Shown in pieces: positions 1-64,000 of a DNA stretch of 64,000 nt; the first letter of the stretch is position 1; the number at the start of each line of letters is the position of its first letter. Source of the DNA: Hyphomicrobium denitrificans 1NES1. GTDB lineage: Bacteria > Pseudomonadota > Alphaproteobacteria > Rhizobiales > Hyphomicrobiaceae. Made by a program: the position numbers and the translations under genes. The DNA is taken from positions 992,001-1,056,000 of the forward strand of contig NC_021172.1 of assembly GCF_000230975.2 (NCBI RefSeq), read 5' to 3'. Under the pieces are notes generated by a model. It saw nothing but the letters and a program-made list of their open reading frames with translations. It was not told where the DNA came from and made no database searches.

Positions 1-122
1 GGGGTCTGAAGCACCTCGCGGATGCCCGCATCCTCGATCTCGGAAACCTCAAGGTCGACGGTCGGGCCGGCGACAGGGCTCGCGGATGCAGGATCGAAGC
101 TATGGATGAAGGTTCGGGTCAC
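1..122 (-). CDS. Partial unknown protein coupled to hipA
   Basis: An open frame on the minus strand begins with GTG at 122. This GTG overlaps the hipA stop codon in a GTGA arrangement, and the frame stays open to the left edge (about 40 residues). The visible N-terminus reads TRTFIHSFDPASASPVAGPT and continues acidic (VDLEVSEIEDAG). The four-base overlap is typical of translational coupling, so this is probably a third gene of the hipBA operon. I do not recognise the family and the gene is cut by the window. There is no ATG in the visible part, so GTG is the only convincing start. Confidence 0.5.
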   Translation of the reverse strand, partial: MTRTFIHSFDPASASPVAGPTVDLEVSEIEDAGIREVLQT

Positions 123-1366
123 AGCGCCAGCGCCCGCTTGAGGTCGTCGTGCTCAAAGGCGCTGGCCATGCGGGTGATCTCGGCGGGGCGGGCGCCGGCC
201 TCCTTCGCGGTCTCCCGCCAGGTCGCTGTCACGACCGCGACTTCCTTGATGACGCCGCGAGCCGCTGCGAGGCCGAGGCCGAAGTATTCCGAGGCGGCCT
301 CGAGGAGGTCTATCGAGCAGGTGCCTTCGTCGAGATCGATGTTCGTTGTCAGTACGCGAGCCTTGAGGTCGGTCGGCACGGGGTTGAGATCGTAGATGGG
401 GGAAAGCGTCCAACCCGCCTTGCCGAGCAACAGGAAGCCATGGTTGCGGAGATGATCGTCGACGTTCGAGATCAGCACGTTGAAGGCGACGCGACGATAG
501 AGCGCCTGGGCATCGGTCTTTGCTTGCGCTCCGTGCTGTGTCAGCGCATCGACGATCTCGGGATAGCTGCCGCGCTCGCCGTCCTTCGATCCCGTCATCG
601 CCATTGCGGAGAGGAAGGGGATGCGAATGGCGCCGGTCCTGTCGAAGCGCCGAGACAGGAGCACCGCCTTTCCGCCGACCCGCAGCAATTCGTGGGAGGG
701 TGTGGCGATGCCGGCGCGCCCCGCGAGGCGTAAAGCAATCTCCTCCCAGGTCTCCAAGCTGTAGTCGTCGGTTTCCTTGGGGAACTTCGCGATGGAGAGG
801 TGGCCGTGCTGATCGACGATCGACGCCTTGGGGCGTGAACCTCCAAGTGATGATCCGGGCGCGAAGATGAGTTGGAGATCCTCATCCGTCTCCTCGTCGC
901 GAAGGACGCGTTCCGTCACGGCGAGGAGACGCCCGAGCTCGATCAGGGCGGGCACGCCCGCATGAAGCGGCGCTTGGAACACGTCATCGCCCGCCCAGCG
1001 GAATCGGAGCGCGCCAAGGCGGGTCTCATCGGCGACGCCAAGAAGATAGTCGCTTTCGGCGAGAGTCCGGATCGCGCGGCCTTCGCGCTCGGCGAGGCGC
1101 CGCTCGGCACGCTGCATGAGGCGGCGCCCCCAGGTGTCCGGCGCCGAGTCGCCGATGGACCCGAAGATGGCCTGTCCAGGCGGCGGCGCAAAGCCACCGC
1201 GCGTCAGTGCGAGAGCGGGCTCGATCGAGAAGCGATCCGGATCGGCGAGCCATTCCGGCGCGTACTCGAAGACGACGGTCTCGTTGCCCCGCACCTTGTT
1301 ACTGCGGGCCAATCCGACCGGACGTGTGCGCCCTTCAAGGTCGATATGGACTTCGATGTCAGCCAT
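119..1366 (-). CDS. hipA: HipA-family serine/threonine kinase toxin
   Basis: This is a 415-residue HipA-family kinase, the toxin of a type II toxin-antitoxin pair. Family members phosphorylate a cellular target (aminoacyl-tRNA synthetases such as GltX in the best-known case) and stop growth; the target here is unknown. Visible motifs are an N-terminal couple_hipA region (VHIDLEGRTRPVGLA), the P-loop-like GSSLGGSRPK near residues 171-180 whose serine is the autophosphorylation region in HipA, the catalytic NVDDHLRNHG near 301-310, and the metal-binding YDLNP near 325-329. The ATG at 1366 was chosen over a longer frame because it gives the canonical MADIEVHID start. It overlaps the hipB stop by 8 bases. 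All key residues look intact. Confidence 0.9.
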   Translation of the reverse strand: MADIEVHIDLEGRTRPVGLARSNKVRGNETVVFEYAPEWLADPDRFSIEPALALTRGGFAPPPGQAIFGSIGDSAPDTWGRRLMQRAERRLAEREGRAIRTLAESDYLLGVADETRLGALRFRWAGDDVFQAPLHAGVPALIELGRLLAVTERVLRDEETDEDLQLIFAPGSSLGGSRPKASIVDQHGHLSIAKFPKETDDYSLETWEEIALRLAGRAGIATPSHELLRVGGKAVLLSRRFDRTGAIRIPFLSAMAMTGSKDGERGSYPEIVDALTQHGAQAKTDAQALYRRVAFNVLISNVDDHLRNHGFLLLGKAGWTLSPIYDLNPVPTDLKARVLTTNIDLDEGTCSIDLLEAASEYFGLGLAAARGVIKEVAVVTATWRETAKEAGARPAEITRMASAFEHDDLKRALAL

Positions 1367-1694
1367 GATCGGTCGGCGTCGATGTGCGCCTGAGGCGGAC
1401 GCGTTTCGGCAACTCAGCGCTGGCCAGGGCCTGGCCGACGCTGTCGCGCGCGATGTCGGCGATCTCGGCCAAGCCATCGAGCAGTCCAAGCGCGTGCAGG
1501 ACGGCGGCATAGATGCCGATGCTGACATTGGCGTCGCCCGCTTCCACCCTTTGCAGGGTCGAGCGGGACGTGAAAGCGCGCTCAGCCACGACCGCCATGG
1601 GCAGCCGCCGCCGACGACGGGCGTCGTGGATATCCGCGCCCAGCTTCCGCAGTACGCGCCGCACAGCGGCAGGGGGATGGTGCGGTGTCGGCAT
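1359..1694 (-). CDS. hipB: HipB-like XRE antitoxin and repressor
   Basis: This 111-residue protein has a helix-turn-helix of the XRE/HipB type at about residues 18-75 (LGADIHDARRRRRLPMAVVA, then FTSRSTLQRVEAGDANVSIG). By family it neutralises HipA and represses its own promoter. It lies directly upstream of hipA with an 8-base overlap, as expected for an antitoxin-first pair. The start ATG is preceded on the minus strand by a GAAG-type ribosome-binding site and an AT-rich TAATAT box about 20 bases upstream that could be its -10. The basic C-terminal tail (RVRLRRTSTPTDHG) is not part of the HTH. Confidence 0.85.
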   Translation of the reverse strand: MPTPHHPPAAVRRVLRKLGADIHDARRRRRLPMAVVAERAFTSRSTLQRVEAGDANVSIGIYAAVLHALGLLDGLAEIADIARDSVGQALASAELPKRVRLRRTSTPTDHG

Positions 1695-1798
1695 TTGTTA
1701 TCTTCATATTACCATGACAGCGTTTATGTAGCACGAAGATTACAATTTTCCCAGCCCATGGAAAGGGAGGCCCTGCCGCGTCATCGATATAGCCATTT

Positions 1799-1817
1799 GT
1801 GTATCCAATGGTTACAC
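1799..1817. promoter_or_regulatory. Candidate operator, 19-bp near-perfect palindrome
   Basis: GTGTATCCAATGGTTACAC is an inverted repeat with 9-base arms, one mismatch pair and one central base. It ends 7 bases before the ATG of the ribbon-helix-helix gene, in the 130-bp gap between divergent hipB and the defence operon. Its position suits an operator bound by the small RHH protein, which would autoregulate the operon; HipB is the alternative binder. Sequence symmetry is seen directly, the binding role is inferred. Confidence 0.45.
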
Positions 1818-1824
1818 TCATAGC

Positions 1825-2070
1825 ATGCCTGGCAAGGACGTCGGACTTCGAATCAGAGTGGAACGCGAGTTGCGCGACCAGTTTCTTGAGGTCTGCCGGC
1901 TCCAGGACAGACCTGCGGCTCAGGTTATTCGCGAGTTCATGCGAGCATATGTGGCAGACCGCGTAGCGCCTGATGCGGCAGCCGCCGCCGGACAAAGGCA
2001 AATGCACTCGCACGTTAAGGGGGGATCTGTTGTCAAAAAAGGCGACCGTCGTACGCGTTTCGACCCGTGA
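1825..2070 (+). CDS. Small ribbon-helix-helix DNA-binding protein
   Basis: This 81-residue protein has an N-terminal ribbon-helix-helix pattern: a beta strand (VGLRIRVERELRDQFLEVCR) followed by two helices (LQDRPAAQVIREFMRAYVADR), as in CopG/Arc-type repressors and antitoxins. The C-terminal 35 residues are low complexity and basic. No toxin gene partners it, and its last 41 bases overlap the start of druA in another frame, so translation of the two is probably coupled. A palindromic candidate operator lies directly upstream. I infer a local repressor of the defence operon. It could instead be an orphan antitoxin, or an antitoxin whose toxin is one of the operon proteins. Confidence 0.7.
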   Translation: MPGKDVGLRIRVERELRDQFLEVCRLQDRPAAQVIREFMRAYVADRVAPDAAAAAGQRQMHSHVKGGSVVKKGDRRTRFDP

Positions 2071-3232
2071 AGCTGGCCTCAAGAGGCGATTGCGGCGACA
2101 TCTAACCTCACTCGGGTTCCAGAGAACTGACGAAGGGGATCTTGCTCCGCCCGGCACCGGCAAGGAAGCGATTCGGACCGTCCACGGAGTTCAACGCGAG
2201 GATCGGCTGGCAGCTAACAAGCAATTTCTGTCTGACCAATTCCTCAAGCTGGCAAAGCATTTTGCCTCCGGCAACGAGGTTGATCCGCAGAAAATCTCGC
2301 CTGCGTTGGAGCGTATAGAAACTGGCACATGGCAAGGCGATCTCTTTCGCCTAGCGGCGCTCACGTGGTCAGTTCCGGTCTCAAACGGGTTCGGCCGTCG
2401 CCTCCGATATCTGGTCTGGGACGAGAACAACAACAAGCTCATGGGCATCATCGCGATTGGCGATCCGGTGTTTAATCTGCACGTGCGCGATAGCCTTATC
2501 GACTGGACCGTCAAAGATCGGAGCAAGCGCCTCGTCAATATAATGGACGCATACGTGCTTGGCGCGCTTCCCCCTTACAACATGCTTCTCGGGGGCAAGC
2601 TCGTCGCGTGCCTCCTGCGCACGAGGGATATCTACAATGATTTCGCAAAAGCGTATGGCGGCACGAAGGGCATCATTTCCAAACAGGAAAAGAAGGCTCG
2701 GCTGCTCGCGATCACAACATCTTCCTCAATGGGGCGGTCCTCCGTCTATAACCGCTTGAAACTCGGCGGCGTCGAATATTTCAAATCAATCGGTTATACG
2801 GGCGGATGGGGACATTTTCATATTCCTGACAGCTTGTTCTTGGACCTCCGCGATTATTTGCGTCACATCGATCATTCCTATGCGGACTGCAATCGCTTCG
2901 GGCAAGGTCCGAACTGGCGCCTTCGCACTACGAGGGCAGCTCTCGCGGCCTTGGGCTTCAAGGAAGACATGCTGCGGCATGGCATACAGCGCGAAGTCTT
3001 CTTCTGCCAACTCGCAAGCAACGCCGCGAAGTTGCTGCATTCCGGTGAGGGGCGGCCGAATCTAACCTCGCTTCTCACAGCCGAAGAGGTATCGAAGCTC
3101 GCTGTTGAGCGCTGGATCGTGCCGCGCGCGTTGCGGCGCCCCGAGTTCAAGGAGTGGGAGGCGGAAAACATCGCCGTCTTGCTGGGCGATCAGCGCGGCA
3201 AGCTTCTAGCGAAGCTGGCGCGCACGGGGTGA
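2030..3232 (+). CDS. druA: Druantia anti-phage protein DruA (DUF4338)
   Basis: This 400-residue protein carries the conserved core of the DruA/DUF4338 family: RYLVWDENNNKLMGIIAIGD near residue 124, RDSLIDWTVKDR, MDAYVLGALPPYNMLLGGKL near 171, and ITTSSSMGRSSVYNRLKLGG near 230. DruA is the first gene of Druantia type I systems; its biochemical role is not established. The start is taken as TTG at 2030 because AAGGGGGGA lies 4-6 bases upstream. An in-frame ATG at 1973 lacks this and would lie deep inside the upstream gene. The stop is 33 bases before the next start. Operon position and neighbours (a DruE-type helicase 4 kb downstream) support the Druantia call. Confidence 0.85.
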   Translation: MSKKATVVRVSTREAGLKRRLRRHLTSLGFQRTDEGDLAPPGTGKEAIRTVHGVQREDRLAANKQFLSDQFLKLAKHFASGNEVDPQKISPALERIETGTWQGDLFRLAALTWSVPVSNGFGRRLRYLVWDENNNKLMGIIAIGDPVFNLHVRDSLIDWTVKDRSKRLVNIMDAYVLGALPPYNMLLGGKLVACLLRTRDIYNDFAKAYGGTKGIISKQEKKARLLAITTSSSMGRSSVYNRLKLGGVEYFKSIGYTGGWGHFHIPDSLFLDLRDYLRHIDHSYADCNRFGQGPNWRLRTTRAALAALGFKEDMLRHGIQREVFFCQLASNAAKLLHSGEGRPNLTSLLTAEEVSKLAVERWIVPRALRRPEFKEWEAENIAVLLGDQRGKLLAKLARTG

Positions 3233-3265
3233 ACCAATGTGCGCCTCGACAATAGGATAGCCGCC

Positions 3266-6139
3266 ATGCCCGTGCCTCTCGAACAATGGCAAGCGCGCCT
3301 GGAGAGGCACTTCGAGTCGCTGGCGCGCAAACGGTCGTCGTCGGGCTTTCCAATTTTTGCCCTGGAGCACGGCTTGGATCAGGGCGAGTTGGACGAGATC
3401 GCTTCCCAACTCCGCTCGCGGCTCAGGGCCGGCCTTCAACTTGCTCCGCATTGGCTTCTTTGGGTCATCTACGCGACCGAGCGCGGTTACACTTACACGG
3501 GCGACGAGTACTGGCAGTCATTTGAAGAGAGCACCCCGGCCTGGGAGTTTTCCGACCGGGACAGGATCAAGCCCTGGTTCAGGAAGTTTCAGAAGGCCTA
3601 TAACGGCGTCGAGCCGTCCGGACCGTGGGCCGAACACAGGCGAATCATAGCCTGGCCCATCACGCACGCGGTTCTTCCACGTTACCTCCAGCGAGAATTC
3701 GCCCGCGCGCTCTATGATCTTCGTTTTCGTCTCGCGACGATGTCCAGTCTTGAACCGGCGCGCATTGGACGGCTGCTCGCGGCCAACGCATACGCGACGA
3801 CGCGCTTTCAGGAGTTTCTTCAGCAGGAGGAATTGACGGGCCGCATCGTACTGGCGCTTCTCGGCGCGCCGTCGGGCGATGAAGGCCGTGAGCCCATATA
3901 TCGCAAGACGCTCGATCGGATCGTCGCAGACCTCGAAAAGATACGAAGCGCGCGCGGATGGTTGAAGGAAACCCAGCGCGTCGTATCCGATCGTTTCAAG
4001 GGAATCGGCCACGGCGTCGCGCCGGTCCAGAGGCCGGCTGACGTTCGAGCAAGACCCGCCGAGCAGCTTCCCCATCCTGAAGTCCGGCCCAGCCTGCTGC
4101 TTCGCTACAGCGGCGACAGCATCTGGTCCGTCGTCATTGACATGCCTGATTTCAGAGGTGTTGCTGCGCTCAACGCCGAAGTGGCATCGTTCCTGCGGCG
4201 CACGCGTTGCCGTCTAAACGGCGCGCCGGACAGAAAGCCCGCTGGCTGGCTTCTGTCCGGAAGCCGTAAATCCGTCGTAAAAACATGGCCCGATCAGGCA
4301 AAGCCGCTTCTCGAATTCGAGCGACCGAATGCGTATCTGACGCACCTGCTGGAATCGGAATGCCGGCTCGGCGCCGGCCCCGTGTGGCTTTTCCGCATTG
4401 GGGCGGATGGCACCGCCCTTGAGATTGCCGGGCACGTCGTCCGGCCCGACTGCGACTATGTTGTCGTCACCGCCGGTGATCTTCCCGAACGACACGCCTT
4501 CATGAGCGCATGCACCATCGATTGCTCCGGGGTGAAGGCGTTCAAGCTCGCTATTCCCGCCGCTGTCGGCGCCGAGGACACGCGCTGGCTGCACAAACTC
4601 GGTTTGCAGATTGCCCGGACGATCCGCGTCTGGCCTGCCGGCATGCCAGGCCGCAACTGGGACGGCGAAGGCCGCAGCGAATGGCTGACGACAGAGCAGC
4701 CGTGCCTCGCGCTCATGCACGATCATCCGGTCGAAGCCTATGCGCTCAGCATCGACAGGGACGGGGAACAGATCATCAAGGCCGGCAATCCCGGCATGCC
4801 CATCTACCTGAAACTGCCCGCACTCCCCGTCGGCACGCACCTGCTGACGGTGAGGGCGCGCAGAAGCGGAGCCCTGGAGGGAATCGCGTCCGCGCCCCCG
4901 GAAGGTCACCTGCAACTCAGCGTCCGCGAACCCGAACCCTGGATTCCTGGTGTTCTGTCGCACGCGGGCATGCTCGTAAGACTCGATCCGCCGGAGGCCA
5001 GCCTAGATATGTTCTGGCAAAATAAGGTCGCGCTGTCGGTGCTCGGGCCGCAAGGTCACTCGGTGTATTTCGTTCTGCATCTCGAAAGCAGGGACGGCAG
5101 CGAAATCCTCTCTGAAAACATTGGCGCTCCAATGGAGTTGCCGGTCACCCCGGACGCTTGGAGCAAACAATTCGGCCAGTTTGTGAAGCGCGAAAAGGTC
5201 GCGTGGAGCCTGCTCGAAGCCGCCGCCGGCCGGCTTGTGATAAATGGCGAGACGCTCGGTGAAACGTCTTTTCGTTTTGAGCATGATGTGCCGCCTCTGC
5301 GCTGGGTGCTGCGCAACGAGCACGGCAATATCGTTCTCCGGCTTGTAGACGAAACCGGTCACGAAGACGAAGGGCCGGAAGCCAGTTATTGCGATATGCA
5401 GCGACCGCTCAGGCGTGAACCATTCACACCGGAAGCCTGTCGCGCCGGTCTGACCGTGCAGCGCCCCGGCGGACTGTTTTTCGCCCGGCGGGGGCAGCAC
5501 AGCGACATGGTTGTTGTGAGCACCGGCTTGACGGCCGGCGGATTTCAGGGGCTGGGAGTCAGCCCAGTATGCGATGACATCGGAACTACGGCTCTGACGC
5601 TGGCAGAGTCATGCCGCATTCTTGCGCTGTGGCGTAAGGCGCGGCTGGCGGGTTTCCTCGCTGACAGCCGGTGTCAGCAGGTGCGGAACAGCATCGTCCT
5701 AGCGATCTTCGAGCGCATTTGCGGTTCGACTTGGGCATCCGCCGAATCCGATTACCGCCGAAATCCGGGTTCGGCAAATGCCAACGACAATCTCAAGCGT
5801 TGCGTTGTCGATGGTCGAACTCCCGGCTTTGCTATTGTCCTGCATCGTGACCATGGAACGATGAACGGGAATTTCGGGCAGGCATCGGCTTGGTACGCTG
5901 AACTCTCGCGTCGCTACAAAGTCTGCACCGATCCTGGTCTTTGCACATTCGCGCTCAAATTCGCGAGCGCGCCCGACCGCATAGAAGATGGCTACAGCGC
6001 AAATCTTGACCACATGCTTGGTCAGCTTGCCGCTGCGCCTGCGATCCTCCGCGGCGCTCGACTATTGGCGACGCTGTGTGCGCAAGAGCAAGGTCAGTCG
6101 ATTGCCGACACGTCGCTACTTCCGAGGTGGCGATGGTAA
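3266..6139 (+). CDS. Large unknown protein in the DruB/DruC position
   Basis: This 957-residue protein has no motif I can assign. The first 260 residues are helix-rich with many conserved-looking aromatics (WLLWVIYATERGYTYTGDEY, WPITHAVLPRYL). From about 273 (LLLRYSGDSIWSVVIDMPDF) to 700 the pattern is alternating beta-like with repeated short strands. The C-terminal 200 residues are helical with several cysteines. No signal peptide or membrane segment is visible. In canonical type I Druantia three genes (druB, druC, druD) lie between druA and druE. Here only this gene and the next do, so it may be a druB-druC fusion or an unrelated replacement. ATG 3266 is preferred over GTG 3239 because AGGA lies 8-10 bases before it. 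It overlaps the next gene by 7 bases. Confidence 0.75.
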   Translation: MPVPLEQWQARLERHFESLARKRSSSGFPIFALEHGLDQGELDEIASQLRSRLRAGLQLAPHWLLWVIYATERGYTYTGDEYWQSFEESTPAWEFSDRDRIKPWFRKFQKAYNGVEPSGPWAEHRRIIAWPITHAVLPRYLQREFARALYDLRFRLATMSSLEPARIGRLLAANAYATTRFQEFLQQEELTGRIVLALLGAPSGDEGREPIYRKTLDRIVADLEKIRSARGWLKETQRVVSDRFKGIGHGVAPVQRPADVRARPAEQLPHPEVRPSLLLRYSGDSIWSVVIDMPDFRGVAALNAEVASFLRRTRCRLNGAPDRKPAGWLLSGSRKSVVKTWPDQAKPLLEFERPNAYLTHLLESECRLGAGPVWLFRIGADGTALEIAGHVVRPDCDYVVVTAGDLPERHAFMSACTIDCSGVKAFKLAIPAAVGAEDTRWLHKLGLQIARTIRVWPAGMPGRNWDGEGRSEWLTTEQPCLALMHDHPVEAYALSIDRDGEQIIKAGNPGMPIYLKLPALPVGTHLLTVRARRSGALEGIASAPPEGHLQLSVREPEPWIPGVLSHAGMLVRLDPPEASLDMFWQNKVALSVLGPQGHSVYFVLHLESRDGSEILSENIGAPMELPVTPDAWSKQFGQFVKREKVAWSLLEAAAGRLVINGETLGETSFRFEHDVPPLRWVLRNEHGNIVLRLVDETGHEDEGPEASYCDMQRPLRREPFTPEACRAGLTVQRPGGLFFARRGQHSDMVVVSTGLTAGGFQGLGVSPVCDDIGTTALTLAESCRILALWRKARLAGFLADSRCQQVRNSIVLAIFERICGSTWASAESDYRRNPGSANANDNLKRCVVDGRTPGFAIVLHRDHGTMNGNFGQASAWYAELSRRYKVCTDPGLCTFALKFASAPDRIEDGYSANLDHMLGQLAAAPAILRGARLLATLCAQEQGQSIADTSLLPRWRW

Positions 6140-7245
6140 TCACCGAGCTCCGACCGGATGACGTCCTCGCCGATTGCCGCCGAGCGCTGCATCTGGCGGC
6201 GGCTGCGGGCACGCTCATCGACGATGGCCTGCTGGCCGCGCTGTTAAGGCGCAGCGCGGGCATGCGTTGTCCCTGTTCGCGAGCGGCGTTGCGGGCTTCC
6301 CTTGTTGAAAGCCTTCAGGGCCTGTCTCAGGACGTCGGACAGCTTGCGGATCGTATCGACGAAATTATCGATGCTCTCATCGTCGCGGGCGATCTGCTCG
6401 AACTCAGCGATGTCGTCACCGACGATCCAGGAGCGAAGGGCACCTGGGTTTACGCGGCTCCGCCGGGCTTCGTCGCGCGTTCGAGCGGCAGCATCTTCCT
6501 CATCGGCGTCGTTCCCGACCAGGACACGTTCCTGCCGGAAGGGCTCGCTTCCCGTGTCACCCATGAAGGCTTCACGCGGCTGATCGCGCAGCAACCGGGG
6601 GAAGACCTGCCTGCCGAATTGCGCGAACAGGGCCTTCAGGAGCTGTCGGAGCATGTTTGGCTGAAGTGCCCTAAGATGGAGTCGGCGCAGGAAATGCTGG
6701 CCGCGCTGGAATACCGGCTGGCGTCGCAGCCGCCGAGTGGCGCTATCGGCGACTTGCAGATTCTCGACTCCGCTCAGCCTGTCACTTACTACCGCGGAAG
6801 GTGGACGGCTCCGAAACGCCAGAGCGGCAATTTCGTCGCCCGCCGCCCCCAGGAATTCGGGGCTTCCCTTTGGTGCTTCGTCACGCTGCAAGACGGGGTT
6901 CCGGCAAGGCTCCTGGATTTTCCACTGAAGAAGTCGCGCTGGCGCGGCTGCGATGCGGCATGGCACGTTCAGATGGCACTCGATCGCCGATTTGGTCACC
7001 CGCAGCTCTACCGGCGGCGCGCCGCCAACGACGGAGTCCGACTGGATTTCTTTTCACCGCTGCCGCTCTGGGCGGAAAGGCGGCTGATAATATTCGGGGG
7101 GCCCGTGGCTCCCGAGAAGTGCCTGATGTCCTATTGGCTTCCGTCGAGCGAAGCGAAGGTCGAAGAGCGCTTTCTGCAGGACCGACTCTGGCTTTCGGCC
7201 GCGGACGGCGCAAGTGAAGGGGGTTCGCGTGCAAACAATCCTTGA
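6133..7245 (+). CDS. Unknown protein in the DruD position
   Basis: This 370-residue protein of unrecognised family starts at an ATG that overlaps the upstream stop (ATGGTAA), behind a GAGGTGG ribosome-binding site. The N-terminal third is helical (DVLADCRRALHLAAAAGTLI, then SLQGLSQDVGQLADRIDEII). The last 160 residues are rich in Trp and Arg (YYRGRWTAPKRQSGNFVARR, LKKSRWRGCDAAWHVQMALD), which would suit a nucleic-acid or protein-contact surface. No transmembrane or catalytic motif is evident. Its place just before the DruE-type helicase, overlapping its start, matches DruD of type I Druantia by position only; homology would have to be shown by profile search. Confidence 0.75.
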   Translation: MVITELRPDDVLADCRRALHLAAAAGTLIDDGLLAALLRRSAGMRCPCSRAALRASLVESLQGLSQDVGQLADRIDEIIDALIVAGDLLELSDVVTDDPGAKGTWVYAAPPGFVARSSGSIFLIGVVPDQDTFLPEGLASRVTHEGFTRLIAQQPGEDLPAELREQGLQELSEHVWLKCPKMESAQEMLAALEYRLASQPPSGAIGDLQILDSAQPVTYYRGRWTAPKRQSGNFVARRPQEFGASLWCFVTLQDGVPARLLDFPLKKSRWRGCDAAWHVQMALDRRFGHPQLYRRRAANDGVRLDFFSPLPLWAERRLIIFGGPVAPEKCLMSYWLPSSEAKVEERFLQDRLWLSAADGASEGGSRANNP

Positions 7246-10200
7246 AACGATCGAGAACCTTCACGGGTCGCTGCGCGATTACATCGAGGCGACATACCAT
7301 ATCAGCGCGCGCTCGCTGATCGAGCGGCGCAAGGAATTGCTGGATTGTCCTGGCGTCATTCATCAGGTGCCCTATCTGGAATCGACGCCGCGGTATCAGA
7401 CCGGCGAAAAGTTCGCGGACATGAAAGGGCTGCCACCAGCGGCCCTGCAAGTCTATTCATTGCTCACGAAGGCGGACGGAGACCTTCCGCGGCTCATCTA
7501 CGATCCACCCTACAAGCACCAGTCAGAGTCGATCCGCGGCTGCCTCATCGACGGCAAAAACCTCGTTGTCATGACGGGCACCGGCTCGGGCAAAACCGAA
7601 TCCTTCCTGCTGCCGATTCTCGGCAAGCTTGCACGCGAGGCCAACGCAAAACCGGCATCCTTCAGGGACAATCCGGCGATGCGTGCGCTGATCCTCTACC
7701 CGATGAACGCGCTCGTGAACGACCAGTTGGGGCGGCTGCGCTCCCTGTTCGGCGATCCGCGCCTGGTTAAGCTGTTCAAGTCATGGGCCGGGAGGCCGCC
7801 CCGCTTCGCCCGTTACACGAGCCGAACGCCCTATGCCGGCATCCGCACCACCAAGAAAGATTCCGTCAAGCTCAAGTCATTCGGTGAGTTCTACGCAGAC
7901 ATCGAACGCCGTGCGGGCGGCGAGGAGTCGGACGACCAGAAGGAGGCGAAGCGCCTTCTCGCCGCGCTAAAGGAGCGCGGCAAGTGGCCGGCCAAGCCGT
8001 ACCTTACCGCGTGGTTCGGGGAGAAGAATTCCGGATGGGCCGACCGGAAGACCGGAGAATTCGTTCGCGCCGTCACCCTACCGGACGACTCCGAGTTGCT
8101 TACGCGGCACGAAGTGCAGGCCGCGCCGCCCGATCTACTCGTCACTAACTATTCGATGCTCGAATACATGCTCATGCGTCCGATCGAACGGACCATCTTC
8201 GACAGGACGCGCGAATGGCTCGAAAAGAATCCGATCGAAAAATTTCTTGTCGTTCTCGACGAAGCCCACCTTTACAGAGGAGCTGCCGGCGCGGAAGTCG
8301 GCCTGCTTCTGCGGCGGCTGCGCGACAGGCTGGGCGCGTCTTCCGAGCGCTTCCAAGTGATCTGCGCGACGGCGAGCTTTAAGGATCATGAGTACGCGCC
8401 AGAATTCGGCGCGCAGATTTCGGGTCTGCCGCCCGAAACATTCATCCCGATCAGGGGCTCGCTCGATCTACGCTCGCACAGCGCCACCGGGTCGAACCAT
8501 GACGCGGAGGTCCTTGCCTCGATCGACCTGAAAACATTTTACGACGCAGTGGAGGATGTCGGCCGTCTCGCTGCCATCAAACCTCTTCTGGAGTATCGGC
8601 ATGTCAGCGGCAGCCACACCGCCGAGGCCGCGCTTTATCACGCGCTATCCGAGTTCGGCCCTATGGGTCTGCTGGTCAACGCGACGATGCAGCAGGCGCT
8701 CCCCGTCGCTGAACTCGGTCGCGACTTGTTTCCCACCTCGCCGCCAGCAACTGCCGACACCGCCGTCACGGCGCTGATGGCGTTCGGCAGCGTTGCGAGG
8801 CTCGATCCGAAAACGCCAGGTCTGCTTCCGTGCCGCGTTCATAACTTCTTCCGGGGCCTGCCAGGCCTTTGGGTTTGCATGGATCCCAATTGCAGCGAGA
8901 TCGCGGAAGAGGACAGAGACGGGATTTGCGGCAAGATGTACAGCCAGCCACTGGAGCGTTGCGAATGCGGCGCTCGTGTTCTGGAGCTGTATACGTGCCG
9001 GAACTGCGGCACAGCCCACGCGCGGGCCTACACCGACGACGTTGACGCGCCTTCAGCGCTCTGGTCGAAGCCCGGCCGGGCGCTCCGCATGGCCGCCGGC
9101 GCCACGACGCCGCTGCTGCCCCTGGATCTTCTGCTTGAGGAGCCCGCCATCGAGGACGTGGCGGAGCCGGCCGATTACGATCTCGAGACGGGGCGGCTTA
9201 ATCCGCCCAATCTTGGGTCGCGCACCCGCACTGTCTATGTCCGCAGCGATCGTGTCTGCGAAGCGGTGGACGAGGACGACGACGCAACGGCCGGATTTGA
9301 GGCGCGCGGGCAGTTTGTGCCTTGCGCCGTCTGCGGTAAGACCGCTCGATTCGGGCGCAGCTATGTTCAGGATCACCAGACGAAGGGTGATCAGCCATTT
9401 CAGGCGCTCGTCGCGCGCCAGCTTCAGATTCAGCCGCCAGCACCCGTGCCGCCGACGCGCTTTGCGCCGCTGCAAGGACGCAAGGTTCTGGCGTTCTCGG
9501 ACTCCCGCCAGGTGGCGGCCCGTCTCGCCCCGAATTTGCAAATGTATTCCGTCCGCGATTCCCTGCGTCCGCTCATCAGTTGGGGCTATCGCCGTCTCTT
9601 GGGCGTTCCTGTACTTCGATCGAACCTCAATCTGGAGGATCTCTATCTCGCCGTGCTGCTTGCTTCAAAGGAACTGAATGTGCGGCTGCGCCCGGAAATG
9701 AAGCCGGGCGAGAGCTTCGGAGCCGAAGGGATTGTCGAACGCGCTGTTCGCGCCAAGGAGACCGAAGACGATGCGGGGCTTTTGAATCTCTGCATGGAAC
9801 TGCGCAACGAACGGCCCCCCGAAGCCCTGCTCGACAATATCATAACCACAATTCAGGACCGCTTTCGCGGTTTTGAAGCGCTTGCGCTCGCGTCGATCGT
9901 CGAACGCAGCAAGCATACAACTGCCTTGCAGCAACTGCCTTCGATACCAGGTTTTGCCGAAACGCCCGAAGCCAAGGTGGGCCTCGCGCGCGCATGGCTG
10001 CGATGCTGGCAGGGGCACGGTTTCTGGCTGAGCGCCATGCCGCCGGTCTGGTGGCGGCGGCCCCGTTCCGAGGGCACCAGCATCCGTGGCCAAAAGGGCA
10101 AGTTCAACGCGATGACTCGCATAATCAATGACAAGGCGGCTCTCAAGATTTTCTGGGATAAATGGTCGCCCGCGCTGCTTGCTCTTTTCACGCAGGACTC

Positions 10201-12769
10201 GGACAGTGGCTTCAAGCGTCTCAGGGGCAGCGAGCTTTCACTGCTCTTCGATGGCGCATGGGTTCATTGCGATAGCTGCAAATCCGTCCACCGTCCGGTG
10301 CCGGGACTCTCGCATTGCCTCGACTGCGGCAGCAGTCAAGTCAAAGCACTCGACCCCGATACCGATCCGGTCTTTTTGGCGCGCAACGGTTTCTACCGAA
10401 AGCCCGCCATCGAGGCCCAGAACGGGCGCCAGCCTATGGCGCTGATTGCCGCCGAGCACACAGCGCAATTGAACGCGCCGCAAAACGAAGATGTGTTCTC
10501 CAAGGCGGAGGAGAACGAACTGCTGTTTCAGGATATCGCCCTGGCGGGGCGCAACAGCAACGAGGCTGCTATTGACGTTCTGTCCAGCACGACCACGATG
10601 GAAGTCGGAATCGACATCGGCGCTCTGTCCGGCGTGGCCCTGCGCAACATGCCGCCAGGCCGCGCCAATTATCAGCAGCGGTCGGGCCGCGCCGGGCGCC
10701 GCGGCAATGCGGTTGCAACCGTCGTTGCCTTCGGCAGCGCCGACAGCCACGACGAACACTATTTCTCCGAGCCGGACGGCATGATCCGCGGCGATGTTGT
10801 CGATCCGAAGCTCACGCTCGATAATGCCGAGATCGTACGGCGTCACATTCGTGCGTTCCTGCTTCAGAACTACCATCAGGACCGGCTGCCGCAGGTCGAT
10901 CCCAACCAGCGGCACGACCTGTTCTCCGTGCTCGGCACGGTCGCCGAATTCCGCCGTAACACCTCCATCCTGAACCGCGACGATTTCGCGTCCTGGCTTA
11001 AGGAACACGACGAACAGCTTCAGAAGCGGGTGTCCTCATGGATACCCACGGAGCTGAAGCCGGAGGATCGCAAGGAGTTGCTGGAAGGCGTGGTGGCCGA
11101 CTGCCTGAAGGCGGTTGATGACGCGATACGCCCCGGACCCGGTGAGACGAACGAGGCTACGGAGGCGGATGACGACGACGATGAGTCAGAAGACGCGGCC
11201 GAAGAAGGCGAGGAGCGCCCGCGGCAGACCTCGCGCCCGGGAAAGCTGCTGGACCGCCTGCTTTATTGCGGCAAGCTGCCCCGGTACGCCTTCCCGACCG
11301 ATGTAGCGACCTTCCATGTCTTTGACCGGGACCGTTCGTCGCGTTTCCGTCCGATCATGCGCTTTGCGCCGTCGCAGGGCTTGCCGATCGCGCTGACGCA
11401 GTACGCGCCGGGAAAGCAGGTCTGGATTTCCGGCAAGTGCTACACCTCCGGCGCGATTTACTCGGTTATGTCGGACGACCGTTTCACGGCATGGGAGTCA
11501 AAGCGCATTTACATGGAATGCAGTGAGTGCGGCTTCGCGAAGACCTTTCCCATCGGAGAGGCGAACCGCAACGAGGTGCGCGACTGCGAAGCGTGCGGGG
11601 GCGAAGACACTTTCGGCCCCGGCCGCTACTGGCTGCGTCCGCCTGGCTTCGCCCATCCGGTCGATGCCGAGGAAGTCACCTCGCCGGATGACATGCCGGA
11701 AACGAGCTACGCCACGCGCGCGAAGCTTACGATGGGAACGCCGGACGAGGGTGCCGGCTGGCTTCCAGTCAATGACCGCATCCGTGTTCTGCCGGCGCGC
11801 GACCACCTGCTTGTGTCGAACACCGGACCGAACCACGACGGCTATACATATTGCGTCAAATGCGGTCGCATCGAGTCAGCAACGGATCCCGGGCCGAAGC
11901 TGCTCGGGCCGCACCGCAAACCCTTCCCGGACGATGATGACAAGCAAATGTGCGACGGCACGAGCCCGACACGTCACGTCGTCCTCGGGACGGATTTCAT
12001 AACTGACATCGCCCTGTTCTCGATGCGGGTTGCCGCCCCTCTGAAGCTCAAGCCCGGCCACTCATCGACCGCTGTTGCGCTGAGGACGGTCAGCGAGGCC
12101 CTGGCGAAAGCAGCGTGCCAGTTGCTTGAAATTGAATCGGGCGAACTCATGGCTGAATTCCGCCCCGCGCTTACGCCGGGGGGAACGAGCGGTCTTGAGG
12201 CCGAGATATTCCTCTACGATACGCTGCCGGGCGGCGCCGGCTTCTCGAGCCAGCTTTCCGCTAGGGGCGTAGAGCTGTTTCAACGCGCTCTCTACCTGAT
12301 GAAAACATGCGCTGCCAATTGTGATGCGTCCTGCTACCGCTGCCTGAGAAGTTTCAAGAACAAGTTCGAGCACGGCCTGCTAGACCGCCACGTCGGTGCC
12401 CAATTGCTTGAATACCTTCTCAATGGCGAGCAGCCGCAATTCAACGCCGACCGCCTCAGGACCTCGACCGAATTTTTATTCAACGATCTACTGCGGCAAG
12501 GCGTCGGCGGCGTTCAGCTCGAGTTGAATGCGCCGTTCGCCACACCGGCGGGCGCGTTGACCGCTCCCATCATGGCGACCACAGCCGCGGGGCAGTACAT
12601 CATCGCTCTTTCCGGCCCCTTGACCACGGATCACCCGGCAGACTCCGAGATTGCGAGGTTCCGTGATAACGGGGGCAGCATTCCCGTGATTGTCGAGAAC
12701 GAGCTGATCGTCCGAGGCAACCTGCCATGGGCCACGCGGAGCGTGCTGCAAAAGATCGGTGGCCTGTGA
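7229..12769 (+). CDS. druE: DruE-type SF2 helicase with DUF1998 domain
   Basis: This giant protein (1846 residues) is a superfamily 2 helicase. It has Walker A TGTGSGKTESF near residue 115, DEAH box VVLDEAHLYRG near 343, an MEVGIDIG motif and motif VI QQRSGRAGRRG near 1148. A DUF1998-type four-cysteine motif (CAANCDASCYRC, near 1692) lies close to the C-terminus. Several other CxxC pairs (CMDPNC, CRNCGTAH, CDSC/CLDC) suggest more zinc or iron-sulphur sites. A run of acidic residues lies near 1310-1335. The size and architecture match DruE, the hallmark of Druantia. GTG 7229 is preferred because GAAGGGGG lies just upstream; GTG 7214 is possible. It overlaps the previous gene by 17 bases and all helicase motifs look intact. 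Confidence 0.88.
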   Translation: MQTILETIENLHGSLRDYIEATYHISARSLIERRKELLDCPGVIHQVPYLESTPRYQTGEKFADMKGLPPAALQVYSLLTKADGDLPRLIYDPPYKHQSESIRGCLIDGKNLVVMTGTGSGKTESFLLPILGKLAREANAKPASFRDNPAMRALILYPMNALVNDQLGRLRSLFGDPRLVKLFKSWAGRPPRFARYTSRTPYAGIRTTKKDSVKLKSFGEFYADIERRAGGEESDDQKEAKRLLAALKERGKWPAKPYLTAWFGEKNSGWADRKTGEFVRAVTLPDDSELLTRHEVQAAPPDLLVTNYSMLEYMLMRPIERTIFDRTREWLEKNPIEKFLVVLDEAHLYRGAAGAEVGLLLRRLRDRLGASSERFQVICATASFKDHEYAPEFGAQISGLPPETFIPIRGSLDLRSHSATGSNHDAEVLASIDLKTFYDAVEDVGRLAAIKPLLEYRHVSGSHTAEAALYHALSEFGPMGLLVNATMQQALPVAELGRDLFPTSPPATADTAVTALMAFGSVARLDPKTPGLLPCRVHNFFRGLPGLWVCMDPNCSEIAEEDRDGICGKMYSQPLERCECGARVLELYTCRNCGTAHARAYTDDVDAPSALWSKPGRALRMAAGATTPLLPLDLLLEEPAIEDVAEPADYDLETGRLNPPNLGSRTRTVYVRSDRVCEAVDEDDDATAGFEARGQFVPCAVCGKTARFGRSYVQDHQTKGDQPFQALVARQLQIQPPAPVPPTRFAPLQGRKVLAFSDSRQVAARLAPNLQMYSVRDSLRPLISWGYRRLLGVPVLRSNLNLEDLYLAVLLASKELNVRLRPEMKPGESFGAEGIVERAVRAKETEDDAGLLNLCMELRNERPPEALLDNIITTIQDRFRGFEALALASIVERSKHTTALQQLPSIPGFAETPEAKVGLARAWLRCWQGHGFWLSAMPPVWWRRPRSEGTSIRGQKGKFNAMTRIINDKAALKIFWDKWSPALLALFTQDSDSGFKRLRGSELSLLFDGAWVHCDSCKSVHRPVPGLSHCLDCGSSQVKALDPDTDPVFLARNGFYRKPAIEAQNGRQPMALIAAEHTAQLNAPQNEDVFSKAEENELLFQDIALAGRNSNEAAIDVLSSTTTMEVGIDIGALSGVALRNMPPGRANYQQRSGRAGRRGNAVATVVAFGSADSHDEHYFSEPDGMIRGDVVDPKLTLDNAEIVRRHIRAFLLQNYHQDRLPQVDPNQRHDLFSVLGTVAEFRRNTSILNRDDFASWLKEHDEQLQKRVSSWIPTELKPEDRKELLEGVVADCLKAVDDAIRPGPGETNEATEADDDDDESEDAAEEGEERPRQTSRPGKLLDRLLYCGKLPRYAFPTDVATFHVFDRDRSSRFRPIMRFAPSQGLPIALTQYAPGKQVWISGKCYTSGAIYSVMSDDRFTAWESKRIYMECSECGFAKTFPIGEANRNEVRDCEACGGEDTFGPGRYWLRPPGFAHPVDAEEVTSPDDMPETSYATRAKLTMGTPDEGAGWLPVNDRIRVLPARDHLLVSNTGPNHDGYTYCVKCGRIESATDPGPKLLGPHRKPFPDDDDKQMCDGTSPTRHVVLGTDFITDIALFSMRVAAPLKLKPGHSSTAVALRTVSEALAKAACQLLEIESGELMAEFRPALTPGGTSGLEAEIFLYDTLPGGAGFSSQLSARGVELFQRALYLMKTCAANCDASCYRCLRSFKNKFEHGLLDRHVGAQLLEYLLNGEQPQFNADRLRTSTEFLFNDLLRQGVGGVQLELNAPFATPAGALTAPIMATTAAGQYIIALSGPLTTDHPADSEIARFRDNGGSIPVIVENELIVRGNLPWATRSVLQKIGGL

Positions 12770-12797
12770 CGAGATTGGCAGCCGCGGAAGGTCCGCC

Positions 12798-14774
12798 ATG
12801 ATCGAACTGCTTGGCGTAAAAGAAGGCAAGGAATTCGAAGCGGCCCAGCACCTGCGCCGCCAAATTCTGGCAGCATGGCCTGACATCGGCCAAAGCACAA
12901 AGGACCACATCAAGATATTCGTGGGGCTGAAGCTTTACGGCTACCGTCTCGAAGACATCGATCTCGTCGTCATCGGCCACCTTTCCGAGCCTCGCCCGTT
13001 CGACGTCGAGTTCAAGTTCTTTCCGCGCGACGGGGAGCCGTTCGTTCCCCGGAGCGCTCAGGTCAAGAATTTCATCCTCGTTGTCGAAGCGAAGTCGCAT
13101 GACGCGACTGGCGTGCGCTTCGAGGACAAGATCGCTTCCGTCTGCTACCGCCGGGGAGGACATACCGTCTGGGAGTCGGTGACGGAGAAAAACCGACTTC
13201 AGATGTTCGAGTTCAAACGCTACCTCGCTGATCATGGTATCGAGCGCATCTACGTGCAGGACCTGATCTTCTTCTCCGGCCTGCGGGAAGGAGACCTGCC
13301 GCACCGTCCCCACAATTGCTTCGGCGTGGATGCAAGTTTCGAGCGCATCCTCAATGTTCTCGGACAGATTTCTGCTCCGCTTCACCACAAGCGGGACGCT
13401 CTTATCTCATTCGGATCAGATCAAACCTTCGCTGCGCTGCGCGATCCCGCTTTTCCTCTTCTGCAATCGATCGAACCGACGCCGTTGGACCGCCGGCGGA
13501 TGGATCGGATCATCAAGGCTTCGCTGCCCGAAGCGTGGCTCGACGACCTGGGCAACAAGCAGGTCGTCATCCGGGGGCGCGGCGGCGTCGGCAAGACGGT
13601 CATATTGCTGCAAATGGCCTATCGCGCGTTCGACCGCGCGCGCCTGCGTTCGCTCATGCTCACCTACAACAAAGCGTTGGTCGCCGACATGCGGCGCACG
13701 ATGGCGCTGCTCGGCGTGCCTCGCAGCATCGAAAATGGCGGAATCAGCATTGATACGGTCCATGCCTTCATAGGGCGGCTTATGCACGGGCTCGGCATCA
13801 TTCAGGACTATGCAGGCTTCCTTGAAGCATACGAGCAGAAGAAGGATCTTCTGCTGGAGTACCTGCGGAGCCAAACCGTGTCGGCGGGGGATATCGCCGA
13901 ACTCCTCAAACGCCATCCCACCGACTTTCTGTGGGATACCGTGTTTGTCGACGAGGGGCAGGACTGGCCTGCCAACGAAATCGAAATTCTGCGCGCGGTC
14001 TACGGACCCGAACGCATCGTCGTGGCTGACGGCGTTGACCAGTTCATTCGTGGGTCCGTTGCCGACTGGAGCCGCGGCATCACGCGCGAGCAATTGCGCG
14101 CGCGGCGGCTTACGCGGTGCTTGCGCATGAAAGCCAATCTGGCGCTGTTCGTGGCAGATTTTGCCGCCGCGCTCGGGCTTGCAGATTGGGACCTGGAGCC
14201 GAATCCTGACGCGAACGGCGGCCGAGTTATGGTCATTGAAGGCGATCTTGCGGCCCGTCCGGAGGTCTATTCAAAGCTTTGCGCGGAAGCGGCCGAGCTC
14301 GGAAACTATCCGATCGATCTGCTCGCATGCGTTCCGCCTGCGCTCGTGGTCTATGATGGGCGCGAGCCGTTTTCGACGCCGGCGCGTGTTCTCGCCGGGC
14401 AGGGCGTGAAAACCTGGGACGCTTCGTCTATCGATGTGCGGGAGAATTTCCCGACGGACCGCGAGGCGCTTCGCATCGTTCAGTACGATTCTTGCCGTGG
14501 GCTGGAAGGCTGGACGGTCATCAACTACGGCTTTGACGAATTCTGGGATTACAAGTACCGGCAGCGGCTGGCACTGCCGCGAGGAACAGATGATCTCTTC
14601 GTAACAGCCGAGGAGGAGGCGACCGAGTTTGCGTCGCGTTGGGCAATGATTCCGTTGACCCGCGCAATGGATACCCTCGTCATCAACATTTCCGACAAGC
14701 CTGGTCGCGTCAGGGAAGCGCTTGAAGCGCTGCGCGAGAAGCGCGCCGACTTCTTGGAATGGGTCAAACTATGA
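12798..14774 (+). CDS. NERD-like nuclease fused to UvrD-type SF1 helicase
   Basis: This 658-residue, probably bifunctional protein has an N-terminal NERD/restriction-endonuclease-like domain at about 1-130: GKEFEAAQHL gives the helix Glu, IDLVVIG the Asp near 54, and ILVVEAKS the ExK near 96-98. An SF1 helicase follows, with Walker A RGRGGVGKTVI near 258, Walker B/motif II VFVDEGQDW near 381, a motif IV-like RCLRMKANLALFV, QYDSCRGLEGW near 561 and PLTRAMDTLVI (motif VI) near 618. The nuclease and ATPase residues both look intact. ATG 12798 is used because GGAAGG lies 7 bases before it. The gene is 28 bases after druE and on the same strand, so it is probably part of the defence operon, although it is not a canonical Druantia component. 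Confidence 0.85.
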   Translation: MIELLGVKEGKEFEAAQHLRRQILAAWPDIGQSTKDHIKIFVGLKLYGYRLEDIDLVVIGHLSEPRPFDVEFKFFPRDGEPFVPRSAQVKNFILVVEAKSHDATGVRFEDKIASVCYRRGGHTVWESVTEKNRLQMFEFKRYLADHGIERIYVQDLIFFSGLREGDLPHRPHNCFGVDASFERILNVLGQISAPLHHKRDALISFGSDQTFAALRDPAFPLLQSIEPTPLDRRRMDRIIKASLPEAWLDDLGNKQVVIRGRGGVGKTVILLQMAYRAFDRARLRSLMLTYNKALVADMRRTMALLGVPRSIENGGISIDTVHAFIGRLMHGLGIIQDYAGFLEAYEQKKDLLLEYLRSQTVSAGDIAELLKRHPTDFLWDTVFVDEGQDWPANEIEILRAVYGPERIVVADGVDQFIRGSVADWSRGITREQLRARRLTRCLRMKANLALFVADFAAALGLADWDLEPNPDANGGRVMVIEGDLAARPEVYSKLCAEAAELGNYPIDLLACVPPALVVYDGREPFSTPARVLAGQGVKTWDASSIDVRENFPTDREALRIVQYDSCRGLEGWTVINYGFDEFWDYKYRQRLALPRGTDDLFVTAEEEATEFASRWAMIPLTRAMDTLVINISDKPGRVREALEALREKRADFLEWVKL

Positions 14775-14800
14775 AGCGCAAGCAACAAAAAGAACTGTGA

Positions 14801-15577
14801 GTGCCAATGACTATGTCTGCTCTCCAGGAAACCCTGAAAGGTATAACGGATCCGCGGAAGAGGATGGAGTTCATAGATGATGCGTTCCGCCCACCGGAGC
14901 CTCAACTCCTCGACACCTGCGTTCTTCAAAACCTCGACTGGGTCGATCGCCAACTTGAGGAAAAGGAGCGGGTTGTATGGGACGACGCCGCACTACTCGA
15001 GCTTTCCGCACGGTATGGATCGGACACCGCAAACGATCTCGTCGACCTCGGAATCTTGTATAAGCAATTCGAATATTGGGGTGGCTATCCCTGGTTGGTT
15101 TGCGAGACGAATTGGTCTGAGGCGTCAGTCTTTGGCGGCAATAGAAGCGCAAGACTTCGGATCATTGTTAAGTTCTTTGGTGGACATCAAGAAGATGTCT
15201 CCAATGACGCTTTTCCAGGGGTAGCTCTCGGATTGCTCGGGGACAGTAGATCGGCCCGTATCTCTCCACTTATTTTGAAGGGGTTGGGAGTGAGGTCACT
15301 CGGGCAAATTTTTGCAAGCGACGGGCCTCTATCATTTCTTCGCGATGAAGGAGACAGGCGAGTTGCGGGCTATGCACTTGTGGCAAATATTCCGGCCATT
15401 CTTACTACTGACCGAAAGACATTTTGGAAGCACCGAGACGTATTGAGAAATTTCGGCGTTGAAGTAATGCGGCCGAGCGAGTTGCTCGATTTATACGAGC
15501 CCTATTGGGCCGCGCTTTCCAATGAATTTCAGCGTCGGCAGAACGAGAGCAGTCCTTCGTCTCCAGGCCGGCATTAA
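14801..15577 (+). CDS. PIN-domain protein, putative ribonuclease
   Basis: This protein of about 258 residues has the marks of a PIN-like nuclease: LLDTCVLQNLDW carries the first Asp, DDAALLELSARYG offers the next acidic residues, and the C-terminal AILTTDRKTFWKHRD carries the closing TxD motif. By family it would cut RNA in a metal-dependent way, but no substrate can be inferred. It starts 26 bases after the helicase, GTG at 14801 or ATG at 14807 or 14813; no clear ribosome-binding site separates them. A nine-codon reading frame (14771-14800, ATGA overlap with the helicase stop) fills the gap and may couple translation. Base composition is visibly more AT-rich than the upstream genes, so it may have a separate origin. 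Confidence 0.7.
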   Translation: MPMTMSALQETLKGITDPRKRMEFIDDAFRPPEPQLLDTCVLQNLDWVDRQLEEKERVVWDDAALLELSARYGSDTANDLVDLGILYKQFEYWGGYPWLVCETNWSEASVFGGNRSARLRIIVKFFGGHQEDVSNDAFPGVALGLLGDSRSARISPLILKGLGVRSLGQIFASDGPLSFLRDEGDRRVAGYALVANIPAILTTDRKTFWKHRDVLRNFGVEVMRPSELLDLYEPYWAALSNEFQRRQNESSPSSPGRH

Positions 15578-16062
15578 CTGCAGAGACGTGAGGAGTTATC
15601 TACTGACGCATCAAATGCGCCCACGTCGGCGCCGTAGAAGCCAACACAGTGCTGCGGGCCGGACTCGAAACCGACTAGTGGATGGGCTTAGTGCACCGAG
15701 CCATTACGCCGCTGCCTTTTCGTCACCATCTCGGACCTTTGTTGGCCATGTGTCCTTCCACACCGCCGCAGCCAGAGGCGTTCATCTATCTGCTCGTCCG
15801 CCTACCACCAACCCGCGAGGCGCAACGGTGGTCTCGAAGCGGGAGAGAGACGGCGATGATAGCGCGCATGAACGCGTTGTGCTACGAAGGCTGACGGTCT
15901 TTCCCTGTTATCGGCGCGTAGCGCTCTATGAGGTCGACGACGCGAAAAATCGACCAATCGGCGTCGATAGACGCTGAAACGTCGCCGAATTCGAATCGCG
16001 CGAATTGTCCTTTGAAATCATAAGCGAAAAATTTTGACGGCTCGTTGTTCGGATTTCGAGCA
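15578..16062. other. Degenerate spacer between island and chromosome
   Basis: No convincing gene is present. Short open frames exist (for example 15682-15894 on the plus strand, ending in SGRETAMIARMNALCYEG), but none has a family motif or a good start. This is the boundary between the defence island and the housekeeping aat/acc operon and probably holds decayed remnants. I saw no tRNA, insertion sequence ends or direct repeats. Confidence 0.4.
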
Positions 16063-16096
16063 GTGTCAGAAAAAATTTGCGCTGATAAATCAGCGC
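16063..16096 (-). terminator. Rho-independent terminator downstream of aat
   Basis: Read on the minus strand, a perfect 8-bp stem GCGCTGAT/ATCAGCGC (16079-16096) with a 2-base centre is followed by AAATTTTTT. It lies about 135 bases downstream of the aat stop. A second perfect hairpin, CGTTCGAT-TTT-ATCGAACG, sits between it and aat at 16136-16154 without a T tract. Confidence 0.65.
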
Positions 16097-16230
16097 GGTA
16101 CGATGCTTTGAGAGAATCGAGTGGGAGTAGATTATCGTTCGATTTTATCGAACGGAATTACATACATTATTGCGGCCGGGAGGCAGAGTTAGGGCGCCGA
16201 TGTGCGGGATGGCCGCTAACGGATGTGCGC

Positions 16231-16902
16231 TCAGTGCTCGCTGGCAATGACTGCGGCGACGTCGGCGCCGGTTGCGTCGCGAGGCAGTGCGAAGAAGTCG
16301 GCGTTCTTTTCGAGAGCCCTTTCGAGTTGCGCCTGGAACGTCACGCGGTCCAGTTCGACAGTGCCGAACTGGCGGAGATGCTCTGTTACGAACTGCGTGT
16401 CGAGAAGCGTGAAGCCGCCGCGGATCAGCCGCGCGGCAAGGTGAACAAGCGCGATCTTCGATGCGTCGCGCTCGGTCGAGAACATGCTTTCGCCGAAGAA
16501 CGCGCTTTTGAGCGCTACGCCGTAAAGGCCGCCGACCATTTTATCGCCATTCCAGACTTCGACCGTATGGCAGGCGCCAAGATCGAACAGCTCGCGGTAG
16601 AGCACACGGATGCGCGTGTTGATCCAGGTCGACATGCGCCCCGCACGCGGCGCAGCGCAGCCGTCGATGACACCCTCGTAGTCGCTGTCGATCTTGACCT
16701 GAAATGGAGTCGTGCGGACTGTGCGCAGAAGACGCCGCGGAATATGGAAGCCGTCGAGCGGCAACACACCGCGCTGCTGCGGCTCGATCCAATAAAGCGC
16801 GGGATCGTCCGCGCTCTCCGCCATCGGGAAAATGCCACAGCTATAGGCTTTCAGGAGAACCTGCGGCGTAATCTCGAACATTGGATCGTCGCGCGACGCC
16901 AT
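16231..16902 (-). CDS. aat: Leucyl/phenylalanyl-tRNA-protein transferase
   Basis: Aat transfers Leu or Phe from charged tRNA to N-terminal Arg or Lys of proteins, creating N-end-rule degradation signals read by ClpS/ClpAP in the cytoplasm. The 223-residue protein has the family core: [15 protein letters not shown], a [20 protein letters not shown] block, [28 protein letters not shown] and [18 protein letters not shown] 16902 is used; ATG 16881 is also possible, and a TTG four bases after the accC stop would give a longer form. It is the last gene of the leftward aroQ-accB-accC-aat run and is followed by a terminator. Confidence 0.93.
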
Positions 16903-16962
16903 GCCGGTACTTGCCAAGCGAACTCTCAAGCGTGCGCGGAACAAGTCGCGCAGAGGCAAAGT

Positions 16963-18303
16963 CTACTTCATCCCCAAATATTTTTCGAGCCAATGAATAT
17001 CGTAGACGCCATCGGCGATGTCGGGGTCTCTCACGAGATCCTGGAACAACGGGATCGTCGTTTCAATGCCATCGATCACGAACTCCGACAAGGCGCGGCG
17101 GAGACGCATCAGGCAGTCGTTGCGCGATTTGCCGTAAACGATGAGTTTGCCGATCAAACTGTCGTAGTAGGGGGGTATGCGGTAGCCCTGATAGACGCCG
17201 CTATCAACCCGGACGCCGAGGCCGCCCGGCGGGTGCCAGTAGGTGATCTTACCCGGCGATGGCCGAAAATCGCGAGGATTTTCGGCGCAAATGCGGCACT
17301 CGATGGCGTGGCCTTTGATCTGGACGTCTTCCTGCGTGAAGCTGAGCGGCAGGCCTGCGGCGACACGGATTTGCTCGAGCACGAGATCGGCACCTGTGAC
17401 CATTTCCGTCACTGGATGCTCAACCTGCAGGCGCGTATTCATCTCGATGAAGTAGAACTGGCCGTCCTCGAACAGGAATTCGACCGTTCCTGCGCCGCGG
17501 TATTTGAGCTTGCGCATCGCGTCGGCGACAGTCTTGCCGATCTTCTGCCGTTGCGCGGCGTTGAGCGCGGGTGACGGGCTCTCCTCGAGCACTTTCTGGT
17601 GGCGTCGCTGCAGCGAGCAATCGCGCTCTCCAAGGTGCACGGCATTGCCCTTGCCGTCGCCGAACACCTGGATCTCGATGTGGCGGGGTTTTTGCAAATA
17701 TTTTTCGATATAAACGGCATCGTCGTTGAACGCGGCCTTGGCTTCGGCGCGTGCCGTTGCGAGCGCCGTGCCGAGGTCGGCTGCCGAAGTGGCAACCTTC
17801 ATGCCACGCCCGCCGCCGCCTGCCGCTGCCTTGATCAGCACCGGGAAGCCCATGTCCTTGGCGACCTTCATCGCCTCGGTTTCGCTCGTCACGGCGCCGT
17901 TGGAACCCGGCACGATGGGGATGCCGAGCCGCTTTGCGGTTTCCTTGGCTTCAATCTTGTCGCCCATGATCCGGATGTGCTCGGACGTGGGGCCGATGAA
18001 CGTGATCTTGTGCTCTTCGAGGATCTCGGCGAAGCGAGCATTCTCGGACAGGAAGCCGTAGCCTGGATGCACCGCATCGGCGCCGGTGATTTCGCATGCC
18101 GTCACGAGAGCCGGAATATTGAGGTAGCTTTCGCGAGCAGGTGGAGGACCGATGCAGACGCTTTCGTCGGCAAGCCGAACGTGCATCGCGTCGGCGTCGG
18201 CCGTTGAATGGACGGCGACTGTCGCTATGCCGAGCTCCCGGCACGCGCGCTGAACGCGTAAGGCGATTTCCCCCCGGTTTGCGATCAAAATCTTATCGAA
18301 CAT
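16963..18303 (-). CDS. accC: Acetyl-CoA carboxylase biotin carboxylase subunit
   Basis: AccC uses ATP and bicarbonate to carboxylate the biotin of AccB, the first half-reaction of acetyl-CoA carboxylase in fatty acid synthesis. The 446-residue length is typical. Visible features are the N-terminal KILIANRGEIALRVQRACRE, the ATP-grasp glycine-rich loop AAAGGGGRGMK, the lid and active-site segments ERDCSLQRRHQKVLEESPSP, and EMNTRLQVEHPVTEMVTG with the catalytic Arg. It is directly downstream of accB (45-base gap), the standard accBC pair. No residue looks unusual. Confidence 0.97.
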   Translation of the reverse strand: MFDKILIANRGEIALRVQRACRELGIATVAVHSTADADAMHVRLADESVCIGPPPARESYLNIPALVTACEITGADAVHPGYGFLSENARFAEILEEHKITFIGPTSEHIRIMGDKIEAKETAKRLGIPIVPGSNGAVTSETEAMKVAKDMGFPVLIKAAAGGGGRGMKVATSAADLGTALATARAEAKAAFNDDAVYIEKYLQKPRHIEIQVFGDGKGNAVHLGERDCSLQRRHQKVLEESPSPALNAAQRQKIGKTVADAMRKLKYRGAGTVEFLFEDGQFYFIEMNTRLQVEHPVTEMVTGADLVLEQIRVAAGLPLSFTQEDVQIKGHAIECRICAENPRDFRPSPGKITYWHPPGGLGVRVDSGVYQGYRIPPYYDSLIGKLIVYGKSRNDCLMRLRRALSEFVIDGIETTIPLFQDLVRDPDIADGVYDIHWLEKYLGMK

Positions 18304-18348
18304 TTCTTCTCCAGCGTCCTTGCCCGTGCCTCATGCACGCGCGGCGCT

Positions 18349-18840
18349 TCATTCAATGATGATCAGGGGTTCGCCGTATTCGACCGGCTGCGCGTTTTCG
18401 ACGAGGATCGCCTTGACCGTTCCAGCGCGCGGCGCGGGGATCTGGTTCATTGTCTTCATCGCTTCTATGATCAGAAGCGTATCGCCTTGGTTCACCTTGC
18501 TGCCGACTTCGCAGAACGCGGGTGCGCCCGGTTCGGGTGAGCGGTAGGCGGTGCCGACCATCGGCGACTTCACGGCACCGGGATGCTTGGAAAGGTCGTT
18601 CGGCAACGGCGCTTGCTTGACTTCTGCAGCCGCTGGCGCGGCAGGCGCCGCCGGGGCGGCTGCAGCGTAGCCCTGGGGAGGCACGGCGGAAATCGAGATT
18701 GTCTTCGCGACGCGGATCTTCAGGCCGCTTTTCTCGATCTCGATCTCGGTGAGGCCGGTATCGTTGAGGAGCTCGGCAAGCTCACGGATCATCTGACTTT
18801 CGGCGCTTCCGCTCTTGGGGCCCTGGTCTTTTGCGGTCAT
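18349..18840 (-). CDS. accB: Biotin carboxyl carrier protein of acetyl-CoA carboxylase
   Basis: This 163-residue AccB carries biotin between AccC and the carboxyltransferase. The C-terminal biotinyl domain has the lysine site in [17 protein letters not shown], a common alphaproteobacterial variant of EAMKMMN, plus the thumb-containing [19 protein letters not shown] flexible Ala/Pro-rich linker (about residues 55-80) joins it to an N-terminal region ([20 protein letters not shown]). It sits between aroQ and accC on the same strand and is almost certainly co-transcribed with accC. Confidence 0.97.
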
Positions 18841-18903
18841 CAGTCCTCTGTCCTTGAGGTTTATCCGTCTGCGTCCGACTTATAGCCTATGTGTAGGTGC
18901 TCG

Positions 18904-19353
18904 TTACGCCTTGCTGGCCGCCAGGATGTTCGCCATGGCTGCCACCGCGAGTTCGTAACCCTTGCCGCCGAGGCCGCAGATGACGCCCGTTGCCGCAAGC
19001 GAAACGTAGGAATGCTGACGGAACTGGTCGCGACGGAAGATATTCGAAAGGTGTACCTCGATCACAGGCAGCTCAGCGGCCTGCAGTGCGTCCAGGATCG
19101 CGACCGACGTATGCGTATAGGCGCCGGCGTTGATGATGATGCCCTTAGCCTTGCCGCGCGCCTCCTGTACCCAGTTTACAATTTCGCCCTCGATATTCGA
19201 CTGGCGGAATTCGATCGTCAGGCCACTGGCAGCCGCGGCTTTCTCGGTGCGGGAGCGAAGATCGTCGAGCGTCTCGCTGCCGTAGATCGCCGGTTCGCGG
19301 ACGCCGAGCAAATTGAGGTTGGGGCCGTTCAGGACGTAGATAAGGGGGGTCAT
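18904..19353 (-). CDS. aroQ: Type II 3-dehydroquinate dehydratase
   Basis: AroQ dehydrates 3-dehydroquinate to 3-dehydroshikimate in the shikimate pathway. The 149-residue protein is the usual type II length. It begins IYVLNGPNLNLLGVREPAIY, has the catalytic-loop region containing Arg and Tyr, the FRQSNIEGEIVNWVQEARG block, INAGAYTHTSVAILDAL, and EVHLSNIFRRDQFRQHSYVS with the active-site His. ATG 19353 is chosen because it gives this canonical N-terminus; the frame is open 102 bases further upstream. The order aroQ-accB-accC is common in alphaproteobacteria. Confidence 0.96.
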   Translation of the reverse strand: MTPLIYVLNGPNLNLLGVREPAIYGSETLDDLRSRTEKAAAASGLTIEFRQSNIEGEIVNWVQEARGKAKGIIINAGAYTHTSVAILDALQAAELPVIEVHLSNIFRRDQFRQHSYVSLAATGVICGLGGKGYELAVAAMANILAASKA

Positions 19354-19511
19354 GATTTGGAGGTTGCTCAAGCGCCGGGGCGGTGCCCAAGCCAATTGCG
19401 GAGCCAAGGGTCTATCAGTTTTCCCGGCGAGCGCAAAGTATGCCTCCGGGCCCACGGAAATCCGGGGCCCGGAACGTTAATAAGTGCAACCAAGGCTTGG
19501 AAATAGGCCGA

Positions 19512-20414
19512 TCAGCAGATCGGGCAGCCATTCTTCCGAAATCCACTGACAAGCGCCTCGAGCTGGTCATGCAAGTCGTCCGGAGCCCCCGGGATCGATT
19601 TGTCGCCGACGAGGAAATGCGGGGTGCCGTTGATGCCCATTTTCTTGGCGAGAATTAAATCGTCGCGAAGCTCGTTTTTCACCTCGTCGCTCGCCATGTC
19701 GGCTTTGATCTTGTTCATGTCGAGGCCGAGCGACTCGGCGATCTTGAGGGCCGACGCCTCGTCGGCATGACCCTTTGAGCCAAGCATGGCCTGGTGGAAT
19801 TCCCAATACTTGCCCTGGCGTTTCACTGCGAGCGCAACGCGGGCCGCTTCCTCCGAGCCCTTCGAGAGGATCGGTAGCTCCTTGAAGACGAAACGGACCT
19901 TCTTGTCGTTCTGGATCAGCTTCTGAACTTCGGGGAGCCCGCGTTTGCAGTAACCGCAGTTGTAGTCGAAGAATTCGACGACCGTGATGTCGCCGTTGGG
20001 GTCGCCCGCAACCGAACTTCCGGGGCTGCGGAAGATCGACTTGCCATTCTCTGTCATGAAGGACTTGAGCTTGGCGTCCTGGTCCTTCTGCATCTTTTCA
20101 TCGAGTGCGTTCTGCACGTCGATCATGATTTCAGGGTTCTTGATCAGATAATCCTTGATGATCTCGCCGAGCGCTTTTTTCTGCTCGTCGGAGAACGTCG
20201 AGCCACCGGCGGTCGGGGCGATAGTTTCCGCGTGTGCCCGCGGGCTGACCAGACCGTCAATGGAGCCGATTGCATACGGCAGGAGCAGCGCCCCGCCGAT
20301 GGCGAAAATCGCGACGGCCGCCTTTCGGCCGGCCGATACCGAGCCGGCGATGTTTCGGATGATGTTCTTCAGGGTCATGGATATCGTCTCACTCATTGGA
20401 CTGGGGCGGCTCAT
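19512..20414 (-). CDS. DsbA-family periplasmic thiol oxidoreductase
   Basis: This 300-residue secreted or membrane-anchored thioredoxin-fold protein has a hydrophobic segment (AAVAIFAIGGALLLPYAIGS) at about residues 30-50, then a helical ScsC-like N-terminal region (SDEQKKALGEIIKDYLIKNP). The DsbA domain has active site FDYNCGYCKRGLPE and the cis-Pro segment NGTPHFLVGD. It would oxidise or isomerise disulphides of exported proteins. The start overlaps the stop of the M48 peptidase gene by 4 bases, which indicates translational coupling. A GC-rich inverted repeat (19446-19472) lies between it and aroQ but has no T tract. Confidence 0.88.
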   Translation of the reverse strand: MSRPSPMSETISMTLKNIIRNIAGSVSAGRKAAVAIFAIGGALLLPYAIGSIDGLVSPRAHAETIAPTAGGSTFSDEQKKALGEIIKDYLIKNPEIMIDVQNALDEKMQKDQDAKLKSFMTENGKSIFRSPGSSVAGDPNGDITVVEFFDYNCGYCKRGLPEVQKLIQNDKKVRFVFKELPILSKGSEEAARVALAVKRQGKYWEFHQAMLGSKGHADEASALKIAESLGLDMNKIKADMASDEVKNELRDDLILAKKMGINGTPHFLVGDKSIPGAPDDLHDQLEALVSGFRKNGCPIC

Positions 20415-21832
20415 GTCTCAGGCTTGTAGTTTATGATGTCGCCGTTCTTCAACCACTCGGGAGATCCCGCGCGAAGGCGGGGCTGGGCACGTTTTGCGAA
20501 GATTTGCGCCTGTTTGACGTCCCCTTCGTAAAAATATGCCTGGGCCGTCATTGCATCGGCCTCGGGTCCTTTGCCCTGCTTATAGTAGGCGTTTGCAAGC
20601 AGGCGGTAAGCCCTTCCATTCTGGTCCGTGATCAGGGATCTGCGCAGAAGATCGATTGATTCCTTGGAACTGTTGCCGTCGTTGCTGCCTTGCAACGCGT
20701 TGGCAAGCTCGACCTCTATCAATGGGCTTGCAGGCGCCAGTTTCAAGGCCTGCTGCAACTCCGGTACGGCCCTGCCCATTTTTCCCGACCGCATCAAGAC
20801 GTCAGCCTTCAGTTCGTAGAAGTACGGATAGTCGGGGTTTTCCGCGATCATTGCATCGATCTGCTTGACGGAGCTTTCAAGTGCGCCGGGGCCGCCGCGG
20901 AAGAACGTTGCAATGGCGCGCGCATATCGTGCCGGCAAAGATTTGTCGCCCGCTGGGTAGCGATTGAATACGGCGACCGGCGTTTCGAGATAGCCCGAAA
21001 GCTTGGCGCGCATCAAATCGTGGCGGAGCTGCAATGACGGCGGGTCCTTCTGGTTGACGTAGGGGCTTGCGGCGACGAGCTGGCTCAATCGGGCCAGACG
21101 ATCAACAGAGAGGGGATGGGACCGGATAAATGGGTCCTGCATATCCGCCGAGAGATATTCCTGCTGTTTGAAGCGCTCGAAGGTATCGAGCATGCCGCGT
21201 CCGGATTGCTTCGTCGCGGTGAGGTACTTCAAGCCGGCCTGATCCGCTGCCGATTCCTGGGAACGGCGCTCGGCAAGAAGCCCTTTCATGATGATGTTGC
21301 TGCCGCCCTGCATGATGGCTTGTCCGCCCTGCATGGTTTCGCGGCCGGAGGTTCCGCCAGAAACGCCCCCCGCCACCATTGCGCCGAGGCCGAGAACCTG
21401 AGTCAGCAGCACGCGTGTCTGGTCCTTTGCAATGCGCGCGCGAAGCGCGGCCATGTGCCCGCCGGCGATATGGCCGCTTTCGTGGGCGATAACGCCGATG
21501 ACCTCGTTCGGCGTTTTCGCCTGCATCAATGTGCCCGTGTGGACGAAAACGTTGGCGCCATCGAGAACGAATGCGTTGAATGCGTCGTTGTTGACGATGC
21601 GAACGGTAACGCGGCCGCTACCGAATCCCGCAGCCTGAAAGATCGGCTTGGCATAATCCTGGAGCAGGGCTTCTATCTCGGCATCGCGGATCAGCGGCAG
21701 ACCCTGCGCGCGAGCGCTCAAGGTGCCGGCCGAGATGCCGGCAGCGAGTGCGCAAAGCGCGACGAGCGCGCGGCGCCCAAGCGCGGCTGGCGAAAATCCT
21801 TTGCTCGTCGCGGACATATTGCTGTGCCTCAA
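20411..21832 (-). CDS. M48 family metalloprotease with TPR repeats (BepA-like)
   Basis: This 473-residue periplasmic zinc protease resembles BepA, which helps outer-membrane protein assembly and degrades misfolded ones. It has an N-terminal signal-like segment (ALVALCALAAGISAGTLSARA), a VFVHTGTLMQAKTPNEVIGV lead-in, the zinc motif HESGHIAGGH near residue 115, and the third ligand region ESAADQAGLKYL. The last 170 residues are TPR-like (YPYFYELKADVLMRSGKMGR, YRLLANAYYKQGKGPEADAM). The start may be ATG 21832 or the methionine five codons later. It overlaps the dsbA-like gene downstream by 4 bases. Confidence 0.92.
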   Translation of the reverse strand: MRHSNMSATSKGFSPAALGRRALVALCALAAGISAGTLSARAQGLPLIRDAEIEALLQDYAKPIFQAAGFGSGRVTVRIVNNDAFNAFVLDGANVFVHTGTLMQAKTPNEVIGVIAHESGHIAGGHMAALRARIAKDQTRVLLTQVLGLGAMVAGGVSGGTSGRETMQGGQAIMQGGSNIIMKGLLAERRSQESAADQAGLKYLTATKQSGRGMLDTFERFKQQEYLSADMQDPFIRSHPLSVDRLARLSQLVAASPYVNQKDPPSLQLRHDLMRAKLSGYLETPVAVFNRYPAGDKSLPARYARAIATFFRGGPGALESSVKQIDAMIAENPDYPYFYELKADVLMRSGKMGRAVPELQQALKLAPASPLIEVELANALQGSNDGNSSKESIDLLRRSLITDQNGRAYRLLANAYYKQGKGPEADAMTAQAYFYEGDVKQAQIFAKRAQPRLRAGSPEWLKNGDIINYKPET

Positions 21833-21991
21833 TCTCGATGTGTGTCTCGAGACACCGTAACGCTAAAATATTCAGCAGGCCCAGCTGGGTCAAATACGTG
21901 GCGAGCGTGGGCCGTTATGATCAGTCATCATAATAGGGCGCCAGAATGGCGGACGTTGTCGGCGCATCCGATCTTGCGATCACGCACAGAA

Positions 21992-22020
21992 AAAGGCCGA
22001 GCATTCGAGCATCGGCCTTT
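21992..22020 (-). terminator. Rho-independent terminator of rne
   Basis: On the minus strand AAAGGCCGA, an 11-base loop, then TCGGCCTTT followed directly by TTCTG forms a 9-bp stem with a T-rich end, 26 bases after the rne stop codon. Confidence 0.75.
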
Positions 22021-22045
22021 CCGAGTTCCTCACTTGCGGCCAGCG

Positions 22046-25000
22046 TTATTCGCCGCTGAATTTCCTCTGCCACCAACCTTTGCGCTGAGGCACGGATCCC
22101 GTAGCTGATTCCGCCTCGCCTGCTTGCTCGCCGGGGCCGACCACGACGCGCTCGATACGCGGTTCGCTCGATCCGATTTCGTGACGCCGCCGGGTTGGGG
22201 CGCTTGGCGCTGCCGCTGGCTCCGGAGACGCTTCCGTGGCCACAGGTTGCGGGCTGGGCTCCGACGATTCCGCGATTGACGGCGTCTCTGTTGCGATGTC
22301 ATCCGCTCCGTTGGCCGCCGATGGAACGTCCCAAACGCGACGCGGACGCCGGCTCTGAGGCGGAGGTGCCGTTCGCTCATTCGAGCCCGCTTCATCGGGC
22401 TCGCTCCGATCAGGAGCTTCGACAGCTTCGTCTGATCCCTCGTCGTCAACGTCCGGATGTTCGGTTTCGGAAGTCGCTGTCGAATCCTGCGCTGAATCGC
22501 GACCGCGTTCGCGCCCGCGGCGGCCGCCGCGGCGTCCGCGTCTGCGGCGTTTGTTGGGTTTGTCGTCAGAACCGTTGCCATCGCCGGCGTAGGCTTGCGC
22601 GCCGTCATCGACGGATGGCTGTTCGCCAAGCCCTTCGATATTGAAGTTAGGCTCGCCGGATTCGTGGTGTGTCTCGTCAGTCGCGGCTTGATCGCGGTCG
22701 GAGTCTTCCCCGCGCGGCTCGAAAGAATAGTTTTCGCTGCGATCGTCGCCGCGGTCGCGTCCGCCTCTGCCGCGGCGTCTGCGACGACGGCCACGGCGCT
22801 GATCGTTTTCATCGCCGTCGCGGCCACCGTTACGCTGTTCGCGGTCGACGGTTTCCTCTTCGACTTCTGCGGCTTCGCTCGATATATCGATGTCGGAGGA
22901 TGCGTAGGAGGGGGCATCGCCTTCGGCGTCAAAGCCCCAGTCCATGTTGACTGCCGCGCGCTCCGCGCGGCGAACCGGAAGGGCCGATGTGGTACTTCGC
23001 TCGACGGTGAAGTTCGCGCCCTGCACGCGATCGCTGCCAAGCACTGTTACCGAATAGCCGTGCCGCACTTCCATGTCGGCGATGTAGGCGCGCTTGCTGT
23101 TTAAGATGTAAAGCGCAACTGCAGGCGTCGTCGTAGCGATCAGGGGACCGTTGGCGCCTGCCGTAATCACGTCCTCGATGCCGCGCAAGACTGCGAGCGC
23201 AATGCTCTCGGTTGAGCGTATGATGCCGGTGCCCTGACAATGCGGGCATTGCGACGTAGAACCTTCGAGCACACCGGTTCTGAGACGCTGACGCGACATT
23301 TCCATCAAGCCGAAATGCGAGATGCGGCCAAGCTGGATGCGCGCCCGATCGAACCTCAGCGCGTCCTTCAGGCGGCGTTCGACCGCACGGTTGTTGCGCT
23401 TCTCCTCCATGTCGATGAAATCGATGACGATGAGACCCGCGAGATCGCGAAGCTTCAGCTGCCGGGCGATTTCATCGGCGGCTTCGAGGTTCGTCGCGAG
23501 CGCCGTTTCCTCGATCGAGAATTCACGCGTCGATTTTCCCGAGTTGACGTCGATTGCGACGAGCGCTTCCGTCTGGTTGATGACGATGTAGCCGCCTGAG
23601 CGCAATGTCACCTGCGGCTGGAACATCGCATTGAGCTGGCGTTCGACGCCGTAGCGCGTGAAGAGCGGTGTCGGCTCGCGATAAGCGACGACATTCTTCG
23701 TGTGGCTCGGCATCAGCATCTTCATAAAGTCGGCTGCTTCCTGATGCCCGGCTTCGCCCGCGACGACGATTTCCTCGACGTCCTTGTTATATAGATCGCG
23801 GATCGAGCGCTTGATCAGATCGCCTTCCTCGTAGACGAGGCTCGGCGCCGTGGACTGAAGCGTCAAGTCGCGGACGCTTTCCCAGAGACGCAGCAGATAT
23901 TCGAAGTCGCGCTTGATCTCCTGCTTCGTCCGCGTTGCGCCGGCTGTACGGATAATGAGGCCCATTCCCTCCGGAACCTCGAGCTCCTGAGCGATGGCCT
24001 TCAGACGACGGCGATCTTGCGGGTTGGTGATCTTGCGTGAAATGCCGCCGCCGCGTGCGGTGTTCGGCATCAGAACCGTGTAGCGCCCGGCGAGCGACAG
24101 ATACGTCGTGAGCGCCGCGCCTTTGTTGCCGCGTTCCTCTTTGACAACCTGCACCAGAATGATCTGGCGCCGCTTGATGACTTCCTGGATCTTGTAGCTG
24201 CGCGGGCGGCGGCGCTGACGAGAGCGCGGGCCTTCGCGAAATTCCGGATGGGAGCCTTCGTCATGAGGCTCGGCCGAACCGTTGTCGTTTAGTGCATCCT
24301 GATGGGCGAACTCGTCGTCGCTAGCCGGACGTTCGTCGGACGGTTGTTCGGGTTGTTCCTCGTCGCCTTCAACGTTCGAAGGGGCCGCTTCGCTTTCCGT
24401 TGAGTCATCGCCCACGACGATCGGGCTCTCGTCGCTGGCGTCCGAGGCAGATTTCTCTTTCGCGCTCGTTTCGGCCGTGTCGTCGGGCGGCAACTCGGTG
24501 CGCACCTCATCGATGGACCGGCGAACCGCCGAAGCGACGACCTTGACCGTCTGCTCGCCGTCTTCCTCTCCGCCGATCTCTTCGATGTGCTCGTCTTCCT
24601 CGACGTCAACGATATGGGACGCCTCAAGCGAGGTGTCGGCAGGGGAGAGGTCGCCGAAATCGTCGCCGGGGGAATCGGGGCCCGTTTCCGCATCGGCGTG
24701 GCTGCGCACATTGCGACGCGCCAGCGCTTCGGCACGGCGGTCGGCAGCGGCCTCAAGCTCGGCTTCGGCCGCTGCTTCCTCGTCAAGGAGGGCCTGACGG
24801 TCGGCGACCGGGATCTGGTAATAATCGGGATGGACTTCGTTGAATGCGAGGAACCCGTGGCGATTGCCGCCGTAGTCCACGAAGGCAGCCTGCAAGGACG
24901 GCTCAACACGCGTTACTTTCGCGAGATAAATATTGCCTCGCAATAGCTTGCGAGCAGCGCTTTCGAAATCGAACTCCTCTACCCGGCCGTTGCGTTGAAC

Positions 25001-25057
25001 CACAACCCGAGTCTCCTCGGGATGCGTGGCATCGATAAGCATTTTTGTGTTTGACAT
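22046..25057 (-). CDS. rne: Ribonuclease E, degradosome scaffold
   Basis: This RNase E of about 1003 residues is the endonuclease that starts mRNA decay and processes rRNA. It begins MSNTKMLIDATHPEETRVVV. The S1 domain (RGNIYLAKVTRVEPSLQAAF) is interrupted by a long acidic insert of about 200 residues (EEDEHIEEIGGEED) before it resumes at RSYKIQEVIKRRQIILVQVV. The catalytic core has LVAIDVNSGKSTREFSIEET, IDFIDMEEKRNN with metal-binding Asp, and the Zn-link CPHCQGTG. The C-terminal third is disordered with Arg-rich RNA-binding patches (RRGRRRRRRGRGGRDRGD) and ends QRKGWWQRKFSGE, the GWW tail known to bind PNPase in Caulobacter. ATG 25057 follows AAGGA. Confidence 0.97.
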   Translation of the reverse strand: MSNTKMLIDATHPEETRVVVQRNGRVEEFDFESAARKLLRGNIYLAKVTRVEPSLQAAFVDYGGNRHGFLAFNEVHPDYYQIPVADRQALLDEEAAAEAELEAAADRRAEALARRNVRSHADAETGPDSPGDDFGDLSPADTSLEASHIVDVEEDEHIEEIGGEEDGEQTVKVVASAVRRSIDEVRTELPPDDTAETSAKEKSASDASDESPIVVGDDSTESEAAPSNVEGDEEQPEQPSDERPASDDEFAHQDALNDNGSAEPHDEGSHPEFREGPRSRQRRRPRSYKIQEVIKRRQIILVQVVKEERGNKGAALTTYLSLAGRYTVLMPNTARGGGISRKITNPQDRRRLKAIAQELEVPEGMGLIIRTAGATRTKQEIKRDFEYLLRLWESVRDLTLQSTAPSLVYEEGDLIKRSIRDLYNKDVEEIVVAGEAGHQEAADFMKMLMPSHTKNVVAYREPTPLFTRYGVERQLNAMFQPQVTLRSGGYIVINQTEALVAIDVNSGKSTREFSIEETALATNLEAADEIARQLKLRDLAGLIVIDFIDMEEKRNNRAVERRLKDALRFDRARIQLGRISHFGLMEMSRQRLRTGVLEGSTSQCPHCQGTGIIRSTESIALAVLRGIEDVITAGANGPLIATTTPAVALYILNSKRAYIADMEVRHGYSVTVLGSDRVQGANFTVERSTTSALPVRRAERAAVNMDWGFDAEGDAPSYASSDIDISSEAAEVEEETVDREQRNGGRDGDENDQRRGRRRRRRGRGGRDRGDDRSENYSFEPRGEDSDRDQAATDETHHESGEPNFNIEGLGEQPSVDDGAQAYAGDGNGSDDKPNKRRRRGRRGGRRGRERGRDSAQDSTATSETEHPDVDDEGSDEAVEAPDRSEPDEAGSNERTAPPPQSRRPRRVWDVPSAANGADDIATETPSIAESSEPSPQPVATEASPEPAAAPSAPTRRRHEIGSSEPRIERVVVGPGEQAGEAESATGSVPQRKGWWQRKFSGE

Positions 25058-25793
25058 CGATTCAGTTCCTTGGCGCGCCGAGACTGCTCGCATCTCCGAC
25101 TGCCGATAACGGCGATCATTGCGAGGTTCGTGCGGCGGCGCATTGTGTTGGTAAAATGTGTGGAAGTGAAAATCGGCCGGGACGATTTCTGCAGCATTCC
25201 AGCTCCGGCGGCGCGTGTGCGGCTCACCGTATCAGCCATGCATGCGGTACGGACTTTTGTCCGCCGGATGCCGCCGTGGATGGTGCGAGTTGTCGTCATG
25301 GCCTGTCGTGTAGTGCCCGGCTTCGCGCCAAAAAGCGGAACGTCCGCCGGGAAATGGGTTTTGCGACGCTTAGGACGTCGCGTTGATCAAATGGCCGCCT
25401 GGTTACCGGCGCTGTATCCAACGAACCGACCGGGGCGACCGGCACAAAGTCAGAGATCCTTGACGCCGCCCGGGCGGGCTTAACGTCAAAGCGCATTTCC
25501 AGAGCGGCGCCGATACCCATGCGCTCGCTCCAAGCAGATGCGATCCGTGCGCGTTTGATTACCTGTGAACGCAGAGCTTTCTATTCTGCAGCAGGCCGAT
25601 CAAGCCACGCCGGCGCTTACCGAGTTATCCCACAATGGGTGTGTCTTCAGCGCCACCGAATATGGTGAAAGTCTACGAGGTCGTTCCCAGGCTGGCAAGT
25701 GATATAAAAGGGGAGCCGGAACACGCCCTCGCTTATGGGCTAATACTTATATCGTCTCTGAAAACAAAGCCTTAACACACCGGGGGTTCAAAG
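25058..25793. other. Divergent intergenic region rne / amiC
   Basis: These 736 bases separate divergent rne and amiC. Open frames here (for example 25070-25483 plus strand) are Arg-rich and have no recognisable motif, so I treat them as chance. The region should hold the long 5' leader of rne, which autoregulates in other bacteria, and promoters for both genes. The AT-rich part at about 25700-25770 (AAGTGATATAAAAGGGG, TAATACTTATATCG) is the likeliest amiC promoter area. Confidence 0.4.
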
Positions 25794-27086
25794 GTGGCGT
25801 CGAGGCATCGGGGTAATGAGGGCATGGCGAGGTTCTCAGAACATCTGTGGAACGCGCGGTTCTTACCTGCTATCGTGCTGGGCTTGATGCTCGCATTGGG
25901 AGTTGGCCGTGCGCAAGCGCTGCCGGACCGGGGTGTCGAGGCTACGGCCGTGCGACTGTTCGACGACGGCAAGGCGACCACCTTCGAGCTTACGATCAGC
26001 AAAGGTCTGACGGCGCAAGTCTATACCCTCGCGAATCCTTATCGGGTGGTTCTGGACCTTCCCGACATGACGTTCCATCTTGATGCGGCTGCCGGCAAAA
26101 AGGGGCGCGGCGTCATCTCTGCATTCCGCTACGGGCTTTTCGCGGAGCACAAGGCGCGGGTTGTTCTTGATACCACGGGCCCAGTCAGGATTGCCTCGGC
26201 CGGCATGACGCGTGTTCCCGGAAGCAAGGCCCTGAAGCTTGCCGTCGTTCTGGTTCCGATGGATGCCGCCGCTTTCGGCGGGGGAACCGGCGCGACGCTC
26301 GCTGCCGCGTCGCCGTCCGATCTCGGTTCCGACATGGCGCCGCCCGAGAGCGCCGACCGCAAACACAAGGATAATGCCAAGCCGGTCATCGTCATCGATC
26401 CCGGCCATGGCGGCATCGATCCAGGCGCGCTCGGGGCCAACAATGTGGCGGAGAAATGGGTCGTTCTTGCGGTCGCGCTGCAACTCAAGGCGGCGTTAGC
26501 CAAGACCCGGCGCTACGACGTCAGGATGACGCGAACAGACGATGTTTTCGTTTCACTCGACAGGAGGCTGAAGTTTTCCGCTGAAAATGACGCGGATCTA
26601 TTCATTTCACTGCATGCCGATTCAATCGAGGAAAAAAGCATCGCGGATTCGATCCGCGGCGCGACGATCTACACGCTATCGGACAAAGCCTCCGACGAGC
26701 AGGCGCGTCTCATGGCCGACAAGGAAAACGCGTCCGACCTGATCGCCGGTGTCGGATCGATGAATCAGGAGGGTGGGGAGGAGGTCAAAAACATCCTGAT
26801 CGACCTCCTGAAACGCGAAACCTCGAATTTCTCGGCCGATTTCTCTCATGTCCTGGCCAAAAAGCTGGGACAGGCGATCACAATGTCTCGCATCCCGCGA
26901 AAATCGGCAGCTTTCAAGGTGCTGAAGCAGACCCATGCGCCATCCGTTCTTGTCGAGCTTGGATACATGAGCAACAGTGCCGAGGAGCAGGAAATGATGA
27001 CTGGCGCCTGGCAATACAAAGTGGCTGAGGCAATTACGTCGGCTGTCCAGAGCTACTTCAGCAAGCGAACCGTCGCACAGCCCTGA
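25794..27086 (+). CDS. amiC: N-acetylmuramoyl-L-alanine amidase, AmiC type
   Basis: This periplasmic zinc amidase cleaves the amide between muramic acid and the stem peptide, usually during septum splitting. The 430-residue protein has a signal-like segment (FLPAIVLGLMLALGVGRAQA) and an N-terminal AMIN domain at about 40-145 (VRLFDDGKATTFELTISKGL). The Amidase_3 domain follows from about 198: VIVIDPGHGGIDPGALG with the first His, NDADLFISLHADS with the second His, and PSVLVELGYMSN with the catalytic Glu. GTG 25794 is favoured (GGGGG 7 bases upstream); ATG 25824 is the alternative. It leads the conserved amiC-mrcA-prfB order. Confidence 0.95.
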   Translation: MASRHRGNEGMARFSEHLWNARFLPAIVLGLMLALGVGRAQALPDRGVEATAVRLFDDGKATTFELTISKGLTAQVYTLANPYRVVLDLPDMTFHLDAAAGKKGRGVISAFRYGLFAEHKARVVLDTTGPVRIASAGMTRVPGSKALKLAVVLVPMDAAAFGGGTGATLAAASPSDLGSDMAPPESADRKHKDNAKPVIVIDPGHGGIDPGALGANNVAEKWVVLAVALQLKAALAKTRRYDVRMTRTDDVFVSLDRRLKFSAENDADLFISLHADSIEEKSIADSIRGATIYTLSDKASDEQARLMADKENASDLIAGVGSMNQEGGEEVKNILIDLLKRETSNFSADFSHVLAKKLGQAITMSRIPRKSAAFKVLKQTHAPSVLVELGYMSNSAEEQEMMTGAWQYKVAEAITSAVQSYFSKRTVAQP

Positions 27087-27231
27087 AGTGTGGGGCCGCC
27101 GACGACGTGCTGCCACATTCCCTGCTAATGTGCGATTGCGACGGGTTGTTTTTGCTGCGCCGCAGAAATAAACGTAGCACCGATGCTCACCGGAAGCGTA
27201 AGCCAGCGATACTAACGGAATCTGCGATTTG

Positions 27232-29811
27232 ATGCGTGCGCCAACGCTGCCGCCCCCCGCGGCGCCCAGAAGACGGAAAAAGCGACGCAAAAGCCTGCTG
27301 CTGAGTTTTCTTGGCTTCAGCTTCGCAACATTCGTGCTTCTTTTCATTGCGGGATCGGCGGGGGCCGGCTTCCTCGTCTGGCAGGCGTCGCGCGATTTGC
27401 CCGACTATGAAAGCCTTTCGAAGTACGAGCCGCCCGTCATGACTCGCATCCATGCGCACGACGGATCGCTCATCGCCGAGTTTGCGCGCGAACGCCGGAT
27501 TTTCGTTCCCATCAATACAATTCCGAAGCGCGTCATCGGCGCATTCCTGTCGGCCGAAGACCGCCGTTTCTACGATCATGGCGGTATTGACCTGCAGGGC
27601 GTCATGCGCGCCGTGTTCGCCGCGATCGAAGCGAAAATTCACGGCTCGAACAAGCGCGCCCAGGGCGCTTCCACGATCACGCAGCAGGTGGCCAAGAACT
27701 TTCTGTTGACCAACGAGCGCTCAATTGAACGCAAAATCAAAGAAGCCATTCTAGCCATCCGGATCGAGAGCGCTTATTCGAAGGATAAGATCCTCGAGCT
27801 TTACCTCAACGAAATCTATCTCGGGATGAACTCCTATGGCGTCGGTGCGGCAGCGCTGACCTACTTCAACAAGGAGTTGAAAGATCTGACGATCGAGGAA
27901 TGTGCGTATCTTGCGGCGCTTCCCAAGGGCCCGAACAATTACCATCCCTTCCGCCAGAAGGCCCGAGCCACCGAGCGGCGAAACTGGATCATCGGGGAGA
28001 TGGCTGAGAACGGCTACATCACCGCCGAGGAGGCTGAGGCTGCAAAACAGAAACCTTTGACCGTGAACCTCAGGCCGAGCGGCGCGCATATTTCCACTGC
28101 GGAATTCTTCGCCGAGGAAGTGCGCCGGACGCTGCTTGCGCGCTATGGCGAAGACAAACTCTATGGCGGTGGTTTGTCGGTCCGGACGACGCTCGATCCG
28201 CACCTTCAGCAACTCGCCAAAAGTGCGTTGATCGACGGGCTCGTCAAATTCGATCGCAAGCGCGGCTGGCGCGGGCCGGTCGCAAAAATCGATATTTCGG
28301 GAGACTGGGGCGTGGCTCTTGGTGCCATTCGCAGCCCTGCCGATATTCAACCGTGGCGGCTGGGCGTCGTTCTCGAAACCCAGAAAACGAAGGCAATCAT
28401 CGGCTTCAAGCCGGCGCGGCAGCAGGACGCAACGCTGGTCAAGGACCGAGAGGCAGTCGAAGTCTCGCTCGATGAGATGAAGTGGGCCGCCTATCAGAAG
28501 GGCGGGAAGAAGATCGACGCCAAGTCGACGGCGGACATTCTGAAACCCGGTGACGTCGTCTACGTCGCGCCAAAGGACCCGGCCAACATTCAGGGCGCCT
28601 GGTCGCTGATGCAGATTCCCGAGGTTGGTGGCGGTCTCGTTGCGATGGATCCCTATACAGGGCGCGTGCTCGCTGTCGCCGGTGGCTTCTCTTACGATCT
28701 CAGCCAATTCGACCGGGTCATTCAAGCGAAGCGGCAACCAGGCTCGTCGTTTAAGCCGTTCGTCTACGCAGCCGCCATCGATAACGGCTACAAGCCGACG
28801 TCGATCATTCTCGATGCGCCGATCGAAATCGATCAGGGGCCAGGGCAGGATATCTGGAAGCCCGAAAACTACGATGAAAAAGACGTAACGGGTCCCGAGA
28901 CGCTGAGGTTCGGAATCGAGCATTCGCGTAACCAGATGACCGTGCGGCTAGCACAAGATCTCGGCATGCCGCTCATTATCGAATACGCCAAGCGCTTCGG
29001 AATCTACGACGATATGCTGCCGGTTCTGTCGATGTCGCTCGGCGCCGGTGAGACGACGCTTCTCAGAATGGCTACCGGCTACTGCATGCTGGCAAACGGC
29101 GGCAAAGAAGTGAAGGCGACGCTGATCGACCGCATTCAGGACCGCTATGGCCGCACCATCTGGCGCCACGACGAGCGCCAATGCATGGGGTGCACGGCCG
29201 ATCGCTGGGCGAACCAGCCGGAACCGGATTTGATCGATGACCGACCGCAGATCATCGATCCGCATACGGCTTATCAGATTACGTCGATCCTGGAAGGGGT
29301 CGTACAGCGGGGCACCGGCAAGGTTCTGAGATCGCTCGACCGGCCGATTGCCGGCAAGACCGGTACGACGAATGAAGAAAAGGATGCCTGGTTCATCGGC
29401 TACACCCCGACTCTCGTGGTCGGCGTGTATGTCGGCTACGACACGCCGAAGCCGATGGGCAAGGGCAATACCGGCGGCATGATCGCGGCGCCGATCTTTG
29501 GCGAATTTCTCAAGAATGCATTGGTCGATACGCCGCCGGCGCCATTTCGTGTGCCTCCGGGAATCAAATTCGTTCGCGTCGATTTGAAAACCGGCCTCAG
29601 AGCTTCGGCCGACGACCCCAACACGATCCTCGAAGCATTCAAGCCGGACGAAGAACCGGACGACGGCTATTCGATGATAGGATTTGCGAATGCGACGGCC
29701 GATGCGTCGGTGGGTGCGGGCGACAGCCCCTATCCGGGCACTCGATCGCCGCCCCCACCGCCGCCGAGCGCACGGCAAGACGGCGGCCTCGCTCCCAATG
29801 GACTGTGGTAG
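27232..29811 (+). CDS. mrcA: Class A penicillin-binding protein 1A
   Basis: This bifunctional peptidoglycan synthase of 859 residues has one membrane anchor near residues 25-50 (LLLSFLGFSFATFVLLFIAG). The transglycosylase domain shows AEDRRFYDHGGIDLQGVMRA with the catalytic Glu and QGASTITQQVAKNFLLTNER. An OB-like linker follows. The transpeptidase motifs are PGSSFKPF (SxxK, about residue 505), EHSRNQM (SxN), and AGKTGTTNEEKDAWF (KTG). A Pro-rich tail closes the protein. ATG 27232 is used; the open frame begins one TTG codon earlier. The length is normal and no motif is lost. Confidence 0.97.
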   Translation: MRAPTLPPPAAPRRRKKRRKSLLLSFLGFSFATFVLLFIAGSAGAGFLVWQASRDLPDYESLSKYEPPVMTRIHAHDGSLIAEFARERRIFVPINTIPKRVIGAFLSAEDRRFYDHGGIDLQGVMRAVFAAIEAKIHGSNKRAQGASTITQQVAKNFLLTNERSIERKIKEAILAIRIESAYSKDKILELYLNEIYLGMNSYGVGAAALTYFNKELKDLTIEECAYLAALPKGPNNYHPFRQKARATERRNWIIGEMAENGYITAEEAEAAKQKPLTVNLRPSGAHISTAEFFAEEVRRTLLARYGEDKLYGGGLSVRTTLDPHLQQLAKSALIDGLVKFDRKRGWRGPVAKIDISGDWGVALGAIRSPADIQPWRLGVVLETQKTKAIIGFKPARQQDATLVKDREAVEVSLDEMKWAAYQKGGKKIDAKSTADILKPGDVVYVAPKDPANIQGAWSLMQIPEVGGGLVAMDPYTGRVLAVAGGFSYDLSQFDRVIQAKRQPGSSFKPFVYAAAIDNGYKPTSIILDAPIEIDQGPGQDIWKPENYDEKDVTGPETLRFGIEHSRNQMTVRLAQDLGMPLIIEYAKRFGIYDDMLPVLSMSLGAGETTLLRMATGYCMLANGGKEVKATLIDRIQDRYGRTIWRHDERQCMGCTADRWANQPEPDLIDDRPQIIDPHTAYQITSILEGVVQRGTGKVLRSLDRPIAGKTGTTNEEKDAWFIGYTPTLVVGVYVGYDTPKPMGKGNTGGMIAAPIFGEFLKNALVDTPPAPFRVPPGIKFVRVDLKTGLRASADDPNTILEAFKPDEEPDDGYSMIGFANATADASVGAGDSPYPGTRSPPPPPPSARQDGGLAPNGLW

Positions 29812-29903
29812 TGGCGCGCATTGCCGCGTGTAGGGAGCCGCGCGTTTACAGAGGTTCGCTATCTTTCTATTACCTTCGGGCTACGCTCTGTTTATTGATT
29901 CAC

Positions 29904-29920
29904 GCCGGCCGACGGCCGGC
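29904..29920 (+). terminator. GC-rich hairpin between mrcA and prfB
   Basis: GCCGGCC-GAC-GGCCGGC is a perfect 7-bp stem followed only by TTTC, 18 bases before the prfB start. It may be a weak terminator or attenuator; without a longer T tract read-through is likely. Confidence 0.35.
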
Positions 29921-29937
29921 TTTCGGAGGCCGCCCCG

Positions 29938-31072
29938 ATGCGCGCAGAAGCGCAAAAATTATCCGACGATATCGAGGAGGCGATCGCCCTCCTGAGGAGG
30001 TCTCTTTGACTGGGAGACGGCTGAAGATCGTCTAGCCTCGCTCAATGCGAAGTCCGAAGACCCGAACCTCTGGTCCGATGCGAAGAACGCCCAGAAAGTC
30101 ATGCGTCAGCGCCAGGCTCTTGAGCGCGCGGTTGGCGATTTCAAGCGTCTGCAGCGCGACTATGAAGATGCGCTCACACTTATCGAGCTCGGCGAAGCCG
30201 AGAACGACGAAGCGAGCATTGCAGAAGGCGAAGCCGCGCTGAAGCGCGTCGATATCGAAGCGCATCATCGCTCCGTCGAGGCCATGCTGTCAGGCGAAGC
30301 GGATGCGATGAGCACCTACGTCGAGGTGCACGCCGGCGCGGGCGGTACCGAGAGCCAGGATTGGGCGTCGATGCTGGCGCGCATGTACGCACGCTGGGGC
30401 GAACGTCGTGGCTACAAGGTGAAGCTTATCGACGAAAGCCCCGGTGAAGAAGCGGGCATCAAATCGGCAACGTTCGAGATCGACGGCGATAACGCTTACG
30501 GCTGGCTCAAGACAGAAGCGGGCGTGCATCGGCTCGTGCGCATCTCGCCGTTCGATTCCAATGCGCGCCGCCACACGAGCTTCGCTTCCGTGACCGTCTA
30601 TCCGGTGATCGATGACACGATCGAAGTCGATGTCAATCCGGCCGATGTCGATATTTCTTTCGCGCGGTCGTCCGGCGCGGGCGGCCAGCACGTGAACCGC
30701 ACCGAGTCTGCCGTTCGGTTAGTGCATAAACCGTCGGGCATCGTGATCTTCGCGCAGGAACAGCGTTCGCAGCACCAGAACAAGGATATCGCGTTCAAGC
30801 GGCTCAAGGCGCGGCTTTACGATTTGGAACTCAAGAAACGGGAAGCCAAGGCCAACGCCGAGCAGGCCGCCAAGACAGATATCGGTTGGGGCCACCAGAT
30901 CCGCTCGTATGTGCTGCAACCTTATCAGCTTGTGAAGGATCTGCGCACGGGCGCGCAATCGACGAACCCGTCCGAGGTTCTCGATGGGGATATCGATCCC
31001 TTTATCGAAGCGGCACTGTCGCAGCGGCTCAAGGGCGGCGACGAGGCGGTGGTCGTCGACGATCTGGATTAG
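29938..31072 (+). CDS. prfB: Peptide chain release factor 2, programmed +1 frameshift
   Basis: RF2 recognises UGA and UAA and releases the peptide. The zero frame from ATG 29938 encodes 23 residues and hits TGA at 30007. Slipping one base at CTT-T continues in frame from 30008 (DWETAEDRLASLNAKSEDPN) to the stop at 31072, giving 377 residues. The catalytic GGQ is in SSGAGGQHVNRTESAV and the stop-codon-recognition tripeptide SPF is in VRISPFDSNARRHTSF. An automated caller would truncate this gene to an internal start near 30101. It closes the amiC-mrcA-prfB order. Rising UGA read-through when RF2 is scarce gives the known autoregulation. Confidence 0.96.
29995..30010 (+). promoter_or_regulatory. 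prfB +1 frameshift signal
   Basis: AGGAGG-TCT-CTT-TGA-C: an internal Shine-Dalgarno (29995-30000), three spacer bases, the slippery CTT and the in-frame TGA with a following C. The spacing equals that of the E. coli prfB site. The stop context TGAC is the poorly terminating one. Confidence 0.95.
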
Positions 31073-31087
31073 GATCGCGGGCGGGGC

Positions 31088-31116
31088 GCGAGCTTTGGGT
31101 CGACCCTAAAGCTCGC
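31088..31116. terminator. Bidirectional terminator, prfB / tautomerase
   Basis: GCGAGCTTTGGGT-CG-ACCCTAAAGCTCGC is a long near-perfect inverted repeat between two convergent genes. It reaches into the last codons of the tautomerase gene. It can act on both strands. Confidence 0.6.
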
Positions 31117-31495
31117 CCGTCAGGAATTGCGCGCGCCCCAAGCCGAACGACCAATCCTCGTCGGTGCACGACACCAAGTTGATCATGACGTCGGACGGAG
31201 CGATGCCGCAGCTTTTTTGCAGCTCTTCGACGGTCAGGCGGTAGAACTGTTCTTTCTGCTCTCGCGTGCGCGGGCGCGTCGTCACCTGGATCATGACGAA
31301 TTTTTCGGTTCGCGGAATGTCGAGTCCGGTGTCTTCCATGATCATGGTCGCCGGGTCGTGCTCATGCACGATCTGATAGCGGTCGCGCTCCGGCACTTTG
31401 AAAGCCGCCAGCATCGCGCGATGGAGGGCATCGAGAAGCGTCTTCTTCTCGTCCTTGGTACGGCCTTCATAAAGATCGATGCGGAGCAGGGGCAT
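31106..31495 (-). CDS. Tautomerase-superfamily protein
   Basis: This 129-residue protein begins MPLLRIDLYEGRT, with the N-terminal Pro after Met that acts as general base in 4-oxalocrotonate tautomerases and MIF. It has two beta-alpha-beta halves (RIDLYEGRTKDEKKTLLDAL; KFVMIQVTTRPRTREQKEQF). The end (PSDVMINLVSCTDEDWSFGL) resembles the longer bacterial tautomerases annotated from malonate semialdehyde decarboxylase-like families. The substrate is unknown. ATG 31495 is chosen because only it exposes Pro-1; the open frame extends 51 bases upstream. It is a single gene, convergent with prfB. Confidence 0.85.
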   Translation of the reverse strand: MPLLRIDLYEGRTKDEKKTLLDALHRAMLAAFKVPERDRYQIVHEHDPATMIMEDTGLDIPRTEKFVMIQVTTRPRTREQKEQFYRLTVEELQKSCGIAPSDVMINLVSCTDEDWSFGLGRAQFLTGEL

Positions 31496-31627
31496 GGGAA
31501 AAACCTTTTCGTGTGCCGGAGGCATCCTATCACGCCGGCGGCGCACGCTGGAGGTAGCCGTTTCCTACGGAATGGCAAGTCGGGGCGATCGCCGCAGTGC
31601 TGCTCGGAATTAACTAATACGGAGCAG

Positions 31628-31936
31628 CTACTGTCCGGGCCGGAACATCGACGGACCGCTCATCGGCGACGAATAGAAGCTGCGGCTGGGAGGTGTCGGC
31701 TTTAGCTCCCAGGGTGGTCGACCATCGTCGGTCTGGTCGGAACTCGTGCTCGACGTTACGCCGAACTGGAGGCCGCCGAGGGACTTGTTCAGATCCTGCT
31801 GATCGAGGTCCTGAAATTTTGTGGAGTCATCGGGGTTGGCGCCGCCGATGGATGTGGTCTCGAAAGCGTAGGATGCGCTCGCGATGGCCATCGCTGCCGC
31901 GAATGCCGCGCTCGCGATAAGACGATGATTGCGCAT
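31628..31936 (-). CDS. Small secreted protein of unknown function
   Basis: This 102-residue protein has a clear signal peptide (MRNHRLIASAAFAAAMAIAS, predicted cut after ASYA) and a mature part rich in Ser, Asp, Gln and Pro (DLDQQDLNKSLGGLQFGVTS; PTPPSRSFYSSPMSGPSMF). There are no cysteines and no known motif. It is probably periplasmic or surface-exposed and partly disordered. The start at 31936 gives the best signal peptide; a methionine five codons earlier is possible. It is a monocistronic gene divergent from the methyltransferase cluster. Confidence 0.65.
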   Translation of the reverse strand: MRNHRLIASAAFAAAMAIASASYAFETTSIGGANPDDSTKFQDLDQQDLNKSLGGLQFGVTSSTSSDQTDDGRPPWELKPTPPSRSFYSSPMSGPSMFRPGQ

Positions 31937-32146
31937 TAGCTTCTCCCGCATGCGTGTACGCGCACTTTAAACCGGCCCATACGGGTCATTCGCGGACGCA
32001 TGTTGGCGCAATCTCTCTTTTTTCCAAAGTGTTGCGCATCGGTTACTTCGCTGGTTCGGCATACATCTTCGGTATGCGGGCGAGAGAACGGCTCCGGCCT
32101 GTCAATCAGCGGCAATCGTGCTAAAGCCGCGGGACTCGAAAGTTTT

Positions 32147-33151
32147 ATGGATCTCCCGCCGCCGATGTCTCCACCCGACCGTCTGCAACTCATTACGTCC
32201 GACGGGTTTCGCGATTATGCGCTTCTCGATTGTGGTGCGGGGCGAAAGCTGGAGCGCTTCGGTGCAGTCGTCGTCGACCGGCCCGAGCCGCAGGCCCTCT
32301 GGAATCCCAGGCTGCCGAAATCGGAATGGTCGAAGGCGCACGCCGTTTTTTCCGCGTCGGGCGAGGATGATGAAAAGGGAAAGTGGCGCGTCGACAAGCC
32401 GGTGCCGGACGCATGGCCTGTGAGAATACCTTTTTCTTCGGGTGCGCCGGAACTTGCCGGTTCACCCCACCCCCGACCCCTCCGCGTCAAGGGGAGGGGA
32501 AGTGAGGGAACCGCCGTCGCAGGAATTACGATGCTCTGCAAGCTTGCGGGGCTTTGGCATCTCGGACTGTTCCCGGAGCAATATCCGCATTGGCAGTGGA
32601 TGCTCGAGCGGATCGCCGCGGTCAAAGGCGAGACGCCGCGCGTTCTCAATCTTTTCGGGTATACCGGCGCCGCATCATTGATCGCCGCGAAGGCTGGGGC
32701 CGACGTCACGCACGTCGATGCATCGAAGAAAGCCATCCAGTGGGGCAAGGAAAATCAGACTGCATCCAAGCTCGATGCTGCCAAGATCCGTTGGCTGCTC
32801 GACGATGCCGCGAAGTTCGTCGCGCGCGATGTGCGTCGCGGTAAGACGTATCACGTCATCCTCGTCGATCCGCCGAAGTTCGGACGCGGGCCCGAAGGCG
32901 AAGTTTGGGATCTGTTCAAGAACCTACCCGATCTCCTTGGTGATCTTGCGAAGCTGCTGGCTCGGAAGGACGCGGCGATGGTGCTGACGGTTTATGCCAT
33001 TCGCGCATCGGCGCTTGCATTCGATCAATTGATGCGGGACGCGCTGAATGGAAAGGGCGGCGCCTTCGAAAGCGGCGAACTCGCCATCCGCGCGCAGCGC
33101 GCCTCGCTTGTTCCGACCTCTCTTTACGTGCGCTGGAACGGCCAGCCATGA
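32147..33151 (+). CDS. RlmI-like class I SAM methyltransferase
   Basis: This 334-residue protein has a C-terminal Rossmann methyltransferase domain: motif I RVLNLFGYTGAASLIAAKAG with the following acidic DVTHVDASKKAI, and the catalytic DPPKFGRGPEGEVWDLF typical of RlmI/RlmL-type rRNA or related methyltransferases. The N-terminal part (RLQLITSDGFRDYALLDCGA) is a small beta domain. About residues 105-122 (SPHPRPLRVKGRGSEGTA) look foreign: they are encoded by an imperfect GC-rich palindrome and sit in a loop just before AGITMLCKLAGLWHLGLFPE. The target is probably RNA, not established. ATG 32147 is chosen as the first plausible start. The stop overlaps the next gene by 4 bases. Confidence 0.8.
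   Translation: MDLPPPMSPPDRLQLITSDGFRDYALLDCGAGRKLERFGAVVVDRPEPQALWNPRLPKSEWSKAHAVFSASGEDDEKGKWRVDKPVPDAWPVRIPFSSGAPELAGSPHPRPLRVKGRGSEGTAVAGITMLCKLAGLWHLGLFPEQYPHWQWMLERIAAVKGETPRVLNLFGYTGAASLIAAKAGADVTHVDASKKAIQWGKENQTASKLDAAKIRWLLDDAAKFVARDVRRGKTYHVILVDPPKFGRGPEGEVWDLFKNLPDLLGDLAKLLARKDAAMVLTVYAIRASALAFDQLMRDALNGKGGAFESGELAIRAQRASLVPTSLYVRWNGQP
32461..32510. repeat. Palindromic repeat element inserted in a gene
   Basis: A C-rich left arm (TTCACCCCACCCCCGACCCC, then TCC), a 7-9 base loop and a G-rich right arm (GGGGAGGGGAAGTGAGGG) form an imperfect hairpin with a perfect CCCCTCC/GGAGGGG core. This is the look of dispersed intergenic repeats of high-GC alphaproteobacteria, here in-frame inside a coding sequence. 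Confidence 0.5.
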
Positions 33152-33960
33152 ACGCGCCGAAGCCGATCACCAGCCTGACGAACGACCGCGTGAAGGCGAT
33201 CCGCGCGCTTGAAATGCGCAAGGTACGTAAGGAAACGGGGCTATTCGTAGCGGAAGGCATCTCGCTTCTTGTCACCGCGCGAGACAACGGCTTCGTGCCG
33301 GAAACGCTCGTCTATCAGGCAGGCACGGCCGCGACTGGAATCGCACGCGGGCTCGTGACGCACGCGCTCAACGCGGGTTCGGAGGTTCTCGAAGTTTCAG
33401 AAGCCGTGCTTGCCAAGCTCGCATCGAAGGATAATCCGCAAACGGTTCTCGGCGTTTTTCGGCAACGATTTGCAGATCCGCCGGGAGCCTCGCGGGTTCG
33501 AGCCGACACAACGTGGCTGGCGCTCGAAGAAATTCGTGATCCCGGGAATCTCGGCACGATCATCAGGACGGCAGATGCCGTCGGATGCGCGGGTGTCATT
33601 CTCGTTGGGACGACGTGCGATCCTTATTCTCTCGAAACGATCCGCGCCACGATGGGCTCGATCTTCGCGGTGCCCATTGTCAAAATCGAGCGTCCAGCAT
33701 TTCTGGACCTTGCGAAAGCATGGCCCGGTGACGTGATCGGAACGCATCTCGACGCGCGCGACGATTTCCGTGCATCAAGCTACAGAGGTCCGCAGTTGAT
33801 CGTAATGGGCAGCGAAGGGCCGGGGCTATCGAGTGGCGCCGCCGCCGTTTGCACGAAGCTCGTTAAAATCCCGATGGCCGGAAAGCTCGATTCTCTCAAT
33901 CTCGCGATTGCAACCGCGCTGGTGCTCTATCAGGTTCGCGGCCCGCAACTGAAGCTTTGA
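33148..33960 (+). CDS. TrmH-family (SpoU) RNA 2'-O-methyltransferase
   Basis: This 270-residue SPOUT methyltransferase acts on rRNA or tRNA ribose with S-adenosylmethionine. The N-terminal substrate-binding domain reads SLTNDRVKAIRALEMRKVRK then GLFVAEGISLL. The C-terminal trefoil knot has motif 1 LEEIRDPGNLGTIIRTADAV, motif 2 IVMGSEGPGLS and motif 3 IPMAGKLDSLNLAIATALVL. All three SpoU motifs are intact. The exact target nucleotide cannot be told. The start overlaps the stop of the RlmI-like gene by 4 bases and the next gene follows after 3, so the three methyltransferase genes are one operon. Confidence 0.93.
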   Translation: MNAPKPITSLTNDRVKAIRALEMRKVRKETGLFVAEGISLLVTARDNGFVPETLVYQAGTAATGIARGLVTHALNAGSEVLEVSEAVLAKLASKDNPQTVLGVFRQRFADPPGASRVRADTTWLALEEIRDPGNLGTIIRTADAVGCAGVILVGTTCDPYSLETIRATMGSIFAVPIVKIERPAFLDLAKAWPGDVIGTHLDARDDFRASSYRGPQLIVMGSEGPGLSSGAAAVCTKLVKIPMAGKLDSLNLAIATALVLYQVRGPQLKL

Positions 33961-33963
33961 TCC

Positions 33964-34902
33964 ATGCGTATCGAATATCACCGCACGCTGATTGCCGACA
34001 CCGTCCGAAACGAGGCTTTCTTTCGTGCGCTCAAGTCGGTGATCGAACCGGGCAAGACCGTCGTCGCCGATATCGGCGCGGGAACGGGGCTTCTCGGATT
34101 GATGGCATCGAACCTCGGAGCAAAAGAGGTTTTCCTGTTCGAGGCTGCCGAGGTTGCCGGCGTTGCAACGCAGGTTCTCAAGGCGAACAAAGCGAAGAGA
34201 TGTCATCTCATTCCTTGCCACTCGACGGAATTCGATGACAAGCTGGCAGCCGACGTCATCGTTTCGGAAACGCTCGGCAACTATGCCCTCGAAGAAAATA
34301 TCATCGCGACGCTGGTCGATGCGCGAAGCAGATTTCTGAAACCGGGCGGGGCCGTCATTCCATCGCGCATAGAGCAGTACGTTGCGCCGGTCGTTACGCC
34401 GCGTATCGATCAAGAGCTTCGCGCGTGGGAACGTATCGGTCATGGTCTCGATCTCGGGCCTGCGCAAACGATGACGCTGAACAACGCCTATGTGCGTCTT
34501 CTGAAACGCTCCGAGCTTCTCGATGATGGGGCTAGCGCTACCCTTTGGGATTCGATCGATCTTGCGCGTGAAACGCGAGCGAAGCGAAAGGGGCAGGCCG
34601 AATGGCCTCTCGCGAAACCGGCGACCATCTACGGGTTTGCGGTGTGGTGGACGGCGGGGCTGCGTCCCGGCATTTCGCTTTCGACGGCTCCGTCGGCGCC
34701 GCGCACGCATTGGGAACAACTCTATTTTCCGTTGGCGACGCCGATCGAAGCCAAATCGCACGATCAAGTCGGCATCGAACTCCGCTCCAATTCATCGGAA
34801 GAAGCCGGAACGCACCTCGCTTGGACGGCGATCCACAGGAATGCGCAAGGCACTGTGCTCAAACGGCAAGCACATGACCTCGATAAAGGCTATCTGCCTT
34901 GA
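33964..34902 (+). CDS. PRMT-like class I SAM methyltransferase
   Basis: This 312-residue protein has SAM motif I TVVADIGAGTGLLGLMASNL, the acidic post-I VFLFEAAEVAG, and VIVSETLGNYALEENII, which resembles the double-E loop of protein arginine methyltransferases. The second half (beta-barrel-like, FAVWWTAGLRPGISLSTAPS) also fits the PRMT layout. Whether it methylates protein arginines or another substrate is open; bacterial members are uncharacterised. It begins 3 bases after the TrmH-family gene in the same operon. Confidence 0.78.
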   Translation: MRIEYHRTLIADTVRNEAFFRALKSVIEPGKTVVADIGAGTGLLGLMASNLGAKEVFLFEAAEVAGVATQVLKANKAKRCHLIPCHSTEFDDKLAADVIVSETLGNYALEENIIATLVDARSRFLKPGGAVIPSRIEQYVAPVVTPRIDQELRAWERIGHGLDLGPAQTMTLNNAYVRLLKRSELLDDGASATLWDSIDLARETRAKRKGQAEWPLAKPATIYGFAVWWTAGLRPGISLSTAPSAPRTHWEQLYFPLATPIEAKSHDQVGIELRSNSSEEAGTHLAWTAIHRNAQGTVLKRQAHDLDKGYLP

Positions 34903-34969
34903 GAAGAGAGCTTGACGCCCCCAGTTATTCGAGGTTTGCAGCACGACCACTTTGGAGGGAACACACATC

Positions 34970-35563
34970 ATGATGGTGCTCATCGTCGGTCTGATCCTGT
35001 TTCTTGGTGTTCATCTGGTGCCCACCTCGCCGGAGCTTCGCGACGGGCTCAAGGAGCGGATCGGAGAGGTGCCTTACAAGATCATCTTTTCCCTGCTCTC
35101 GCTGATCGGCCTGGTCGTCATCGTGCTCGGCTACCACAAGCTGCAGCTCCATCCTGGAAAAAATCCCATTCTCTGGGAGCCGCCGGTCTGGACGCGGCAT
35201 ATTGCAGTGGCACTGATGTTGCCGGCGATGATCCTGCTCGTTGCGTCGGTCATCCCGTCGCGCATCCGGACGGCGGTGCGCCACCCGATGCTCATCGCCA
35301 TCAAGACGTGGGCGTTCGCGCATCTCATTGCGAACGGCGACCTCGGAGCGCTTTTGCTGTTCGGATCTTTCCTCGCTTTCGCGGTTTATGACCGCGTCTC
35401 CGTGAAGAGGCGTGGTGCACAGGGACCGCTTGGGAATGCCGTTCCGTCGAGTTCGATCAACGATGTTATCGTCGTCGTTCTTGGCGTTGCACTTTACGCG
35501 GCATTGCTGCTCGGAGGCCATCAGTGGCTGATGGGCGTGTCGCCGATGCCGGAACTCGGCTGA
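34970..35563 (+). CDS. nnrU: NnrU-family membrane protein
   Basis: This 197-residue integral membrane protein has five or six hydrophobic segments: LIVGLILFLGVHLVPTSPEL, IIFSLLSLIGLVVIVLGYHK, HIAVALMLPAMILLVASVIP, KTWAFAHLIANGDLGALLLF and VVVLGVALYAALLLGGHQWL. The HP(M)LIAIKTWAFAHL stretch is the family signature with conserved His. NnrU was linked to nitric oxide and denitrification in rhizobia and is related to isoprenoid-modifying membrane enzymes; the role here is not shown. ATG 34970 has GGAGG 11 bases before it. It lies downstream of the methyltransferases and may share their transcript. Confidence 0.9.
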   Translation: MMVLIVGLILFLGVHLVPTSPELRDGLKERIGEVPYKIIFSLLSLIGLVVIVLGYHKLQLHPGKNPILWEPPVWTRHIAVALMLPAMILLVASVIPSRIRTAVRHPMLIAIKTWAFAHLIANGDLGALLLFGSFLAFAVYDRVSVKRRGAQGPLGNAVPSSSINDVIVVVLGVALYAALLLGGHQWLMGVSPMPELG

Positions 35564-35572
35564 TGTCCTCGC

Positions 35573-36202
35573 TTAGGCTGGAACGGAAGTCGTCGCCGGT
35601 TTTATCTTGCGGATCGCGGCCGTTACGACGATCGTGATCCAGGCGCCGATCGCGAGCAGCCATGCGACCGGGTCGATGACGTAGTCCCAGAGATTGAGAC
35701 TGCGGCCGGCGCCGAGCAGGAAGCCGAGAATGCCGATGTTCAGTGCGGCGGCGATGAAAAAGTAACGCCGGTAGAGGGCGTAGGCGAGAAGCACGACGAG
35801 CAGCAGCGGCAGCACATACCCGCTGTAGCCCAGTACGTACGTATCGTAGTTCAGAAAGCCGACCGCGCCGGGGTAGAGCAGCACGCCGGCCAGAACCAGC
35901 ATTGCGGTTCCGAAGCGGAACTCGCTGCCGCTGTCGAACCGGCGCCCTATCGTGGCGGTGATCGCGAAGAGCACGAGAAGCAAAAGACCGGGCGCGGAAG
36001 GTCGTTCAATCGCGGAAACGATCCATTCGAAACCCGAACGCGTCGAAATGTGCGTCAGCGCAGCAATCGCTATCGCCGCAATTCCGATAGCGGCGCGTTT
36101 GGCCGGACTTATTCGCACGACCTGGCTCAATGCCGCTGCGGCCATGAAGACCAGCAAAGCAGCGCTCGATCGATCGAGAAGGTAGTCGACAGCAGACATC
36201 AT
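35573..36202 (-). CDS. Multi-pass membrane protein of unknown function
   Basis: This 209-residue protein has about six or seven hydrophobic helices (AALLVFMAAAALSQVV, AAIGIAAIAIAALTHI, GLLLLVLFAITATIG, AMLVLAGVLLYPGAVGFLNY, YVLPLLLVVLLAYALYRRYF, FIAAALNIGILGFLLGAG, AWLLAIGAWITIVVTAAI). I do not recognise a family. Its ATG overlaps the stop of the upstream sialidase-like gene (ATGA), so the two are translationally coupled and probably work together at the membrane, perhaps in exopolysaccharide handling. Confidence 0.75.
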   Translation of the reverse strand: MMSAVDYLLDRSSAALLVFMAAAALSQVVRISPAKRAAIGIAAIAIAALTHISTRSGFEWIVSAIERPSAPGLLLLVLFAITATIGRRFDSGSEFRFGTAMLVLAGVLLYPGAVGFLNYDTYVLGYSGYVLPLLLVVLLAYALYRRYFFIAAALNIGILGFLLGAGRSLNLWDYVIDPVAWLLAIGAWITIVVTAAIRKIKPATTSVPA

Positions 36203-37443
36203 TTCTGTGCAGCCGATATTTTGAGGTTATGCTCTATCCAGGCGCTGGAGACGCGCACGTGGTTGATGGCGTGCTGCGGCGGGGGGCGCGAGAAAACGAC
36301 GTCGAACTGGCCTGGCTCGGACTCGATCAGAAACGGGTATGCTACGGCATCGCCTTCGAGCCGGTCGTTCTTTTGTGCGACTGTGCCGATCCTGCGCAAG
36401 CTCGTTCCATCAAGATTGGAGAATGCAAGTTTGACGTTGGATTCGTGGTCTGGATCGTCATTGAAAGCGAGCAGAATACGCGTGTCGTCGTAACGTATCG
36501 CAGCTATGGGGCCGCCGGGGTTTGGAAGATCGATTGGCGTCGGAGGCGTCCATGTGCGTCCGGCATCGACAGTATGAGACATAAGGATACGCTGAGGACG
36601 GAAGCTGTTCAGACGACGCACGAATGCGATGGCCGTCGTCGGTCCAGTCGCAACGATGGCGGGCTGGTAGCCGACCGTGCCGCCGTTACCCATGCGCAGC
36701 TTGTCGATGACGCGTCCGTTTCGATCAAGGACGAGCATGACGGGGTATTTGCGGTTCATCTCGTGGTAGGCGGGCAGCGCGATGCGATCGCCGGAGAGGC
36801 GGATCGGCAATGACTTCGTCAGATGCGACATGTTCAGGAATGGGGAAGCGTAGAGTCGTTGCGCGGGACTCCACGTCCGGCCATTGTCGACGCTGCGGAT
36901 CAACACGATCTCGCACGTCGCCCAGCCGCTGAGGCGGGAGGCTGCGAAGAACAACCAGATCTCGTTCGGGGAGCGGCGGAACGGAACGGGATTGGCGAGC
37001 GACTTGACCGTCAGTCCGATGTCACGCGTAACGGTGTTACTGTTTGTAACGACTGCTGTCGGCGACCAGTGGTCGCCGTCGAAACGTGCCGAGACGAGCT
37101 CGGCGTTGGCGGCCCCTTCGTAGACGGCACGATACCAGAACGCGAGCAGGCCAGTCGGCGTTTCGATCAGGGACGGGCCGTGAACAAAATCCTTTTCATC
37201 CGGCGGGGTGATGGTCTGGGCTTGGATTTCGAGATCGCCGCGAACGGGCGCTTGCGGCACGTCGACGACAAACGTCCAAGGCTCGATGCGGTTTGCCATC
37301 TTGTAGAGAAGGAGCGCCGCCAGCACGACCGAACAGCCAAAAGCCGCCCACGTTGCCAATGTCTTGGTTGCGTGCCGATCCACGAAATCCCATCCAATGC
37401 CCAATATCGCGGGCGGGTATATGCCTGCCCGGCCTGATGTCAA
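36199..37443 (-). CDS. Membrane-anchored sialidase-like (BNR repeat) protein
   Basis: This protein of about 414 residues has one N-terminal membrane anchor (LATWAAFGCSVVLAALLLYK) and a beta-propeller-like domain with two Asp boxes (SVDNGRTWSP, TVDAGRTWTPP), the mark of sialidase/BNR-repeat proteins. The arginine and Asp-Glu-Tyr set of true sialidases cannot be confirmed by eye, although VHGPSLIETPTGLLAFWYRA resembles the family entry. It may be a glycosidase or a carbohydrate-binding propeller facing the periplasm. The first start is a TTG at 37443; GTG 37383 is an alternative. It is coupled to the downstream multi-pass membrane gene. Confidence 0.7.
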   Translation of the reverse strand: MTSGRAGIYPPAILGIGWDFVDRHATKTLATWAAFGCSVVLAALLLYKMANRIEPWTFVVDVPQAPVRGDLEIQAQTITPPDEKDFVHGPSLIETPTGLLAFWYRAVYEGAANAELVSARFDGDHWSPTAVVTNSNTVTRDIGLTVKSLANPVPFRRSPNEIWLFFAASRLSGWATCEIVLIRSVDNGRTWSPAQRLYASPFLNMSHLTKSLPIRLSGDRIALPAYHEMNRKYPVMLVLDRNGRVIDKLRMGNGGTVGYQPAIVATGPTTAIAFVRRLNSFRPQRILMSHTVDAGRTWTPPTPIDLPNPGGPIAAIRYDDTRILLAFNDDPDHESNVKLAFSNLDGTSLRRIGTVAQKNDRLEGDAVAYPFLIESEPGQFDVVFSRPPPQHAINHVRVSSAWIEHNLKISAAQK

Positions 37444-37505
37444 CGAACGGACGCGAAGCAGCCGTCGGCTTTACCGGAGAAACCGCGGAGAATGAGCCCG
37501 AAGTG

Positions 37506-39185
37506 TCACTTTGTGAGCACGACGAATTCGGTCCCGCTGCCGTTCTCGTGAAGCGGCAACTCGCGGTCTGAAACAATCAGCGAGGCGCCGGGGCGCGCCC
37601 GCTCGCTAATCATGGACAAGATGTCGTCCGGTATCGTGAATGCGGCAAGCGCCGCCGTCGCCATTCGGACGCTCAGATTATCCTCCTGGGGTGACGCTGA
37701 ATCGCGGCCACGGCGTTTGCGCGCGTCGTCGAGGAATGTTTTTCCCGCCGCCGGAACCTGCGCGCTGACCAATCTCCAGTCGAACGTATTGGGATCGGCG
37801 CCATAGCGCATCGCGGTGAAGACGTGGGTGCCGACAGGACCAGGAAGCGGCGTGATCGCGATCGGCGCTTCAAGCACGGGTTCGACTCCCTGGCGCACAT
37901 AGATCCGCTGTGCGCGGAGGCTGACGAGGACCGAAATCGCTTTGGAGCGGAGACGTATATCCTTATTTGCATCCGCCAACTCGCGTTTTGCCGACATCAG
38001 ATCGGTTTGAGCGTCGCGCAGGGCATCCGCGGCGGCATCGCGCGCGGCTTTGGCCGCCGAGAAACGAGCTTGAACTTCCGCGAAACTCCATTCGGTTTTG
38101 GCGGCGTTCGTGCGGGCGTCATCGGCGTTTTGCGTCGCCTGGAGCACGGCGTTCTCGAGACCGGCTTCGCGATTTCCTCCGTCATTCGAGGTTGGCGCGG
38201 TACCCGCGACGGCGCCGGACATGTACGTCTCGAATGCGCGGATGGCGTCCTGCTGTTTCAATTCCGCGTTCTTGACGGCGGCTCTCAGAGGTTCGGCGGC
38301 GCGTTGTGCGGCCTGAAGTTGTCCTTCGGCTTGAGCAAACTCCTTTGCGGTCTCGTCGGTCTTGGCAACTGCTGCAGTCTGCGCTGCGTCAGCCGTTTTC
38401 AAAGCCGCCTGCAGGCGCGCAATGCGCTCTTGCATCATCTGATCGGCTTCAGCGCGCGTCGTCGGGCGGCGTTGCGGATCGCGAGGCATGTCGGCGACGG
38501 CGCGTGCGAGTGCCGGCGAAATTCCGATCAGAAGCGGAAGCTCCTGCATGGCGTCGGTCGTGACTTCGTCGGGCTTGTCGTTGACGGCGACACGTGGCTG
38601 CTCCGACGTCCCGGCGTTCATCGCGGTCTTGTCGTCGAGAGGCAGCGGCTTGAAGAGCTTCGGACTATTGAACGCGATCGGTTCTGCGTCGCCCGCCGTG
38701 ACGACGACGCGATTGCCGATCTTGGTCAGGCCATAAAGTGTTCTGGCGAAGCTGTGAGGCAGACGAATGCAACCATGCGACGCGCGGAAGCCCGGAACGA
38801 CACCGGCATGCAACGCAATTCCAGACCATGTAATCCGTTCCATGTACGGCATTTCGGCGCCGGAATAGATGTTGCTCCGATGCTGAACGTTTTTTTCGAG
38901 AATTGAAAAGACGCCGGTCGGCGTCGCGAAGCCCGGCCGGCCGCTCGATATTCGCGATGTCGCAATCTCACCGTTCGCATCGTAGACGCGCAGTCTTTGA
39001 TTTCTAAGCGATGCAATGAGGATGAGCGGGGAATCTGATCGCGGCGCGGTGAGCGTCGCCGGAGCGTTGGGTGTTTTTTGCCTGGCACTCGCAGCGGGAG
39101 CAGCGACGACAGCCAGGGCGACGGCAATTATTGCCGCAATGGCGTGGCGCTTTCCCCGACACAGCTGTTTGCTCAAGCGACGCAC
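37506..39185 (-). CDS. L,D-transpeptidase with coiled coil and second YkuD-like segment
   Basis: This 559-residue secreted protein has a signal peptide (AIAAIIAVALAVVAAPAASA). A YkuD L,D-transpeptidase domain at about 52-165 contains IALHAGVVPGFRASHGCIRLP, with His and catalytic Cys at 137-139; it would cross-link peptidoglycan 3-3 or attach proteins. An alanine-rich coiled coil follows at about 245-412 (LKQQDAIRAFETYM; RDAAADALRDAQTDLMSAKR). Then a second YkuD-like half appears at about 415-475 (ISVLVSLRAQRIYVRQGVEP, PLPGPVGTHVFTAM), which repeats the strand pattern of the first domain but has no HGC motif. The YkuD call is firm, the duplication is an inference. Confidence 0.88.
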   Translation of the reverse strand: MRRLSKQLCRGKRHAIAAIIAVALAVVAAPAASARQKTPNAPATLTAPRSDSPLILIASLRNQRLRVYDANGEIATSRISSGRPGFATPTGVFSILEKNVQHRSNIYSGAEMPYMERITWSGIALHAGVVPGFRASHGCIRLPHSFARTLYGLTKIGNRVVVTAGDAEPIAFNSPKLFKPLPLDDKTAMNAGTSEQPRVAVNDKPDEVTTDAMQELPLLIGISPALARAVADMPRDPQRRPTTRAEADQMMQERIARLQAALKTADAAQTAAVAKTDETAKEFAQAEGQLQAAQRAAEPLRAAVKNAELKQQDAIRAFETYMSGAVAGTAPTSNDGGNREAGLENAVLQATQNADDARTNAAKTEWSFAEVQARFSAAKAARDAAADALRDAQTDLMSAKRELADANKDIRLRSKAISVLVSLRAQRIYVRQGVEPVLEAPIAITPLPGPVGTHVFTAMRYGADPNTFDWRLVSAQVPAAGKTFLDDARKRRGRDSASPQEDNLSVRMATAALAAFTIPDDILSMISERARPGASLIVSDRELPLHENGSGTEFVVLTK

Positions 39186-39545
39186 GCGACCCCACCTGAC
39201 GCCGAACCAAACCCGTCACTGCCATGCGCGACCAAAGTGAGGATGGTCACGATTTACCGGCAGGCCCATAAACTGGTTATCAGACCGCAATTGGGAGCGG
39301 CAATGGATGTCGCACCCGGGCATGCACGCGAGGACTAATCTGTTGCATCAATTCCACGTTTTGCCACGTGAACCGCACTTGCTGTGCATAGCCTGTGGTT
39401 AATTTCACTAATCTGCTAGACTTTATCAAGCGCGTGCTCTGGCCACTCAACTTCCGTTTCCGTAAACTCCATTCAGTAAGACGCTCGCGCTAGTATGAAT
39501 CGTCGATTGGCGGTTTCATCGCATTGCCGCGACGATCGGAGGCCA
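39186..39545. other. Divergent intergenic region before panB
   Basis: These 360 bases separate the divergent L,D-transpeptidase gene and panB. I see no gene. The stretch 39395-39430 (GTGGTTAATTTCACTAATC then TAGACTTTATC) is AT-rich and is the best promoter candidate for panB. Confidence 0.35.
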
Positions 39546-40427
39546 ATGTCGATCCACTTCAAGCGCCGCCGGCTGATGGCGCCCGATATTACGGCACGCA
39601 AGGGCGGCGAGCCCATCGTGGCGTTGACGTCCTATCATGCGCACACGGCGGCGATTGCCGACAATCACTGCGATTTTCTGCTAGTCGGCGATAGTCTTGG
39701 CATGGTCATGCATGGCTATGAATCGACTGTGCCGGTGCCCCTTGAGCTTATGGTCATGCACGGCCGAGCAGTGGTCAGGGGATCGAAACGCGCGCTCGTC
39801 GTCATCGACATGCCGTTCGGGACTTACGAGGAAAGCCCGGCGATTGCGTTCCGGAATGCTGCTCGGGTGATGAAGGAGACCGACTGCGGCGGCGTCAAGC
39901 TCGAAGGCGGGCGGCGCATGGCCGAAACCGTTCGCTATCTCGTAGAGCGTGGCATCCCGGTGATGGCCCACATCGGGCTGACGCCGCAATCGGTCAACGT
40001 ACTCGGCGGATTCAAAACGCAGGGCCGGACGGTCGATCAATGGGCGGCGATCGAGGAAGATGCCCGGCTCGTTTCCGAAGCCGGCGCGTTTGCGGTCGTG
40101 CTCGAAGCGATGGCGGCCCCTCTTGCCGAACGGATCACAAAGGCCATTGCGATCCCGACCATCGGGATCGGCGCCTCGCCCGGCTGCGACGGTCAAATCC
40201 TTGTCATGGAGGATATGCTCGGGCTTTCGCCGAATGTGCCGAAATTCGTGAAGAAATTCGGAGCAATCGGGGCTGCCATCGACCGCGCCATCGGAGCTTA
40301 TGCCGCCGAGGTTCGCGCCCGGACTTTCCCGGCGCCCGAGCACACCTATTCGATCAAGGAGGGCGATAGCGCGACCGCTGCGCCTTCCCAGCGGGCCACG
40401 AAAAAGCCGAAGACTCCGAGCACTTAG
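39546..40427 (+). CDS. panB: 3-methyl-2-oxobutanoate hydroxymethyltransferase
   Basis: PanB adds a hydroxymethyl group from methylene-tetrahydrofolate to ketoisovalerate, the first committed step to pantothenate and CoA. The 293-residue TIM barrel shows [20 protein letters not shown], the metal/substrate motif [60 protein letters not shown], the catalytic Glu in [15 protein letters not shown] and [23 protein letters not shown] 39546 is preceded by GGAGG, closer than usual. A 25-residue polar C-terminal tail ([10 protein letters not shown]) extends beyond the usual length. panC is not adjacent. Confidence 0.96.
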
Positions 40428-40583
40428 CCGACGGGACGTCAGGGAATTCGTTGGCAACGCCGCCGAATGCGGGGGTGGGGCTTGCCCCGGGCGGCCGCTT
40501 CGCTATCTATGCCCGCCAAGTGGGATCGGCCGCGTCCGGTCCGCGTTCGACTACTGGAAACTGCCGGAGCTTAGGGACATACG

Positions 40584-41375
40584 ATGGCCGATGAACAAGA
40601 CAGCCTGCTGCGCGAAGTCGAGGAGGAAATCCGCCGCGAGCGGATGGAGAAGCTTTGGCAACGCTATAGCGGTCTGATCATGGCCGGCGCGGTGCTCATC
40701 GTGCTCGCGGTCGCCGGATACAAGTATTTGGAGACCAAGCGCATCGCTGCAGAACAAAGCGCCGGCGCGGAATACACGGCCGCCGAGACGCTGAGCGACG
40801 ATAAAAAGAAGGACGAAGCCGAGGCAGCATTCAAGAAGCTCGCTGACGAGGGACCGTCCGGTTATGGCTCGCTCGCAAAGCTGCAACTTGCGGGGGCCCA
40901 GGCGAAAGACGGCAAAACGGCCGACGCCATCGCGACATACGATTCCCTGGCAAACGACTTGGGTGCCGACAATCTGTTGAAAAGCTTTGCACAACTGCAG
41001 GCGGCATCGCTTCGGATGCCGGATGCCGACTATGCAGAAATCCAGAATCGCTTGACACCACTTGCAGGTGACGATGCCCCGTTCAGCAAAAGTGCGCGCG
41101 AGCTGCTAGGCATCGCCGCGTACAAGGCCGGGAAATATGACGAGGCGCGCAAGTATCTGGAGCCGCTGCTGATCGATCCCAATGCCTCTGAAGCGCTTCA
41201 GGAGCGCGTGAAGGTGGTGATGTCGGACATTGCAGCGTCCGAGGTCGGGAGCGGCACGAAGGCGCCAGATGCGAATGCGCCGAAGGCTTCGACGAGCGGC
41301 TCGGCGGACGAAGGGAAGCCAGCCGACGCAAAACCGAGTGCCGATGCGGCGACGGGGACTGAGACGAAGAAGTAG
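40584..41375 (+). CDS. YfgM-like membrane-anchored TPR protein
   Basis: This 263-residue protein has a cytoplasmic N-terminus (LLREVEEEIRRERMEKLWQR), one transmembrane helix (LIMAGAVLIVLAVAGYKYLE) and periplasmic TPR-like repeats (SLAKLQLAGAQAKDGKTADA; SARELLGIAAYKAGKYDEAR). The last 40 residues are a low-complexity Ala/Asp/Lys tail. In E. coli the equivalent YfgM is an ancillary SecYEG partner with chaperone links. The order yfgM-bamB-der is kept here, which supports the call. Confidence 0.88.
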   Translation: MADEQDSLLREVEEEIRRERMEKLWQRYSGLIMAGAVLIVLAVAGYKYLETKRIAAEQSAGAEYTAAETLSDDKKKDEAEAAFKKLADEGPSGYGSLAKLQLAGAQAKDGKTADAIATYDSLANDLGADNLLKSFAQLQAASLRMPDADYAEIQNRLTPLAGDDAPFSKSARELLGIAAYKAGKYDEARKYLEPLLIDPNASEALQERVKVVMSDIAASEVGSGTKAPDANAPKASTSGSADEGKPADAKPSADAATGTETKK

Positions 41376-41406
41376 CGGCTGGCATGGCGGGAGAGGAGAG
41401 ACGGGC

Positions 41407-42756
41407 TTGAGCAAGGGGGGAAACGACAAGCGCCATCGTGCGTTGCCGCTTCTTGTGGCGTTCGTCGCGGCTTCCCTGCTGGCGGGGTGTGCGGGCGGTG
41501 GCCCGTCGCTGCCGAAAATTTCCGAGCTCAATCCCTTCAAGACCAAGCAACAGCCGCTTCCCGGGCGCCGCATTCCGGTTATCGAGACGACGGAAAGCCT
41601 CTCCGACAATCTTGCCGATGCGGACAAACCGATCGTGCTGCCGCCTGTGCGCAACAACGATGCGTGGCCGCAGCCGGGTGGAGAGCCTAACAATGTTCCC
41701 GGCAACCTCGCGCTGGCGGGCGCGGTGCATCAAACATGGAGCGCCAGTGTCGGCGAGGGTTCGTCCAAAACGGGCCGAGTGACGGTGAGCCCCATCGTCT
41801 ATGACGGCCGCATTTACACGCTCGATGCTGCCGCGACTCTTTCGGCATTTTCGCTGTCTGGAAGCAAAGTCTTTTCAATTTCGACCAAGCCAGAGGGGAC
41901 TGTTGGACTTGGCGGATATGGCGGAGGGCTGGCGGCCGAAAATGGCCGGCTCTACGTCGCTAACGGCTACGGTACCGTGGCTGCTCTCGATCCGCAGTCC
42001 GGAAAAACAATCTGGACCAAGAACCTCGATGTGCCCGTTCGCGCCGCACCGACGGCCGTCGGCGATCGTCTTTATGTCATCACGATCGATGGACGTTTCT
42101 ATTGTTTGAGCGGCATCGACGGCGCAGAAGTTTGGACCGCGCGCGGTTTGCCACAAACGGCGAGCCTCATGACCTCGACTAGTCCGGCGGTCGACGGAGA
42201 TGTCGTCGTCGTGCCTTATCCGTCGGGCGACATCATCGCCTACAAGACATCGGATGGCACGGCGGTGTGGACCGAAAACCTCTCGCGTACCCGCCAGACG
42301 TCGCAGATCGCATCGATGAGCGACGCGGCACGGCCGGCAATCGACAACGGTATTGTCTTTGCAGTCGGTCATGCAGGCCGCATGATCGCGGCGCAGGCAA
42401 AGAACGGTGATCGCCTATGGTCGGCAACGATTCCGAGTTCACAGCCGCCCTGCGTCGCTGGAGATACGATCTTTGTCGTCGACACGGCCGGGCGGTTGCT
42501 GGCCCTGGCGCGTTCGAGCGGCAAGACGAAGTGGACGGTGAAACTTCCGGAAGCCAAGTCATGGGCCGGGCCAGTGCTTGCCGCAGGTACCCTGTGGCTT
42601 GTTTCAAGCGCGGGCCAAGTCGTGGGCGTCGACGGCACGACCGGCAAGCTTGGCAGCCAGGTCAGCATCGGGGAAGCGTCCTATATCCCGCCGATCGTCG
42701 CCCAGGGGCACATGTTTGTCCTGACTGACGCGGCAAAACTGATCGCCCTCAACTAG
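41407..42756 (+). CDS. bamB: BamB-like outer-membrane assembly lipoprotein
   Basis: This 449-residue PQQ-repeat beta-propeller lipoprotein belongs by position and fold to the BAM complex that inserts outer-membrane proteins. The lipobox is LLAGC after a hydrophobic signal (LPLLVAFVAASLLAGCAGGG). Propeller repeats are visible as YDGRIYTLDAAATLSAF, GRLYVANGYGTVAALDPQSG, GDRLYVITIDGRFYCLSGID and AGTLWLVSSAGQVVGVDGTT, with AxxGxxxW-type spacings. The start is TTG 41407: GAGAGGAGAG precedes it and it puts the signal peptide at the very N-terminus. The ATG-started frame upstream begins inside the previous gene. Confidence 0.92.
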   Translation: MSKGGNDKRHRALPLLVAFVAASLLAGCAGGGPSLPKISELNPFKTKQQPLPGRRIPVIETTESLSDNLADADKPIVLPPVRNNDAWPQPGGEPNNVPGNLALAGAVHQTWSASVGEGSSKTGRVTVSPIVYDGRIYTLDAAATLSAFSLSGSKVFSISTKPEGTVGLGGYGGGLAAENGRLYVANGYGTVAALDPQSGKTIWTKNLDVPVRAAPTAVGDRLYVITIDGRFYCLSGIDGAEVWTARGLPQTASLMTSTSPAVDGDVVVVPYPSGDIIAYKTSDGTAVWTENLSRTRQTSQIASMSDAARPAIDNGIVFAVGHAGRMIAAQAKNGDRLWSATIPSSQPPCVAGDTIFVVDTAGRLLALARSSGKTKWTVKLPEAKSWAGPVLAAGTLWLVSSAGQVVGVDGTTGKLGSQVSIGEASYIPPIVAQGHMFVLTDAAKLIALN

Positions 42757-42769
42757 GAATTGGGCTAGA

Positions 42770-42785
42770 GACCGTCCGGACGGTC
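42770..42785. repeat. 16-bp perfect palindrome
   Basis: GACCGTCCGGACGGTC is fully self-complementary and lies 14 bases after the bamB stop and 58 before der. There is no T tract, so it is more likely a hairpin or protein site than a simple terminator. Confidence 0.5.
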
Positions 42786-42842
42786 GCCGCCGGATGCGCG
42801 CGAACGCATTCGCATCTCTATTAATCATACGACGGCCAATCC

Positions 42843-44252
42843 TTGACGTTCGAAGCCCATATCCCCCTGGCCCCCGTGGTCGCTATTGTCGGCCGTCCCA
42901 ATGTCGGAAAGTCGACGCTGTTCAACCGCTTGACCGGCACTCGGGCGGCGCTCGTTTCAGATCTGCCGGGACTCACGCGCGACCGCCGCGACGGTATTGC
43001 GGAGATTTTCGGAACCGAGCTTCGTCTTATCGATACTGCCGGTCTTGAAGAAGCGCGCCAGGGCACGATCGCCGATCGCATGCGCAAGCAGACCGAACAG
43101 GCGATCGCGGCAGCGGATCTCGTGCTTTTCGTGATCGACGCGCGCGCCGGCGTTACGGCTGCGGACAGCTCCTTCGCGCGGATCGCCCGGCAGTCGGGAA
43201 AGCCTGTCGTTCTCGTCGCGAACAAAGCCGAGGGGCGTCAGGGCACCGATGGCGTCCTCGATGCCTTCTCGCTTGGCCTCGGCGCTCCGATTGCAATCTC
43301 GGCTGAGCATGGCGAGGGCATCGGCGATCTTGCGGCCGACATCGTTGCGGCGCTTGGTTTGAAGATTCCGAAAACGGCCAAGAAAGGGCGCGACCACGAC
43401 GCAGAACCGGTCGACGATAAGAAGCTGCCGCCGGAGCGCCCGCGACCGATCCGGGTCGCGATCGTCGGCCGGCCGAATGCGGGAAAGTCGACGCTCGTCA
43501 ATGCGCTCCTTGGCGAAGACCGGATGATCACCGGGCCTGAGCCGGGTTTGACACGGGACAGCGTCGCGAGCGAACTCGACTACAAGGGCCAATCGATCCT
43601 GCTGTTCGATACTGCGGGATTGAGGCGCAAGGCGAAGATTACCGAGACGGCAGAGAAGCTGGCAGCCAGCGATGCCGTGCGCGCCATCCGATTTGCCGAA
43701 GTCGTCGTGCTGCTGATCGATGCGGAGCATCCCTTCGAGCATCAGGATTTGACGATCGGTCACCGGGTTACGGAGGAAGGGCGTGCTCTTGTCGTCGCGA
43801 TCAACAAGTGGGACCTGATTCCCGAAAAACAGAAGACGCTGCGCGATCTCAAAAAGACGGTTGCTGAAAGTCTTGCGCAGGTGCCGAACGTTCCTGTCGT
43901 CGCAATTTCGGCGCGTTCGGAAAGCGGGCTCGACCAGCTGATGTCGGCGATCATCAAGACGCACGCGACATGGAACCGCCGCGTTTCGACACCGCAGCTC
44001 AACCGCTGGCTCGAAGAAGCGTTGAGCCGACACGCACCGCCTGCCGCAGCCGGCAAGCGCATCAAAATCCGCTATGTGACGCAGCCTTCGACACGGCCGC
44101 CGACGTTCGTGGCATTTTGCCAACGGGCCGATGCATTGCCGAAATCCTATCTGAAATATCTCACGAACTCGCTGCGCGAAGCATTCGACCTTCCGGGTGT
44201 GCCAATTCGCTTCAGCCTTAGAAAAGGCGAGAATCCTTATGTTAAAAAATAG
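42843..44252 (+). CDS. der: Ribosome biogenesis GTPase Der (EngA)
   Basis: This double-GTPase protein of 469 residues is needed for 50S subunit assembly. The first G domain has VVAIVGRPNVGKSTLFNRL and the switch II DTAGLEEAR, with NKAEG. The second has VAIVGRPNAGKSTLVNALLG, DTAGLRRKAKI and NKWDLI. A KH-like C-terminal domain follows (RIKIRYVTQPSTRPPTFVAF; PGVPIRFSLRKGENPY). Both P-loops are intact. Translation appears to start at TTG 42843, since no ATG or GTG lies before the first P-loop. Third gene of yfgM-bamB-der. Confidence 0.97.
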   Translation: MTFEAHIPLAPVVAIVGRPNVGKSTLFNRLTGTRAALVSDLPGLTRDRRDGIAEIFGTELRLIDTAGLEEARQGTIADRMRKQTEQAIAAADLVLFVIDARAGVTAADSSFARIARQSGKPVVLVANKAEGRQGTDGVLDAFSLGLGAPIAISAEHGEGIGDLAADIVAALGLKIPKTAKKGRDHDAEPVDDKKLPPERPRPIRVAIVGRPNAGKSTLVNALLGEDRMITGPEPGLTRDSVASELDYKGQSILLFDTAGLRRKAKITETAEKLAASDAVRAIRFAEVVVLLIDAEHPFEHQDLTIGHRVTEEGRALVVAINKWDLIPEKQKTLRDLKKTVAESLAQVPNVPVVAISARSESGLDQLMSAIIKTHATWNRRVSTPQLNRWLEEALSRHAPPAAAGKRIKIRYVTQPSTRPPTFVAFCQRADALPKSYLKYLTNSLREAFDLPGVPIRFSLRKGENPYVKK

Positions 44253-44366
44253 CAAGTTGCGGGATGCCATTCACCAGTTAAACGAGAATCGGGCATCTGG
44301 TGCCGAAAGCTCAGGCACAGTAATTTTCCGATTCACATCGAAGACAGGAATCTAGAGGGACCATTG

Positions 44367-44627
44367 ATGAGAAAGTTTGAAACTGTCTTGTCCGCTGCTG
44401 CGGTGGCGGGCGCTGTGTCCCTTCTGACGGCACCCGCGATGGCATATTCAGCGAAGGTGAGACAGGCTTGCGCGGGCGATTACCAGAGCTTCTGCTCGCA
44501 GTATGCGCCCGACAGCACGGAGCTGCGCCGCTGCTTCGAGAGCAACAGAAAGGGTCTTACACGCACGTGCAAGACCGCACTGGTCGATGCGGGTGAAGTG
44601 CCGGCACGATATCTGAAGAAAAGATAG
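44367..44627 (+). CDS. Small secreted cysteine-rich protein
   Basis: This 86-residue protein has a signal peptide (VLSAAAVAGAVSLLTAPAMA) and four cysteines in the mature part: CAGDYQSFC, CFESNRKGLTRTC. The spacing fits the bacterial cysteine-rich repeat family (one Cys-rich GLG1-like unit) and would give two disulphides in the periplasm. The function is unknown. ATG 44367 has AGAGGGA 6-7 bases upstream; a TTG codon precedes it. A GTGAGCG/CGCTCAC hairpin about 15 bases after the stop could be a weak terminator. Confidence 0.8.
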   Translation: MRKFETVLSAAAVAGAVSLLTAPAMAYSAKVRQACAGDYQSFCSQYAPDSTELRRCFESNRKGLTRTCKTALVDAGEVPARYLKKR

Positions 44628-44798
44628 CTGGGTGAATTCGCAGTGAGCGGGAGCGCAGCGGCGAAAAGTAAGAAGACCACCGCGCTCACCGCCCACACGG
44701 GCGTCAGCTACAAGAACCAGCGCCGCTCCGGACGAAGTAAGATAGGTGATGCGTAATAGACTTCAAGAGCCAAGCTGGCTGTGGTCGAGTGGTAGCTG

Positions 44799-45245
44799 AT
44801 GGACGTCTATTTTTATCACCTCGAACATCAGACGCTTGAGCGCGTGCTACCCAGTCTTCTTGAAAAGACGTTGGCGCGCGGGTGGCGTGCCGTCGTGCAG
44901 GCCGGTAGCGAAGATCGTCTTGAGGCGATCGACATGGCGCTCTGGACATATGCCGACGACAGCTTTCTGGCGCATGGAACGGCGCGCATCGGGCATGCGA
45001 GTTTGCAGCCGGTCTATCTTACGCTCGGCAGTGAAAATCCCAACGGGGCGGGCGTGCGCTTTTTCGTCGATGGGGCAGAGGCGGAGGAATTCGTCGGCGC
45101 CGAGCGCTTTGTCTATGTGTTCGGCGGCCATGATGCCGAGGCGCTGGCGTCGGCGCGTGGCCAATGGACTGCGGCGAAAGCTGCAGGGTGCACGGTCACC
45201 TATTGGCAACAATCGCCAAGCGGGCGCTGGGAGCAAAAAGCCTAA
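44799..45245 (+). CDS. holC: DNA polymerase III subunit chi
   Basis: HolC links the clamp loader to single-strand-binding protein in the replisome. The 148-residue protein shows the family pattern: MDVYFYHLEHQTLERVLPSL, EKTLARGWRAVVQAGSEDRL, MALWTYADDSFLAHGTA, and a C-terminal RFVYVFGGHDAEALASARGQ. Length matches the family. In many alphaproteobacteria holC sits by pepA; here it precedes rlmJ instead with a 48-base gap on the same strand. Confidence 0.9.
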   Translation: MDVYFYHLEHQTLERVLPSLLEKTLARGWRAVVQAGSEDRLEAIDMALWTYADDSFLAHGTARIGHASLQPVYLTLGSENPNGAGVRFFVDGAEAEEFVGAERFVYVFGGHDAEALASARGQWTAAKAAGCTVTYWQQSPSGRWEQKA

Positions 45246-45293
45246 CCGCATAGCATCGATACGAGATGCTTTTCCTTCATCCGGTTGTCGACG

Positions 45294-46136
45294 ATGAACT
45301 ATCGCCACGGCTATCACGCTGGGAATTTCGCCGATGTGGTGAAGCACGCCGTGTTGGCGCGCGTTCTGACATACATGAAACAGAAGCCGCGGTCGTTTCG
45401 TGTCGTCGATACGCATGCCGGAGCAGGGCGGTACGATCTTGCGGGACCCGAAGCGGGCAAGACGGGAGAATGGCAGGACGGAATTGGCCGCATTTTCGAT
45501 GTCGATCTTCCGCCTTCCGTTGCGGAACTTCTCGCGCCCTATCTCGACGCGGTGCGCGCAACCAACGAGAGCGGCAAGCTACAGATTTATCCGGGAAGCT
45601 CGCTGATCGCGCGCCACATCATGCGGCCGGAAGATGTGCTCGTCGCAAATGAACTCAACACTTCAGAATTCGAGCGTCTCAAACGCGAACTTGGCCGGGC
45701 TAAAAATACGGCCGTGCTCAACATCGATGCATGGCACGCAGTGAAATCGCTGCTGCCTCCAAAGGAGCGGCGAGCCGTTGTTCTGATCGATCCGCCGTTC
45801 GAGGAAAAAAGCGAGTTCGCCGATCTTGTCGTTGCAGTGGGCGAGGCGATGGCGCGGTTTCCAACAGGGGTCTATTTGATCTGGTACCCGCTGAAGGACG
45901 AAGCGGCCGCCAATCAGTTTGTAGCCCAAGCGACGGCACGCCCCGGTCTCGAGTTCCTCGACGTCCGGCTTGCGGTTTGTGCGCCGTTTCCGGGTCTAGG
46001 CCTGACGGCCGCGGGTCTATTGGTTCTCAATCCGCCGTATCGGCTTCGTGACGAGCTTGAGATCATGCTGCCAGTTCTCAGAGACCGGATGGCGGAGGGG
46101 AGAGGAAGTGCCTTCGATCTCAGGGACGTCGTTTAG
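45294..46136 (+). CDS. rlmJ: 23S rRNA (adenine2030-N6)-methyltransferase
   Basis: RlmJ methylates N6 of A2030 in 23S rRNA. The 280-residue protein begins MNYRHGYHAGNFADVVKHAV, the family signature, and continues VVDTHAGAGRYDL (SAM motif I) and VVLIDPPFEEKSEFADLVVA with the catalytic DPPF. The end (LNPPYRLRDELEIMLPVL) is also typical. ATG 45294 is preferred to a TTG three codons earlier, because it gives the canonical start. No residue of the active site is missing. Confidence 0.95.
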   Translation: MNYRHGYHAGNFADVVKHAVLARVLTYMKQKPRSFRVVDTHAGAGRYDLAGPEAGKTGEWQDGIGRIFDVDLPPSVAELLAPYLDAVRATNESGKLQIYPGSSLIARHIMRPEDVLVANELNTSEFERLKRELGRAKNTAVLNIDAWHAVKSLLPPKERRAVVLIDPPFEEKSEFADLVVAVGEAMARFPTGVYLIWYPLKDEAAANQFVAQATARPGLEFLDVRLAVCAPFPGLGLTAAGLLVLNPPYRLRDELEIMLPVLRDRMAEGRGSAFDLRDVV

Positions 46137-46386
46137 CAATCTTAATCTTCGTTGCTCTGCAGCATTTCGTCTTGCGCGATAGCTGCATTTACGGGATAAA
46201 TTGCCGCACGCTAAGGCGAGCAGCGGCGTGCCAGCTCTCCGTCGCGTTCTGGGAGTCCGGCCGCATTGATGCGATTGGACGAACGCGACCGAGTTCTTGT
46301 GCTCCGACGCCCGTCCCGGCGGTCGATAAGAGGCTTGCGGGGAGAAAGCCTGAGATCGAGCGCCGGATTGCGCCAGGAGACGACGC

Positions 46387-46602
46387 ATGCGCCAAACAGG
46401 TACCGTCAAGTTCTACAATTCCCAAAAAGGCTACGGCTTTATCAAACCCGATGCCGGAGGCAACGACGTGTTCGTTCATGTCACTGCCGTCGAAAGATCA
46501 GGCATCGGTGAGCTGAATGAGGGTATGCGGATTTCATTTGAGACCGAACCCGATAAGCGCGGCAAAGGGCCAAAGGCAGTCGACCTACAAAAGGCCGGCT
46601 GA
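46387..46602 (+). CDS. Cold-shock-domain protein
   Basis: This 71-residue single CSD protein is an RNA chaperone. RNP1 is KGYGFIKP and RNP2 is VFVHVTAV, in GTVKFYNSQKGYGFIKPDAG and NDVFVHVTAVERSG. The length is standard for CspA-type proteins. A ribosome-binding site CAGGAG lies 7-8 bases before the ATG. The 250-base leader upstream (46137-46386) has no gene and may form the long 5' UTR usual for csp genes; nothing in the sequence tells whether it is cold-induced. Confidence 0.95.
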   Translation: MRQTGTVKFYNSQKGYGFIKPDAGGNDVFVHVTAVERSGIGELNEGMRISFETEPDKRGKGPKAVDLQKAG

Positions 46603-46968
46603 GAGACTGCCCACGTGGCGGCCTTTCCGCGTCGTGCGCCATATTGCGGCGCGGCTCTGCACTGATCTCGGCGGGACGTTCTCGCGGCGCTAGTTTCTGC
46701 GCGTCGCGCCATATCTGGTCGCGCGCGAAATGACCAATCGTGATCGGGCGTCCCCGACCGTGGCACGATGGCCGCACTTGGCGGAAAGCTGCGCTTTCAC
46801 GCGGCCTCGCAATACGGGCAAACAATTTCAGAGCTATTATTGTCCTTAAGGCAAGTCGCGGGATCTTGCCTGATTGGGAGTGGCGCCGGTTCGAGACGCG
46901 GGGCTCGTTTCATAACGCGTTGCCCGGCGCGGTGGCTTGGCGCGAATTTGCGAAACAGGGAGAGAGAC
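46603..46968. other. Gene-free stretch
   Basis: I see no supported gene, repeat or RNA in these 366 bases. Open frames on both strands lack motifs and good starts. It includes the leader of the next small gene, which has CAGGGAGAG just before its ATG. Confidence 0.4.
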
Positions 46969-47229
46969 ATGAGGACACTCGTGCGTATGGGGATGATCGT
47001 TGCGGCCGGCCTTGCGGTCGCGTCGACGGAAGCTTCGGCGAGATGTGTATTGGCGGGCGGTCAGGCGACAATGGTGACGCTCGATCTCGCCAAGTACATG
47101 GCGAACGCCGCTCTCAAGAATTCGATCAGTGCGCATGGATGGACCGCACACGGCGCTGTCAGAATGCGGTGCGATACGTCGTCCGTTGGGTTGCCGCATT
47201 GTCTGGCGCGTCAGAAAGCCTGCGGCTGA
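46969..47229 (+). CDS. Small secreted protein with four cysteines
   Basis: This 86-residue protein has a signal peptide (LVRMGMIVAAGLAVASTEAS, cut near ASA-R). The mature part contains Cys residues in RCVLAGGQ, RMRCDTSS, LPHCLARQKACG, enough for two disulphides. No family is recognised. ATG 46969 follows CAGGGAGAG with good spacing; the frame is open upstream but has no better start. It ends 20 bases before a strong terminator shared with the convergent gene. Confidence 0.65.
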   Translation: MRTLVRMGMIVAAGLAVASTEASARCVLAGGQATMVTLDLAKYMANAALKNSISAHGWTAHGAVRMRCDTSSVGLPHCLARQKACG

Positions 47230-47248
47230 TCACGCGACGAGGATAGAA

Positions 47249-47280
47249 AAAGCCCGCTGGATGAATTTCCAGCGGGCTTT
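47249..47280. terminator. Bidirectional rho-independent terminator
   Basis: AAAGCCCGCTGG, an 8-base loop and CCAGCGGGCTTT form a perfect 12-bp stem whose A and T ends serve both strands. It lies between two convergent small genes. Confidence 0.85.
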
Positions 47281-47308
47281 GGTCATCCCAGCAGGGTTGT
47301 CGGTCAGC

Positions 47309-47593
47309 TTACTTTGCCATGGCGTTGCGGATGGCGCCGACGATGGCCATCAGGATACCGCCGCCGACACCGCCACCAACGATTTGAGTTAAAATGTTCA
47401 TTGGGTCGTACGCTCCGCCTGCGACCGCCGTATGGAATACCTGTTCGAGAATTTGGCCGCCGATGCCGCCACCGACAATGCCGGCGATCGAGTTTCCAAC
47501 CGTGCCGAGACTCAGATTCTTCAGGAGTCCACCAGCGACGTTGCCGCCGACTGCTCCGCTGATCAATTGAATTAACAGGGTCGCGATATCCAT
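47309..47593 (-). CDS. Glycine-rich small membrane protein
   Basis: This 94-residue protein consists almost wholly of hydrophobic Gly-zipper-like segments: [40 protein letters not shown] and [20 protein letters not shown]. No signal peptide cleavage site is obvious. GxxxG spacing suggests tight helix packing in the membrane, perhaps oligomers. Similar proteins are common in Hyphomicrobiales and uncharacterised. ATG 47593 is chosen because the upstream extension (9 codons) is polar and unlike the family. Confidence 0.7.
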
Positions 47594-47875
47594 GTGACGT
47601 CTCCACGAGTGAGACAGCAAGCCCCGCGATTTTCCGCTTCCAGGCCGCCGCCGTCTGAATAGTCCCCAACAGTGGGAATCATATCACACATCCTGTGACA
47701 ATTCGTACAACTTGCCCATTTGGGCGCCGCGTTTCCGGGTAGGAGTGGTGGATAAGATACAGCCTTGCCGGAATTGGAGACGACAACCATTTCTTGAGGG
47801 AGTTCAACGATAATTTCGGTATTCTTGGGCGCGTCGTGTGCGACGCAACCGCGGCGGCAGAGAGAGGCCACTTCG

Positions 47876-48193
47876 ATGACGTTCAAGTTCGTTTCAGCCG
47901 TGCTGTTCGGCGGGTTGCTGGTTTGCGTCGCGGCGCCGGTGAGTGCCCAGCAAAAGAAGGGCTATCAGAATACGGCCCAGGCAGACGGATATACAATTCG
48001 CCGTCATCGCGGAGGCTATTCCTACGGCTACGGCGATTCGATCAACACCGACGCCCGGGGTAAGGCCGGCGGTTCAGGGTATACCGATCCGCGCCTTTAT
48101 CGCCAATCGCCTGGCGGTCCCTTCGATTCCGGATTCTTCTTCGATTCCGGTGTTGGCAGCCCTTACGGCGGCCAAGCCCCCTATATGCACTGA
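47876..48193 (+). CDS. Small secreted Gly/Tyr-rich protein
   Basis: This 105-residue protein has a signal peptide (FVSAVLFGGLLVCVAAPVSA-Q) and a mature part rich in Gly, Tyr, Ser and Asp (RRHRGGYSYGYGDSINTDAR; GGPFDSGFFFDSGVGSPYGG). It has no conserved motif I can name; the composition is that of a disordered periplasmic or cell-surface protein. ATG 47876 gives the signal peptide directly; an in-frame start 17 codons earlier would precede it with an unrelated polar stretch. Confidence 0.65.
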   Translation: MTFKFVSAVLFGGLLVCVAAPVSAQQKKGYQNTAQADGYTIRRHRGGYSYGYGDSINTDARGKAGGSGYTDPRLYRQSPGGPFDSGFFFDSGVGSPYGGQAPYMH

Positions 48194-48365
48194 CCCTGTC
48201 ATGGTGCTTGGCGCTGTCTCCATCGGTGGGCAGCGCAAAGCTGTGGGCGACGGGCAACAAAGTGTCGACAACTCCGTAGGTTGCGAAAGTCGCCCTCGTC
48301 CTGCCACTGTGCGGCCAATATAAATACGGGCAGGATTGGGTGGGGTATCACGGGGGTCTATCAGC

Positions 48366-49127
48366 ATGCGCGCTATCTTCAACCTTGTTGCAGCCGCTGC
48401 AACAGCTGCCGCCTTCGTCGCCACCGTCTCCCTGCCGGCAACGGCTGCGTGCAAACGGTACGGCTTCACCGTCAACGATTACGGCAAGGACGGTCCGACG
48501 AAAGACGCGAAGGCGCTTCTGGACAAGATGATTGCTTCCAAGATGTCGGAGCAGGGCATCAAGGATTTTCACACGGGCAAGAAAAGCGTCTCGTGTGAAC
48601 TGTTCCTGAACTTCATCGTCTTTGACGAACATACCTGCACGGCGGAAGCGACAGTGTGCTGGGGTGGTTCGCAGTTGCCGAAGTCCGAGGAGACGGCAGC
48701 TGCTGACGACACCGCCGCGGAACCGAAAAAGGCATCGTCGGATGCTGCCGAGCCCAAGACGGCGAAGAAGAAGGATGTCGCCAAGAAATCCGAGCTGGTC
48801 GCAGAGAAAAAGAAAACCGCAGCTCTGAAGACGATTGCCGATCCGAAGAAGCCGACAGTATCGGCTGAGCACACCAGCGCTGCGCCGGAGGCGCCGGAAA
48901 GCGCGGCCGCTACTCCCGCTGCAAGCGAATCATCCTCGACCGAGGCGAAGCCTGAGACGCACGCGACGAAGCCGGTCGAGACGGGCTCGTTGAATGAGCC
49001 TGCCAAGAAGCCCGTAAAGCATCATGCGGAAAAAACCGCGCCGGAAACGAATGACGGCCCGCCGGTGAAGCTGGATAACGGCGCCGGCTATCCGACGCCG
49101 GAAGGGCCGCAGGACGACGCGCAGTAA
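48366..49127 (+). CDS. Secreted protein with Lys/Ala-rich tail
   Basis: This 253-residue protein has a signal peptide (IFNLVAAAATAAAFVATVSL, then PATAA). A compact N-terminal domain of about 85 residues carries four cysteines (ACKRYGFTVNDYGKDGPTKD; KSVSCELFLNFIVFDEHTCT; TVCWGG). A long low-complexity tail of Lys, Ala, Glu, Thr and Pro follows (residues 100-253), a histone-H1-like composition often seen in envelope linkers. Function unknown; the folded domain resembles small disulphide-bonded periplasmic domains. ATG 48366 is used rather than an upstream start because it begins the signal peptide. Confidence 0.7.
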   Translation: MRAIFNLVAAAATAAAFVATVSLPATAACKRYGFTVNDYGKDGPTKDAKALLDKMIASKMSEQGIKDFHTGKKSVSCELFLNFIVFDEHTCTAEATVCWGGSQLPKSEETAAADDTAAEPKKASSDAAEPKTAKKKDVAKKSELVAEKKKTAALKTIADPKKPTVSAEHTSAAPEAPESAAATPAASESSSTEAKPETHATKPVETGSLNEPAKKPVKHHAEKTAPETNDGPPVKLDNGAGYPTPEGPQDDAQ

Positions 49128-49247
49128 GACGTCGTCAGGTCGCGCAGCCTTTAGGATGGTGCTTATGGGTTTCCTTAGGCACCATTCGTCTTTTTGGAGG
49201 CCGGCGGATCCGGACTGTCTGTTAGCGATGAGATGCTTCCGGCGGCG

Positions 49248-49616
49248 TTAAGCTGTAACGCGGATTTCGGCGAGCTTCATTTCGATGATCTCGCGGTTGA
49301 AAGGCTTCAGAAGGAAGCTATCGGCGCCGGCCGCCAATGCACGCTTGATCTCGTGCGGTTCGTTTTCCGTCACGACGTAGATGATGTAGGGCCGTTGCTC
49401 CAGGGGCAACGTGCGCAGTTTGGCGATGAACTCAATGCTATTGGTGTCCGGCATGCGCCAGTCGACGAGAATATACTCGGGCGATTCCGTTCGCAGACGT
49501 TCAAGCGCGGCGACCGGGCCATCGGCCTCGCTCACGCGGAAGCCCAGATTCTCGAAAATGAGTCTGGTGAACTTTCGAATGATATCCGAATCGTCGACGA
49601 TGAAGCAGTGCAGCAT
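49248..49616 (-). CDS. Single-domain CheY-like response regulator
   Basis: This 122-residue receiver-only protein begins MLHCFIVDDSDIIRKFTRLI with the acidic pair near residues 8-9. The phospho-acceptor Asp is in YILVDWRMPD, the Thr switch in VVTENE and the conserved Lys in FLLKPF. There is no output domain, so it would pass phosphate or bind a partner, as DivK or CpdR do. It follows chpT, the histidine phosphotransferase of the CtrA/CpdR relay, and has a perfect CtrA-type box upstream, both of which point to cell-cycle signalling. It is not clearly CpdR or DivK by sequence. ATG 49616 is used as it fits the receiver start. Confidence 0.88.
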   Translation of the reverse strand: MLHCFIVDDSDIIRKFTRLIFENLGFRVSEADGPVAALERLRTESPEYILVDWRMPDTNSIEFIAKLRTLPLEQRPYIIYVVTENEPHEIKRALAAGADSFLLKPFNREIIEMKLAEIRVTA

Positions 49617-49661
49617 TTGTCCGGTGTCTCGCGCAGCCTCTCTAGCTTGCCCGGCAAACAC

Positions 49662-49676
49662 TTAAGGTGCCGTTAA
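49662..49676 (-). promoter_or_regulatory. Perfect CtrA-type box
   Basis: TTAA-GGTGCCG-TTAA matches the full CtrA consensus TTAA-N7-TTAA with the right spacing. It lies 46-60 bases before the response-regulator start codon, in the gap after chpT, where a CtrA-controlled promoter would be expected. Confidence 0.6.
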
Positions 49677-49725
49677 GCTCTGAGGCGTCATTCGGGCAGC
49701 CGTAGATTTCGCTGTTTCGTATGCT

Positions 49726-50373
49726 TCAGGTCTCGGGCTTGGCGACGAGCAGAATATCAGTGCCATCCTTTAGGATCCCCAGCCGCATGCCGGCTGATGG
49801 CGCTATGCGCCATGTGTAGTAGGCCTGTATCGACATCGCATCGAGTGCCAGCGGGTTTCCGGCAACAAAGTCAGTCAGATACTGCGGCGGCCGCGCACCC
49901 GTGCCTTTGCATCGGATCAAATAGCTTGGCTGCTCGAAGGAGCCCGCAATCGCCACGTCGATTTCACCCCCACGCGGAAGCGCCGTGACGGCAGACGCAA
50001 TGAGGTTGAGCAGCAGCTTGACCTTATCCTTGGCGACAAACCCCGGTGCGCCGCGCCACGTCAGCTTGTGCTTCCCCTGGGTAATTTTGACAAAGCCGCG
50101 GGAGATCTTCTCGGCGGTCGTGAGGTCGATCATCGCTCCCGCGGATCCAGCGGCTCCGAAGGCGAAGCGGGCGAATTCGAGCCGTGCGGAGGCCTGCTCC
50201 GTGACGTTCCGGATAACGTTCAGAGCGTAGCTCTTGGCCTGCGCGTCATCGTCTTCGTCAAGGATCTCCAGGCCGTTGAAAATGGCGCCGACGGGATTGA
50301 TGATGTCATGACAGATCCGGCTTGAGATCAGTGCTGCGAGTTCGAGATCTGTCGGCGGCACACGTTGGCTCAT
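49726..50373 (-). CDS. chpT: Histidine phosphotransferase ChpT
   Basis: ChpT carries phosphate from the hybrid kinase CckA to CtrA and CpdR. The 215-residue protein has the DHp-like helix with the phospho-His in LISSRICHDIINPVGAIFNG, followed by LEILDEDDDAQAKSYALNVI, and a degenerate ATPase-like C-terminal domain (LLLNLIASAVTALPRGGEID). ATG 50373 is chosen as the start of this canonical N-terminus; the frame is open for 100 codons upstream without support. The neighbour on the same strand is a receiver protein, a fitting partner. Confidence 0.93.
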   Translation of the reverse strand: MSQRVPPTDLELAALISSRICHDIINPVGAIFNGLEILDEDDDAQAKSYALNVIRNVTEQASARLEFARFAFGAAGSAGAMIDLTTAEKISRGFVKITQGKHKLTWRGAPGFVAKDKVKLLLNLIASAVTALPRGGEIDVAIAGSFEQPSYLIRCKGTGARPPQYLTDFVAGNPLALDAMSIQAYYTWRIAPSAGMRLGILKDGTDILLVAKPET

Positions 50374-50590
50374 TATCGACCCTTTTTTCTGCAAGCCCGG
50401 CGTCGAAGGGTGGTGGCCACTCAAGCGCGACAGCGCGACGCGAGCCAATCCGGCCGCTTGCGAAAACGTTATATGCTCTGATACATGCGCCGGATCGCGG
50501 TTGCCAAGCCCTGTGACCGATGGGGTCCTTGAGCCCCGATTTTCATTGAAGGCCTGAGTCTTACGCGCCACGGTCCATGAGTGGCGTAGA

Positions 50591-51511
50591 ATGCACGCCG
50601 ACGCGTATGCGGCCCGCAGCAAATTGATTTCGATTGGAGTTCTATTGCAAGAGATCCCGGCGATCGACGTCAACGATCACGATGCCCTGATTGCGGCATT
50701 GCTGCCAGCGGTTCGCGACGCGGGGCGCGTGGAGATGGAGCATTTCCGGAAGGGCGTCGCGATTGAACAAAAGGCAGATCGATCGCCCGTGACGGTTGCG
50801 GATCGGGAAGCTGAGGCTTTGCTGCTTGCGGCGCTGTCTAAGATCGCACCGAGCGTTCAGATCGTAGCCGAGGAAGATATAGCGGCGGGGGCCGCCCCGG
50901 GATACGCGCGCCGGTTCTTTCTCGTCGATGCGCTCGACGGCACCCGGCTTTTCATTCGCGGCAAACCCGAGTTTTCGATCAACATCGGATTTGTCGAGGA
51001 TGGACGCGCCTCCTTCGGGCTGATTTTTCTGCCGCCGTCCGAACGTCTGTTTGTGACGCGATCGGATGGCGCCGCCTACGAAGCGCGGCTGCCGTTGTCC
51101 GGAGATGATGTTTTGCCGGATGTCAGTTTCAAAAAGATCGCGACGCGCGCACCCGACCGAGATGCACTCGTTGCGTTCAACAGCCGCGGCGCCGGGAGCG
51201 CCAGCGCCCATCTCCTCGCTGAACTCAGGGTCGCCGAAGCGCGCCCGCTCGGTTCGGCGATGAAATTTTGCCTGATCGCGGCGGGCGAAGGCGACCTCTA
51301 TGCGCGGTTCGGCGAGACGTACGAATGGGATACGGCGGCGGGGCAAGCGATCCTCGAAGCCGCAGGAGGCTCGGTCACGACGCTCGACGGAGAGCCATTG
51401 ACTTACGGGAACTTTACGCGAGGTTTTCTCAATCCGTATTTCGTGGCGTGGGGACGTCAGCCGCTGTGGCGCAGCGGCGATGAGACCAGCACATCCAAGC
51501 GTGGCGCATAG
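50591..51511 (+). CDS. cysQ: Inositol monophosphatase family, CysQ-like
   Basis: This 306-residue Mg-dependent phosphatase most likely acts on 3'-phosphoadenosine 5'-phosphate. The family motifs are visible: ADRSPVTVADREAEALLLAA, the metal-binding EED in QIVAEEDIA, LVDALDGTRLFIRGKPEFSI (DxxDGT) and the C-terminal EWDTAAGQAILEAAGGSVTT. The residues around DALDGT fit CysQ better than SuhB. The start is uncertain: ATG 50591 gives about 30 residues before the usual beginning near ALIAALLPAVRDAG. The gene is divergent from chpT. Confidence 0.9.
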   Translation: MHADAYAARSKLISIGVLLQEIPAIDVNDHDALIAALLPAVRDAGRVEMEHFRKGVAIEQKADRSPVTVADREAEALLLAALSKIAPSVQIVAEEDIAAGAAPGYARRFFLVDALDGTRLFIRGKPEFSINIGFVEDGRASFGLIFLPPSERLFVTRSDGAAYEARLPLSGDDVLPDVSFKKIATRAPDRDALVAFNSRGAGSASAHLLAELRVAEARPLGSAMKFCLIAAGEGDLYARFGETYEWDTAAGQAILEAAGGSVTTLDGEPLTYGNFTRGFLNPYFVAWGRQPLWRSGDETSTSKRGA

Positions 51512-51650
51512 GCAACGCGAATTGGCCATACTTTAGCAACAGAATCCCGCGAATCTGCGTACGGATTTCGCTGGGGGGTTAGTCGCGCGCGGAATCTGTC
51601 AACCTCTCGAGGGTGTACCAGGCGCGTTCGACAAACGTGGGGTCCTAACG

Positions 51651-52586
51651 ATGAGCCGCGTCTTCTCTGGAAAAATCAAAGCGCCGGGCCGCACGGCGTC
51701 GGCACTTGCGAGTTTACCGCTTATTGTTTGCCTCGCTGTGACGGCTTCCGGCGCCGGCGCCGGCGCCGTAGATGATGCTTATCGGCCGCCATCGGATAGC
51801 TATTCGGGGCAAGGCGGTTTTGACTCCTACCGCCAGTCGCCGCCTCCCGCGGGCGACGCTTACCAGCCGCCGGCCGGCGCACCGGTGGATAGTTATCAAC
51901 AGCCGGGCTCGCCGCCGAGCCGTGGTTATGGCGATTCCTACAGGCAGGCCCCGAGCGGCGGCTATGGCGCCTACAACGGCGAGCGTAATTACGGTGGCGA
52001 TTCGCAGGGCTACGGTGAGCCCTATCGTCCACCGCGGGAGAGCGCAAGCCGCGAAGAGCATTACGATTCCGGTCCGCCGCCTCCAGACCGCGGGCCGGTT
52101 CGCGGAACCTATTCGGAAGACGAAATCATCCGGGCGGGCAATAACTTCTTCGGCAAGGTCAGTGGCGGGCTGGCATCGGCCATTGAATGGACGTTCCAGA
52201 AGGCCGGCAGACCGAACGGCTATATTCTCGGCCAGGATGCTGGTGGTGCGTTCGTTGCGGGTTTGGCCTACGGAGAGGGCACGCTTTACACCAAGGATGC
52301 AGGGGACTTTAAAGTCTACTGGCAGGGCCCGTCTGTCGGGTACGATTTTGGTGCCGATGGTTCGAAGGTGATGACGCTTGTATACAACCTCCGAGATCCG
52401 TCGGACATCTTTGACCGTTTCGGCGGTGTTGAGGGGGCGGCATATCTCGTCGGCGGTGTCAGTGTGCAACTGCAGAAATCGGGGCATGTCACACTGGCGC
52501 CGATTCGGGCTGGCGTCGGGCTGCGCCTCGGTGCCAACGTCGGCTATTTGAAGTATACTCGAAATCCGACATGGAACCCGTTTTGA
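51651..52586 (+). CDS. DUF1134 family secreted protein
   Basis: This 311-residue protein has a signal segment (ASLPLIVCLAVTASGAGAGA), a long Pro/Tyr/Gly-rich linker (about 45-155, with YQPPAGAP and YRQAPSGGYGAYNG repeats) and a C-terminal DUF1134 domain (about 156-311): GTYSEDEIIRAGNNFFGKVS, GLASAIEWTFQKAGRPNGYI, VYWQGPSVGYDFGADGSKVM and the ending GLRLGANVGYLKYTRNPTWN. This domain is widespread in Alphaproteobacteria and of unknown role, with a hydrophobic, probably envelope-associated structure. The long disordered linker is unusual. A CG-repeat (GGCGCC units) lies near 51750. Confidence 0.9.
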   Translation: MSRVFSGKIKAPGRTASALASLPLIVCLAVTASGAGAGAVDDAYRPPSDSYSGQGGFDSYRQSPPPAGDAYQPPAGAPVDSYQQPGSPPSRGYGDSYRQAPSGGYGAYNGERNYGGDSQGYGEPYRPPRESASREEHYDSGPPPPDRGPVRGTYSEDEIIRAGNNFFGKVSGGLASAIEWTFQKAGRPNGYILGQDAGGAFVAGLAYGEGTLYTKDAGDFKVYWQGPSVGYDFGADGSKVMTLVYNLRDPSDIFDRFGGVEGAAYLVGGVSVQLQKSGHVTLAPIRAGVGLRLGANVGYLKYTRNPTWNPF

Positions 52587-52605
52587 TGGCTGAAGCCGCC
52601 ACTGC

Positions 52606-54135
52606 ATGTTCTATGTTGCGGAAATCCGCGAAAGCGGGTTTCTCTCGACCGAAGGGAATTCAGCGCGCGGCGGGGGCCGCGTAGCCGACCAGTTCAGGAC
52701 CTGTTGCTTGATCACCCTTTACGCCGCGATGCTCGTGACGCTGGGCTTCCTGATCGCGGCCTTGATTGTCGTTGTCCTGTTGCCGGCCTATCGGCTCCGC
52801 ATCGAGCGGTTCACGACAGAGGTGTTGAAGCGCACGCTGCCGCTCACCGAGGAGGAAATCCGCGCCGACAAGGATCGGATGCGGGCGGACTTCGCGATGG
52901 AAGTGCACAGGCTCGAAACCAAAGTGGAGGAGGCGAGCTTCTCGGCGGCGCGGCAAAGCGTCGAGATCAACCGGCGCGACGCCAAGATCCAAGAGCTGAC
53001 GCAAACGATTGCCGATCACAAGATGAGCGTCGAGGAGCACGAGAATGCGCGGCGTGTTCTCGAACAGGCGATCCTCGATCGTCTGCCGAAGGTCGAGCAG
53101 CGCCTTGCCGAAACGCGCAAGCTGCTCGCGATACGGGACCGTGAGATTCGCGGGCTGCTCGCGACCAGCGCCAAGCAGGCGACGGCGCTTGAGGAAGCGG
53201 CCCAGATCAATGCGCAGCGCGAAAAGGAGCTTGTCAAGCTGCGTACGACGCTCGACACGCGCGCGTCGCGCTTCCGGGGTACCCGCTCCGACGATCGCAT
53301 CGACGGCAGCGTGGCGCTCAAATCGGAACTCGAGTCCTTGCGCGCCCAAAATCGCGAGCAAGCCGCCCTGATCGCGCGATTGCAGGGACCGGATGGCAAA
53401 GCGAAAACGGCTGCCGATGACAGAGATCGCGACGCAGAGGTCAAGCGGCTGATACTGGCGCTCGCGAAGGCCGAATCCGAGCTTGCCGCCATGAATGCGA
53501 GTATCGGCAGTGGGGATGCAGAACGCATGGCGCTCGAAGATCGCTTGGCGGATCTGCAAGCGGCGAGCGATGCGAAATCGACGGAACTCGCCAAGCTTAA
53601 GGCTGTCCTCAAGACCTACGAGGAAAACGCAGCCGATGCTCCTGGCATAGCACAGAAGGCAGACCTCAGCGCCCTTCAGGTGGAGGTCGACGAACAACGG
53701 CAGACGATCTCTGCGCTTCGGGCCGAGATCGCGGCGAACCAGGAACGCTTGTCGCGGCAGGCATTGCACTTTCACGACGAGTTGCGTCGCATGGGAACCC
53801 GCCACGCCGACGACGGTAAAACGGACGCGGAGAATTCTACGCCACGCAAGCCTCTGGCTGAGCGGATCGCGGCGCCGCGGCCGGTGCGATCGGCAGATCA
53901 TGAAGCGGTTGCGGCGGACAACGGGGCAGATCCGGTTCGGGAGCCCCGCGCGCAGCCTTATCTGCGGGCTCTTAACGGAACCGACAACGGCGCCTCCGGC
54001 AATGGCAAGGATTCATCAGATAACGATCAACCGCCGCCGTTGCCCGCCGCAGAGACCGGAAAAGAAGGGGACGCCGGGCCATTGCCCCGCCGTCCACGCC
54101 TGCTTGAACGTATCAGCGGGCTCGACAAGCGCTAG
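52606..54135 (+). CDS. Membrane-anchored coiled-coil protein
   Basis: This protein of about 509 residues has one N-terminal transmembrane helix (CLITLYAAMLVTLGFLIAAL) followed by a long coiled coil from about residue 65 to 400 (VHRLETKVEEASFSAARQSV; EHENARRVLEQAILDRLPKV; QAALIARLQGPDGKAKTAAD). The last 100 residues are disordered. Orientation and function are unknown; it could be a cytoplasmic scaffold tied to the membrane. The start is uncertain: ATG 52606 has no good ribosome-binding site, while TTG 52708 or ATG 52729 would begin right at the helix. It follows the DUF1134 gene by 19 bases and may be in its operon. Confidence 0.78.
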   Translation: MFYVAEIRESGFLSTEGNSARGGGRVADQFRTCCLITLYAAMLVTLGFLIAALIVVVLLPAYRLRIERFTTEVLKRTLPLTEEEIRADKDRMRADFAMEVHRLETKVEEASFSAARQSVEINRRDAKIQELTQTIADHKMSVEEHENARRVLEQAILDRLPKVEQRLAETRKLLAIRDREIRGLLATSAKQATALEEAAQINAQREKELVKLRTTLDTRASRFRGTRSDDRIDGSVALKSELESLRAQNREQAALIARLQGPDGKAKTAADDRDRDAEVKRLILALAKAESELAAMNASIGSGDAERMALEDRLADLQAASDAKSTELAKLKAVLKTYEENAADAPGIAQKADLSALQVEVDEQRQTISALRAEIAANQERLSRQALHFHDELRRMGTRHADDGKTDAENSTPRKPLAERIAAPRPVRSADHEAVAADNGADPVREPRAQPYLRALNGTDNGASGNGKDSSDNDQPPPLPAAETGKEGDAGPLPRRPRLLERISGLDKR

Positions 54136-54184
54136 TTCACCCGGTGATCGGATATTGGCGCGGGTTCGCGCAATAAGTTCGCAT

Positions 54185-54218
54185 CTTTTACAATCCCGCT
54201 GCTTTTACAATCCCGCTG
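54185..54218. repeat. Two perfect 17-bp tandem repeats
   Basis: CTTTTACAATCCCGCTG occurs twice head to tail at 54185-54201 and 54202-54218, about 70 bases before the CDF transporter start. It may be a duplicated regulator site or simple slippage. Confidence 0.85.
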
Positions 54219-54286
54219 CGCAATCTAAATTATCGGGTGTGCTTCAGGCGGTATCTTCCGAGCCCGCACCGGGCTGATTGTGAGTT

Positions 54287-55276
54287 ATGACCGAGAACGC
54301 TACCGACAAGTCTCACTCCTCCTCCCACGAAGGGCAGATGCATGATCATGGCCATGATCATAGTGCGGGATCTCACGCGCACAGTCACGCCCACAGCCAT
54401 GCGCCCAAGGACTTCGGATTTGCGTTTGCGCTGGGAGCGGCGCTCAACGTTGCATTCATCATCGTCGAGGCAGCCGCGGGATTTTACGCGAATTCCATGG
54501 CGCTGCTCGCCGACGCCGGGCACAATCTTAGTGACGTTCTTGGGCTTCTGATCGCTTGGGGCGCAACGCTCCTTATCAAGCGCCGCCCGACGCTGCAGTA
54601 TACGTACGGCTTCGGGTCTTCGACCATTCTCGCGGCGCTCGCCAACGCAGTTCTGCTGCTCGTTGCGGTCGGCGCCATCATTTTGGAGTCGGGGCAGCGG
54701 CTCGGAAGCTCGGTGCCGCCAGTGGGCGGTGTGATCGTGATTATCGTCGCCGCAATCGGTATTCTGATCAATGGGTTTACCGCGTGGTTGTTTGTTTCCG
54801 GCAGCGAGCGCGACGTCAACATCCGCGGCGCTTATCTGCACATGGCGGCTGATGCCGCGGTGTCGTTCGGTGTCGTAGTGGTGGGCTTCACGATGCTGAC
54901 GACGGGCTGGAACTGGCTCGATCCGGTTGTCAGTCTCGTCATTGCCGCAGTCATCATCTGGGGAACGTGGGGTCTGTTGCGCGATACGATGCGCCTTGCC
55001 CTACATGGCGTGCCCGCCCGTATCAGCACCGCTCAGGTGAGGGGGCGCCTCGCGTCCTTGCCCGGTGTTGAAAGCGTTCACGATTTGCACATCTGGCCGA
55101 TGAGCACGACTGAAACGGCGTTGACGTGCCATCTGGTGATGCCGGGCGGCCATCCGGGCGATGCCTTTATCTCTGAAACGGCCAAGATGTTGCACGATGA
55201 GTTCGAGATCCGCCATACGACGCTTCAGTTTGAAGTTGGATCGGACATTCCGTGCGGCTCGGAATGTGCAGTATGA
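54287..55276 (+). CDS. Cation diffusion facilitator, CzcD/ZitB type
   Basis: This 329-residue inner-membrane exporter moves Zn, Co or Cd out of the cytoplasm with proton exchange. A His-rich N-terminus (MHDHGHDHSAGSHAHSHAHS) may collect metal. Six helices follow. The intramembrane zinc site is formed by HNLSD-type ALLADAGHNLSD in helix 2 and HMAAD in AYLHMAADAAVSFGV in helix 5, with the H/D pairs intact. A C-terminal cytoplasmic domain (PGVESVHDLHIWPMSTTETA) is present. A tandem 17-bp repeat lies upstream and might be part of metal-responsive control, although no MerR or ZntR gene is adjacent. Confidence 0.93.
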   Translation: MTENATDKSHSSSHEGQMHDHGHDHSAGSHAHSHAHSHAPKDFGFAFALGAALNVAFIIVEAAAGFYANSMALLADAGHNLSDVLGLLIAWGATLLIKRRPTLQYTYGFGSSTILAALANAVLLLVAVGAIILESGQRLGSSVPPVGGVIVIIVAAIGILINGFTAWLFVSGSERDVNIRGAYLHMAADAAVSFGVVVVGFTMLTTGWNWLDPVVSLVIAAVIIWGTWGLLRDTMRLALHGVPARISTAQVRGRLASLPGVESVHDLHIWPMSTTETALTCHLVMPGGHPGDAFISETAKMLHDEFEIRHTTLQFEVGSDIPCGSECAV

Positions 55277-55490
55277 GCACTGAACGGCGATAAGAAATGG
55301 AACCCGGACTGGTAATCCGGCGTATTTCAGCCGGTCAGTCGCGATGCATTGGACAATTCGGGCGGAATAGGTCAGAATACTCAATATATTCATTTCGCGT
55401 TAGGGATATTCATCCGCCATTCGGTCCCTGATTTTCCAAAGCTCTACAAGACGATCGCGCAGACAAGAGTTCCCCCGCCGATAGTTTCCG

Positions 55491-56252
55491 GTGGTCCCCC
55501 GTAGACCGGAGTTGCGTGTGTTGAGTTTGGTCATTGAAGATATCGGCTCCCCGGTGCTCGCTCCCGTTTCGGCCAGCCAGGGTCTTGCGCCGAGCGCACC
55601 CCTTCGCACGCTTCAGCGCAATGAGATGCTGTTCGAGGCGGGAGATTTGAAAACCCATCTCTACCGGATCGAGACGGGCGCGATTTGCATTTACGTGACG
55701 CACCCGAACAAGACGCGTGAAATTATCGAGTTTGCGCTCGCAGGCGATCTCGTCGGCATGGGTTTTCTGGAACGGCACGCGACCAGCGCACGCGCCGTGA
55801 TCGACACCAAAGTAAGCTGCCTGGGCCTCGACGAAATTGATCGCCTGACGGCTGAGGATGCTAGTGCGAAGGCCAGGCTCGATGATGCCGTCGAGCGCGA
55901 GTTTGCGTTCCGGCGGGATTATGTCACCGATGTAGGGGCCTCGCGTCCCGTCGTGCGGCTTGCCGCATTTCTGATTGCTGTCTCACACCAAAATGAAAAC
56001 GAGGGCCGTGACCCGGCGGTGATCGACGATACGTTGGAATGCGCCGTCGTTGCCGGTTATCTCGGGGTCAGCGTCGGATGTCTCGCGGAGATGCTTGTCG
56101 AACTCGAAGATCTTGGCTTGATTCAACCGGCGCCTCACCACGGCATGCGCATCATGAATATGGAGCGCCTTGAAGCGTTGGCGGATGAGATTGCAGATCC
56201 CTTGCTGCAATCGGACTTGCCCGATAAGCAAAGATTGCTGCCAGGCAGCTAA
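55491..56252 (+). CDS. Crp/Fnr-family transcription regulator
   Basis: This protein of about 253 residues has a cyclic-nucleotide-binding-like beta barrel (LQRNEMLFEAGDLKTHLYRI ETG; REIIEFALAGDLVGMGFL) and a dimer helix. A Crp-type winged helix at about 175-230 includes the recognition-helix region YLGVSVGCLAEMLVELEDLG. The cysteines needed for an Fnr Fe-S cluster at the N-terminus are absent, so it is not an oxygen-sensing Fnr; the effector is unknown. The start is unclear (GTG 55491, or a later GTG/TTG near 55518). It is convergent with the methyltransferase gene, 13 bases apart. Confidence 0.85.
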   Translation: MVPRRPELRVLSLVIEDIGSPVLAPVSASQGLAPSAPLRTLQRNEMLFEAGDLKTHLYRIETGAICIYVTHPNKTREIIEFALAGDLVGMGFLERHATSARAVIDTKVSCLGLDEIDRLTAEDASAKARLDDAVEREFAFRRDYVTDVGASRPVVRLAAFLIAVSHQNENEGRDPAVIDDTLECAVVAGYLGVSVGCLAEMLVELEDLGLIQPAPHHGMRIMNMERLEALADEIADPLLQSDLPDKQRLLPGS

Positions 56253-56265
56253 AGTGCTTGCGGGG

Positions 56266-57135
56266 TTAAATGGGCTGCGGTTCGAGCAGGATATGGCCGG
56301 CAAGCTTCCTGAATCTGTCGCGTCGCGCTTTCGGCATAACGAACTGTTGCACACTCGCGAGTAACGCCTGCCACGCCGGTAATTGAATCTGGCGTTTGAG
56401 GCGCTCTGCCTCCTCGGCTAGATAACGAATTTGCCGGCATCGCCACCCATGCTTCTCAAAAAAGCCTAGCCAATCATCGGGCGCAAACTTGAATGGGGCG
56501 TTCTGCATCCGGTCGCCCATCTGGCGTTGCCGGTATTTGAGAAGTTGCGGCGAGAAATAATCCACGAGCCAGTACCTTGCATGATCGAGGCTGCGGAGAT
56601 CGTCCGCAAGCGTTGCAACCTGATCCGTGCCCAAGTAGGGGACGACGCCCTCGGAGAGGACCAATAGTTTCTTGGCGGAAGCGTTGACTTCGGCAAGCAA
56701 CCGGCGGCGGGATGTATCGTCGGCAAGGTCGCATTTTATGCGCGCCAGCCGACAACGTGGCGTTTCCTGCGCGAGGCGCTGCTGCTTGTAGTCTATGACA
56801 TGCGGGTAATCGACCTCGGTCCAGTTGAGAGTTTCGGGCAGCTCCATGCGATAGGGTCGGGTGTCCAATCCGGCGCCGAGATTCAAGACGGCATCCGTTC
56901 CTTCGCGGATGGCCAAGCGAATATGATCGTCGATAATGCACGTTCGCATTACGACCGCCCATGCCGTCACCATGGATCGGGGCATCGAGTCCGCGATGTT
57001 CTTGCCGCGCGTTCCCGCGAGCACTTCGGCCAGTGGATCCTTAAAGAGTGCGTCGGGCCGCTTAGTCTCGACGCTTCGATGGTGCGCGATCCAGAACGCC
57101 GTATCCGAAACATCATTGATTAATGTGTTCGTCAC
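56266..57135 (-). CDS. PPM/leucine carboxyl methyltransferase-family protein
   Basis: This 289-residue SAM-dependent methyltransferase is of the leucine carboxyl methyltransferase fold: SDTAFWIAHHRSVETKRPDA, FKDPLAEVLAG, the SAM-binding GTDAVLNLGAGLDTRPYRME, TEVDYPHVIDYKQQRL and the core SEGVVPYLGTDQVATLADDL. Bacterial members often act on secondary metabolites or lipids and have no assigned substrate. The start ATG 57135 gives the family N-terminus. It is a monocistronic gene, divergent from the DegP-type protease. Confidence 0.85.
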   Translation of the reverse strand: MTNTLINDVSDTAFWIAHHRSVETKRPDALFKDPLAEVLAGTRGKNIADSMPRSMVTAWAVVMRTCIIDDHIRLAIREGTDAVLNLGAGLDTRPYRMELPETLNWTEVDYPHVIDYKQQRLAQETPRCRLARIKCDLADDTSRRRLLAEVNASAKKLLVLSEGVVPYLGTDQVATLADDLRSLDHARYWLVDYFSPQLLKYRQRQMGDRMQNAPFKFAPDDWLGFFEKHGWRCRQIRYLAEEAERLKRQIQLPAWQALLASVQQFVMPKARRDRFRKLAGHILLEPQPI

Positions 57136-57307
57136 GCGAATCTCCTTCTGGCGCCTTTTGTCGTTTGGCGCGCGGCAGCAGCATCCAAATGTTTCCTAAT
57201 TTTAAATCGGCGGAAACATCCAGGAAATGTACGGGATGGCAGGTTCAACATGTCTTTGGGGGGAATTTGAGGACAGTTTCTCGTTCAGCTCTGAAGGATA
57301 CGCGAAG

Positions 57308-58894
57308 ATGGATTTACAGAACCCAGGACATAACGAAATCGAGGTATGCGGCGATGGCTCCCCGCGGAAGCGCAAGCGGCGTTTCATCGGGGCGGCCGGC
57401 GTGACCGCTGCCGGAGGTGCTGCAATCGCTTTTCTTGTGGCGGCAGCAGCAGTTCCCGTCGCGAGCCCGCTATCGCATGTCCTTGCATTGAGCGGTTCGG
57501 CTGCTGCTGCGGAGGCTGCGAGCCCGCCCGCGGCTGTAATGCCGAGCTTTGCGAACCTCGTCGAGAAGGTAAAGCCTGCAGTCGTTTCCATCTACGTCCG
57601 TTCCGAAGAGACATCGCCGCTTACCTCGTGGGAACAGCAGGGAGACAATGACGAACAGGGGCAGCAAGGCCAACGAGGCGGTCCGTTCCAGTTTTTCTTC
57701 GGCTCTCCTGATGGTCCGCAATTCGGCCTGCCGAACATACAGCCCGGGCCGCATGTCGTGCGCGCTCAAGGATCCGGCTTTTTCATTACGGGTGACGGCT
57801 ACCTCGTGACCAACAACCACGTGGTGAAGAATGCCAAGAAGGTCGAGGTCAGGACGACTGGCGGCAAGACATATACGGCCAAGATCATCGGAACGGATCC
57901 GAAAACGGATCTTGCCCTTCTCAAGGTCGATGCGTCGGAGGACTTTCCGCATGTCGCATTTGCCTCGACGCTCCCGAAGGTCGGAGATTGGGTCGTTGCG
58001 ATGGGCAATCCGTTCGGTCTCGGCGGTACCGTTACTGCCGGTATCGTTTCCGCCCAAGGCCGCGATATCGGCAGCGGGCCCTACGACGACTACATTCAGA
58101 TCGACGCGCCGGTGAACTCCGGCAACTCGGGCGGACCGACCTTCAATCTCAACGGCGAAGTCATCGGCATCAATACCGCCATCTATTCGCCATCCGGTGG
58201 CTCGGTCGGCATCGCATTCGATATCCCGTCGACTACGGCGAAGTCGGTCGTCGATCAGATCAAATCGACCGGTAAGGTCACGCGCGGCTGGATCGGCGTT
58301 ACAATCCAACCCGTCACCGATGATATTGCTGCGAGCATGGGCCTGAAGAGCGCGTCCGGTGCGATCGTCGACGAGCCGCAATCCGGCGGACCGGCGGCTG
58401 AAGCCGGTCTGAAGAGCGGCGACGTGATCACGCACATGGATGGCATGGAGGTCAAGGATTCACGCGATCTCGCGCGCAAGGTCGGTGCTGTGGCACCGGG
58501 GCAGACGATCAAGCTGACGGTCGTCCATAACGGCAAGGAACGCACCGTCGAACTCACGGCACGCTCTTATCCGTCGGACACACTCGCCTCCAACGATGAC
58601 GTAAATGGCCAAAGACCGGAATTCGGCATGATGCTCGCGCCTTCGAGCGATGTTGCCGGTGCACGTGCCGATGGCGTTGTCGTCACCGGCGTCAATCCGG
58701 GCGGTGTCGCGTCGGAGAAGGGCGTGCAGCAGGGCGACGTTATTACGGCCGTTGGCGGCAAGTCTGTCTCTGCGCCGCGTGACGTTCAGACCGCAATCCG
58801 CGAGGCGCAGAACGAAGGCAAATCCGCTATTCTTCTGCACCTCAAGACGGCGGACGGCGGTCGCTTCGTGGCGCTGCCGCTGAAGCAGGGATGA
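57308..58894 (+). CDS. degP: Do/DegP-family periplasmic serine protease
   Basis: This 528-residue HtrA protease and chaperone is of the DegP/DegQ type. A positively charged N-terminus (PRKRKRRFIGAAG) and a hydrophobic segment form the export signal. The catalytic triad is in DGYLVTNNHVVKNAKKVEVR (His), GTDPKTDLALLKVDASEDF (Asp) and DAPVNSGNSGGPTFNLNGEV (Ser). Two PDZ domains follow (about residues 310-400 and 425-525; GWIGVTIQPVTDDIAASMGL and GVVVTGVNPGGVASEKGVQQ). ATG 57308 has AAGGA upstream; an ATG at 57227 is possible. A strong terminator follows. Confidence 0.94.
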   Translation: MDLQNPGHNEIEVCGDGSPRKRKRRFIGAAGVTAAGGAAIAFLVAAAAVPVASPLSHVLALSGSAAAAEAASPPAAVMPSFANLVEKVKPAVVSIYVRSEETSPLTSWEQQGDNDEQGQQGQRGGPFQFFFGSPDGPQFGLPNIQPGPHVVRAQGSGFFITGDGYLVTNNHVVKNAKKVEVRTTGGKTYTAKIIGTDPKTDLALLKVDASEDFPHVAFASTLPKVGDWVVAMGNPFGLGGTVTAGIVSAQGRDIGSGPYDDYIQIDAPVNSGNSGGPTFNLNGEVIGINTAIYSPSGGSVGIAFDIPSTTAKSVVDQIKSTGKVTRGWIGVTIQPVTDDIAASMGLKSASGAIVDEPQSGGPAAEAGLKSGDVITHMDGMEVKDSRDLARKVGAVAPGQTIKLTVVHNGKERTVELTARSYPSDTLASNDDVNGQRPEFGMMLAPSSDVAGARADGVVVTGVNPGGVASEKGVQQGDVITAVGGKSVSAPRDVQTAIREAQNEGKSAILLHLKTADGGRFVALPLKQG

Positions 58895-58919
58895 TAGACG
58901 AGTCTTCGAGAAGTCTGTC

Positions 58920-58950
58920 GGCGCGGGTCACAGATCCGCGCCGATTTTTA
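58920..58950 (+). terminator. Rho-independent terminator of degP
   Basis: GGCGCGG, a 9-base loop and CCGCGCC form a perfect 7-bp GC-rich stem, followed by GATTTTTATTG. It starts 25 bases after the stop. Confidence 0.75.
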
Positions 58951-59127
58951 TTGTTTTGTTTGCGCGACCACTCGATGATCCTCAAAGAGCGGCGCTCGGT
59001 TGTCATAAGTCGGCCGGCGCCGCGGCATCTATTTAATTTCGGCGGCAACCGGAAGATTATGAGCCGCCCCGCCTGCGTCCAGGCGGCTTATTCAATGCCG
59101 GGCTTAGTGCGAAGAGGCGCCCGGCGC

Positions 59128-59349
59128 TCAGACGCGGCGTCCCTTGCAGAATATCCATCCGAACATTCTGTCACCGGCGCGGACAATGCCGTCGCCAATG
59201 TGTCTGACGGTACGTCCCGTGCAATCCAACGCCGAGGCGGTCCTCGTTTCCCAGCGTTTGAAGTGCAGGCAGTGCGCCTCGGAAACGGCCGGAAGCGCGA
59301 CAAGGGCGGCGAAGCCAGCAGCGGCGGCAAACGATATACGCTTTGACAT
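59128..59349 (-). CDS. Small secreted protein of unknown function
   Basis: This 73-residue protein has a signal peptide (FAAAAGFAALVALPAVSEAH, cut near SEA-H) and a mature chain with three cysteines in HCLHFKRWETRTASALDCTG and MFGWIFCKGRRV, plus several Arg. It is preceded by GAGGAG at 8 bases from the ATG, a strong ribosome-binding site. I do not recognise a family. It is a monocistronic gene with clean signal and start, therefore likely real. Confidence 0.65.
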   Translation of the reverse strand: MSKRISFAAAAGFAALVALPAVSEAHCLHFKRWETRTASALDCTGRTVRHIGDGIVRAGDRMFGWIFCKGRRV

Positions 59350-59443
59350 TCGAGAAACTCCTCAAATTATGCTGAATATGCGTATTTCACAATTCCAATT
59401 GCGCATCTAATACCGTTTATTTTCGCGCGTCTGCGCCATAAGT

Positions 59444-59791
59444 ATGAATTGGTTATTTCCATTATTATTATCGAATCGAGTTGGGATAGACGCGAGGTTA
59501 TTTGACCGCCCATGGATCGTGGCGTCGGCCTTGGCGTCGACCAGCGATCTGGATCCTGAGATGTCTTACCGCGAGATGGTCATCTCCGGACGCCCTGAAA
59601 GCTGCGCACGACGCTTCGTCGAACTCTATGGCGGACTTGGCATAACCTAACTCAATGCTTTGAGCGCGTTCTTCGGATTCTTGCCGCCTGAGCTTTTGAA
59701 TCGTTCGCTTACTCCTCTCAGCCGCGAAGTCCGGCCGCGTGTCGAGCAAGCGCTTGAAGCGGATGGACGTACAGCGCGATATACCATCTGA
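59444..59791 (+). pseudogene. Possible decayed coding fragment with one in-frame stop
   Basis: One frame reads RLFDRPWIVASALASTSDLD ... YREMVISGRPESCARRFVEL to a TAA at 59648, then continues in the same frame as LNALSAFFGFLPPELLNRSL ... EVRPRVEQALEADGRTARYT to a TGA at 59789. Codon third positions are GC-biased like coding DNA. It could be a pseudogene or chance; I cannot name a parent family. The rest of 59350-59918 shows nothing else. Confidence 0.25.
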
Positions 59792-59918
59792 TGGTTCTCT
59801 CGGCAGGGATCGATGTCGAATGCGTCTCACTCGCCGGAGGCCGGGACGCTTTCTTTCCCGATTGACGAGTCAGATTCTCAGTTGCGGCGGCGTGCTTTTT
59901 GTCTTGTCTTGTGCCGCG

Positions 59919-60320
59919 TTACTTCGGCTTGGAGGGCTGTTCGACCGGCAAGCCCGCTTCTTTCCATGCCTTGAAGCCACCTTCAATATGCATGACGGGG
60001 CTTAATCCCATGTCTTGCAAAGTGGCCGTGGCAAGGCTCGATCGCCATGCGGAGGCGCAATAAAGTACGAATTCCTTGCCCGATCCGAATATGCCTTTGT
60101 AGTAGGGGCTATCCGGATCTACCCAGAACTCCAACATCCCGCGCGGCGCATGGAATGCACCCGGGATCATGCCATCCCGCTCCAGCTCCCGCGCGTCGCG
60201 GATGTCTATGAAGCTGACATTGGGGTCCTCGAACTTCGCTTTCGCCTCATCGAGGGTCAGCGTTCGTATTCGAACTCGAGCTTCCGTGATTAATTGTTTG
60301 TATCCTTTAGTAATGGGCAT
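59919..60320 (-). CDS. Rhodanese-domain sulphurtransferase
   Basis: This 133-residue single rhodanese domain has FEDPNVSFIDIRDARELERD with the conserved Asp-x-Arg, GMIPGAFHAPRGMLEF, and the active-site loop LYCASAWRSSLATATLQDMG with catalytic Cys, then MHIEGGFKAWKEAGLPVEQP. The CxxxxRS loop length is right for thiosulphate-type activity. The true acceptor is unknown. ATG 60320 is preferred; a start 16 codons earlier has no family support. It is divergent from the Rrf2 regulator 276 bases away. Confidence 0.9.
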   Translation of the reverse strand: MPITKGYKQLITEARVRIRTLTLDEAKAKFEDPNVSFIDIRDARELERDGMIPGAFHAPRGMLEFWVDPDSPYYKGIFGSGKEFVLYCASAWRSSLATATLQDMGLSPVMHIEGGFKAWKEAGLPVEQPSKPK

Positions 60321-60596
60321 GTTCCTGCTCGTTCGTCGAAAGTTTCCGTTACCCAATGAAATGCTCATCCTGCCTTCGCGTCCAGTCCTTGAATGGAGGT
60401 GTGCTCCGTCTGTAGCAGTGCGCTTCCTGGACAGCGGATGGCAATATATTTCGGACGCTGAGGATAAATTATTCCATTGAATTTCCTGTATTTTGGCGTG
60501 TGCGGTTCAGCAATACTGAGATCCCGCAACTTGTTAAACATTTATTCTAGAAGTATGTTCCAGCATCCTGACCTAAACGATCTTAGGACTTTTGCG

Positions 60597-61052
60597 ATGC
60601 GACTTACTCTCCATGCTGATTATTCTTTGCGCGTGCTGATGTATGCGGGATTGAAGGGCGATGAGCTTTCCACGATTGCGGAGATCTCCGAGTGCTTCGA
60701 TATTTCGAAAAGTCATGTGATGAAAGTTGTGCACGAGCTTGGTCAACTCGGATATATCGAGACGGTGCAAGGCAAGAACGGCGGCTTCCGGCTGCTGCGA
60801 AAGCCAAATCAAATCAACATTGGTGCGGTGATTCGCGATACTGAGCAGGAGCTCGGAGTAATCGGGTGCCTTCAACAGGGCAACTATTGCCGCATTCAGC
60901 CTGCTTGCGTACTTCGGAAGGCGCTGGCCGAGGCAATGCAAGCTTTTCTGGCTGTTCTCGACGATTATTCGTTGGAGGACCTGATCCGGCCCGGCCGCCC
61001 TCTCTACAAGCTTCTTGATCTCGATGTCCCGACGGCATTCAACCGCGCATAG
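60597..61052 (+). CDS. nsrR: NsrR-type Rrf2 regulator
   Basis: This 151-residue Rrf2-family repressor is of the NsrR kind, which senses nitric oxide through an Fe-S cluster. The N-terminal HTH is MRLTLHADYSLRVLMYAGLK to SECFDISKSHVMKVVHELGQ. Three cysteines that would bind the cluster are in GVIGCLQQGNYCRIQPACVL, with the C-x6-C-x5-C spacing of NsrR. The ATG 60597 gives the canonical MRLTxxxDYxLRxL start; the longer open frame before it is AT-rich leader. The leader has AACAT and ATGTT (60536-60560) as a loose inverted repeat, not a clear NsrR box. Confidence 0.88.
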   Translation: MRLTLHADYSLRVLMYAGLKGDELSTIAEISECFDISKSHVMKVVHELGQLGYIETVQGKNGGFRLLRKPNQINIGAVIRDTEQELGVIGCLQQGNYCRIQPACVLRKALAEAMQAFLAVLDDYSLEDLIRPGRPLYKLLDLDVPTAFNRA

Positions 61053-61481
61053 GAAGTGGTTGTCGGTGAAGACCGCTTGCGATCCAATAACATTCAATCG
61101 GTTTGAATGTTAGGGGCTGCGATAGCAGGGGCTTGGAATTTTGAAATGTGGGTCGCTCAAGGATTGGCGATCGCGGTCTTGATGTTCAGCAATGAAGCCG
61201 ATCCTGAAATGGGGCATGGTGATAAGGTCCTCGTTCGCTGATCGGGGATTAGAGGGACGACGAGGTCTGGGATGCATTAGCGTGCATTCCAGGCCCTTGT
61301 GCTATTCGGCGAGGCTCTCGGTTTATTTAAGAGATGTTAGCTCGTAGCTGAGCATTTCGGTCGGTCGATCGGAGTTATTATCGCGCCGAAAATATTTTAA
61401 CCGAAATTCCACTGCTCACTCCTAGAGTTGCCATGGTTTTCTCGCACGCCAAGGTCCAGCGTACCCGTGAAGGTGTGTACG
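61053..61481. other. Gene-free stretch with a hairpin
   Basis: No gene is seen in 429 bases. A 10-bp stem (one G-U pair) CTGGGATGCA-TTAGCG-TGCATTCCAG at 61267-61292 stands out; it lacks a T tract and may be a weak terminator or structured leader. The downstream gene's ribosome-binding site is GAAGGTG at about 61468. Confidence 0.4.
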
Positions 61482-62423
61482 ATGCTTTGGGGGAAGGGGC
61501 GGCCGCTCGCCGCCCAAAACAGTTTCGCTGGGGGCGATCATCATGCGCTGCGAGCCGGAGTGCTTGCAGCGGTGTTATTTTTATGTCCGCATTTCTCTCT
61601 TCCAGCTGTCGCCAAGACGCCGGGTGCAAAATACTGCTTCAGCGGATGGTGTCATCGCGTCGGTACTCTTCGACAAACGGAAAGTCTGGTCGGCTGGCGC
61701 GGCTATCTGCTGGCCTCCTATTACGATGACTGCAGCCGCGATCGTCTCAACCCGTGCGGGTTGACGAGTTCGGGAACTGTCTTTCGCCCCGATCTTCCGG
61801 ACAATGCTGCAAGTCCGCTCTTTCCTGACGGGACCGTTATCCTGGCCTACAATCCGAGATCCGGAGGCGCCTCCATCCTGCGCATAACCAATGCGGGCCC
61901 TTACAGCGGACAGCGCAAGCTCGATGTATCGCGCGCCGCTGCGGAAAGCCTCGGGTTCCGGGATGAAGGCGTCGCGCATCTTGTTGTCAGCGTATTGAAG
62001 GCGCCGACGGCCAAGGAAGCGACCTACGCCTGGCGCCGCGTTTATCCAAGGGTACCAGGTTATCTCGGCCGCTTCGGTAATTTCGATCTGGCTTACGCCG
62101 CGGGGTTACAAAAGCTCGATCTGGACGAACCGCGTGCGACCGATGCCGAGCTTTTTGCTCCGGACACGCCTTCTCCTGGTGAAGATCAGTCCGGGGAGGA
62201 GCTGGTTTTAAAGCCTCGGCCGGCGGTGTCGCCGTATTTGGCTCGCGAGCTCGTCATGCTGAAGATATTGCCGCGGCCGGTCCGGCGCGCTCCGCCAATG
62301 GGGGCGGACCCTGAGGCTCAAACTGCCGATGCCGGAGTGCCGCCGTTAACGGCTATCGACTTTGGATTCGGCTTGCGTAAATTCATTGGTGCTCCGCGGC
62401 TTGCGGCTACCGGCACCAAATAA
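61482..62423 (+). CDS. RlpA-like double-psi beta-barrel protein
   Basis: This 313-residue exported protein has an N-terminal signal segment (ALRAGVLAAVLFLCPHFSLP) and a double-psi beta barrel of the RlpA type at about residues 70-170: GYLLASYYDDCSRDRLNPCG, FPDGTVILAYNPRSGGASIL and ITNAGPYSGQRKLDVSRAAA with the NxGPxxxxRxLDVSxAAA signature. RlpA proteins bind or cut denuded glycan at the septum. The C-terminal half is Pro-rich and ends without the SPOR domain found in many homologues. ATG 61482 follows GAAGGTG; the open frame begins further upstream at a TTG. Confidence 0.82.
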   Translation: MLWGKGRPLAAQNSFAGGDHHALRAGVLAAVLFLCPHFSLPAVAKTPGAKYCFSGWCHRVGTLRQTESLVGWRGYLLASYYDDCSRDRLNPCGLTSSGTVFRPDLPDNAASPLFPDGTVILAYNPRSGGASILRITNAGPYSGQRKLDVSRAAAESLGFRDEGVAHLVVSVLKAPTAKEATYAWRRVYPRVPGYLGRFGNFDLAYAAGLQKLDLDEPRATDAELFAPDTPSPGEDQSGEELVLKPRPAVSPYLARELVMLKILPRPVRRAPPMGADPEAQTADAGVPPLTAIDFGFGLRKFIGAPRLAATGTK

Positions 62424-62475
62424 AAGCGACGATAGGGCAGGCGCCACCGCACGCGTCGCGAATAAAAGACCTGGC

Positions 62476-63093
62476 TCAATGCGGTGATCTGATCGGCGCC
62501 TGCGAAGCGTTCGGAAGATGCGCCTTGAACATTTCCTCGGCAAGGACTGCGGCCCGCTTCGGCGGACGTACGGCAAGCGTCGGAAGCTTGACCAGCACCG
62601 GCTCTGCGAGGCTTGACGCGTCGTCCGGCGATGCAGAGTGCTGGTGCTGCGCCAGATATTTTATCGGTGGTTTTCCTGCCGCCGGTGGTTTCGGCGCTGC
62701 CTTGCGCTGTTCCTCCAAGGTTGCGGTTCCGGTTTCGCCATCGTCGCGCTGCCAGAATATCCGCTGTCCGTCCCGTTGAATGGCCAAGCAGTGCTGTTCG
62801 CCGCTGAACCAGCGAAACCACTTGTAGCAAATGCGATCTTCTGCGAGCCAGTAACGGCCTCTGTCCTTTTGAGATCCGAGATAGGATGCCAATTGGCCTG
62901 CGTCTCCCGACATGAGGCCGTTGTCGTCAAATTTGATCGGGACCACCGTTCCGAGCGGGGTGTCGAGCTTCAGAACCGACCCTGGCAGCGTCGCCTTGAT
63001 TGCGTCCGCGTTCAACTGGACCGGCTCTGCGGCGACAGCGTTAGCCCTCAATACGCAAGATACAATAGCAATAAAACGTAGAGTATTACGCAC
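62476..63093 (-). CDS. Secreted protein of unknown function
   Basis: This protein of about 205 residues has a signal peptide (RNTLRFIAIVSCVLRANAVA, cut near AVAA-E) followed by a conserved-looking domain of about 90 residues: LNADAIKATLPGSVLKLDTP, GTVVPIKFDDNGLMSGDAGQ, RYWLAEDRICYKWFRWFSGE and HCLAIQRDGQRIFWQRDDGE. The W-rich strand pattern with two cysteines resembles small secreted SH3/lipocalin-like folds. The C-terminal 90 residues are disordered. The GTG start at 63093 gives the signal peptide; the frame is open to 63231. It is convergent with the RlpA-like gene. Confidence 0.72.
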   Translation of the reverse strand: MRNTLRFIAIVSCVLRANAVAAEPVQLNADAIKATLPGSVLKLDTPLGTVVPIKFDDNGLMSGDAGQLASYLGSQKDRGRYWLAEDRICYKWFRWFSGEQHCLAIQRDGQRIFWQRDDGETGTATLEEQRKAAPKPPAAGKPPIKYLAQHQHSASPDDASSLAEPVLVKLPTLAVRPPKRAAVLAEEMFKAHLPNASQAPIRSPH

Positions 63094-63398
63094 GACGAAG
63101 TCCCCGAAGCCCCGATCTACTTCCGGGATAAGTGTGGCGCCATCAAGATCGGCCGTTGTTCTCCGGCTTAACACTTCTGCCAATCCAGTTTTCTGGTCTC
63201 GACTGCGCCCAAGGCGCTCGATGAGCCGCAAATCCTGAATGGTATATTCAACTCACACGCTTTAAAACTTGATGAAATGCAAACTAAGTCGGAAAGGCTT
63301 TTTTTCTCTTAAAGGCGGGGCGACCTGAGGCCAGGGCAGGTCAGTGCACCTCTGGCCGGAACAATAAGCAAAGATGCTGCAATCGAAGCGGGGATTTT

Positions 63399-64000
63399 GT
63401 GTCGAATTTCATAGTTCGAAATTGGCGAGGTGAGTGCCCTTTTGGGGTCAGCCTTCTCGCTTGGACGATTGCTCTTCCATTGCTCGTCTACTTTGCCGTG
63501 ACGCTTTGGGTAACGCAATGGTCGCTGCAAGACACGCCCGTCTCGAGGATGGCTCAGGGAGCCACCGGATTTCTACTTATCGGCACCGTCGCCATCTGGC
63601 AGCTCGTCGGCATGTGGCGGGCCAGCACGCGTGAGAGAAACGACGGCAGGCGTTGGATCACGCGGTGGCTTGCGCGTGCTGTCTCCGCCCTCGTGGGAGT
63701 GACGGGCTTTCTTTTACTTATGCCTTTTCCCGGCGGCATGATGTCTCTCTATCGAGACGCAACGGATCAGGATTGGGTCGGACTTCAGGGCCATATAGTC
63801 TCGATCGACGATACGAATCTCCGGATCACCGGCTATTTGGCGTGGGGCGTTCTCGGCGAAGTCTCTCGCGCGCTCACGGCAAATTCCGACATCCGGACGG
63901 TCGTTTTGAACAGCCCGGGCGGCCACGTGGGCGTTGGTACGCGGCTATATGACGAAATCAGATCGCGCGGTCTTGATACATATGCCGCCGAGTTTTGCGC
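63399..64000 (+). CDS. Partial membrane protein with ClpP-like domain
   Basis: From GTG 63399 (GGGG upstream) an open frame runs off the right edge: 200 residues visible. It has three hydrophobic helices (SLLAWTIALPLLVYFAVTLW; ATGFLLIGTVAIWQLVGMWR; AVSALVGVTGFLLLMPFPGG), then a soluble domain whose strands read LRITGYLAWGVLGEVSRALT and RTVVLNSPGGHVGVGTRLYD, followed by RSRGLDTYAAEFC. This is the ClpP/crotonase-like core of membrane-tethered serine peptidases (SPPA/NfeD type). The catalytic Ser would lie just beyond the end of the window. Substrate unknown. Confidence 0.7.
   Translation, partial: MSNFIVRNWRGECPFGVSLLAWTIALPLLVYFAVTLWVTQWSLQDTPVSRMAQGATGFLLIGTVAIWQLVGMWRASTRERNDGRRWITRWLARAVSALVGVTGFLLLMPFPGGMMSLYRDATDQDWVGLQGHIVSIDDTNLRITGYLAWGVLGEVSRALTANSDIRTVVLNSPGGHVGVGTRLYDEIRSRGLDTYAAEFC

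Follow-up and report, generated by a model that had tools for sequence, protein, structure and literature searches.

Type I Druantia is defined by five genes, DruABCDE (PMC13316683, PMC7251935), with DUF4338 as the DruA domain (PMC7251935), a domain that has also been called GNAT-like (PMC10853773). The DruE of this type is described as carrying an "inactivated Vsr", a nuclease domain that is predicted to be inactive (Bell et al., PMC12458937, section 8). In type III the role of sensor probably falls to DruH, with DruE as a helicase-nuclease, and subtype-specific partners are proposed to set activation (PMC13192584); another study attributes protection by type III to a block of DNA circularisation and not to cutting (PMC13316683). 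Separate nuclease genes are described for DISARM, Dpd, BRIGADE and MrfAB (PMC12458937), and in the main text of the same source NERD appears, outside a reference, for TALON only. A literature search, outside which most subscription papers and supplements lay, found neither a link between NERD, PIN or a downstream nuclease and type I Druantia nor a published account of how type I Druantia destroys phage DNA.

The window analysed here is a stretch of 64,000 nucleotides from Hyphomicrobium denitrificans 1NES1. Seven open reading frames lie on the same strand between positions 1825 and 15577, all of them present as the preliminary description had listed them (Table 1), and they are not chance frames, because their proteins have many database relatives. 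The junctions from the ribbon-helix-helix (RHH) gene to the nuclease-helicase gene measure, in gene order, −41, +33, −7, −17 and +28 bases, in agreement with the preliminary description, using the starts favoured by homologues, whereas the mechanical list of reading frames takes the longer starts. The gap between the nuclease-helicase and PIN genes is 26 bases from the GTG at 14801 or 38 from the ATG at 14813, and the latter is taken as the PIN start because it fits the 254 aa length of a database copy.

Table 1. Features of the Druantia-like operon and its right-hand edge (positions are those of the window; residues of the nuclease-helicase in P0006 numbering)
Feature	Position	Strand	Basis
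RHH protein, 81 aa	1825..2070	+	Pfam RHH_9 24.7 bits (cut-off 23.4)
druA, short form	2030..3232 (TTG start; ORF open from 1973)	+	PADLOC DruA 695 bits; Pfam DruA 264 bits
X966, middle protein	3266..6139 (ATG start; 957 aa, or 966 aa from 3239)	+	no PADLOC, Pfam or NCBIfam profile match
druD	6133..7245 (ATG start; longer ORF start 6076)	+	PADLOC DruD (DruD1) 497 bits
druE1	7229..12769 (GTG start; longer start 7214)	+	PADLOC DruE1 2067 bits; Pfam DEAD, Helicase_C, MZB
Nuclease-helicase (P0006), NERD-like PD-(D/E)xK + SF1 helicase	12798..14774 (ATG start; ORF open from 12759)	+	
Nuclease motif D66, D68 ... E110-x-K112 ... Q148	12954..13202	+	alignments
SF1 Walker A (residues 273-280) to Walker B DEGQD (398-402)	13575..13964	+	alignments
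PIN-domain protein (P0007), 254 aa, facultative	14813..15577 (open from 14801)	+	
Right edge of non-conserved region	16246..16254	none	same-genus synteny begins here

Terminator-like sites in the operon number 6 over both strands, fewer than the 15.6 of shuffled sequence; those on the plus strand, three in all, fall inside genes (druD, X966 and PIN), and none was found on that strand between operon genes. Promoter-like sites are at chance level (3, against 4.1 in shuffles), and one such match (9/12), at 12775-12802, sits at the junction of druE and the nuclease-helicase gene, where a separate promoter for the latter is conceivable. It is possible that all seven genes act together, as had been proposed. 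Rightward from about 16246 the sequence is syntenic with all 4 of the same-genus genomes that were fetched (out of 6 located), but the 34 kb to the left find no match in the 15-17 kb retrieved from that flank of each of the four, which places the operon at the edge of a variable region. An island boundary defined by an integrase was rejected, since the nearest integrase gene found leftward lies about 83 kb beyond the window. A HipA-like gene is located to the left of the operon (119-1694, minus strand), with a possible HipB-like partner recognised by eye only. At the thresholds used, the genome has one match each for druE, the nuclease-helicase and the PIN gene.

The operon is a Druantia type I relative without DruB and DruC, with X966 in their place. 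As in DruABCDE, the DruA, DruD and DruE1 genes follow one another in that order, co-directional and with short gaps or overlaps; the window differs in that it has no DruB or DruC, but X966 instead, and in that a nuclease-helicase and a PIN gene stand behind druE. The earlier assignments, namely a type I relative with DruA, a giant DUF1998 helicase, a PIN fold, an RHH protein and two genes (X966 and druD) between druA and druE, are right by profile or fold, and DruE1 is an SF2 helicase of the YprA/DUF1998 kind. No match to DruF, which marks types II and IV, or to DruG, DruM or DruL occurs among those listed for the seven window proteins (for DruE, the best 25 of 33 families).

X966 has at least 1102 relatives at E ≤ 0.001, adjoins druD in other systems, and its gene is the middle one in an A-X-D-E arrangement that recurs. 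A DruB-DruC fusion was considered and rejected, as the hhalign probability is below 1% to both DruB and DruC of a Pseudomonas putida plasmid (L018), whose proteins served as a control and match the DruB1, DruC1, DruD1 and DruE1 models. By hhalign X966 has no similarity to DruF, and no relative of solved structure was found (best E 0.38). Two plasmids, L036 and L017, carry genes for proteins of about 960-1010 aa with partial similarity to X966 (27-28% identity; E as low as 4e-15 for L036 and 6e-11 for L017). These genes, at L036:26291-29329 and L017:26040-28922 (minus strand), lie beyond the DruA-DruE-NERD genes and run in the opposite direction to them. In L003, L005, L008, L010, L017, L022, L036 and L057 a long DruA (about 660-690 aa) has in front of it a gene for a GHKL-type ATPase, which in the loci scanned with PADLOC is MzaB-like; in the window DruA is short and lacks such a neighbour directly upstream.

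The gene behind druE1 encodes an enzyme with a D ... ExK ... Q pattern, presumably the NERD catalytic pattern, in which D66/D68, E110, K112 and Q148 are invariant in two alignments (30/30 and 13/13). Its Walker A, DE..D Walker B, motif V and fold are those of SF1 helicases of the UvrD/Rep group, and the motor is UvrD/PcrA-like. The earlier label of a NERD-type nuclease joined to an SF1 helicase holds for the motifs and the motor; it does not hold by profile, for Pfam NERD (PF08378) has no match on P0006 and reaches at most 12.8-13.5 bits in relatives (cut-off 22.1). Assignment by this sub-threshold profile was dropped, and "NERD" is used here on the strength of the motifs. The AlphaFold model of the enzyme is weak (pLDDT 69, pTM 0.39).

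The nuclease-helicase gene lies directly behind druE in eight DruE1 loci: the window, L002 (Hyphomonas), L012 (Sinorhizobium, disrupted), L019, L021, L022, L027 and L056. In relatives the two genes are separated by a few to tens of bases or overlap by 4 bases. Searches that started from the nuclease-helicase returned 11 distinct loci besides the window (L012, L013, L014, L019, L021, L045, which is the same as L022, L046-L049 and L056; L012 is one of three near-identical Sinorhizobium records and was counted once), and in 10 of the 11 it adjoins a Druantia core gene, druE or druF. It follows a DruE2-type helicase in L013, L014 and L047 and precedes a DruF-like gene in L046 and L048, the latter ending before any druE; the exception is L049, where a 30% identical relative adjoins type III restriction-like genes. 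DruE and the nuclease-helicase diverge together, with r 0.95 over six DruE1 loci (a fraction of 0.0036 of 5000 permutations was as high) and r 0.956 over ten loci (0 of 5000). Among the listed metagenome relatives of X966 (120) and of the nuclease-helicase (120) there are 16 coincidences of equal-sized contigs, against 0.3 expected. Both genes are rare, the nuclease-helicase being found in 2/385 genomes of the class and 2/150 relatives and DruE1 in 3/398 genomes of the phylum and 4/385 of the class, the window included in each case; two of the four DruE1 genomes in the class sample (G115 and G178) have no nuclease-helicase match, and the druE of G178 is cut off. The expectation that the gene stays next to druE in other genomes has been confirmed by the eight loci and the co-divergence, and the pair is not confined to the window. 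Judged from sequence, the nuclease-helicase is a true partner of the Druantia genes.

It might be argued instead that the enzyme is the product of a stand-alone defence gene, like Nhi and other NERD-helicases, which travels beside Druantia in defence islands and stays outside its mechanism. The context of L049, the shift in position from behind druE in type I to before druF in L046 and L048, and the lack of the gene in Nitrosococcus L016 beside a closely related DruE are what such a gene would lead one to expect, but the tight spacing or 4-base overlaps with druE, the core gene alongside in 10 of 11 loci and the co-divergence (r 0.95) are not, and this explanation is considered unlikely.

Several of these loci have further features. 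L049:3-11956 carries a type III methyltransferase, restriction-like genes and a TmtA-like protein beside the distant relative. At L046:1163-9351, a type IV-like Druantia operon opens with three genes (528, 292 and 1245 aa) followed by the nuclease-helicase, and the 1245 aa protein has a weak SspC match. In the Sinorhizobium medicae plasmid (L012:12634-18353) an IS3-family element interrupts the operon, which is also rearranged inside druE, and the match to the nuclease-helicase breaks off at residue 457 of 671.

A survey of DruE1-type loci, with near-copies counted once and with L009, L010 and L035 left out as they end inside druE, shows a gene for a PD-(D/E)xK-type nuclease behind druE in 16 of 21 readable loci, or in 14 of 19 when the window is set aside together with L056, which was found only via the nuclease gene. 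The 16 comprise eight NERD-like SF1 enzymes, two Pfam-NERD/UvrD enzymes (Paracoccus L017, Pfam NERD 43 bits, and Leisingera L036) and six Cas4/DruK-like PDDEXK enzymes, five of them recognised by Pfam (L003, L006, L008, L052 and L053; E 6e-11 to 8e-20) and that of L005 by its 83% identity to the one in L003. The PADLOC model of DruK, a PD-(D/E)XK nuclease, matches the enzymes of L003 and L006 at 46 and 42 bits; in the window this place is taken by a NERD-like SF1 enzyme. Behind the nuclease gene of L017 and L036 comes a gene with weak similarity to DruD (E 0.0025 and 1.3e-5), which places the nuclease gene inside the operon, and this position between druE and a DruD-like gene speaks again against a stand-alone gene.

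No recognised nuclease occupies this place in 5 of the 21 loci (L004, L007, L016, L018 and L029), whose neighbours were tested with nuclease and PIN queries and, for L007, also with Pfam and PADLOC. These include the canonical DruABCDE of Pseudomonas putida (L018) and L016, whose DruE is 71% identical to that of the window; in L004 a transposase-like gene, recognised by eye, stands behind druE after a gap. Either such a gene is dispensable in some loci, or a different enzyme does the work there. In L007 a 331 aa protein is encoded behind druE (L007:15553-16548), with a 38% identical relative upstream of the Sinorhizobium Druantia genes (L012:735-1721); it was rejected as a PIN of the P0007 type, having no similarity to it and no Pfam match, and L007 was counted as without a recognised nuclease because the protein is PIN-like by eye only.

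The labels for the slot gene cluster on the DruE tree (7 changes over all groups, compared with 10.1 after shuffling; 1 of 200 shuffles came out as low), a tree of 19 rows without L052, L053, L056 and L012 in which near-copies favour such clustering. By eye, an alignment of 19 DruE proteins shows no D..(D/E)xK pattern in the C-terminal domain of DruE1, which agrees with the "inactivated Vsr" of Bell et al. A nuclease slot seems to exist behind druE1, from which the nuclease would be supplied in trans. A broader form of this idea, in which one of at least three distinct PD-(D/E)xK-type enzymes encoded directly behind DruE1 is recruited in trans by a helicase that has lost its nuclease, the NERD-like SF1 enzyme being an exchangeable killing module across type I-like and II/IV-like Druantia, stands at about even chances.

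The UvrD/PcrA family is known for repair, and with its UvrD/PcrA-like motor the enzyme might mainly repair or process host DNA, or limit self-damage by DruE as a safety or recycling factor, rather than kill phage DNA. The other nuclease types in the same slot fit a shared need for cutting better, and a host-DNA role is regarded as improbable.

The two genes at the ends of the operon are less firmly attached. P0007 has a VapC-like PIN fold in which D38, E107, D185 and D204 are invariant in an alignment (33/33); Pfam PIN has no match on it and reaches 14.6 bits (cut-off 23.6) in one of five database relatives scanned. The gene occurs twice in druE1 operons, in the window and in Allochromatium, where a 55% identical copy stands directly before druE and the contig ends. 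As a part of the operon, which it had been taken to be, the PIN protein keeps its fold and this one further DruE1 operon in its favour, but there the gene precedes druE, and it is absent from all six other DruE1 loci with sequence behind the nuclease-helicase. It occurs in 1/398 phylum-wide genomes, that of the window itself, and was not found in viral contigs or plasmids. Linkage by equal-sized contigs was dropped for the PIN gene, as the coincidences (1 and 1) do not exceed chance. Compared with VapC-type PIN toxins, the protein likewise has a PIN fold with four acidic residues, but it has 254 aa with extra helices and no recognised antitoxin beside it. The PIN protein is, from its conservation and distribution, evidently real but facultative.

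The RHH protein, which might be an autoregulator, did not hold up as a component: no relative was found near Druantia genes in 68 loci fetched, the one weak match (E 0.043) being in L012, roughly 13 kb outside its Druantia genes. A split toxin-antitoxin pair of RHH and PIN was set aside, as no RHH relative lies beside the other PIN genes examined. An AbiE-type toxin-antitoxin pair (AbiEii 98.9 bits; partner by eye) stands just before druA at L019:3556-5361.

There is a substantial chance, slightly under even, that the PIN gene, and with it the RHH gene, have hitch-hiked as a cassette at the operon edges, either toxin-antitoxin-like or inserted late, and are unrelated to Druantia. Their GC3 is lower (PIN 0.53 and RHH 0.585, against 0.68-0.74 for druA to the nuclease-helicase), which together with the six loci that lack the PIN gene, its chance-level contig coincidences and its presence in a genome (G782) without Druantia genes nearby and without X966 anywhere agrees with this explanation; the copy directly before druE in Allochromatium does not, although the gene is so rare.

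The reading preferred here, and held to be somewhat probable, is a Druantia type I variant (DruA-X966-DruD-DruE1) in which the DNA-cutting step is supplied in trans, a reading built on gene content, conservation, linkage, co-divergence and intact motifs. Conjectural in it are the sequence of steps, any contact with DruE, the choice of targets and the part played by the PIN protein. By analogy with type III, a layer of DruA, X966 and DruD would sense infection and activate the system. DruE1, with its degenerate C-terminal domain, would then open or remodel phage replication intermediates, and the nuclease-helicase would be loaded on the DruE product and cut it; in relatives, the other PD-(D/E)xK nucleases of the same slot would do the cutting. 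The PIN protein would be an optional add-on, probably an RNase co-effector. Counting against a nuclease supplied in trans are the chance-level promoter-like site, the sub-threshold Pfam NERD score and the weak AlphaFold model, as well as the five loci among 21 without a recognised nuclease in the slot, the context of L049 and the position before druF in L046 and L048; the circularisation block invoked for type III counts against cutting.

Among known systems, Druantia types II and IV (DruE and DruF with DruM/DruG or DruL) share the nuclease-helicase, relatives of which sit beside druE or druF in five loci of these types (L013, L014, L046, L047 and L048), although their DruE is only about 25% identical to that of the window. 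The enzyme differs from Gabija GajB, from other UvrD-like defence helicases and from the NERD-helicases of retrons and Nhi in being linked to Druantia core genes, and from the last of these also in its sub-threshold match to the NERD profile. If the preferred reading is correct, a nuclease that the following gene encodes and that lineages exchange would close the gap on how type I destroys phage DNA. It would also explain why profile-based annotation misses parts of such systems: in PADLOC-DB 2.0.0 neither X966 nor the PIN protein has a match, and that of the NERD-like enzyme is only weak. In DISARM, Dpd and MrfAB, as in the window, the nuclease is encoded by a separate gene beside that of a YprA/DUF1998 helicase (PMC12458937, section 8), although the nucleases belong to other families (PLD, 3'-5' exonuclease) and the partners differ; Druantia would then be tied to DISARM and Dpd as a helicase with a separate nuclease gene.
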